From: Candidatus Methylomirabilota bacterium
GTDB taxonomy: Bacteria; Methylomirabilota; Methylomirabilia; Methylomirabilales; CSP1-5
Length of the DNA: 33,859 bases
Assembly: GCA_027293415.1 (NCBI GenBank)
Contig: JAPUFX010000085.1
Coordinates: forward strand, 1-33,859
Reading direction: 5' to 3'
The first letter of the stretch is position 1. Each line of letters begins with the position of its first letter. Of the stretch, positions 1-33,859 are shown one piece after another. Both the position numbers and the translations under genes were made by a program. A model generated the notes under the pieces. The model had not been told where the DNA came from and searched no databases. It was given only the letters and a program-made list of their open reading frames with translations.

Positions 1-1
1 C

Positions 2-931
2 GCGTGTAACCGCCACGAGAACGCCGATCTGTTCCGGCTGGTCATTGGCGGCTACGGACTCTTCGGAATTGTCTCGTCTGTCACTTTACGTCTCGGTCCC
101 AGAACAAAGGTAGAGCGGGTGGTGGAAGTGATCGACGTGGAAGACTTAATGGTCGCCGTTGAAAAGAAAGTATCTGATGGTTTCATCTACGGCGATCTTC
201 AATTTTCCTGCGATGACAGATCGGATGATTTTCTTCGGAGGGGCGTCTTTTCGTGCTACCGGCCAGTGGATGAGAATACACCTATCCCTCAGCGTCAAAA
301 GAGACTTTCCACGCAACAGTGGAAGGACCTCGTCCGCCTTGCCCATACGGCCAAGGGGGAGGCATTCGAGAAATACGCCAATCACTATCTCTCTACTTCC
401 GGCCAGATCTATTGGTCAGACACCCAACAGCTGAGCGAGTATCTCGATGACTATCACCGCCCCCTGGATCGGAGCCTCGGTGCCCTTGACCGCGCGACCG
501 AGATTATCACAGAGATCTACGTTCCAAGAGGTGCGCTGAACGGGTTTCTAGACGCGGTGCGGGATGACTTTCGAAAGAATCGCGTAGAGGCGATCTACGG
601 GACGATCAGGCTGATCGAGCGGGATGAAGAGAGTTTTCTCGCATGGGCAAAAGAACCTTACGCTTGCATTATTTTCAACCTGCACACCGTTCACACCCCC
701 GAGGGCCTACAGCACTCGGCAGCAGCATTCCGACGACTCATTGACATGGCGATTCGCCGCGGCGGGAGTTATTACCTGACCTACCACAAGTATGCTACCC
801 GCGAGCAGGTCCTCACCTGTTACCCCCAGTTTCCGGAATTTCTCCGCCTCAAGAGGCAATACGATCCCGAAGAGCGGTTCCAGAGTGATTGGTACCGCCA
901 TTACAAGAAGATGTTTGCAGATGTACTCTGA
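2..931 (+). CDS. FAD-linked oxidase/dehydrogenase, C-terminal part (5' end outside window)
   Basis: The reading frame is open from base 2, so the gene starts upstream of the window; about 309 C-terminal residues are visible. The first residues include LFRLVIGGYGLFGIV followed by TLRLG, the typical end of the FAD-binding (PCMH/GlcD-like) domain. The rest is a substrate or cap domain ending FLRLKRQYDPEERFQSDWY, a C-terminal pattern common in flavin oxidoreductases of the alditol oxidase/DHCR24-like superfamily. The substrate cannot be told from the sequence. The stop codon overlaps the start of the next membrane-protein gene by 11 bp, so the two are probably cotranscribed and translationally coupled. 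A GTG at 119 is internal, since the conserved FAD-domain residues lie before it. Confidence 0.8.
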   Translation, partial: ACNRHENADLFRLVIGGYGLFGIVSSVTLRLGPRTKVERVVEVIDVEDLMVAVEKKVSDGFIYGDLQFSCDDRSDDFLRRGVFSCYRPVDENTPIPQRQKRLSTQQWKDLVRLAHTAKGEAFEKYANHYLSTSGQIYWSDTQQLSEYLDDYHRPLDRSLGALDRATEIITEIYVPRGALNGFLDAVRDDFRKNRVEAIYGTIRLIERDEESFLAWAKEPYACIIFNLHTVHTPEGLQHSAAAFRRLIDMAIRRGGSYYLTYHKYATREQVLTCYPQFPEFLRLKRQYDPEERFQSDWYRHYKKMFADVL

Positions 932-1526
932 CGGCCAGAGACAAAACGCCCGGACGTCTCGGGGTAAAGAGCCACCACAAAGGTACACAGGATGGCTTTG
1001 GATTTTGCTGGCGCTGTTTTGTCTGCGTGTCATCGGGCAGATGTTAGTCGCTTTCCTTCATGTCTCGTTTCTGCCACCCATGGAGGAATGGTACTCCGGG
1101 CTCATCCCATACCCTTGGCTCTTGATGAGTCAGTTTTTCATCATTCTGGTGTTTGGCAAGGTTTGCATCGACTTTACTCGGGGACACGGGGGCTTCGTCG
1201 TGCCTCGTCGTGCCCTTGGATCGGGTCTCCTTACGTTCGGCTCCGTGTACTTCGGAGTCATGGTAGTCCGCTATGTGATTCGGATGAGCCTCTATCCCCA
1301 GGAGAGGTGGATGGGCGGATCGATTCCTATATTCTTCCACTGGATACTCGCGAGCTTCATCCTTTTGGTTGGGCGCTACCAGTGGGTCCGGACCCGCCCC
1401 ACATCGGAGAAACACTCGTATCTTGCCGCCGGTGCCTCTTGGCACACTCCTTGCCCCCTGGACCTACTGACGTTCGAGACGGCTTTCGGCGCTGCCCACA
1501 AGACGTGGGACCAGATAAAAAAGTAG
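921..1526 (+). CDS. Uncharacterised four-helix integral membrane protein
   Basis: A 201-residue protein starting at ATG 921, 11 bp inside the 3' end of the oxidase gene. The frame is open further upstream, but that part overlaps the oxidase coding region and was not used. Four hydrophobic helices are predicted at about residues 24-45, 63-84, 98-120 and 134-153, with arginine-rich connecting segments (RGHGGFVVPRRALG, RMSLYPQERW). The C-terminal 45 residues are soluble. I recognise no named family. The overlap with the FAD oxidase and the downstream lipid gene suggest a role as a membrane partner or anchor in lipid or quinone chemistry, but this is inference only. Confidence 0.7.
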   Translation: MYSDGQRQNARTSRGKEPPQRYTGWLWILLALFCLRVIGQMLVAFLHVSFLPPMEEWYSGLIPYPWLLMSQFFIILVFGKVCIDFTRGHGGFVVPRRALGSGLLTFGSVYFGVMVVRYVIRMSLYPQERWMGGSIPIFFHWILASFILLVGRYQWVRTRPTSEKHSYLAAGASWHTPCPLDLLTFETAFGAAHKTWDQIKK

Positions 1527-1563
1527 CAGAGCTGATGAGATCAACGCTGGAGGTGAACATTTA

Positions 1564-4500
1564 ATGTCCGAGGGACGGTATACAGACCTCCTCAAATCTT
1601 TTGGCTTCCAGTCCTTCCTCTGGACCCAGTTCCTGGGAGCTTTCAACGACAACGTCTACAAGATCGTCGTCGCCATGCTCGCGGTACACGTGGCGACCAG
1701 TGCTGGCGGGGGGAGCGGCCAGCTCTCCCTGGTGGGTGCCGTTTTCATCCTCCCCTTCTTTCTCTTCTCTGGCTACGCGGGCCACGCCGCCGACACCTTC
1801 AGCAAACGGTCCGTCCTCATCGTCACTAAGGCGCTTGAGATCGTTGCCATGGCTCTGGGGATCTTCGCTTTCCTTTCCGGGCGGATCGACCTGATGCTAG
1901 GGGTCCTGTTCCTGATGGCGCTCCAGTCTACGTTTTTCAGTCCGGCCAAATACGGCATCCTGCCCGAGATGTTACCTGACAAGGATCTCTCCCGGGGCAA
2001 TGGCCTGATAGAGATGACCACCTTTCTGGCCATCATCCTGGGAACCTCGATCGGCAGCGTGATGTTCGCCGCCTGGAAAGACCACCTTGGGTGGATCGGC
2101 CTTATCCTTATGGTACTCGCGGTGGCCGGGACCTTCACCAGTCTCGGGATCTCGCGGGTCCCGCCATCCGGCGCCCAAAAGCCGTTTCGCCTGAACCCCT
2201 GGGCTGAGATCGGCAAGGGTCTCACGCGGCTTTACCGTGACCGGACCCTCTGGCTCACGGTGGTGGGGATTTCTTACTTCTGGTTTTTGGGGGCCTTGCT
2301 CCAGATGGACATCATCCTCCTGGGCAAAGAAGTCATGGGCCTGGAGGACTTTTGGATTGGAATCCTTGGAACGTTCCTGGCCATTGGCATCGGGACCGGC
2401 AGCCTGGCAGCCGGGCGACTGTCGGGGGACAAGGTGGAGCTCGGATTGGTCCCTTTGGGTTCCGTCGGCATGGGAGTTTTTTCAATCCTGCTGGCCTTTT
2501 CTACTTCATCTTACGCCCAGACGGTCACGGCCCTTGCCCTGCTCGGGTTCGCGGGCGGGCTCTTTATCGTTCCCTTGAATACCCTCCTTCAGCAAAGGAG
2601 CGGCCGGGAGGAGAAAGGCCGGTTGATCGCAACGGCCAACTTCGTGAACACGGGAGGGATTCTTCTCGCCTCTGGAGTCCTCTGGACCTTTCGCGACCTC
2701 CTCCATCTCCAGGCGGATCGGATCATCCTCATCTTCGGAATCTTCACACTTCTCGCGACGCCCTACATCCTGACTATCCTCCCCGACTTTCTGATTCGAT
2801 TCACCCTCTGGATGCTCACCCACACCCTTTACCGAATCCGCATTGTGGGGCAACAGCATATTCCCTTCCGTGGACCAGCGCTTTTGGTTTGTAACCACAT
2901 TTCTCACGCCGACGCTCCCCTCGTGGGGGCATGCGTGCAGCGATTTATCCGCTTTATGATGTACCGGCCCTATTACGAGACGAAGGTCCTCAACTGGCTC
3001 TTTCGCCGCATGAAGGCCATTCCAGTTTCAGGTCGGAATCGAAGAGACATCTTGGAAGGTCTCGAGCGGGCGCGGGAAGAGCTGCGTCAGGGCCACGTGG
3101 TTTGTATCTTTGCCGAGGGCGCGGTGAGCCGGACGGGGAACCTGCTTCCATTCAGAAAGGGTTTCGAGAGGATTGTGGAGGGATTGAACGTCCCAGTGAT
3201 TCCGGTGCATCTTGACCAGCTCTGGGGGAGCATTTTCAGCTTCAAGGATGGCAAGTTCTTCTGGAAGTGGCCCGAGCGCATTCCGTATCCCGTCACGGTG
3301 TCATTTGGCACGCCTATGCCCTCCACGACAAAGGCTGAGGAGGTCAGGCAGGCGATTATGGAGCTTGGCAGTGCCGCGGTTGAGTATCGGGGGAGCCTCC
3401 GGGATCAGCTGCATCTTCGGTTCCTCAGGACCGCCAAACGGCGATGGTTTTCGTTTGCGATGGCCGACTCCAGCGGCGAAAAGCTTACATACGGGGGAGC
3501 GCTCGTGCGCGGCCTGATACTCGCCAAGTGGGTTCGAAATCAGCGCCTGAAAGATTCAATGGTCGGACTCCTACTCCCCCCCTCGATCGGCGGGGCCCTG
3601 GCAAATATCGCGGTGTTGCTCGCTGGGAAGGTCCCGGTCAACCTTAACTTCACTGCGGGGCGAGAGGCCATGACCTCAGCCATCCAGCAGTGCGGCATCC
3701 GGACGATCCTCACGTCCCGCATCTTTTTGGCCAAAGCGAAACTCGAGGAGATAGAGGGGATGGTCTTCCTCGAAGAGGTCATGAAACGGATCACCCCCTT
3801 TCAAAAAGTCCAGACCACCGTTCTGGCCCTGCTCTTTCCCTCTCGCTTGCTCCAGGCCCTATACACTCATGAAGACCAGAAGCCCGACAGCCTTGCCACA
3901 ATCATCTTCTCCAGCGGGAGCACCGGGATCCCCAAGGGGGTCATGCTCTCCCACCAGAACATCCTCTCCAACGTCGAAGGGTTGGCGCAAGTATTTTGGG
4001 TCACCAACAAAGACCGGCTCATGGGGGTCTTACCATTCTTCCACTCCTTCGGCTTTACCGGTAGCCTGTGGTTTCCACTCCTCTCCGGCTTCGGCGTGGT
4101 TTATCACTCGAACCCCTTAGATGCGAAGACCGTCGGCGCGATGGTGTCAAAACACGGGGCAACGATATTGATTGGTACCCCGACATTTTATGCGGCGTAC
4201 CTCCGAAAATGTACGACCGAGGAGTTTTCCTCGCTCCGGATTGCGATCGTCGGCGCTGAGAAATTGCGCGAGCCGATCGCCAATGCCTTTAAGGAGAAGT
4301 ACGGCCTGGACCTCTTGGAGGGGTACGGCTGCACGGAGCTTTCGCCGGTCGTCTCCGTGAACATCCCGGATTTCGAAGAGAGGACCTACCGGCAGACCGG
4401 CCTCAAGCCCGGGACGGCGGGGCACCCCATACCCGGAATTGCCGTGAAGGTCGTGGATCCTGACACGGGCGACCCACGTTCCTACGGAGAAGAGGGCTTG

Positions 4501-4965
4501 CTCTTGGTAAAAGGCCCCAACCAGATGGTCGGCTATCTGGGGCAGCCCGAGCAGACAGCGGAGGTCCTGCGGGACGGCTGGTATGTCACCGGAGACATCG
4601 CCGCGATCGATGAGGATGGTTTCATCCGCATCACGGACCGCCTATCCCGGTTCAGCAAGATCGGGGGCGAGATGGTCCCCCACATTAGGGTGGAAGAGGC
4701 CATCAACCGCATCCTTGCGGATCAGGAGTGCATAGTGACAGCGATTTCGGATGACCAGAAGGGTGAACGCCTCGTGGTCCTCTATACCCGCAAGGAGGTC
4801 ACCCCGGAAGCACTCTGGAATCAATTGTGCAAGACAGATCTCCCCAAGCTCTGGATTCCCAAGCGCGAGAGCCTCTACTATGTCGAGACCATTCCGATCC
4901 TGGCAACGGGAAAGGTCGACCTAAGGCAGGCTAAGATGATGGCCATGGAGAAGGTAAGAGGCTGA
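1564..4965 (+). CDS. LplT-type transporter / PlsC acyltransferase / acyl-ACP synthetase fusion (Aas-like)
   Basis: This 1133-residue protein carries three modules. Residues 1-415 form an LplT-type lysophospholipid flippase of the MFS fold (FLGAFNDNVYK; LplT-typical FSPAKYGILPE). Residues 425-620 are a PlsC acyltransferase with the HX4D catalytic motif at His445-Asp450. Residues 640-1133 are an AMP-binding acyl-ACP/acyl-CoA synthetase with the P-loop SSGSTGIPKG at 783-792, YGCTELSP near 920, TGD near 1008 and the C-terminal ATGK lysine near 1116. In E. coli LplT and Aas are separate proteins that import lysophospholipid and reacylate it at the inner membrane; here transport, fatty-acid activation and reacylation lie on one chain. 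A strong GGAGGTGA site precedes the ATG by 8 nt. Substrate preference is not visible. Confidence 0.93.
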   Translation: MSEGRYTDLLKSFGFQSFLWTQFLGAFNDNVYKIVVAMLAVHVATSAGGGSGQLSLVGAVFILPFFLFSGYAGHAADTFSKRSVLIVTKALEIVAMALGIFAFLSGRIDLMLGVLFLMALQSTFFSPAKYGILPEMLPDKDLSRGNGLIEMTTFLAIILGTSIGSVMFAAWKDHLGWIGLILMVLAVAGTFTSLGISRVPPSGAQKPFRLNPWAEIGKGLTRLYRDRTLWLTVVGISYFWFLGALLQMDIILLGKEVMGLEDFWIGILGTFLAIGIGTGSLAAGRLSGDKVELGLVPLGSVGMGVFSILLAFSTSSYAQTVTALALLGFAGGLFIVPLNTLLQQRSGREEKGRLIATANFVNTGGILLASGVLWTFRDLLHLQADRIILIFGIFTLLATPYILTILPDFLIRFTLWMLTHTLYRIRIVGQQHIPFRGPALLVCNHISHADAPLVGACVQRFIRFMMYRPYYETKVLNWLFRRMKAIPVSGRNRRDILEGLERAREELRQGHVVCIFAEGAVSRTGNLLPFRKGFERIVEGLNVPVIPVHLDQLWGSIFSFKDGKFFWKWPERIPYPVTVSFGTPMPSTTKAEEVRQAIMELGSAAVEYRGSLRDQLHLRFLRTAKRRWFSFAMADSSGEKLTYGGALVRGLILAKWVRNQRLKDSMVGLLLPPSIGGALANIAVLLAGKVPVNLNFTAGREAMTSAIQQCGIRTILTSRIFLAKAKLEEIEGMVFLEEVMKRITPFQKVQTTVLALLFPSRLLQALYTHEDQKPDSLATIIFSSGSTGIPKGVMLSHQNILSNVEGLAQVFWVTNKDRLMGVLPFFHSFGFTGSLWFPLLSGFGVVYHSNPLDAKTVGAMVSKHGATILIGTPTFYAAYLRKCTTEEFSSLRIAIVGAEKLREPIANAFKEKYGLDLLEGYGCTELSPVVSVNIPDFEERTYRQTGLKPGTAGHPIPGIAVKVVDPDTGDPRSYGEEGLLLVKGPNQMVGYLGQPEQTAEVLRDGWYVTGDIAAIDEDGFIRITDRLSRFSKIGGEMVPHIRVEEAINRILADQECIVTAISDDQKGERLVVLYTRKEVTPEALWNQLCKTDLPKLWIPKRESLYYVETIPILATGKVDLRQAKMMAMEKVRG

Positions 4966-5264
4966 GCGACTTTTTCTTCTCGGGCCACACCGCCATCGCC
5001 GTCTATGAGGCGATCGAACTCGCCCGGTTTCGCCGTCCGTGGCTCACCCTCGCCGCAACCACGGTGGCATTCATCGAAGCGCTGACGGTACTGGTGCTCC
5101 GGGCGCACTACACGATGGACGTATTTGCCGCTATCCTCGCCGCAGCTGTCGCCGCGCGCGTTGCGGTTAGCGTGGCACCCTCATTCGACCGGCTGCTCGC
5201 CGGCTGGCGTGCCTACCCACGGCAGGCTCCGGTTAACGTGGAGACACAACGAAAAGTACGTTGA
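4935..5264 (+). pseudogene. 5'-truncated PAP2/sphingomyelin-synthase-like phosphatase fragment
   Basis: The frame is open from 4935 (a stop lies at 4932) to a TGA at 5262-5264 but has no ATG or GTG before the conserved motifs; the first ATG-type codons are the later GTG at about 5064 and beyond. It encodes FFFSGHTAIAVYEAIEL, a hydrophobic helix, and then RAHYTMDVFAAILAA. SGHT and HYTxDV match the second and third catalytic motifs of the PAP2_C (sphingomyelin synthase-like) phosphatase/phosphotransferase family. The N-terminal helices and first motif are missing, because the homology begins exactly where the preceding lipid gene ends. It is therefore probably a deletion remnant. A misassembly, or coupled translation from a non-standard codon, is possible. 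It overlaps the ceramidase start by one base. Confidence 0.7.
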
Positions 5265-6139
5265 TGGACACACTTCGACACGAAAACGGGCTGACGTCAC
5301 AGGCCCTTCGCATGCGGGTACTGCTGATCCTTGGACTCGCCATTGCAGCGACCGCCGCGGTGCTTTTCCTGCCGCCGATCGCTCAGGACAAGGCCTACCA
5401 CAACTTTGCCGACGCGCGCAGCCTGCTTGGCGTCCCGAACTTGCTGAACGTCATTTCCAACATACCCTTTCTGGTGGTTGGCGCTCTCGGCGTGATATTT
5501 CTGCTGGGCCAATGGCCGATGCGGCAGGGTGGTCCGCTCATCGACCCCTGGGAGCGCTGGCCATTCCTGGTGCTGTTCGCGGGTGTGGGACTCACGGGAT
5601 TCGGATCCGCCTACTATCACCTTGCCCCCACCAATGCGACGCTCTTCTGGGACCGGTTCCCGATGACCATCGCGTTCATGTCCTTCTTTACCGCTATCAT
5701 TGCCGAGCGGATCAGCCTAAACGCAGGTCGCCGGCTGTTCCTGCCTCTCGTGGCAGCGGGCATGGGAAGTGTCGTGTCCTGGCACCTGGGCGAGCTTCAA
5801 GGAGCGGATGATCTCAGGTTCTATGGATTGATACAGTTTTTCCCCTTACTCGCCATCCCGCTCATGCTGCTCCTGTTCCCGCCGAGGTACACACGGACCG
5901 CTGATCTGTTCGGCGTGGTCGGCTTGTATGCACTGGCGAAGATCTTCGAGCTGCTCGATGCCCAGATCTTTGCGTTAGGAAGGCTCGTAAGCGGACACAC
6001 TCTCAAGCATCTGGCATCCGCCATGGCAGCTTACTGGATCCTTCGAATGTTGAGGAAGCGGAGCCCGGTGGAGTCCCTTCATGCTCAGCAGCCCGCGGCT
6101 TCGCTCACTACGGCGCCCACCTCCCCTACATGCCTTTGA
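5264..6139 (+). CDS. Alkaline-ceramidase-family (CREST) membrane hydrolase
   Basis: A 291-residue protein with about seven hydrophobic helices. It carries the pattern of the alkaline ceramidase/CREST family of zinc-dependent membrane hydrolases: GSAYYHLAP with Ser115 and His119, WDRFPM with Asp130, and SGHTLKHLASA with His245 and His249. ACER enzymes hydrolyse the amide bond of ceramide; bacterial relatives are mostly uncharacterised and could act on other N-acyl lipids. I chose ATG 5264, which overlaps the TGA of the PAP2 fragment; a TTG one codon upstream (5261) is the alternative. Pairing with a sphingomyelin-synthase-like fragment suggests a former lipid head-group cassette. The 3' end overlaps the convergent GYD gene by 14 bp. 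Confidence 0.8.
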   Translation: MDTLRHENGLTSQALRMRVLLILGLAIAATAAVLFLPPIAQDKAYHNFADARSLLGVPNLLNVISNIPFLVVGALGVIFLLGQWPMRQGGPLIDPWERWPFLVLFAGVGLTGFGSAYYHLAPTNATLFWDRFPMTIAFMSFFTAIIAERISLNAGRRLFLPLVAAGMGSVVSWHLGELQGADDLRFYGLIQFFPLLAIPLMLLLFPPRYTRTADLFGVVGLYALAKIFELLDAQIFALGRLVSGHTLKHLASAMAAYWILRMLRKRSPVESLHAQQPAASLTTAPTSPTCL

Positions 6140-6416
6140 GAACCTTACCGATCTCGTTTGCGTTGTAGGCCCGCATGGTTTCAGTCTGGACGTTGCCCTT
6201 GGAGCCCGCCGCTAACAAGAGGCGGGTCGCGGTCGCGTCGTCGGGAGCATCGATGATCGTGACGATATCGTACTGACCCATCGTCCAGTAGATCTCCTTG
6301 ACCTTCACCTTCATTCTTTTCGCCAGATTCCGAAAGGCCTCCGCGCGTTTCGTCGTTCCCTTGATGGTCCGGATCCCCTGGAGCGTATACTTGCCGAGAA
6401 TGACATAAGTAGGCAT
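6126..6416 (-). CDS. GYD domain protein
   Basis: A small soluble protein of 96 residues. It shows the GYD-family pattern: an N-terminal strand MPTYVILGKYT, a helix with RAEAFRNLAKRM, then EIYWTMGQYDIVTIIDAPDD, where GQYD corresponds to the family GxYD signature, and a C-terminal AYNANEIGKVL. GYD proteins are dimeric alpha/beta-barrel-like proteins of unknown function. ATG 6416 is preferred over upstream in-frame starts because GGAGAGGAGGAAAC lies a few bases before it and the family begins at this methionine. Its leader contains a terminator-like hairpin and inverted repeats, described separately. Confidence 0.85.
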   Translation of the reverse strand: MPTYVILGKYTLQGIRTIKGTTKRAEAFRNLAKRMKVKVKEIYWTMGQYDIVTIIDAPDDATATRLLLAAGSKGNVQTETMRAYNANEIGKVLKGM

Positions 6417-6436
6417 CGTGTTTCCTCCTCTCCCGA

Positions 6437-6454
6437 GTTGCACATGGATGCAAC
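6437..6454 (-). promoter_or_regulatory. Inverted repeat just upstream of the GYD ribosome binding site
   Basis: GTTGCA and TGCAAC form a perfect 6-bp inverted repeat around a 6-nt spacer. It lies directly before the purine-rich ribosome binding site of the GYD gene. In the transcript it could form a small hairpin next to the ribosome site, or the DNA could bind a dimeric regulator. Function is inferred from position only. Confidence 0.35.
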
Positions 6455-6479
6455 CCTACACAGGATTGTTGTCCGCGGC

Positions 6480-6509
6480 AAAAAAAATTCAGTCCACTGC
6501 CGGGGACTG
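6480..6509 (-). terminator. Intrinsic-terminator-like hairpin with U8 in the GYD leader
   Basis: Read on the minus strand, CAGTCC, an 8-nt loop and GGACTG form a 6-bp stem, followed after two bases by eight consecutive T. No minus-strand gene lies upstream for it to terminate, and the GYD start is only about 64 nt downstream. It may therefore act as an attenuator in the GYD leader, or stop antisense transcription out of dapF. Confidence 0.5.
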
Positions 6510-6517
6510 GGCACCCG

Positions 6518-6541
6518 CACTTTGTATCACTCATCAAAGTG
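6518..6541. promoter_or_regulatory. Operator-like palindrome between gyd and the dapF-like gene
   Basis: CACTTTG, a 10-bp spacer and CAAAGTG form a perfect 7-bp inverted repeat with half-site centres 17 bp apart, in the divergent intergenic region. Geometry and position fit a site for a dimeric repressor or activator. No regulator gene is adjacent. Confidence 0.4.
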
Positions 6542-6624
6542 TCGGGGAGGACCGAGAGTAATTCTAGCCGGACCGTCCCTAACCGGCCAGTAAAAAGCGC
6601 TCGGTCGGAAAGGTGGGTTTCGCC

Positions 6625-6653
6625 TTGACTCTAACATCGCTGACAAGTAGGGT
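6625..6653 (+). promoter_or_regulatory. Possible sigma-70 promoter of the dapF-like gene
   Basis: TTGACT at 6625-6630 and TAGGGT at 6648-6653 are separated by 17 bp, 21 bp before the GTG start. The -35 is good and the -10 is weak (3 of 6 consensus bases), so this is tentative. Confidence 0.3.
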
Positions 6654-6674
6654 GAAGTTTTTAGGAGGGCCGTC

Positions 6675-7544
6675 GTGATCAAATTTGTGAAGGCCCACGG
6701 ATTGGGGAACGATTACATTGTCCTCAACGATGCCGACCTCGGTTTTAATCTGACCCCGGAGGCGATCCGACTCATCTGTCATCGACATTACGGCGTCGGC
6801 TCGGATGGCATCCTGCTCTTCGCCGGCCCGCGAACGCCCCCCTTCGGCCTCCGGATCTTCAACCCTGACGGGTGTGAGGCGGAAAAAAGTGGCAACGGGA
6901 TTCGTATTTTTGCCAAATACCTTTTCGAACATGGTTACACCCGGGAAAAGGCCTTTTATATCGAGACCAAGGGAGGGCTCGTGCGGGTCGAAGTCGAGCT
7001 GGAGGGGGATCGGGTCACGCACGTAACGGTCGAGATGGGACGGGCAACCTTTCGCAGCCCCGAGATCCCTGTAACCGGAGAAGAACGAGAGGTGGTGAAC
7101 GAGGAGATGAGACTCGAGGGGGACCGTCTCCCGTTCACCGCGGTCTCAGTAGGCAATCCCCACTGCGTCATTCTGGTGGATCAACTGGAACCGGAACATT
7201 TGCGACAGCTGGGACCCCAGATCGAACATCACACGTTGTTCCCCCAACGGACCAACGTGCAGTTTGCCAAGGTGGAATCGCGGGACCGGGTGGCTATTCT
7301 AATCTGGGAACGCGGGGCAGGCTACACGCTGGCATCGGGCACGAGCGCCTGCGCGGTGGCTGCTGCCTGTCGCCGACAGGGTTTGGTGGATGACCAGGTG
7401 ACGATCCAGATGCCCGGCGGGGATCTCGCCGTCACGATCCGGCCAAATTGGGAGCTGACGATGCGGGGCCCCGTCAGCGAAGTGTACACTGGCAACCTGA
7501 GCCCCGATCTCGTTGAAGAGATCAAAAAGGCGAGACCTTCCTAG
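6675..7544 (+). CDS. dapF: Diaminopimelate epimerase family protein with both catalytic cysteines replaced by serine
   Basis: A 289-residue protein that aligns with DapF over its full length: KAHGLGNDYIVLND at the start, RIFNPDG, SGNGIRIFAKYL, GNPHCVI, ERGAGYTLASGTSACA and a C-terminal TGxxxxVY pattern. In known DapF enzymes two cysteines (E. coli Cys73 and Cys217) act as the acid/base pair racemising L,L- to meso-diaminopimelate. Here the aligned positions are Ser72 (EKSGNG) and Ser221 (LASGTS). The substrate-binding glutamate of ERGAG is kept. The protein may therefore be a weak epimerase or have another activity; the symbol reflects family only. Start GTG 6675 follows AGGAGGG by 6 nt. It is convergent with the Nudix gene. 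Confidence 0.8.
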   Translation: MIKFVKAHGLGNDYIVLNDADLGFNLTPEAIRLICHRHYGVGSDGILLFAGPRTPPFGLRIFNPDGCEAEKSGNGIRIFAKYLFEHGYTREKAFYIETKGGLVRVEVELEGDRVTHVTVEMGRATFRSPEIPVTGEEREVVNEEMRLEGDRLPFTAVSVGNPHCVILVDQLEPEHLRQLGPQIEHHTLFPQRTNVQFAKVESRDRVAILIWERGAGYTLASGTSACAVAAACRRQGLVDDQVTIQMPGGDLAVTIRPNWELTMRGPVSEVYTGNLSPDLVEEIKKARPS

Positions 7545-7557
7545 GCAAACAGAGGGA

Positions 7558-7989
7558 TTACGACCTCTCCTGAAGGATCTTACTGGCCTTCTCAACCGTA
7601 TCACGCTCACTCCGGTAGGTGAGACGCGTCAAGGCCTCGGTCAGCGGCATCCAGCGAACCTCTTCGACCTCGAAGTCGTGATGGTTCGGATCTCCTCCCG
7701 TGTGTTCAAAAAGATAAAAGTGGACGCGCTTGTGGATTCGATGACCTGCCTCCCGGTCCACAAACCAGTATTCGATCTCCCCGACCTTCCCCAGACACCG
7801 ACCGGTAAGGCCAGTCTCCTCCTGCGCTTCCCGCAGAGCCGTCTGCTCAGGATTTTCACCAGACTCCACGAGCCCTTTAGGCAGGGCCCAGATTGTCCCC
7901 CCTCTCAGCCCGATGGTGGCGATTTCCGGTCCCAGCGTCCCGCGGCGGTAAAGAACCCCTCCTGAAGAAACCTGATTCCGGACCGGCAT
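7558..7989 (-). CDS. Nudix hydrolase
   Basis: A 143-residue protein with a complete Nudix box, GLVESGENPEQ followed by TALREAQEETGL, fitting GX5EX7REUXEEXGU, in which the glutamates bind the metal used to cleave nucleoside diphosphates linked to another group. Preceding SSGGVLYRR and IWALPKG are typical of the MutT/Ap4A-hydrolase-like subgroup. The substrate is not identifiable. I start at ATG 7989 (MPVRNQVSSGG). The open frame continues about 39 residues upstream but that part is translated heptad repeat and the end of a dispersed element, and does not look like protein. No convincing ribosome site is seen. Confidence 0.85.
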   Translation of the reverse strand: MPVRNQVSSGGVLYRRGTLGPEIATIGLRGGTIWALPKGLVESGENPEQTALREAQEETGLTGRCLGKVGEIEYWFVDREAGHRIHKRVHFYLFEHTGGDPNHHDFEVEEVRWMPLTEALTRLTYRSERDTVEKASKILQERS

Positions 7990-8021
7990 CCTCGGTTTCC
8001 CGGTCTTTCCTTTCTCGCTCT

Positions 8022-8046
8022 CGGCTTCGGACTTCGGACGCCGGAC
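8022..8046. repeat. Short heptad-repeat array before the Nudix gene
   Basis: On the minus strand the sequence reads as 7-bp units GTCCGGC, GTCCGAA, GTCCGAA, GCCGAGA. It is the same unit type (GTCC core every 7 bp) as the long array inside hisF. It lies in the 33-57 bp upstream of the chosen Nudix start. Between 7990 and 8293 there is no gene, only this array and the dispersed hairpin element. Confidence 0.6.
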
Positions 8047-8094
8047 CACAGCTCCATCTCCTAACGAGAGGGTCTCATTGATAGAATGAACACC

Positions 8095-8293
8095 GCTAGC
8101 CCGCATTATTCACGAACGGAGTGTCTTCGTGAATAATGCGCCTGCAGGTGCGGGCTCGACCGCACCGGCAGGTTTCGATCCCGCCGCTGCGGCGGGCCTC
8201 AAGGCTAGCCCTGAGCGACGCCCCGCACACGCGGGGCGGAGTCGAAGCCCGGAGGGCAGATTATTCACTTCTCTGTGAATAATCCGGGCTAGC
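8095..8293 (+). repeat. Dispersed 199-bp multi-hairpin element, copy A
   Basis: The ends are terminal inverted repeats: GCTAGCCCGCATTATTCAC at the left and, read in reverse complement, GCTAGCCCGGATTATTCAC at the right (18 of 19 match). Each end also folds on itself (ATTATTCAC with GTGAATAAT), and the interior has three more GC-rich hairpins, including CCCGCCG/CGGCGGG and GCCCCGC/GCGGGGC. It abuts the mutS2 stop codon. A second copy at 19745-19946 in inverse orientation is about 90% identical by eye. It has no coding capacity, so it resembles a MITE or REP-like element. No clear target duplication is seen. Confidence 0.85.
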
Positions 8294-10651
8294 TCACCGC
8301 TCCTTCAATGCCACAACCGTGGCACCGCTCCCTCCTTCACCGATCTCGGCGAGATGAAACCCCTCGACCAGAGTGTGGCTGGCCAGAAACTTGTGGACCC
8401 CCTTTCGGAGCACACCTGTTCCCTTGCCATGGATCACCCTGACCCGCCGAAGACCTAATAAGAAGGCGGCATCTAGATACTTCTCCAAGCGGCGTGATGA
8501 CTCTTCGACAGTGCAACCAATTAGGTTGATCTCAGGGCCAATGGACTGGGTCCCCTCCACGAAGAGCGGCACCTCGGCGCGCGGCCCCTCTCGGGACCGG
8601 GCCGGGCAGAGCGCCGTGACAGGTAGGCGGACCCTGCCCACGGTGAGTTGCACCTCCACGGTCCCTTGCGGAGAGACCGATGTCAGAACCTGCCCTTCCC
8701 GGTGGAGCCCCGCAACCCTGACCCATCGGCCTGGACCAATCTCGGCCCCTGCCTCAAGCCCATTGACCGGAGGTGTGTCGTTCGCCTCCACCCTTGCCTT
8801 CAGCTCCTCGAGCCCTTGATGAAAACCCCGAATCTCCTCCCGCCGACCACCCTGATCCCGGAGTGCCCGAATCAGGCCCTCTCCCTGCTGGCGGAGTTCA
8901 GCAAGGAGCTGCCTCGATTCTTTCCGCGCCTGATGTGTAAGTTCCTTGATCCCCTCGCGCAACCGCACCACGAGTTTCTCCGCTTCTTTCTTCAGGGTTG
9001 TGGCCTGCTCGACCTCGTGATGCAGCCGGGTCTTGAGCCGGTCGACCTCCCGGCGGTCGACTTCGAGGGTCTCAAGGAAAGCCTGGGTATTTTGGTGCCC
9101 ATCGGTGAGGACACCTCTGGCCCTTTCCAAAACTGCCCCGGGCAGACCGAGACGGCCAGCGATCTCCAACCCGTAGCTCTTGCCGGGGAGACCCAGCCGG
9201 ACATGGTATGCAGGAGCCAGGCGTTCTAGATCGAATTCGACGCTGGCATTTTCCACGCCGGGAGTGAGGGCAGCAAAGGCCTTGACCGCCTCCAAATGAG
9301 TACTGGCGATCACCGAGGCGCCTCGCTCCCGGAGCGCGTCCAGGATGGCAATACCGAGGGCGGCACCTTCCGAGGGATCGGTCCCGGCCCCGAGCTCATC
9401 CAGAAGGATCAAGGTTTCAGGTCCTGCATGGGCCAAGATCTTGATGACCTGGCTCATGTGGGAGGAGAAGGTACTCAGGCTCTGTTCAATACTCTGCTCA
9501 TCCCCAATATCGGCAAACACGGATCGGTAGCAGGGAATCTGGCTGTCCGGAGAAGCTGGGATGGGGAGACCGGACAATGTCATTAGGGTGAGAAGACCAG
9601 CGGTCTTCAGGGCGACGGTCTTTCCACCCGTGTTCGGTCCGGTGACCACCAGCACAGAAAACACCCCACCAACTTCGAGGTCAATGGGGACTGGCATCCC
9701 TTGCGGGCCGAGACTCAGCACGAGGAAGGGATGGCGAGCCTGACGCAGGATGAGGCGGCGGTCCCGGGTGACCCGCGGAACCTGAGCCCTGAGACGGACG
9801 GCTAGACGACCTTTGGCGGCCAGTAGGTCCAGATTACCCAGAAGCCCCAAGAGTGCCTGGATGATTTCCGCTTCTCGCCCAACTAGTGCTGTAAGGGCCC
9901 GGAGGACTTTGATCGCCTCCTCTTCCTCTTCCCGCAGCAGGCTCCGCAACCGGTTGTTCATCTCCACCACTGGGGTGGGCTCTAGGAAAAGGGTGAGGCC
10001 GCTCCCTGACTGATCCTGGACAATTCCCTTGATCCGCCCCTTGGCAGACGACTTCACCGGAATTACGTATCGGTCATTGCGAAGTGTGATGATCGGTTCG
10101 GCAAGGGTCGCCTGGTAGACGGGAGACGTCAGATACCACTCCAGCTTTACGAGAATGGCCGCCCGAAGGGTGCGCATATCCTGCCGAACCCGTTCAACCC
10201 CTGGGCTGGCCGTATCGGCCACCTCTGCCTCTGGCGTAATAGCCCCACCAATTGCCGCGCAGAGGGCTTCGGGGGGGACAAGGCCACGGGCCTGCTTCCA
10301 GAGGAGGGGCGCCCCCTCCTTCTCCCGATGGAAAAAGGTCCGGAGTCGGCGGGCCGCCTCCAGGGTTTCATAAATCTGCCAGAGGGACCGAGGATCGAGT
10401 GTGGCCCCCTCGATCCTCGCCCGGTTAAGATGGAGGCGAATATCAGTCACCCCACCGAAGGGTGGCTCCTCACCCCGTTCAAAGAGTGCCTTTGCCTCCG
10501 CGGCCTCGGCCAGGGCTTCCTGTACCCGTTCCAAGTCGTGCACAGGACTGAGATGCTGTGCCCGCTCTTTGCCCAAGGGGGTGTTCGCCGCCTCCTGGAG
10601 AAGACTCAGGACGCCGGTAAACTCTAATCCTGTCTGTGACCGGTCATCCAT
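8294..10651 (-). CDS. mutS2: Endonuclease MutS2
   Basis: A 785-residue protein with MutS2 layout: an N-terminal MutS core (LEFTGVLSLLQEAANTPLG), a Walker A motif VTGPNTGGKTVALKT, Walker B ILLDELGAGTDPSEG, a coiled coil (about 510-610), and a C-terminal Smr domain with INLIGCTVEES and HGKGTGVLRKGV. MutS2 proteins suppress homologous recombination and, in Gram-positives, act on collided ribosomes; they lack the mismatch-recognition domain of MutS. The first Smr motif reads NLIG rather than DLRG, a variation I expect in some lineages. ATG 10651 has AAGGG directly adjacent with almost no spacing, so initiation may be weak. A strong terminator hairpin ends only about 18 nt upstream. Confidence 0.95.
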   Translation of the reverse strand: MDDRSQTGLEFTGVLSLLQEAANTPLGKERAQHLSPVHDLERVQEALAEAAEAKALFERGEEPPFGGVTDIRLHLNRARIEGATLDPRSLWQIYETLEAARRLRTFFHREKEGAPLLWKQARGLVPPEALCAAIGGAITPEAEVADTASPGVERVRQDMRTLRAAILVKLEWYLTSPVYQATLAEPIITLRNDRYVIPVKSSAKGRIKGIVQDQSGSGLTLFLEPTPVVEMNNRLRSLLREEEEEAIKVLRALTALVGREAEIIQALLGLLGNLDLLAAKGRLAVRLRAQVPRVTRDRRLILRQARHPFLVLSLGPQGMPVPIDLEVGGVFSVLVVTGPNTGGKTVALKTAGLLTLMTLSGLPIPASPDSQIPCYRSVFADIGDEQSIEQSLSTFSSHMSQVIKILAHAGPETLILLDELGAGTDPSEGAALGIAILDALRERGASVIASTHLEAVKAFAALTPGVENASVEFDLERLAPAYHVRLGLPGKSYGLEIAGRLGLPGAVLERARGVLTDGHQNTQAFLETLEVDRREVDRLKTRLHHEVEQATTLKKEAEKLVVRLREGIKELTHQARKESRQLLAELRQQGEGLIRALRDQGGRREEIRGFHQGLEELKARVEANDTPPVNGLEAGAEIGPGRWVRVAGLHREGQVLTSVSPQGTVEVQLTVGRVRLPVTALCPARSREGPRAEVPLFVEGTQSIGPEINLIGCTVEESSRRLEKYLDAAFLLGLRRVRVIHGKGTGVLRKGVHKFLASHTLVEGFHLAEIGEGGSGATVVALKER

Positions 10652-10668
10652 CCCTTAGAGTGCTCCAG

Positions 10669-10700
10669 GAAAAAATCGAGGGACCCCTTGCGGAGTCCCT
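10669..10700 (-). terminator. Intrinsic terminator after yqeY, just before mutS2
   Basis: On the minus strand GGGACTCC, loop GCAA and a GG-containing arm ending GTCCC form an 8-bp stem with one mismatch, followed by CGATTTTTTCC. It lies 63 bp after the yqeY stop and 18 bp before the mutS2 ATG. It should end rpsU-yqeY transcripts. Because no promoter fits between it and mutS2, mutS2 would need read-through. Confidence 0.75.
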
Positions 10701-10762
10701 TGAACTTTATTCTGTTCCCCATACACCATCGTGGAGTAGCCTCCTGCTCGCCTTTAGACGCG

Positions 10763-11215
10763 TCATCCCCCTCCAGAAAGTTCCTGTCTCACCAGCTGGC
10801 TTACGACCTTTCCATCAGCCCTCCCGGCCACCTGAGGCATCAGGTACGCCATCACCTTTCCCATGTCTTTTACCGAAGAGACTCCCGTAGCGGCGATGGC
10901 TTCCCTCACTTTCGCAGATAGCTCCTCGGCTGTCATCGCTTTGGGGAGGAATTGCTCGAGAACCTGAAGCTCCCCCTCTTCTTTGAGAACGAGGTCCTCC
11001 CGCCCCCCCTGGCGGAAATGGTAGATGGCGTCTCGACGCTGGGTACATTCCTTGACGATGAGCTGCAGAATCTCGGGCTCGGTCAGCTGTCCGCGCTTTT
11101 CCACCTCGCGATTCTTCACAGCGGACAAGAGCAGACGGAGGGTTGAAAGCTCCACTCTTCGGCCGGCCTTTAAGGCCGCCTGAAGATCCTGGTGGAGGCG
11201 GGCCTGAAGACCCAT
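10763..11215 (-). CDS. yqeY: GatB/YqeY domain protein
   Basis: A 150-residue soluble protein with the YqeY pattern: STLRLLLSAVKNREVEKRGQLT, YHFRQGGREDLV, QFLPKAMTAEEL, GKVMAYLMPQVAGRADGKVVS. The family matches the C-terminal helical tRNA-binding domain of GatB, the amidotransferase subunit, but occurs alone; its function is not established. It starts one base after the rpsU stop codon, and rpsU-yqeY is a very common operon in bacteria, often followed by dnaG and rpoD. Those two genes are absent here, and mutS2 follows instead. Confidence 0.93.
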   Translation of the reverse strand: MGLQARLHQDLQAALKAGRRVELSTLRLLLSAVKNREVEKRGQLTEPEILQLIVKECTQRRDAIYHFRQGGREDLVLKEEGELQVLEQFLPKAMTAEELSAKVREAIAATGVSSVKDMGKVMAYLMPQVAGRADGKVVSQLVRQELSGGG

Positions 11216-11216
11216 T

Positions 11217-11414
11217 CTATTCCTGCACCACGCGCATCTTCTTTAGCAACTTCTTCCGGACGGCGAGAGCCTTCTTTTTCCGGCGGACGCTTGGCTTTTC
11301 GTAATGCTCTCGCCTTCTCATCTCGGAGAGGACTCCAGCCTTTTCCAGCTGTTTCTTAAAGCGCCTCAGCGCGCTCTCGAAGCTCTCGTCCTCCCGGACG
11401 ATAACGCTGATCAC
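11217..11414 (-). CDS. rpsU: 30S ribosomal protein S21
   Basis: A 65-residue basic protein with the S21 signature: [22 protein letters not shown], then [16 protein letters not shown] and a lysine/arginine-rich tail. S21 binds the platform of the small subunit near the anti-Shine-Dalgarno region and aids initiation. It is the first gene of a bicistronic unit with yqeY, served by a promoter whose -10 overlaps the hisIE stop codon. The ribosome site is poor: GTGAGG about 4 nt before ATG, behind a run of eight G. Weak sites are plausible for a protein that itself acts in initiation. Confidence 0.95.
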
Positions 11415-11501
11415 GCCTCACACCCCCCCCACTTAGACTATTTGTTATTTTGATACTTACGATAGATAAAACCGATGGTTGGCATAGAAAGTCGATGATA
11501 G

Positions 11502-11528
11502 ATTATACTATCCGGGCCGGTTTGTCAA
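11502..11528 (-). promoter_or_regulatory. Sigma-70 promoter of rpsU-yqeY
   Basis: Perfect consensus hexamers on the minus strand: TTGACA at 11523-11528 and TATAAT at 11502-11507, with a short 15-bp spacer. The -10 contains the TAA stop of hisIE, so the promoter is embedded in the 3' end of that gene. The predicted leader is about 80 nt. Confidence 0.65.
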
Positions 11529-12240
11529 CGTCCTTTCCCTCTTTTCCCTTTTTTTTCAATTCGGTCTTCCGTTTTCCCACCCGGCTCTGAAATTCGTTCC
11601 ACAAGTCCTTCAAGGCAATACCCCGTGCCCCTAGGAGGACCATCGTATGAAACCAGAGGTCCACCACCTCATGCACGATCTCCTTGCGTCGCCCCCCTTT
11701 GACACTTAAAAGAACTTCAGAGGTCTCCTCGGCGATTTTCTTGAGGATCTTGTCCTCCCCTTCTCGCAACAGGGAGGCCACATATGATGCGCTGGGCCGC
11801 TTTTGCTTGCGCTCCAAAATCGTCCCATAGACCGCATCAAGGACTTGGGATGAGACACCATAGACCTCCTCAGGCCGAAAAGCCCGCTCCATAATCGGAG
11901 CGGAGGAGGTGAGATTCCTCTTGACCCGCCGGAAGAAGCACGACCGATAGCCAAGATGGCACGCGGCCACCTGCTGCTCCACCTGCAGTAGAAGGACGTC
12001 ACCATCGCAGTCGAGGCGGACCTCTCGAACCCGCTGCAGATGTCCTGACTCTTCTCCTTTCTTCCAGAGTTGACCCCGGGACCGGCTGTAGTAGTGCGCA
12101 AAGCCGGTATCCAGAGTCATCCGAAGAGCCGCGCGGTTCATATAGGCCATCATCAATACTTGACCCGTCCTGGCATGCTGGGCGATGGCCGAGATCAAAC
12201 CGTCTTTATTAAACTTGAGATTAGCTGGGATCTTAGCCAC
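11503..12240 (-). CDS. hisIE: Bifunctional phosphoribosyl-AMP cyclohydrolase / phosphoribosyl-ATP pyrophosphatase
   Basis: A 245-residue fusion catalysing steps 2 and 3 of histidine synthesis. Residues 1-115 are the HisI zinc cyclohydrolase ([50 protein letters not shown] with the metal cysteines). Residues 125-210 are HisE ([34 protein letters not shown]). A lysine-rich tail follows. It is the last his gene of the cluster and is separated from hisF by 245 bp of nested inverted heptad repeats. The ATG is preceded by a GGAGGAACG-type site. HisI/HisE fusions are widespread. Confidence 0.95.
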
Positions 12241-12251
12241 CGTTCCTCCTT

Positions 12252-12467
12252 GGTTCAGAGTTCATGGTTCAGGGTTCAGAGCAAAAAGCTGTGGCCACGC
12301 GGGCCTGGCAGTTAGCAGTCAGCTGTCAGCCGTCAGCAAGGAGCTAGAATCCTTAGGACCATTTCAGCCGACCGATCAAACCCCTTATGTCTCTGTGTCG
12401 ACTGCTGACTACCGATAGCTGACCGCTGGAATCCTGAACCCTTACCTCTGAACCCTGAACCCTCAAC
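12252..12467. repeat. Nested inverted heptad-repeat arrays between hisIE and hisF
   Basis: Two pairs of arms are nested. The outer left arm (12252-12279) reads GGTTCAG, AGTTCAT, GGTTCAG, GGTTCAG; the outer right arm (12432-12467) is its inverse (CCTGAACC-type units). The inner left arm (about 12309-12336) reads CAGTTAG, CAGTCAG, CTGTCAG, CCGTCAG; the inner right arm (12398-12428) is the inverse (CTGCTGACT, AGCTGACCGC). Spacing is 7 bp throughout. The gap holds no convincing gene. Confidence 0.8.
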
Positions 12468-12468
12468 G

Positions 12469-12487
12469 AGGACCGCTTCGCGGTCCT
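12469..12487 (-). other. Stem-loop overlapping the hisF stop codon
   Basis: AGGACCGC and GCGGTCCT form a perfect 8-bp stem with a 3-nt loop (TTC on the plus strand). Its minus-strand 5' arm begins at the hisF TAG. There is no T-run, so it is not a canonical intrinsic terminator; it may protect or stabilise the transcript end, or belong to the adjacent repeat. Confidence 0.45.
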
Positions 12488-13334
12488 AGAGCCGAACGGG
12501 GATGCCGCGCTGGCTCAGGTAGGTCTTGGCTTCGGGCACGGAGATCTCTCCGAAGTGGAAAATAGACGCGGCAAGGACCGCATCGGCCTTGCCGATGGCG
12601 AGGGCTTCGTACAGATGCTCCACCGTCCCGGCACCTCCGGAGGCAATGACCGGTACGTCTACCTGCTCGGCGACCGCGGCAGTCAGATCCAAATCGTACC
12701 CCTCTCGCGTGCCGTCACAATCCATACTTGTCAGGAGGATCTCCCCCGACCCCAACGAGACCCCCTGATCCGCCCATGCTACCGCATCCAAACCAGTCGG
12801 CGTGCGGCCTCCATGAATATATACTTCCCACGAAAGTCCAAAGTCCGCGGTCCGTGGTCCAACGTCCGAGGTCCGACGTCCGATCTCTCCCGGACCGTCT
12901 TCCGACTTCGGCCTTTGGACTTTGGACTGCGGACGTCGTTTGGCGTCGATGGCGAGAACGATGCATTGGCTGCCGAACCGCTCTGCCGCCTCCCGAATCA
13001 GGTTGGGCTTTTGCACCGCCGCGGTGTTGAGGGAGACCTTATCCGCCCCGGCCAGCAGCAGAACCCGAATGTCGTCCACATCCCGGATGCCTCCTCCTAC
13101 CGTCAGAGGTGTAAAAGCCCTCGCAGCCGTCTTCTCGACTACCCCGATCAGGATCTTCCGGCGCTCGGCCGATGCGGTAATGTCGAGGAAGACCAGCTCG
13201 TCGGCCCTGTCCCGATCGTACCGCTCCGCCACCTCTGCTGGATCCCCCGCGTCTCGAAGGTCGACGAAGCGGGTCCCCTTCACTACCCGGCCGTCCTTGA
13301 CGTCGAGGCAGGGAATGATCCGCCTTGCTAGCAT
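12486..13334 (-). CDS. hisF: Imidazole glycerol phosphate synthase cyclase subunit HisF, with an in-frame repeat-derived insert
   Basis: HisF is the (beta/alpha)8-barrel that, with ammonia from HisH, converts PRFAR to IGP and AICAR. Catalytic Asp11 ([15 protein letters not shown]) and Asp130 (VLAIDAKR) are present, as are the phosphate loops LTVGGGI and IASGGAG. The protein is 282 residues; the usual length is about 252. The surplus lies at about residues 134-168, immediately after Asp130, and consists of arginine/serine/proline-rich heptapeptides ([28 protein letters not shown]). These translate a 103-bp inverted heptad array. WEVYIHGGR then resumes the family sequence. The frame stays intact, so the enzyme is probably functional. 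It overlaps hisA by 7 bp. Confidence 0.93.
12834..12936. repeat. Inverted heptad-repeat array inside the hisF coding region
   Basis: The left arm (12834-12882) is seven uninterrupted 7-bp units of the form NNGTCCR: AAGTCCA, AAGTCCG, CGGTCCG, TGGTCCA, ACGTCCG, AGGTCCG, ACGTCCG. After about 10 bp the right arm (12892-12936) carries the inverse units (TTTGGACTTTGGACTGCGGACGT without gaps in two parts). The RNA could form a long imperfect hairpin. In the hisF frame the array has no stop codon. Confidence 0.88.
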
Positions 13335-14065
13335 CGACGAAGCGTCTCCTCTGCCGCCACTGCAAGCGCCGCCTCGAGCTCGATAGCACCGCTGTACAGA
13401 GCCTTCCCAACAATGCAGCCGGCCACACCCTTGATGGTCCGAAGCCGCCGAATGTCGTCCAATGAAGCAATGCCTCCAGAGGCGAGGACCGGGTGACGGC
13501 TCTGCCTCGCCATCGCTTCCAACATCTCAAGATTGGGTCCTTCCAACGTCCCGTCCTTGAGGATGTCGGTATAGAGGATCCCGCCCAACTCCATGGAGGC
13601 CACCCCTTCCGCTACCTCCTCAGGCGAACGGTCCGAGAACTCGCGCCATCCTTTAACCGCCACCCTACCTCCTCGGGCATCGAGAGCGAGGATGACCCGC
13701 CTCGGATAGGCCGTACAGACCTGTTCGAGAAAGTCCGAGTCCAGGATCGCCGAAGTCCCCACAACTACCATGGCCACGCCAGCGGCGAAGGCCGCCTCGA
13801 CCGCTTCCGCAGTTCTCAGGCCACCCCCCGCCTGGACCGGAATCTTGACCGCCCGCGCAATCGCTCCAATCACCGAGTGCTGTTTGGGTCCCCCGGCAAA
13901 CGCCCCGTCCAGGTCGACCACGTGGAGACGCGGCGCCCCTTTGGCTTCCCACTCCCGCGCGACCGCCACAGGATCGTCACCATACACCGTCTCCCGGGCC
14001 GGATCCCCTTGGGTCAGACGAACTGCCCTCCCATGCCTTACATCGATGGCGGGAATGATCAACAT
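13328..14065 (-). CDS. hisA: Phosphoribosylformimino-AICAR-P isomerase HisA
   Basis: A 245-residue (beta/alpha)8-barrel of normal length that converts ProFAR to PRFAR (step 4). [21 protein letters not shown] carries the N-terminal catalytic Asp8 and [15 protein letters not shown] the second catalytic aspartate; VQAGGGLR and ASGGIAS are the phosphate-binding loops, and TDILKDGT is typical. ATG 14065 is chosen because the family begins at MLIIPAID; the open frame upstream is translated heptad repeat. It overlaps hisF by 7 bp, implying coupled translation of the two sequentially acting, homologous barrels. Confidence 0.95.
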
Positions 14066-14080
14066 ATAGTGACCTGTTTC

Positions 14081-14150
14081 GCTGTCAGCTATCAGCTGTC
14101 CGCCCAAGACCGGCTCCCGAAAGCTGATTGCTGTTGCTGATTGCTGACGG
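14081..14150. repeat. Inverted heptad-repeat pair between hisA and hisH
   Basis: The left arm reads GCTGTCA, GCTATCA, GCTGTCC (14081-14101). The right arm (14118-14150) is the inverse, with units of the type AGCTGAT, TGCTGTT, GCTGATT, GCTGACGG. The arms could pair imperfectly around a 15-bp middle. The array fills almost all of the 87-bp gap between the genes. Confidence 0.75.
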
Positions 14151-14152
14151 CT

Positions 14153-14797
14153 TTACCTTTCGGCCAGGCTGCCAAAATTAGCAAGGAGCTGCAGGCCGCA
14201 TGCCTGGCTCTTCTCGGGATGGAACTGGGTGGCAAAGAGGTTGTCACGCCAGATCATCGAGGTGAAACGGACCCCGTATTCAGTGATCCCGGCGATGACT
14301 CCCCGTTCGTCAGGTTCCACGAAGTACGAGTGAACAAAGTAGAAGTACGAGCCATCGGGAATCCCCTTCAGGATTGGCACCTCTCTTTGCAGGTGCACCT
14401 GGTTCCATCCCATATGGGGAATTTTTAAGCGCAATGTCCCGTCACCGCTCACCGGTGACGGAACAGACTCGGGAAAACGACGGACCCGCCCCCGGAGGAT
14501 ATCAAGGCCCTTATGGAGGCCAAACTCCTCACTCTCCGAGAAGAGAAAATGGAGGCCGAGACAGATCCCCAGGATCGCCTTGCCGGATTCGATCTCCCGC
14601 ATCAGAGGCTCAATGAAGCCTGCCACCTTGAGCGTGGCAATCCCATCGGCAAAGGCCCCCACTCCTGGGAGCACGATCCCCGCCGCGTCCCGAAGGAGAC
14701 GAGGCTCCTTGACCACACGCGCGGCGACCCCGACTTTCTCAAATCCCTTCTCCACGCTCCGCAGATTGGCGATCCCGCTGTCGATAATGGCAATCAT
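14153..14797 (-). CDS. hisH: Imidazole glycerol phosphate synthase glutaminase subunit HisH
   Basis: A 214-residue class I glutamine amidotransferase that hydrolyses glutamine and channels ammonia to HisF. The catalytic triad is visible: Cys79 (AILGICLGLHFLF), His193 and Glu195 (FATQFHPEKSQ). PGVGAFADG provides the oxyanion-strand region. It starts at ATG 14797 (MIAIIDSGIANLRSV). Before HMGWN there are roughly ten extra residues (about 111-121, VPSPVSGDG) encoded by a small palindromic heptad motif. It is flanked on both sides by inverted heptad arrays in the intergenic gaps. Confidence 0.93.
   Translation of the reverse strand: MIAIIDSGIANLRSVEKGFEKVGVAARVVKEPRLLRDAAGIVLPGVGAFADGIATLKVAGFIEPLMREIESGKAILGICLGLHFLFSESEEFGLHKGLDILRGRVRRFPESVPSPVSGDGTLRLKIPHMGWNQVHLQREVPILKGIPDGSYFYFVHSYFVEPDERGVIAGITEYGVRFTSMIWRDNLFATQFHPEKSQACGLQLLANFGSLAER
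14439..14461. repeat. Small palindromic heptad motif within hisH
   Basis: CCGTCACC, a 7-bp spacer and GGTGACGG form a perfect 8-bp inverted repeat. It can also be read as units GTCACCG, CTCACCG, GTGACGG with 7-bp spacing. It encodes PSPVSGDG, which appears to be extra relative to usual HisH proteins. Confidence 0.55.
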
Positions 14798-14805
14798 CAC
14801 GGCTC

Positions 14806-14942
14806 GATGACCGATCACCGTTCACCGATGACCGAGAGGAACAAAAACCCTTTCCCGTTACTTTGTCATCGGTCGTCGGTGATGGGTTTTCGGCTTATGG
14901 TGGTCTGTCGTCGGTCGTCGGTTATCGGTCATCGGTCAGCGG
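14806..14942. repeat. Long inverted heptad-repeat pair between hisH and hisB
   Basis: The left arm (14806-14833) is four exact-phase units: GATGACC, GATCACC, GTTCACC, GATGACC. The right arm (about 14864-14942), read on the minus strand, carries about eleven units such as GCTGACC, GATGACC, GATAACC, GACGACC, CATCACC, GACGACC. The arms are mutually complementary. The array fills the whole gap between hisH and hisB and ends a few bases before the hisB stop. Confidence 0.83.
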
Positions 14943-14947
14943 GCCGT

Positions 14948-15535
14948 CTACAGTTTTCCCTTCGTCGAGGGAATGCCTTTGACTCGTGGATCCAGAGAGA
15001 TCGCCGCGTCCAAGGCGCGGCCCGCCGCCTTGAAGACCGCCTCGGCCATGTGGTGCGTGTTCTCGCCGTAAGGGATTCCGATATGGAGATTTGCCTTGAG
15101 AGCTGTGGCAAAGGCCCGAAAGAACTCTTTCAGGAGTGTGGCGTCGAACTCCCCAATCTTTCCTGTCAGCCCGTCTGCCCGGTATGCCAGGTATGGCCGA
15201 CCGCTCAAATCGACGGCGACCCAGCCTAACGCATCGTCCATCGGCACTGTCGCCTCACCGTAGCGCCGAATACCCGTCCGGTTGCCCAGCGCCTGGGCAA
15301 ATGCTTCTCCCAGGGCCAAACCGACGTCCTCCATGGTGTGGTGAGGATCCACCGCCAAGTCTCCTTTGGCCCTAAGTGTGAGGTTGAAGAGCCCGTGTTT
15401 CGTGAGTTGCGCAAGCATGTGATCAAAGAACGGAAGACCAGTCTTGATTTGGTAGCTCCCCTGCCCGTCGAGTTCTAGCTCGACGCCAACATCGGTCTCG
15501 GTGGTCCGCCGACGGATCGCCGCCTTGCGCGCCAC
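14948..15535 (-). CDS. hisB: Imidazoleglycerol-phosphate dehydratase
   Basis: A 195-residue monofunctional IGP dehydratase (step 6), lacking the N-terminal phosphatase found in enterobacterial HisB. The manganese-binding histidine motifs are present: FFDHMLAQLTKHG, DPHHTMEDVG and GENTHHMAEAVFKA; near the middle is DDALGWVAVDLSGRP. I start at GTG 15535 (VARKAAIRRRTTETD) with GAGAGGGAAG 9 nt upstream. A TTG at 15556 overlapping the hisD stop is a weaker alternative. The same frame is open further upstream inside hisD but is antisense-free shadow sequence without family similarity. Confidence 0.95.
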   Translation of the reverse strand: MARKAAIRRRTTETDVGVELELDGQGSYQIKTGLPFFDHMLAQLTKHGLFNLTLRAKGDLAVDPHHTMEDVGLALGEAFAQALGNRTGIRRYGEATVPMDDALGWVAVDLSGRPYLAYRADGLTGKIGEFDATLLKEFFRAFATALKANLHIGIPYGENTHHMAEAVFKAAGRALDAAISLDPRVKGIPSTKGKL

Positions 15536-15552
15536 GTATCTTTTCTTCCCTC

Positions 15553-16851
15553 TCAAGATCCCTCCTGCTTTCGAATCCGGACAGCCCGGGCGTGGCCATC
15601 GAGCCCTTCGAGAGATGCTAGCGTCACGGCAGGGTCCCCCAGCCGCTTCAGTCCCTCGGCACTGAAATGGAGCAGGCTCGTACGGTGTAGGAAATCTTCC
15701 ACCGAGAGGGGTGACGCAAACCGCGCCGTTCCCCCTGTCGGCAGCACATGGTTCGGGCCGGCGAGGTAGTCCCCGAGGGTCTCGGGGGAAAATGCCCCCA
15801 GAAACACGGCCCCTGCATGCCGGACGCGTTCGAGCTGCGCCCACGGATCCTGGCAGTGAAGCTCCACATGTTCGGGAGCGATCTCGTTGACCAGCGCGAA
15901 GCAGGCCTCAAGGTCTTGTGCTACGAGGATAGCGCCATTATTGGTCAGGCTTGCTTCGGCTATGCTGCGCCGCGGAAGGTCGTTGAGCTGCCGGTTCAGT
16001 TCGGCCTCCACCTTTCGAGCGAGCGCCTCACTGGTCGTGATACAGAGGGCCATGGCCATTTCATCATGCTCGGCCTGGGCGAGGAGGTCCGCGGCGACGT
16101 ACGCAGGCTCCGCGGCTCCGTCCGCCACAACCACGACCTCGCTAGGCCCGGCGATCGCATCGATCCCCACGGTGCCAGCCACTAAGCGCTTGGCGGTCGC
16201 CACGTAGATGTTGCCCGGACCCACGATCTTATCGACTCTGGGGATGCTGGCTGTCCCGAAGGCCAACGCCCCGATCGCTTGCGCCCCTCCCACCTTGTAA
16301 ATCTCGCCAACCTCCGCCAGGGCAGCAGCCACGAGGACTGCAGGATGGACGGTGAGATTGGAAGTGACCGGGGTGCAGATCGCCCGCCGTTTGACCCCTG
16401 CCACACGCGCAGGGAGAGCATTCATGAGCACGGTAGAGGGATAGGCCGCTTTCCCGCCGGGGACATAGATCCCAACCGCATCCAGGGGTCGACAGAGCTG
16501 GCCGAGGATCGCCCCCTCCTCGGTAAGGAACCAGGACTCGGGGAGCTGTCGGCGGTGAAAGGCCTCGATCCGCACTGCGGCCAGCTTTAAAGCTTCGACC
16601 GCCTCGGGGGAGAGATCATCAAAGGCTCGTGCCACCTCTTCCGGAGTGACCCGGATCGTCGCCGGCGTGAGAGACGCCTCATCAAAACGCTGCGCGTACT
16701 CTAAGACGGCCGTATCGCCTTTTTCGCGGACCTCGGTGAGGATAGGGCGAACCACGACCTCCGCCTCGGCGGACACCGTCGCCCGCCGCACCGCGAGCTC
16801 TTTCAGGAAGGCGGCTCCTACATCCCCATCAGCGCGGAGGAGTCGCATCAT
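15553..16851 (-). CDS. hisD: Histidinol dehydrogenase
   Basis: A 432-residue NAD-dependent zinc enzyme that oxidises L-histidinol to histidine in two steps. Typical blocks are present: PGGKAAYPSTVLMNALPA, VGGAQAIGALAFGT, KIVGPGNIYVATAKR, AGPSEVVVVAD, LLAQAEHDEMA, the catalytic APEHVELH, and AGPNHVLPTGGTARF. Length is normal. Its start lies 23 bp inside hisG, and hisB follows after 17 bp, so the block hisG-hisD-hisB is tightly coupled. No heptad array separates these genes, unlike the downstream his genes. Confidence 0.96.
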   Translation of the reverse strand: MMRLLRADGDVGAAFLKELAVRRATVSAEAEVVVRPILTEVREKGDTAVLEYAQRFDEASLTPATIRVTPEEVARAFDDLSPEAVEALKLAAVRIEAFHRRQLPESWFLTEEGAILGQLCRPLDAVGIYVPGGKAAYPSTVLMNALPARVAGVKRRAICTPVTSNLTVHPAVLVAAALAEVGEIYKVGGAQAIGALAFGTASIPRVDKIVGPGNIYVATAKRLVAGTVGIDAIAGPSEVVVVADGAAEPAYVAADLLAQAEHDEMAMALCITTSEALARKVEAELNRQLNDLPRRSIAEASLTNNGAILVAQDLEACFALVNEIAPEHVELHCQDPWAQLERVRHAGAVFLGAFSPETLGDYLAGPNHVLPTGGTARFASPLSVEDFLHRTSLLHFSAEGLKRLGDPAVTLASLEGLDGHARAVRIRKQEGS

Positions 16852-17503
16852 GCCCTCCCTCCCGCACGACGGTCATCAGTCGGTCAATCAGCCCACGAAC
16901 CTGCTGGTACTTGGTCTTCAAGGCCGCCCGATTGACGATGAGCCGCGCCGTAGCGGTCGCGATCTCTTCCACTTCCTCTAATTCGTTCTCCCGCAAGGTT
17001 CGTCCGGTGTCGACCAAATCCACAATTCGCTCGCAGAGTCCCAGCGACGGTGCCAGCTCGACGGACCCCGAGAGGCGAATGATCTCTACCTGCACGCCCT
17101 GCTCGGTGAAGTACCGTTCGGCTATCTGGGGATATTTGGTGGCCACCCGGACGGCGGAGACTCCGACGGGTCTTCCCCGACTCTGGAGGTTCTTCGGCTG
17201 GGCGACGACCAAACGACAGGCCCCAAACTTGAGGTCCAGCGGTTCGTAGACATCCCGCTCTTGCTCCAGGAGGATATCTTTTCCCACCACCCCCATATCG
17301 GTGGCACCGTACTCCACATAGGTGGGAATATCGGCCGGACGGAGGATCAGGAAGCGATACGCCCCGGTGGAATCCTCACACAGGAGACGCCGGGATTCTG
17401 TGAGCCCCTCCAGCCCGTGGATCCCCGCCGCCTCAAAGAGCTTGATGGCCTCAGGAAAAAGCCGTCCCTTGGGAAGGGCTATAGCGATCTGTCCTCGCTG
17501 CAT
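16829..17503 (-). CDS. hisG: ATP phosphoribosyltransferase, short form
   Basis: A 224-residue catalytic subunit for the first step of histidine synthesis. It has IAIALPKGRLFPEA at the N-terminus, RPADIPTYVEYGATDMGVVGKD, and the PRPP-binding region VDLVDTGRTLRENELEEVE. The C-terminal ACT-like regulatory domain of long HisG (about 290-300 residues) is absent. Short HisG normally works as an octamer with HisZ, a histidyl-tRNA-synthetase paralogue; no hisZ occurs in the window, so it should lie elsewhere. The ATG follows the murA stop directly, and the 3' end overlaps hisD by 23 bp. Confidence 0.95.
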   Translation of the reverse strand: MQRGQIAIALPKGRLFPEAIKLFEAAGIHGLEGLTESRRLLCEDSTGAYRFLILRPADIPTYVEYGATDMGVVGKDILLEQERDVYEPLDLKFGACRLVVAQPKNLQSRGRPVGVSAVRVATKYPQIAERYFTEQGVQVEIIRLSGSVELAPSLGLCERIVDLVDTGRTLRENELEEVEEIATATARLIVNRAALKTKYQQVRGLIDRLMTVVREGGHDATPPR

Positions 17504-18760
17504 TCAGCCCTCCACTCGTTGGATCTCCCCGCCGAGGGAGTGAAGCTTTGCCTCTAATCGCTCGTAGCCGCGATCCAGGTGATAGATGCGGTGGAGCACC
17601 GTTTCTCCGCGGGCTTGCAGTCCTGCGATGACCAAGGAGGCACTGGCGCGTAGATCGGTCGCCATCACAGGGGCTCCGCGGAGGCAGGGGACACCCTGGA
17701 CAAGAGCGGTCGGGCCGCCGAACGTAATATCCGCTCCCATCCGCACCAGCTCAGGGATGTGCATAAAGCGGTTTTCGAAGACCGTTTCCGTGATGACAGA
17801 TTTCCCATCGGCGATCGTCATCAAGGCCATGATCTGGGCCTGAACATCGGTGGCGAAACCAGGAAAGGGCGCGGTGGTGATATCCACCGCCTGCGGCCGG
17901 GTACCCATCCGTACCCGGAGTCCTCCCTCCTCTACCGCCACGGCCGCCCCTGCCTCCTGGAGTGTCGTCGTCACCGCTTCGAAGTGTTGGGGAATGCACC
18001 CCTGGATCAAGACATCGCCCTGGGTGATGGCCCCTGCCACCGCCAAGGTCGCCGCCTCGATCCGATCCGGGACAATCCGGTGTTGGGTACCCGCCAGGTC
18101 CTCGACCCCCTCGATGGTTATGGTGGACGTCCCAGCCCCCTCGATCCGGGCTCCCATCTTTTGGAGAAGATGCGCCAAGTCTCCTACCTCCGGCTCGCGG
18201 GCGGCATTTTCGAGGACGGTGGTCCCCTTCGCTAACGTCGCCGCCATCATGAGATTTTCGGTTCCCGTGACGGAGACTTGTTCGAACGCAAAGCGGGTCC
18301 CGATGAGGCGAGGCGCCTTGGCCACCACGTACCCCTCTACGATCTCGATCTCCGCTCCCATCCTTTGGAGTCCAGCCAGATGCAGGTTGATCGGGCGCGG
18401 GCCAATGGCACAGCCCCCGGGTAGCGAAACTCGGGCCTTCCCGAATCTGGCGAGGAGGGGACCCAGCACCAGCACCGAGGCCCGCATCGTCCGCACGAGA
18501 TCGTACGGAGCCTCGCAACGACGAACCGCCCGCGAACTGAGACACACGGTCCCCAAACCACCTTCGCGAGACTCTACTCCCATGAACTGCAGCAGCCTCT
18601 CGATCGTCGTCACATCTCGGAGAGATGGAATATTTTCTAGGACGAGCTCGTCCGAGGCAAGGAGCACGGCCACCATCGCGGGAAGGGCCGAGTTCTTTGC
18701 TCCACTTACCGTCACGCTACCGCACAGGGGATGCCCACCCCGGATCAGCAACCGATCCAC
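17504..18760 (-). CDS. murA: UDP-N-acetylglucosamine 1-carboxyvinyltransferase
   Basis: A 418-residue cytoplasmic enzyme that transfers enolpyruvate from PEP to UDP-GlcNAc, the first committed step of peptidoglycan synthesis. Key residues are Lys22 (GAKNSALPA) and the fosfomycin-target cysteine Cys117 ([16 protein letters not shown]). DIQ-type region [16 protein letters not shown] and C-terminal [17 protein letters not shown] are normal. Having Cys rather than Asp at 117 predicts fosfomycin sensitivity of the enzyme itself. It sits between prmC (1-bp gap) and hisG (adjacent), so it is an internal operon gene. Confidence 0.97.
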
Positions 18761-18761
18761 G

Positions 18762-19730
18762 CTACACTCCGTTCATCCCAAGGGTGTCCTGCTCAGGCGA
18801 AGATCCCCTGCACGGTACGAATCCTGGTCCCGTGGAACACGCCATGATCATCCGCTTCCGACCGCCCAAATCTGGCACGACCTCCACATCGGGGAAGCCC
18901 CCCCGATCCCGCAGAAGCCTTATGAGAAAAATTTCCTGCTCTGGAGCCATTTCCAGGGCCAACCATCCTCCGGGGCGGAGGAGGGTTGATGCCCCTGTGA
19001 TGATCTGTCGGTGACACCACAGGCCATCCGGCCCCCCATCTAAGGCCTCGACAGGCTCATAGTGCGCCTCGGGCGGCAAGACCGCAAGATCGGTGGTGGC
19101 AACATAGGGCGGGTTACTGACAATCAGGTCGCACTGGCCGATGAGGCCCCGGGCAAAGACCGGCTCCAGAAGATCCCCCTGGAGGAAGGCAATCTGCCCT
19201 GCGACCTCATGCACGCCAGCATTTTCTCTGGCAACGTCCAGCGCTTCCCGTGAGATCTCGGTCGCATAGATCCGGGCGGAGGGCAACATTTTCGCCATTG
19301 CCACGGCGATGGCTCCCGATCCGGTCCCAACGTCCACAATCACGGGGGCCGTCAACTGCTTGAGCCGCGCGAGCGCTGTCTCGACCAGGACCTCGGTTTC
19401 AGGCCGCGGGACCAAGACAGCAGGAGTCACCTTGAAGGACAGGGACCAAAATTCCTTCGTCCCGGTGAGATAGGCAACTGGTACTCGAGCCTGTCGCCGC
19501 GAGACCAGAGTCCTGTACGTCTCAAAAACCGCAGGTGGCAGCCGTTCTTCAATGGCGGCATACAAGTGGAGGCGGTTAGAGCGGAGGAGGGAAGCCAACA
19601 GACATTCGGCATCCAGCCGAGGGGTGTCAACCCCCGCAGATTTCAGCAGAGCAGTCGCCCACACCAGGGTCTGTCCAATCGACGAACCCTCCGGTATGAG
19701 TACTACTCTCTCCGTGACCAACGATTCCAC
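18762..19730 (-). CDS. prmC: Release factor glutamine methyltransferase
   Basis: A 322-residue SAM-dependent methyltransferase that modifies the glutamine of the GGQ motif in release factors. The N-terminal helical domain ([21 protein letters not shown]) is followed by the Rossmann domain with [16 protein letters not shown] and the catalytic NPPYV ([11 protein letters not shown]). It is about 30 residues longer than typical because of a non-conserved C-terminal tail after [12 protein letters not shown] 19730 has AGGAGG 10 nt upstream. That site touches the edge of the dispersed hairpin element lying between prmC and its substrate gene prfA. Confidence 0.94.
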
Positions 19731-19744
19731 CGCACTTCTTCCTC

Positions 19745-19946
19745 CTAGCCCAGATTATTCACGTAGAAGTGAAGTGAATAATCTGCCCTCCGGGCTTCGA
19801 CTCCGCCCAGCGTTTCCGGGGCGTCGCTCAGGGCTAGCCTTGAGTCCCGCCGAAGCGGCGGGATCGAAACCTGCCGGTGCGGCCGAGCCCGCACCTGCAG
19901 GCGCATTATTCACGAAGACACTCCAGTCGTGAATAATGCGGGCTCG
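19745..19946 (-). repeat. Dispersed ~200-bp multi-hairpin element, copy B
   Basis: This is the inverted counterpart of the element at 8095-8293. In reverse complement it reads AGCCCGCATTATTCACGA at its start and ends CAGATTATTCAC, an 11-nt loop and GTGAATAATCTGGGCTAG. Many differences from copy A fall in hairpin loops (for example GCCGCTTCGGC against GCCGCTGCGGC), leaving stems intact; one GC-rich internal stem is weakened. The right-hand loop is longer by a few bases. It lies 3 bp after the prfA stop codon and before prmC, interrupting an otherwise tight operon. Confidence 0.85.
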
Positions 19947-19949
19947 GTG

Positions 19950-21032
19950 TCATGTCGCTGAGGAGGCTCTGAGTCGCTCCGCCTCGTGATGTGTGACCAG
20001 GGCTTGGATGAGCTCTGCCAGGTCTCCCTCGAGTACGGCCGAGAGATTATACAGGGTTAACCCGATGCGGTGGTCGGTCACCCGACCCTGGGGAAAGTTG
20101 TACGTCCGAATCCGCTCGCTCCGATCTCCCGTCCCCACCTGTTGCCGCCTGGCGTCGGCGATCTCGCGCTCTTGCTCGGCCCGGGCCTGCTCCAGAAGAC
20201 GCGCTCGGAGGACCTTGAGAGCCTTGGCCTTGTTCTTGTGCTGGGACCGTTCGTCCTGGCAGGAGACGACCAAACCTGTCGGGAGATGGGTCATCCGAAC
20301 CGCCGAATCGGTGACATTAACATGCTGTCCCCCGTGCCCGCTGGCCCGGAAGACGTCGATCTGGAGATCCTTCGGGTCGATCTGGACCTCCACCTCTTCC
20401 GCTTCGGGGAGGACCGCCACCGTCACCGTTGAGGTGTGAATCCGGCCGCCCGCCTCGGTCACCGGAACCCGCTGCACCCGGTGCACACCACTCTCCTGCC
20501 GGAGCTTCCGGAAGGCTCCCTTTCCCTCAATCGCTAGGATAACCTCCTTCATCCCTCCGATCCCGGTGGGATGGGCCGAGAGCATCTCCACCCTCCAGCC
20601 CTGGGACTCGGCATGCCGGGTATACATCCGGAGAAGATCAGCGGCAAATAATGCTGCCTCTCCCCCACCAGCCCCAGCCCGGATCTCCATGATTACTCCC
20701 TTCTCGCCGGCCAGATCCTTCGGGAGGAGCATCTCCTTGAGTTCCTGCTCTAAAACCTCTTGCCGCTTCCCGAGCGCCTCGAGTTCTCCCGCGGCGAGCG
20801 CCCGCATCTCCGAGTCGGCCGTCTCCTCAAGGAGCACTGCCGCCCCCTCCTGCTCTTGGAGCAGTTGTCGGTAGCCCCGGTATTTTTCCACAATCGGATG
20901 GAGATCTGCGTGGGCCTTGGCGTGGCGTTGAAAGGTGCTAGGATCCTTCAGAACCGAGGGATCGGCCATCTTCTGGCTCAAGTCCTCGTACCGCGTTTCG
21001 ATCTCCCCCAGCTTGTCCAGCCACGTTAGCAT
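19950..21032 (-). CDS. prfA: Peptide chain release factor 1
   Basis: A 360-residue release factor decoding UAA/UAG. It has the PCRF domain with [15 protein letters not shown], the codon-recognition tripeptide PVT at about 190-192 (RF1 family PxT; RF2 has SPF), and the catalytic GGQ at 234-236 ([10 protein letters not shown]). The C-terminal RF1-type [14 protein letters not shown] is normal. ATG 21032 ([12 protein letters not shown]) is chosen; an in-frame GTG at 21053 would add seven residues and neither has a strong ribosome site. GGQ is the target of PrmC, encoded next. Confidence 0.95.
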
Positions 21033-21096
21033 AAGAGCACGTTCATACCTCACCGATCAGCACAGGGGCATTCATTCCCTCTCAGTGATCCGTGAG

Positions 21097-21312
21097 TTAT
21101 GAACCTTGACCCGTCTTGCGCCGGTATCTGCGCTGGAATCGCTCCACACGCCCTTCGCTGTCTACCAGCTTCTGCCGTCCGGTAAAGAAGGGATGACATT
21201 TGGAGCAGATTTCCACCCGGCCCTTCGGGACGACCGACCGGGTATGGATGACCTCGCCGCAGGCGCAGGTAATGGTACAATCTACGTATTCAGGATGGAT
21301 CCCCTTCTTCAT
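21097..21312 (-). CDS. rpmE: 50S ribosomal protein L31, zinc-binding form
   Basis: A 71-residue protein, MKKGIHPEY at the start, with cysteines at 16, 18, 36 and 39 ([11 protein letters not shown] and [12 protein letters not shown]). These make it the C+ zinc-binding type rather than the zinc-free paralogue. The tail [14 protein letters not shown] is typical. ATG 21312 is preferred over upstream in-frame starts on family length and the AGGAGAAGCAGAG ribosome site. It is the first gene of the unit continuing through prfA, prmC, murA and the his genes, with its own promoter directly after the rho terminator. Confidence 0.95.
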
Positions 21313-21367
21313 CTCTGCTTCTCCTGTTCCCAACACAAGGGATTCGTAGCTTCTCCACAAGTATCGA

Positions 21368-21395
21368 ATTGTAGCATGCTTCACCCCGAGGGCAA
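21368..21395 (-). promoter_or_regulatory. Sigma-70 promoter of rpmE-prfA-prmC-murA-his
   Basis: Minus-strand TTGCCC (21390-21395) and TACAAT (21368-21373) are spaced 16 bp apart. Each hexamer is 4 or 5 of 6 consensus. It starts within the T-run of the rho terminator and gives a leader of about 50 nt before rpmE. Confidence 0.55.
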
Positions 21396-21419
21396 CAAAA
21401 AAGCAGCCTCTCGGCTGCT
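21394..21419 (-). terminator. Intrinsic terminator after rho
   Basis: On the minus strand AGCAGCC, loop GAGA and GGCTGCT form a perfect 7-bp stem followed by TTTTTTGTT. It lies 25 bp after the rho stop codon. It separates the rho unit from the rpmE unit. Confidence 0.88.
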
Positions 21420-21444
21420 TTCGTCCCTCGACCTCGCCCTCTAC

Positions 21445-22812
21445 TTAGGTGTTCATGGACCGGAGAAAGTCCGCGTTGGACTTGGTCTCGGACAGCTTCC
21501 CCTGGAGGAGCTCCATCGCCTCCACAACCCCCATGCTGGCCAAGACCTTCCGGAGGACCCACATCCGGTTCAGTTCTTCTGGGGTCAGGAGCAGCTCCTC
21601 CTTGCGGGTCCCGGACCGGAAGATGTCGATGGTAGGAAACATCCGCTTGTCTAACAAGCGGCGATCCAGATGGAGCTCCATATTCCCGGTGCCCTTGAAC
21701 TCCTCAAAGATCACATCGTCCATCCGGCTCCCGGTGTCGACCAAGGCTGTCGCGATGATGGTAAGGGATCCTCCCCCCTCGGTGTTCCGGGCCGCCCCAA
21801 AGAAGCGCTTGGGACGCTGCAGGGCGTTTGCGTCAATTCCCCCTGAGAGGACTTTGCCGCTCGGCGGACAGACCGCATTATACGCGCGGGCGAGTCGGGT
21901 GATCGAGTCGAGCAGGATGACCACATCCCGCCTGTGCTCGACGAGACGTCTCGCCTTTTCCAAGACCATCTCCGCCACCTGGACGTGGCGACTGGCTGGT
22001 TCGTCGAATGTCGAGCTGATCACCTCCGCCTTGACCGACCGCTGGAAATCGGTCACCTCTTCCGGACGTTCATCGATCAGGAGGACGATGAGAAATATCT
22101 CTGGATGATTCTTGGTGATGCTGTCCGCAATCTTTTGCAGGAGGATCGTTTTCCCGGTCCGGGGCTGCGCCACGATCAATCCCCGCTGCCCTTTCCCGAT
22201 GGGCGTGATCAAATCCATGACCCGCATACTGATCTCATTCCCGGTGGTCTCCAGGCTGATCCGCGCATCGGGAAAGAGAGGGGTCAGGTTGTCGAAAAGG
22301 GTCTTGTCTTTAATAAGTTCCGGATCTTCAAAGTTGACCGCCTCCACCTTCAGGAGGGCGAAATACCGCTCCCCCTCCTTCGGCGGGCGGACCTGGCCCG
22401 ACACGGTATCGCCGGTCCTCAAATCAAAGCGCCGGATCTGTGATGGGGAGACGTAGATATCATCAGGCCCCGGGAGATAATTGTAATGGGGGGCTCGGAG
22501 AAAGCCGAAGCCATCCGGGAGGACTTCGAGAACCCCTTCGGCGAAGATGAGACCGTTCTTCTCCGCCTGGGCTTCCAAAATCTTAAAGATAAGCTCTTGC
22601 TTCCGAAGGGCGCTTGCACCCACCATGCCGAGGGAGCGCGCAATGGTATTCAGTTCGGGGATGGTCTTTTCTGTCAACTCCGCCAAGTTCATCAGGCCTT
22701 CGCGGGGAGCGTCAACGACCGCGTCACGGGTCATCGCCTTTGTCTCCCTCGTCTCCTTCCCCTCTTTGCTCGCCTCCTTGGCGACATCGGTGGCATGGCG
22801 TTGGGACGGCAT
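21445..22812 (-). CDS. rho: Transcription termination factor Rho
   Basis: A 455-residue hexameric RNA-dependent ATPase. The N-terminal Rho_N helical domain ([21 protein letters not shown]) is followed by the primary RNA-binding OB fold ([21 protein letters not shown]). Then come the P-loop [12 protein letters not shown], Walker [11 protein letters not shown], and the Q/R-loop region with [20 protein letters not shown] short charged extension of about 38 residues precedes Rho_N. ATG 22812 has AAGGAGGGGAG 10 nt upstream; an earlier in-frame start adds 15 residues without a better site. A leader of about 260 nt precedes it, which fits the autoregulation known for rho in E. coli, though no specific element is identified. 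Confidence 0.96.
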
Positions 22813-23109
22813 AGCGTTTCTTCTCCCCTCCTTATCGCGCACGTTGCGGGACCCCACTCCCTCCGGTTCTCTTATCCTCTCAACCTGCTTCTCGTTGGAT
22901 CTATCATCAGTGCATCAATGCCGGGCAGGGCATCATCGCCCGACATAGAGTGCGGGATAGCTGTCTCTGTTTGCGTATACTACACGATACAGGGGATCTC
23001 CCGGGACTGATCAGAACAGCTGGATTGCAGCGGTGGAATAATTCTGAGAGTCTTGAGGAGGTGTCTACATACTGTCTAGAGTGCATGGTAAGAACACCTT
23101 CCATCCTTG
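22813..23109 (-). other. Long rho leader without a recognised gene
   Basis: This 297-bp gap between coaE and rho holds no ORF with family similarity. A 68-codon minus frame overlaps it (22907-23113) but starts inside coaE/promoter sequence, is cysteine-rich and unconvincing. Small imperfect palindromes occur (around 22918-22945). It is best read as the rho 5' leader. Confidence 0.45.
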
Positions 23110-23113
23110 TCAA
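23085..23113 (-). promoter_or_regulatory. Probable sigma-70 promoter of rho
   Basis: Minus-strand TTGACA (23108-23113, full consensus) and TACCAT (23085-23090, 4 of 6) have a 17-bp spacer. The -35 overlaps the last codon and stop of coaE. The implied leader is about 270 nt. Confidence 0.55.
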
Positions 23114-23721
23114 GGTTTTTTTGGCCCCACTCGGAGCAGCACCTGGAATATTTCCTGGACTCTCCGTTCCGTCTCCTGAAGATCCCCTCCATTCTCGATC
23201 ACGAAATCGGCCCGCTTGACCTTCTCCGAAAGAGGCATCTGAGTATGGATTCGGGCCAAGGCTTCTTCTCGGCTCAGCCCCCGATCTGTCATGAGGCGAG
23301 TCACCTGCACCTCTTCGGGGGCGGTGACGACCACCACCCAGTCAAACCGACCTTCAGACCCAGACTCGATGAGGAGGGGGAGTTCCACTACGCATACGGG
23401 GATTCCTTGTATCCGGAGTTCAGCCAGCCGTTCCTCGACCGCGACGACCAGCGCAGGATGAACGATGGTCTCGAGTCGCCTGCGCAATCGTTCATCACGA
23501 AAGACTATCTCTCCCAATAATTTCCGATTGATGGTCCCGTCGCGTTGCAGGATGTCCGGCCCAAAGGCCTCGACGGTGGCTTCAAAGACTTTCGTCCCTG
23601 GTACCTGCAATTCTCGAACCACTTCATCCCCGTCAAGGACCGTAGCCCCCCCCTTCGCGAAGATCCCCGCGACCGTGCTCTTGCCGGTCGCAATGCCCCC
23701 TGTCAGCCCCACAATGATCAC
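23110..23721 (-). CDS. coaE: Dephospho-CoA kinase
   Basis: A 203-residue P-loop kinase catalysing the last step of coenzyme A synthesis, phosphorylation of the 3'-hydroxyl of dephospho-CoA. It shows VGLTGGIATGKSTVAGIF (Walker A), VLDGDEVVREL, and VVVVTAPEEVQVTRLMTDRGLS followed by RIHTQMP, the typical lid region. Start GTG 23721 overlaps the TGA of the upstream nuclease gene (GTGA), so translation is coupled; the longer open frame upstream lies inside that gene. In many bacteria coaE follows polA directly, which matters for the truncated PolA-like neighbour. Confidence 0.94.
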   Translation of the reverse strand: MIIVGLTGGIATGKSTVAGIFAKGGATVLDGDEVVRELQVPGTKVFEATVEAFGPDILQRDGTINRKLLGEIVFRDERLRRRLETIVHPALVVAVEERLAELRIQGIPVCVVELPLLIESGSEGRFDWVVVVTAPEEVQVTRLMTDRGLSREEALARIHTQMPLSEKVKRADFVIENGGDLQETERRVQEIFQVLLRVGPKKP

Positions 23722-24581
23722 GGGATCCCTCGCCCGCCCTCTGCCAGGGCGCTGAGCAAGCGCGTAAACCCCAACTCCTCGAACAGGGTCCGAAGCCGCT
23801 CCGCATCGGGAACCTGCCGTCGGAGGTCCTGCGGGGAGACACACAGGGGGAGGTCGGTACGAAGGGTGACGAGTGAACGGTTCTTCCGGATCCGTGCCGC
23901 ATGGGCACTCAAGGCCTCCCGAAGCTTTGGTCGCTTGACCTGATCGAGGGAGTCGATCAGATTCTCGACGGTGCCAAATTCCTGAATCAGCGTGCTGGCC
24001 GTTTTCTCCCCCACCCCGGGCACTCCCGGGATATTATCAACGGCATCCCCAACGAGACTCATGAGGTCCGTCATCGCCTGTGGTGGGACCCCGTACCGCT
24101 CCTGGACATCCTGAACCCTATAGGTCTTGTCCCGCATCGGATCGTAGACCTCGATGGCAGGATTGACCAGCTGGAAAAGATCCTTGTCGCCGGAGACAAT
24201 GGTCACCTGAAATCCATCCGCAACGGCTCGCGTCGCGAGCGTCCCTATGATGTCATCCGCTTCATACCCTTCCTCCATCAGCGTGGGAACCTGCAATGCT
24301 TCCACGACACGATAGACATAGGGAATCTGAGGCGCCAGGGTATCAGGCATGGGCGGGCGCTGCGCCTTGTAGGCCTCAAATTCCCGGTGGCGTTCCGTCT
24401 CGCCTCCAGCATCAAACACCATGGCGATATGCTCGGGGGATTGCTCCCGCAATACCTTGAGGAGCATATTGGTAAAGCCGTAGATGGCATTGGTGGGGAG
24501 CCCCCTGGAGTCGCTCATGGGGGGCAGGGCAAAAAAAGCGCGATAGATGTACGACGTTCCATCAATGAGGTGCACCCGCAT
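23718..24581 (-). CDS. Stand-alone PolA-type 5'-3' exonuclease domain
   Basis: A 287-residue protein matching the N-terminal 5' nuclease of DNA polymerase I. It has MRVHLIDGTSYIYRAFFALP, FDAGGETERHREFEAYKAQRP, the metal-site segments GYEADDIIGTLA and VSGDKDLFQLV, and a helix-three-turn-helix GDAVDNIPGVPGVGEKTA. It ends at LRTLFEELGFTRLLSAL, which in complete PolA proteins is the junction to the 3'-5' exonuclease and polymerase domains. Those domains are absent; coaE begins at the stop codon. The metal ligands look intact, so flap-endonuclease activity for RNA primer removal is plausible. Whether it is an ancestral split or a deletion of polA is open. ATG 24581 is chosen by homology. Confidence 0.9.
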   Translation of the reverse strand: MRVHLIDGTSYIYRAFFALPPMSDSRGLPTNAIYGFTNMLLKVLREQSPEHIAMVFDAGGETERHREFEAYKAQRPPMPDTLAPQIPYVYRVVEALQVPTLMEEGYEADDIIGTLATRAVADGFQVTIVSGDKDLFQLVNPAIEVYDPMRDKTYRVQDVQERYGVPPQAMTDLMSLVGDAVDNIPGVPGVGEKTASTLIQEFGTVENLIDSLDQVKRPKLREALSAHAARIRKNRSLVTLRTDLPLCVSPQDLRRQVPDAERLRTLFEELGFTRLLSALAEGGRGIP

Positions 24582-24649
24582 GGTCCGAAAGGCTCTCCCC
24601 AAAATGAACGAGTTCGGCGGCCAGCCGACCGCTGGCTGCCCAGCGCTGT

Positions 24650-25375
24650 TTAGCGAAGGTCACCCCACCGGTGCTGGAGAACAGCCAGCGCGGCCACGGC
24701 GGCAGTCTCCGCGCGCAACGTCCTGGGTCCCAGGGAGACGGGAACGAAACCCTTTTCTCTCAGCAGAGCCACCTCGTCCGTCTCCAGCCCCCCCTCCGGA
24801 CCCACCAGGATCCGTATCTCATTCGGGGGGGACGCCCGATCTAACACCTCGGCAAACGTCCCAACCCGCTCTCCCTCCCAGAGGACAATCGCAGCACCGG
24901 CGGCCGGTCCGGCAATATATTCTGCTTCAAGGCGGTAGGGTCCGGTGAGCCCCGGGACGGTCAAGCGACCCGACTGCTCTGCCGCCTCGAGGGCGATCCG
25001 GCTCCACCGGGCCACTCTGCCCGATCCCTGAGCGACCGTCCGTCGGGTGGAAAGGAGGACGACTTCGGCCACCCCCATCTCCGTCACCTTCTGGATCAGA
25101 TAGTCCATCTTGTCTCCTTTGAGAAGCCCCTGGAGCAGTACAATTCGAAGAGGAGATTCTCTCACCATCGAGACCTCCGCCACAATCCGACCAACGACCT
25201 CACGGGGAGAGGATGTTGCAATCTCCACCTCCCATTCCTGGCCGCTGCCGTTGAACGCCAGCACGCGACTGCCCACCCCCATCCGGAGGACGCGGATGAT
25301 CTGGCGAACCTGGGCCGGATTGAACCGAACGCAGCCGCCCACGAGTTGTTCTTCGGTCACGTAGAAACGATGCAT
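24650..25375 (-). CDS. rsmE: 16S rRNA m3U1498 methyltransferase
   Basis: A 241-residue SPOUT methyltransferase. The N-terminal PUA-like domain (MHRFYVTEEQL, QIIRVLRMGVGSRVLAFNG) is followed by the knotted domain with LLQGLLKGDKMDYLIQKVTEMGV and the SAM-binding LVGPEGGLETDEV, SLGPRTLRAETAAVAAL. It methylates N3 of U1498 in 16S rRNA. The ATG follows TAAAGG closely, and a heptad repeat begins 6 bp upstream. In many genomes dnaJ-prmA-rsmE occur together; prmA is missing here, and a 180-bp gap without a gene lies between dnaJ and rsmE. Confidence 0.95.
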   Translation of the reverse strand: MHRFYVTEEQLVGGCVRFNPAQVRQIIRVLRMGVGSRVLAFNGSGQEWEVEIATSSPREVVGRIVAEVSMVRESPLRIVLLQGLLKGDKMDYLIQKVTEMGVAEVVLLSTRRTVAQGSGRVARWSRIALEAAEQSGRLTVPGLTGPYRLEAEYIAGPAAGAAIVLWEGERVGTFAEVLDRASPPNEIRILVGPEGGLETDEVALLREKGFVPVSLGPRTLRAETAAVAALAVLQHRWGDLR

Positions 25376-25380
25376 CCTTT

Positions 25381-25401
25381 AGGTCCGATGTCCGAAGTCA
25401 A
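25381..25401. repeat. Three-unit heptad repeat at the rsmE start
   Basis: Units AGGTCCG, ATGTCCG, AAGTCAA on the plus strand, the GTCC-core type also found in hisF. It lies between 6 and 26 bp upstream of the rsmE ATG. The rest of the gap to 25555 shows no gene, promoter or terminator I can support. Confidence 0.55.
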
Positions 25402-25555
25402 CCAAGGATTTCACTGTCCCCTACGATCTCACCTCGGATCTGACAGGTCACCGGAAATATACGAGAGATGCTTGGCAGCGGTGTTGGATGGAGGAGGAAT
25501 CCGAGAGGCTAGTACCCGGTGTCAGACATTGCCATCTGTGACCCGCGAACCACAT

Positions 25556-26665
25556 TCATCCGCCGAAGAGCTCCCGGACCTTCTCAAAGAAGCCTTTGCT
25601 CAGGGGAGTTCCCTCCCCATTCTCCAGTCGGTGGAGCTCCTCTAAGAGCTCCTGCTGCTTGGCGGTGAGGCGGGTGGGAATCTCTACGAGGACCTTGACC
25701 TTGAGGTCGCCTCGCCCGTACCCCCGGAGGTTCGGAAGACCGTATCCCTCCAGGCGAAACTCCGTGCCGGGTTGCGTTCCAGGCGGGATGTGAATGGGGA
25801 TCATCTCGGTGAGGGTCGGAACCATGGCCTCGCCCCCCAAGGCGGCCTGCGTGAAGTTGATTGGGACTTCACAGGTCAAATCATCACCCTCCCGGTGAAA
25901 CATCGGGTGCGCCGCGATTTGGACCACCACGTAGAGGTCACCGGGGGGGCCTCCCTTCGTTCCAGCTTCCCCTTCGCCACTGATCCGAAGCCGTGTCCCG
26001 GTTTCCACCCCTTTGGGGACCTTCACCGCTACGGTCCGTTCCGTTCTGACTCGCCCCTCCCCCCGACACGTCCGGCAAGGGGAATCGATGACGTGCCCCT
26101 CGCCTCCACACTGATGACATGCCTGGCTGACCGTGAGAAAGCCTCGCGAGAACCGAACCTGGCCGCTCCCGCGACAGACCGGACAGGCCTTCGGGCGCGT
26201 CCCCGGCCGCGCCCCGGTGCCGCGACACCCCTCACACACCTCCAATCGAGAAAGGATGATCTCCTTCTCGGATCCCTTGGCAGCTTCCTCTAACGTGATA
26301 GTCAGCGCATAGCGGAAGTCAGCCCCTCGCTGGGCCGCACTCCGCCTGCCCGCTCCTCCAAAGAACCCTTCCAGGATATCTTCAAAAAGCCCCCCGAAGC
26401 CCGTCCCGAACCCCACATCGAAGTCGGGATACGCTTCGGCCATCCGGCCCCCCACCGTTCCATATCTGTCATACTCCTGCCGCTTTTCAGGATTCGACAG
26501 GACCTCGTAGGCCTCGTTGATTTCCTTGAACTGTTCCACCGCCGCAGTGTCGTCGGGATTCTTATCGGGATGCAACTTCATGGCGAGGCGCCGATACACC
26601 TTTTTGATCTCGTCGGGCGAGGCTCCCCGCGACACCCCCAGAATTTGGTAGTAGTCCTTACTCAC
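25556..26665 (-). CDS. dnaJ: Chaperone protein DnaJ
   Basis: A 369-residue type I Hsp40. It has an N-terminal J domain ([23 protein letters not shown] in MKLHPDKNP), a short G/F region ([20 protein letters not shown]), four zinc-finger repeats ([32 protein letters not shown]) and the C-terminal substrate-binding domains. It stimulates DnaK ATPase. GTG 26665 overlaps the grpE stop by 8 bp (VSKDYYQ start); the open frame upstream is grpE in another frame. dnaK is not in the window, so it is unlinked from hrcA-grpE-dnaJ here. Confidence 0.96.
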
Positions 26666-27284
26666 TGCCTTTTCCCTCGGAGGGGGTCTCGGCCTGGGGG
26701 GAAGGTGCGGGAACGGAGGAAACCTTGACCAGAGCTGGCCGGAGGACCTTCTTATCCAACACGTACCCGCGAAGGACCTCCTCGACGACGGTGCTCTCCG
26801 GATGGTCGTTTGTCTGCACCTGCTCCACCGCGTGATGGACAGCCGGATCGAACTGCTGTCCGACGCTCTCAATCGCCTTCACCCCCGCCTTCTCGAGCAC
26901 GCCTTTGAAGAGACGGAGGGTCAGGTCAACTCCCTCAATGACGGCCTCTTCCGCCCGAGATGACGCGGCGGAGGACCGCGCGGCGGCAAGGGCCCGCTCG
27001 AAATTGTCGAGCACCGGAAGCAACTCTAACAGCAGCCCTTCTTGCACGGTCCGGACCAACTCGGCCCGCTCGCGCACCACCCGTTTCCGGTAATTGTCAA
27101 ACTCGGCTGCCAGGCGCAGATGACGGTCCTGCAGCTCCTGGATTTCTTTTGCCTGAACCGCGACCTTCTGCGACAGCTCCTCTTCAGGCGCCGTCTCCTG
27201 GCCTGGCGCTGTCTCTTCGGACACGTCTGGAATCTGTTGGGCCTCTTCTGGACTCCGCTCCTCTTGCTGCCGTTCCTCGGACAT
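26658..27284 (-). CDS. grpE: Nucleotide exchange factor GrpE
   Basis: A 208-residue DnaK cochaperone. An acidic, glutamate/glutamine-rich N-terminal tail leads into a long coiled coil ([21 protein letters not shown]) and the core [30 protein letters not shown], then [12 protein letters not shown] and the beta wing [26 protein letters not shown] 27284 is chosen because AGGG lies 9 nt upstream; ATG 27293 is an alternative. Downstream overlap with dnaJ suggests coupling. Confidence 0.95.
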
Positions 27285-27349
27285 CCGCAACATCCCTTGG
27301 AGGCAAAAAAACGAGAGGGAAACCCCGACCCTCGGGATCTCCGCCCTCG

Positions 27350-28384
27350 CTACGAAGCCTCTTCTGTCAAGTACTGACTGAGCAACTTGGCGGTGAAATC
27401 GACCAGGGGGATGATCTTGCCGTACTCCATCCGAGTCGGGCCGATCACTCCTAACGTTCCCAAGAGATCGTCCCCGCACCAGTACGGGGCCGTTACCAGG
27501 CTCAATCGCTGCCATTCCCGGAGGATGTTCTCCGAGCCGATAATGGTGGTGAGCCCTTCTTGGGCCAGGCATTGGTCCAGGATCTTCACGAGCTTCGACT
27601 TTTCCTCGAAGGCCACAAAGATCAACCGCATCTTCTCGATGTCGGCAAACTCTGGTTGCTGCATCATATTGGTGGTCCCATCGATGTACACCTCCCCCTC
27701 CGTCGGTTCCACAAAACTCTTGTGCCCGACTTCGAGGGCCCGGCGGAGGAGCGCGTCGTACATGGCTTTCTCCTCGGCCATCTTCTCGACCAGAAATTGC
27801 CGCACCCGGGACAGAGGCATCCCCTCTACCAGTGAATTGAGAAGCTTGGCGGTCTTATTCAACTCATCCTGGGAAATCACCTCGTCAAGAGTCACCACCC
27901 TGTGGTGGACCTGTCCCGACTTGGTAATCAGGATGACCAAGATTCGTTCCGCTGACAGATGAACAAACTCGATCCGCTTGATCGCCACTTGGTCCACCCG
28001 GGGCGCGAGGACCACTCCAACCGAACGCGAAAGGCCAGAGAGGAGCTTCGTGACCTCCCGCATCAGATCCTCTCCCTTTCCCCACACCGGACGAAATCGC
28101 TTCTCGATTACGCTTTCTTCCGCCCGGGTGAGAGAAGGTCGTTCTATCAGGCTGTCTACATAGAACCGGTACCCCAGATCGGTCGGGACCCGACCCGCTG
28201 ACGTATGGGGTTGGACGAGATACCCGAGGTCTGCCAGATCGGCCATGATATTGCGGATCGTGGCCGGACTCATCTGGAACCCATATTTCCGCGCCACACT
28301 CCGGGAGCCAACGGGCTCGGCACTCAAAATATAGTCCTGGATGATCGCCCGCAGGACCTCCCGTTGCCGGTCGGTCAACTCCAT
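27350..28384 (-). CDS. hrcA: Heat-inducible transcription repressor HrcA
   Basis: A 344-residue repressor. An N-terminal winged helix (MELTDRQREVLRAIIQDYIL, SPATIRNIMADLADLGYL, HTSAGRVPTDLGYRFYV) precedes a GAF-like dimerisation domain; IGPTRMEYGKIIPLVDFTAKLLS closes the protein. HrcA binds CIRCE operators when kept folded by GroEL, which here implies autoregulation of hrcA-grpE-dnaJ because a CIRCE site lies 35 bp before the ATG. ATG 28384 fits the family start; upstream in-frame methionines would run into the operator. Confidence 0.96.
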   Translation of the reverse strand: MELTDRQREVLRAIIQDYILSAEPVGSRSVARKYGFQMSPATIRNIMADLADLGYLVQPHTSAGRVPTDLGYRFYVDSLIERPSLTRAEESVIEKRFRPVWGKGEDLMREVTKLLSGLSRSVGVVLAPRVDQVAIKRIEFVHLSAERILVILITKSGQVHHRVVTLDEVISQDELNKTAKLLNSLVEGMPLSRVRQFLVEKMAEEKAMYDALLRRALEVGHKSFVEPTEGEVYIDGTTNMMQQPEFADIEKMRLIFVAFEEKSKLVKILDQCLAQEGLTTIIGSENILREWQRLSLVTAPYWCGDDLLGTLGVIGPTRMEYGKIIPLVDFTAKLLSQYLTEEAS

Positions 28385-28419
28385 TGTCGTGTCACCAGTC
28401 AACATATTCTCCTGATCAC

Positions 28420-28446
28420 CTAGCACTCTCATCCTAAGAGTGCTAA
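28420..28446 (-). promoter_or_regulatory. CIRCE operator (HrcA binding site)
   Basis: An inverted repeat of 9 bp with a 9-bp spacer: CTAGCACTC, TCATCCTAA, GAGTGCTAA in plus-strand order. It matches the TTAGCACTC-N9-GAGTGCTAA consensus except for the outermost base of one arm. It lies at the transcription start of hrcA, immediately after the -10. Confidence 0.96.
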
Positions 28447-28453
28447 CACCCTT

Positions 28454-28484
28454 AGTATACTGAAACGAGATCGGTCCTTGTCAA
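28454..28484 (-). promoter_or_regulatory. Sigma-70 promoter of hrcA-grpE-dnaJ
   Basis: Minus-strand TTGACA (28479-28484) and TATACT (28454-28459). The spacer is 19 bp, or 17 bp if the -10 is read as AGTATA. The CIRCE operator begins 7 bp downstream, so HrcA would block initiation or clearance. Confidence 0.8.
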
Positions 28485-28509
28485 GGAGAAAGGGGGGCCA
28501 CTGGGGTTC

Positions 28510-28530
28510 AGGACTTTGGACGTCGGACGT
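28510..28530. repeat. Three-unit heptad repeat after lepB
   Basis: Minus-strand units ACGTCCG, ACGTCCA, AAGTCCT directly follow the lepB stop codon (2 bp away). It is the GTCC-core unit again, and is itself partly palindromic (GGACGTCGGACGTCC). Confidence 0.6.
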
Positions 28531-28532
28531 CC

Positions 28533-29207
28533 TTAATCGATCAGCTTCCCAAGCCGGTTCCAGCGCGGCCCTCCCTCTTGCGAGTCCCAGGACCAATAGA
28601 TGATGAACGCCTCCCCTTCCACCTTGTGAATGTCTAGAAATCCCCAAAACCGGCTGTCTTGGCTATGGTCCCGGTTGTCCCCGAGCACGAAGAGCTTATC
28701 CTCCGGGACCGTGATTGGCCCGTAGAAGTCTCCGGGCGAACCGGGGTTCCCTCTCATGGCCGGGTCTGCGTGGACGAGGTAGGACTCGTCGAGGGGTTTC
28801 TCATTGATATAGACCCGCTTCCCCCGAACCTCCACCACATCTCCTGGCAGCCCGATGACCCGTTTGATGAAGTCCCGGCTCTCATCGTGAGGATACTTGA
28901 AGACGATGATGTCCTGTCGCTCTGCGACCCAGGGGCCGACGATCCAGGTATCCAGCACGGGGATGCGGACCCCATAGATGAACTTGTTCACCAGGATATG
29001 GTCCCCAACCAGCAACGTGGGGATCATGGAGCCGGAGGGGATCTTGAATGCTTGGACCACAAAGGTTCGGATGAACAAGGCCAGGAGTACGGCGACGGCC
29101 AGAGCCTCCAGCCACTCGCGGGCAACCGACTTCAGGCGCTCGCGGGCCTCCGGGGCAGCCGACTCCCCCACCTGCACTGGCGCCTCGCGTTCTTGCTCGC
29201 GATCCAT
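28533..29207 (-). CDS. lepB: Signal peptidase I
   Basis: A 224-residue membrane protease that removes signal peptides from exported proteins. An N-terminal cytoplasmic segment leads to one clear transmembrane helix (about 33-52, LEALAVAVLLALFIRTFVV). The catalytic serine is Ser60 (KIPSGSMIPTL), and the general-base lysine is Lys115 (RDFIKRVIGLPGD). The later GDNRDHSQDSRFWGF box is present. A single N-terminal helix differs from the two in E. coli LepB but is common elsewhere. GGAGAAGGGAAAGC precedes the ATG. It follows lepA by 65 bp, the usual lepA-lepB pairing. Confidence 0.96.
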   Translation of the reverse strand: MDREQEREAPVQVGESAAPEARERLKSVAREWLEALAVAVLLALFIRTFVVQAFKIPSGSMIPTLLVGDHILVNKFIYGVRIPVLDTWIVGPWVAERQDIIVFKYPHDESRDFIKRVIGLPGDVVEVRGKRVYINEKPLDESYLVHADPAMRGNPGSPGDFYGPITVPEDKLFVLGDNRDHSQDSRFWGFLDIHKVEGEAFIIYWSWDSQEGGPRWNRLGKLID

Positions 29208-29272
29208 GCTTTCCCTTCTCCGATGCGCGCGCGGGTCGCCTGGTCCCGCCCCCGCGCCTCAGGACCCCTCCG

Positions 29273-31090
29273 CTACCTGGACTCTCCCCTCCGTATATCC
29301 AGGACGGCCATAAAAGCCTCCTGGGGGATCTCTACGCGCCCCACCCGCTTCATTCGTTTCTTTCCTTCTTTCTGACGCTCCAGAAGCTTGCGCTTGCGGG
29401 TGACATCACCCCCGTAGCACTTGGCAGTGACATGCTTCCGGACAGGGGGGACGCTTTCCCGGGCGATTACCTTCCCCCCCACGGCCGCCTGTAGCACCAC
29501 CTCAAAGAGCTGCCGCGGGATGATTTTCCGGAGCCTTTCGGTGAGCTGCCGCCCGCGGGCATAGGCGTGGTCCTTGTGCACAATCGCGGAGAGGGCATCC
29601 ACAGATTCCCCGTTGACCAGGACATCCAGCTTTACCAAATCCCCTCCCCGGTAATCAATCAAATCATAATCGAACGAGGCATAGCCGCGGGTAAGGGATT
29701 TGAGCCGGTCGTAGAAATCGAGGATGATCTCACCCAAGGGGAGATCATATGTGATCAGGACGCGGCGGTCCTGGAGATACTCCAGGCCGACCTGGACCCC
29801 CCGCTTCTCCTGGCAGAGGGCCAGGACAGGTCCGACATATTCGGCCGGCAGCAGGATGAGGGCACGGATGTACGGCTCCTCCGTGCTTACCAGACGCTCG
29901 CGGGAGGGGAGACGGGAGGGATTGTCGACCTCCACCAGCGTCTCATCGGTGAGCCGGACCCGGTAAACCACAGTGGGCGCAGTCGTGAGCAGCTCCAGAT
30001 TGAATTCTCGCTCTAACCGCTCTTGAACAATCTCCATATGCAACCGTCCCAGGAATCCGCACCGGAAACCGAAGCCTAACGCCGCCGAGGTCTCTGGCTC
30101 AAAGGTAAAGGCCGGATCGTTGAGCCTGAGCTTCTCGAGGGCCTCCCGCAACCGCAGGTAATCCCCTCCCTCGACGGGATAGAGCCCCGCGAAGACCACA
30201 GGACGCACCTCCCGGAAACCTGGGAGAGGGGTACGCGTTGGCTTGTCCGCCGTGGTAAGCGTGTCCCCGACCCGGACCTGGCGGACATCTTTCATCCCGG
30301 CCATCAGATATCCCACCTCACCAGCTCCCAGCACCGGGACCGGCCGCATCTCCGGGGAGAAGACCCCCACCTGGCTCACCTCGAAGGTGGCGCCATTGGA
30401 CATGAGGCAAATGCGGAGTCCGGGGCGGACGAACCCGTCCACCACTCGTATGCAGGCAATGACCCCCTGGAAGGAATCAAACCAGGAATCAAAAACCAGC
30501 GCCTTCAGGGCCGCCTGTGGGTCTGCCTGCGGCGGGGGGATGCGCGCCACGATCGCCTCGAGGATCTCCTGCGTTCCGATCCCTTCCTTGGCACTACACG
30601 AGATTGCCCCGGAGGCATCGATCGCTAAGATGTCTTCCATCTGCTGCCTGACGCGGGCGACATCTGCGTTGGGGAGGTCGATCTTGTTGATCACCGGAAT
30701 AATGGCGAGATCATGGGCAACGGCCAGGGACAGGTTGGCGAGCGTCTGCGCTTGAACCCCCCGAGCCGCATCCACCACCAACAACACCCCTTCGCAGGCA
30801 CTCAAGGCGCGGGAGACCTCGTACGTGAAATCCACATGGCCCGGGGTGTCGATCAGGTTGAGGGTATAACCGGCGTCCTCCTGCGAGTCGTAGTGGAGGC
30901 GAACCGCCTTGGCCTTGATGGTGATCCCCCGCTCCCGCTCCAGGTCCATCCGGTCGAGGACCTGCTCTCGCATCTTCGGGGCCGGGACGGTCGCGGTGTA
31001 CTCCAGGAGCCGATCGGCCACGGTCGACTTCCCGTGGTCGATGTGGGCGATGATGGAGAAGTTCCGAATGTATTTCGGGTCGGTACGCAT
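29273..31090 (-). CDS. lepA: Elongation factor 4 (LepA)
   Basis: A 605-residue translational GTPase acting on stalled or assembling ribosomes. G-domain motifs: [25 protein letters not shown] and SAKEGIG. Domains II and III follow, and the LepA-specific C-terminal domain includes [25 protein letters not shown] and [28 protein letters not shown] 31090 fits the family start. No Shine-Dalgarno sequence is visible because a heptad repeat occupies the bases directly upstream; an in-frame TTG at 31120 is a less likely start. Confidence 0.96.
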
Positions 31091-31093
31091 AGG

Positions 31094-31107
31094 AGGTCCG
31101 AGGTCCA
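31094..31107. repeat. Two-unit heptad repeat in place of the lepA ribosome site
   Basis: Units AGGTCCG and AGGTCCA on the plus strand, followed by AAGTTAA, 4 bp before the lepA ATG. On the transcript this reads GGACCTCGGACCTCCT, which is pyrimidine-rich and complementary to, rather than like, a ribosome binding site. Confidence 0.5.
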
Positions 31108-31131
31108 AAGTTAAAAGCAACCTAACAACTA

Positions 31132-31137
31132 ATTATA
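31132..31137 (-). promoter_or_regulatory. Possible -10 element of lepA-lepB
   Basis: A perfect TATAAT on the minus strand, 42 bp before the lepA ATG. No acceptable -35 hexamer is found 16-18 bp upstream, so the promoter assignment is tentative. The gap 31091-31215 otherwise holds only the short heptad repeat. Confidence 0.35.
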
Positions 31138-31215
31138 CCTCATCGCCGGGGAAGCTGTGGCCCCGCACATGCGCTCAGACACTCCTCAGGGGTTTCCCAT
31201 GCGCTGGGGATTGGT

Positions 31216-32274
31216 TCATGATGGAGAGGAAGGATCCAGCGTGGAAGGAACCGGGTCCGATGGAGCGCGGGTCTCAGGACGCTGCCCCGTATCTGCTGAG
31301 CGCTCCCTGAGCATCTGGGTGGCAGCGGTGTATACCTCAGCCGGGCGTAGATCCCGGAGGCAGATTTGTCCCGCCGGGTTCCGGCAGACCTTCGAAAAGC
31401 AAGGACTGCAAGGAGGAAAGGTCGAAAGGATCCGATGGCCTGTCCCGTACGGTCCGGTGCGCCGCGGATCGGTCGGCCCCATGAGGGTGATCACTCTCCG
31501 TCCGAGCGCCGCGGCGAGGTGCATCGGGCCGGTATCATTCGCAATAATGAGATCGGCGTGTTCCAGGACTGCCCCGAGTTCCGCCAGGGAGGTCCGCCCG
31601 CGCAGGTCCACCACGCCTTCCACCCCGCCCAGGGGGTCCTCGGGACTCGGCAGCTCACCCCCCACCGCCACCACCCGAACCCGGTCCCGGCGAAGTCGAT
31701 CCGCCAAATCGGCGAAGGACGTCGCCGGCCAGAGCTTGGTGGGCCACCGCGCGCTGGGAATCAAGACCACAACCGGCTGCGACCCGTCGACAGGGAGCGG
31801 CGAGGACGGGAACGTGAGCGGGAAGACGCGATCCCGCTCTTCCAGCTTGAACGCCCGAACGACGTCGAGATACCGTTCGACCGCATGACGATCGAGATCG
31901 CTCGAGCCAATTTGCTGGTGGTAGAAAAGCCAGGAAAACTCCCGCGCGTACGAGGGGCCGAGGCAGAGCCTCCCTCGCGCCAGGCGGCTGATCAGGGCAC
32001 TCTTGAAGAGGCCGGTCAGGTCAATGACGAGATCGAACTCCCTCCGCCGCAGTTCCGAGACCACCCTCCACATCCCCCGCAGGGGGCGCTCGCGGTCAAA
32101 AGGGATCACCTCGTCCACATCCGCGGCATGCCGGAGGAGGGGAGCATATGCGGCATTCACGACCCAGGTGATGGAGGCAGGCAAGCCCACCTTGAGGCAA
32201 TGGATGGTGGGGAGGGCGTGAATGAGATCCCCCAAAGAACTCAGCTTGACGATCAGAACTCGTTTGGCTGTCAC
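31216..32274 (-). CDS. Glycosyltransferase family 9, lipopolysaccharide heptosyltransferase I type
   Basis: A 352-residue GT-B glycosyltransferase of the ADP-heptose:LPS family. Features are KRVLIVKLSSLGDLIHALPTIH at the N-terminus (the KLSSLGD motif of WaaC-like enzymes), IPSARWPTKLWPATSFADLA, the donor-binding IANDTGPMHLAAALG, and a cysteine-rich CSPCFSKVC/GQIC segment near the end. The last 25 residues are proline/serine-rich and not conserved. It would add heptose to the lipid A-Kdo core at the inner membrane face, implying an LPS-bearing outer membrane. Its start is 13 bp after the polyprenyl synthase stop. WaaC versus a related family 9 enzyme cannot be separated by eye. Confidence 0.87.
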   Translation of the reverse strand: MTAKRVLIVKLSSLGDLIHALPTIHCLKVGLPASITWVVNAAYAPLLRHAADVDEVIPFDRERPLRGMWRVVSELRRREFDLVIDLTGLFKSALISRLARGRLCLGPSYAREFSWLFYHQQIGSSDLDRHAVERYLDVVRAFKLEERDRVFPLTFPSSPLPVDGSQPVVVLIPSARWPTKLWPATSFADLADRLRRDRVRVVAVGGELPSPEDPLGGVEGVVDLRGRTSLAELGAVLEHADLIIANDTGPMHLAAALGRRVITLMGPTDPRRTGPYGTGHRILSTFPPCSPCFSKVCRNPAGQICLRDLRPAEVYTAATQMLRERSADTGQRPETRAPSDPVPSTLDPSSPS

Positions 32275-32287
32275 CTCGACCGGCTCG

Positions 32288-33265
32288 TCACCACTCTCGC
32301 TCGACGATGAAATCCACCAACATTTCCAGAGAGCGCAGGGCGGCGTTGTCGGGAAACGGGACCAGGTGATCTCGGGCTTTCCTCAGGTACTTCCGGGCCT
32401 CTTCCACCGCCGCCTTCACCCCCCCTCGCTCCGTCACATATCGATGGATCGTCTCCACCTCGGCCTCCCGCAACGGTCCATTGCCGATGAGACGGCAGAC
32501 CTCATCCCGCTCGGCGCCCCGGTCGTGATGGAAAACATGAATCAGGGGATAGGTCACCTTCCCCTCCAGGAGATCGTTCCCCACGGGCTTTCCCAGGATC
32601 TCCTCGCTCGCCACCAAGTCCAGTGCATCGTCCACCAGCTGGAACCCGATCCCCAGGTTCAGACCGAACTCCGTCAACGCCTCCACCCGGGTCTCGTCCA
32701 CCCCGGCGACCAATGCCCCGGTCCGGCACGCGGCGGAGAAGAGGGCCGCGGTCTTACAGGTGATGATGGTGAGGTAGTCCTGGTACAGGATATCGGGATT
32801 CCGGTGCCACTTCAGCTCCAGGATCTCTCCCTCGGTCATGGCCACGGTGGCATCGGCGAAGGCCTTGAGGATGCGAAAGTCCCCGTCACTGACCAGCCGT
32901 TGGATCGAGTGCGAGTAGAGAAAGTCGCCGACCAGGACTGAGACGTGTGGTCCCCATCGCGCGTTGGCTGACGGCTGCCCTCTGCGCTTTTGGGCGTTAT
33001 CAATAATGTCATCATGGATCAGGGTGGCGACGTGCATATACTCCGCCACCACCGCCAGATCCACATCGCGCTCCCCCGCATTGTAGCCGCACATCCGGGC
33101 AGAGAGGAGGAGCAGGGCGGGGCGAACCCGCTTGCCGCCGCTGCCGAGAACATAGGTCGTCACTTCGGAGATGAGATCGGCGCGGCTCAACACCCTCGTT
33201 TGAATCCGCCGCTCGACCTCCTCGAGCTCTTTGGCCACCGGGGCGAACACGAGTTCACGCAACAT
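32288..33265 (-). CDS. Polyprenyl diphosphate synthase (long-chain, trans type)
   Basis: A 325-residue all-helical prenyltransferase with both aspartate-rich motifs: DDIID at 85-89 (LIHDDIIDNAQKRRG) and DDALD at 212-216 (GFQLVDDALDLVAS). GGKRVRPALLLL precedes the first motif and GNDLLEGKVTYPLIH follows the second. The residues before the first motif are small or medium (MHVAT), which fits long-chain products such as the octaprenyl/heptaprenyl side chains of quinones (IspB/HepT group). ATG 33265 is supported by GAGGAG 8 nt upstream. Chain length cannot be fixed from sequence. Confidence 0.92.
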   Translation of the reverse strand: MLRELVFAPVAKELEEVERRIQTRVLSRADLISEVTTYVLGSGGKRVRPALLLLSARMCGYNAGERDVDLAVVAEYMHVATLIHDDIIDNAQKRRGQPSANARWGPHVSVLVGDFLYSHSIQRLVSDGDFRILKAFADATVAMTEGEILELKWHRNPDILYQDYLTIITCKTAALFSAACRTGALVAGVDETRVEALTEFGLNLGIGFQLVDDALDLVASEEILGKPVGNDLLEGKVTYPLIHVFHHDRGAERDEVCRLIGNGPLREAEVETIHRYVTERGGVKAAVEEARKYLRKARDHLVPFPDNAALRSLEMLVDFIVEREW

Positions 33266-33400
33266 GGGGTGAGCTCCTCTGGCGGCGGGCCTGTGACGCA
33301 GCTTCGCAGGCGTGGACCTGCCGGCGAACGCCCACCACCATAGCACACGGAACCCTTGGGTTCAACACCGAATTAGCGGGGGGTTACGGGTCTTTGTGAG

Positions 33401-33454
33401 TCCTTGCCTATCCTTATATATAAGCACTTGCGAACGAGCAAGGATTAGCAAGGA
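33401..33454. repeat. Inverted repeat downstream of the integrase (possible attachment-site or terminator structure)
   Basis: Left arm TCCTTGCCTATCCTT (33401-33415) and right arm AAGGATTAGCAAGGA (33440-33454) are complementary at 13 of 15 positions around a 24-bp spacer. The right arm also holds GCAAGGA twice in direct orientation. It lies 23 bp after the integrase stop codon and about 135 bp from the polyprenyl synthase start. There is no T-run after the stem, so an att/core site is as likely as a terminator. Confidence 0.45.
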
Positions 33455-33476
33455 ACCCCAAAGAAGGGGAGAGATT

Positions 33477-33859
33477 TCAGACCGACAGCAGACCGACAAC
33501 GTTTTTGCGGTCCGTCCCGAACACGGTCGCCTCCAAGCGCGCCGCCGCCGTGGCGTCCTGATCATCGTACAGGCCGCCGTACTGGTCCATGGTGAATTGA
33601 TAGGAGGCGTGGCCCACCTGCTGCTGAATATATTTCGCATTGGCGCCGGCCTGAATCTGGAGCGCCACATAGGTGTGGCGCAAATCGTGAAAGCGGATCC
33701 GCCGCAATTCCGCCTTGGCCAATGCCGGGAAGAAGAAGCGGCGCAGGTAGCCTTTCGGATCCTGGGGCGTCCCCACGCTCGAGGGGAAAATGAAATCATC
33801 CGCCTCGACCTCCACCACCGCTTTCTCCGTCCGGGGCGCTCTCAGGACCGGGACCTCCT
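33477..33859 (-). CDS. Tyrosine recombinase/phage integrase, C-terminal part (5' end outside window)
   Basis: The frame is open to the right edge, giving about 127 C-terminal residues. The catalytic domain shows FIFPSSVGTPQDPKGYLRRF, the box RFHDLRHTYVAL with the HxxR histidine and arginine, QQVGHAS with the second histidine, and the nucleophile tyrosine in TMDQYGGLY. Only the first catalytic arginine lies outside the window. These enzymes integrate and excise phages, genomic islands or conjugative elements. The gene ends beside an inverted repeat and housekeeping genes begin immediately after, so a mobile element may extend to the right. No tRNA target gene is seen. Confidence 0.87.
   Translation of the reverse strand, partial: EVPVLRAPRTEKAVVEVEADDFIFPSSVGTPQDPKGYLRRFFFPALAKAELRRIRFHDLRHTYVALQIQAGANAKYIQQQVGHASYQFTMDQYGGLYDDQDATAAARLEATVFGTDRKNVVGLLSV

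Follow-up and report, generated by a model that had tools for sequence, protein, structure and literature searches.

Bacterial MITEs such as the QMITEs of Coxiella, MITEAba12 of Acinetobacter, and the enterobacterial ERIC elements are short and non-coding, carry inverted ends, and are found in tens of intergenic copies that form stable folds (PMC10969869). A review of bacterial MITEs does not mention the IS1380 family (PMC10969869), and the literature searched contained no MITE linked to IS1380. Targets of other lengths may occur among described IS1380 members, as with the 5 bp of IS1247 (PMC3281130). IS1380 forms the outgroup in piggyBac phylogenies, and piggyBac itself uses the 4-bp target TTAA (PMC10813416). 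The REP and REPIN elements associated with RAYTs are also hairpin-rich, extragenic, and often located near stop codons. Insertion of the IS200/IS605 type, as well as that of REPs, proceeds without target duplication.

The repeats described here lie in a stretch of 33,859 nucleotides (referred to as the window), which corresponds to contig C85 of an NC10-lineage metagenome-assembled genome (MAG) with a size of 2.75 Mb. Two related elements in opposite orientation are present in the window. Their multiple copies, inverted ends, tetranucleotide target, and empty sites, together with full-length insertion sequences carrying matching ends, support that both are MITE copies, as was proposed in the initial annotation. 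In all likelihood, the element is a non-autonomous MITE of approximately 189 bp plus a 4-bp target that is moved in trans by an IS1380-type transposase. Judged by Rfam and the literature searched the family is new, while the kind of element is already known. In contrast to the bacterial MITEs mentioned above, it is GC-rich and modular instead of AT-rich, and its target is a palindromic tetranucleotide that contains a stop codon.

The two copies in the window are non-coding and share 93% identity (previously estimated by eye at about 90%). The initial annotation had delimited them at 8095-8293 and 19745-19946; the elements are real, but their proper limits are narrower (Table 1). Terminal inverted repeats do exist, yet instead of the proposed 19 bp they comprise 14 bp with one mismatch (CCCGCATTATTCAC and CCCGGATTATTCAC), and the outer GCTAG, which had been counted as part of the repeat, belongs to the flank, where CTAG is the 4-bp target. 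Neither are the ends identical up to and including CTAG, as the flank on the prfA side of copy 2 reads CGAG. The neighboring genes were correctly named: domain matches identify both mutS2 and prfA, and the flanking tetramers are 1 bp (mutS2, copy 1) and 3 bp (prfA, copy 2) away from the respective stop codons. The mutS2 protein of the window is 98% identical to its counterpart in a Candidatus Methylomirabilis MAG. Copy 2, with prfA and prmC as its neighbors, could affect the translation of prmC, whose start lies about 14 bp away according to the gene caller.

Table 1. Features of the two MITE copies, their flanks and neighboring genes, and RAYT-like genes of the same genome
Feature	Position	Strand	Remark
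MITE copy 1, 189 bp without target	8100..8288	+	ends fixed by family alignment and empty sites
MITE copy 2, 194 bp without target	19749..19942	-	
Target tetramer CTAG left of copy 1	8096..8099		
Target tetramer CTAG right of copy 1	8289..8292		mutS2 side; empty mutS2-dnaG site has a single CTAG
5' terminal inverted repeat, copy 1	8100..8113	+	CCCGCATTATTCAC
3' terminal inverted repeat, copy 1	8275..8288	-	CCCGGATTATTCAC, minus-strand reading
End hairpin 1, copy 1	8103..8139	+	loop inverted in seven other copies
Hairpin 2, copy 1	8141..8172	+	belongs to module missing in 151-bp form
Hairpin 3, copy 1	8180..8196	+	
Small hairpin, copy 1	8198..8215	+	CTCAAGGCTAGCCCTGAG
Hairpin 5, copy 1	8219..8238	+	
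3' end hairpin, copy 1	8259..8284	+	
Copy 2 flank CTAG	19745..19748		unlike the pre-insertion target CGAG
Copy 2 flank CTCG	19943..19946		minus strand CGAG; equals the empty site in G004 and G005
mutS2, neighbor of copy 1	8294..10651	-	MutS_V/Smr domains
prfA, upstream neighbor of copy 2	19950..21053	-	PCRF/RF-1 domains
prmC, downstream neighbor of copy 2	18762..19730	-	
RAYT-like Y1 genes L376-L383	G000 C124, C17, C70, C68, C186, C42, C43, C189		

When the window's own genome was searched by BLAST with copy 1, 67 pieces were obtained, corresponding to at least 40 copies with identities of up to 97%. The consensus CCCG[C/G]ATTATTCAC is found at both ends of the element, and the 14-base end pattern matches the genome 99 times (51 forward and 48 reverse), compared with 0 matches for the reversed-pattern control. 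Both ends could be read in 45 copies, partial ones being present besides, and the family size is roughly 50 copies instead of the two to which it might have been confined. Most of the two-ended copies measure either 189-194 bp or 149-152 bp, with single copies of 176, 248, and 293 bp. In the short form, a 38-bp module that contains hairpin 2 is missing, whereas the 248- and 293-bp copies have in common about 97 bp of extra sequence inserted into a hairpin-rich part. The same terminal repeats are present in relatives at the genus, order, and class level: of 95 genomes from the phylum, 40 contain the end pattern together with the target (with a maximum of 88 occurrences per genome), and the control gave 0 in every one. 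One copy (L114 in G013), whose host belongs to a different family within the order, is 89% identical to copy 1, which suggests horizontal transfer. The Rfam search of the window returned 0 matches above the gathering threshold. The two findings that would have spoken against the initial annotation, a family of just two copies without homologues and a match to a catalogued element, were thus not obtained, and no reports were found in literature searches on NC10 insertion sequences and on IS1380 with CTAG.

Of the 45 two-ended copies, 26 have CTAG as the adjoining tetramer at either end. Matched pairs other than CTAG also occur (CTTG/CTTG and GTAG/GTAG in this genome, CTAA/CTAA in a relative), some other copies have mismatched pairs, and the eight CTGG/CTGG copies are all located inside one other repeat and are not independent. 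Empty sites and target duplications, the search for which had been recommended, were found: both flanks of a copy were joined through one tetranucleotide and queried against relatives, and 18 comparisons each revealed an empty orthologous site with a single tetranucleotide at 87-99% flank identity. Seventeen of these are sites of the own genome that are empty in the close relative G004, including the prfA site of copy 2, and one is a G004 site that is empty here. The mutS2-dnaG site (dnaG being named from the following reading frame), also among the 18, is empty in G004, where it is identical over 94 bp, and is also empty in the MAG L031. At least 6 other sites are filled in both the own genome and G004. 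Because orthologous sites that are filled here are empty in a close relative and there hold one tetranucleotide, the family is mobile and has been so recently.

Two other repeats were observed next to MITE copies. One of them hosts MITE copies in the arrangement CAGTGCCC CTGG [MITE] CTGG CGGAACCCTGGGGTGCTTAGGAGG...GGGGCA (at L002, L139, L140, L145, L146, L198, L201, and L202), where the MITE length differs within similar hosts. The outer end of this second repeat adjoins CTAG, which suggests that it might be another CTAG-targeting element. The other repeat, TGAGAAATAGTTGGTGGGGCA followed by CTAG, is found in the right flanks of L011 and L203, and G004 contains many matches to sequence near L011. 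Its reverse complement contains CTATTTCTCA, which is common to the end of the IS1380 element L216 from the same genus, and the repeat may be the end of another IS1380-dependent MITE.

Elements encoding PF13701 transposases are present in many NC10 genomes. CTAG-type tetramers flank seven full-length IS1380 elements of the phylum, six of which have closely matching ends, namely CCYGSATTATTCRYGAAC or a sequence close to it (L204, L206, L209, L210, L212, and L214). Four of the six are flanked by CTAG/CTAG, while L206 and L209 are flanked by one-off tetranucleotides. L204, L210, and L214 resemble the MITE in both the terminal repeat CCYGSATTATTCRYGAAC and the CTAG-type flanks, but IS1380 elements are 1.5-1.75 kb long and carry one transposase gene, whereas the MITE has about 189 bp, no gene, and a hairpin-rich interior. 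The L169/L204 transposase matches the NCBI IS1380 model NF033539 with E = 3e-108, and the match of the IS1380 elements to PF13701 has E = 2e-126. Approximately 13 of 14 core positions are identical between the MITE ends and the best IS1380 ends. The agreement is close but imperfect, with CAC in the MITE at a place where most IS1380 elements have CGT or CAT. The IS1380 element of the same genus mentioned above (L216 in G002) has CTAG on both sides and ends that are different from those of the MITE.

Since IS1380 elements of the phylum share CTAG-type flanks and closely matching ends with the MITE, an IS1380-type transposase is the likely mover. An IS1380-family (DDE, PF13701) transposase would recognize the CCCG[C/G]ATTATTCAC ends in trans, move the MITE, and join it at a CTAG-like tetranucleotide, after which the tetramer would stand on both sides. 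This transposase would be one of those found in the phylum or a lost or unassembled relative. A transposase or RAYT gene with matching ends had been named as the partner to look for; IS1380 provides it in the phylum, but neither a RAYT nor an intact insertion sequence of the own genome does. No intact IS1380 with matching ends was found in the genus, nor in the own genome; since this MAG has a completeness of about 97% and is broken up at repeats, the missing match is not proof. The only IS1380 seen in the own genome is a 141-residue fragment (G000 C93) without these ends nearby. The partner may thus have been lost, lie in an assembly gap, or act from elsewhere, which is the weakest link of this explanation.

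The landing sites were compared with other CTAG tetramers, for which genes were called on rebuilt empty sites with a simple codon-usage model; a position at a stop codon was compared with an undisrupted relative for those copies alone that had an empty site. None of the 31 insertions is located inside a predicted gene, whereas 60 of the 101 other CTAGs present in this DNA are (p = 2e-10). The occupied CTAG supplies the TAG stop of a gene in 13 of the 31 cases, compared with 8 of 41 non-genic control CTAGs (p = 0.07), and under stricter gene calls the enrichment of gene-ending CTAGs gave p = 0.012 and 0.016. The family prefers CTAG as its target, avoids genes, and is often found on stop codons. 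CTAG reads the same on either strand and so includes the amber stop TAG in both directions. An insertion regenerates CTAG on both sides, and a gene ending in that CTAG stays intact, because the tetramer is palindromic and is afterward present on either side of the element. Insertions within genes would in turn be removed by selection against genic hits. The regeneration of CTAG/TAG and this selection would together explain why copies lie between genes and often on stops.

The folding of the element offers another explanation, in which it is kept as a functional RNA or DNA structure (a stabilizer of mRNA 3' ends, or an attenuator or terminator located behind stop codons) and has spread as a secondary effect. 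The folds are indeed strong (-123.8 kcal/mol, z -9.0, and -110.9 kcal/mol, z -6.3, against dinucleotide shuffles, 0 of 200 of which were as good), many copies lie just past stop codons, and copy 2 separates prfA from prmC. It had been noted earlier that differences fall in loops and that stems look maintained. The first part is borne out across 40 copies, where diversity is 0.047 in paired and 0.175 in unpaired columns (p = 2e-7), so that variability is 3-4 times lower in stems than in loops. Some of the variation seen in loops consists of an inversion of the hairpin-1 loop (AACGGAGTGTCTT), which was observed in L008, L010, L011, L017, L024, L029, and L152 on several backgrounds, as expected if the arms are extruded or recombine. 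As to the stems, compensatory change is limited. Cells in which both sides have changed number 11 compared with 1.8 in shuffles, mostly in hairpin 2 of a hand-written structure, but RNAalifold yields a covariation term of about 0, and more single changes disrupt a pair than preserve it (62 vs 30), a ratio that we estimate to be about that of transition bias alone. The terminator reading was rejected, as neither copy has a T run: 0 Rho-independent terminator sites (GC-rich hairpin plus T run) were detected in either copy, and the promoter-like matches in the terminator scan are the palindromic arms of hairpin 1, seen on both strands. The reading as a functional RNA was likewise rejected, given the missing Rfam match, the covariation term near 0, and the limited double changes. 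As the sites are moreover vacant in a close relative and whole hairpins are gained or lost, we consider retention for a function of the structure improbable. The hairpin-rich interior is most simply understood as passive, modular palindromic DNA that needs no RNA function.

Still less probable is a REP- or REPIN-type element whose mover is a RAYT (Y1 tyrosine transposase) that works on the end hairpins in single-stranded form, although the element has end hairpins and many internal ones and its own genome encodes eight Y1/RAYT-like genes. None of the eight RAYT loci contains the terminal repeat or an internal module in the flanks read, and a 4-bp target borders the insertions at either end; a RAYT/REP origin was rejected on these two grounds, and with it the earlier suggestion of a large REP-type element. 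The element is also longer than REPs and REPINs and differs from them by its target duplication and its lack of linkage to a RAYT. Some of the RAYT-like genes are flanked by direct or inverted repeats of their own, for example L377 (655-780 and 1978-2103, 94% identical). We give hardly any credence to the idea that the repeats are assembly artefacts or chimeras, since dozens of divergent copies are found on other contigs as well as in relatives whose genomes were assembled separately, and some of these copies occupy shared orthologous sites. The doubt is limited to the joint at copy 1. The left flank of this copy (up to 8095) runs on in G004 into sequence that is found on contig C45 of this assembly (L144), and the other half of the mutS2 insertion site, the dnaG side, is located at the edge of C15 (C15:1-194, L004) next to another copy. 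Because the two halves continue on C45 and C15 when compared with G004 and L031, the joint (8095-8100 and 8288-8294) merges halves of two insertion sites, by either misassembly or recombination between copies.

A refinement of the IS1380 reading, and not an exclusive rival to it, concerns the joining step. The palindromic CTAG resembles the TTAA target of piggyBac, a transposon of eukaryotic hosts, and the insertion could likewise be free of DNA synthesis, such that a CTAG overhang from the donor pairs with the target gap and can replace a target other than CTAG. We regard this as a tentative possibility. At the prfA site of copy 2, the empty tetramer is CGAG in G004 and G005 and CGAA in G001, and at the filled site one flank reads CGAG and the other CTAG. 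If the gaps were filled in the ordinary way, both flanks would be CGAG, while a donor-derived CTAG overhang on the element would give one CGAG and one CTAG, in line with these unequal flanks. Ten of the 18 empty tetramers differ from CTAG (nine by one base and one by two), while the filled flanks are nearly all CTAG, and the empty targets deviate from CTAG at 11 of 72 positions, compared with a flank divergence of 4.6% (p = 4e-4). On the other hand, polarization by an outgroup is available at the prfA site only, where a single substitution could explain the difference. CTAG is lost at targets more often than at CTAGs overall (p = 0.016), but non-coding CTAGs of the same loci are likewise lost quickly (of 21, 14 are conserved; p = 0.2 vs insertion sites). 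In view of this comparison and of the single polarized site, a donor-carried CTAG is kept as a lead and was dropped as a general rule. Copy 2 hints at a CTAG that moves together with the element, in the manner of piggyBac, and synthesis-free joining is likewise no more than hinted at, the wider evidence being weak. A wider and somewhat more doubtful speculation is that bacterial IS1380-type elements insert like piggyBac without DNA synthesis, in which case the carried CTAG could overwrite the target and amber stops would serve as a built-in safe harbor.

The present data pair insertions with their empty sites in a transposon family of NC10, an uncultured methane-oxidizer lineage, and link a MITE to IS1380, a transposase family for which the literature searched contains none. 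The unequal flanks of the prfA copy make piggyBac-like joining testable for IS1380. Such repeats break, and probably mis-join, contigs in comparable assemblies, including the window analyzed here. Finally, the coincidence of CTAG and TAG suggests a simple route by which a mobile element can land harmlessly at stop codons.
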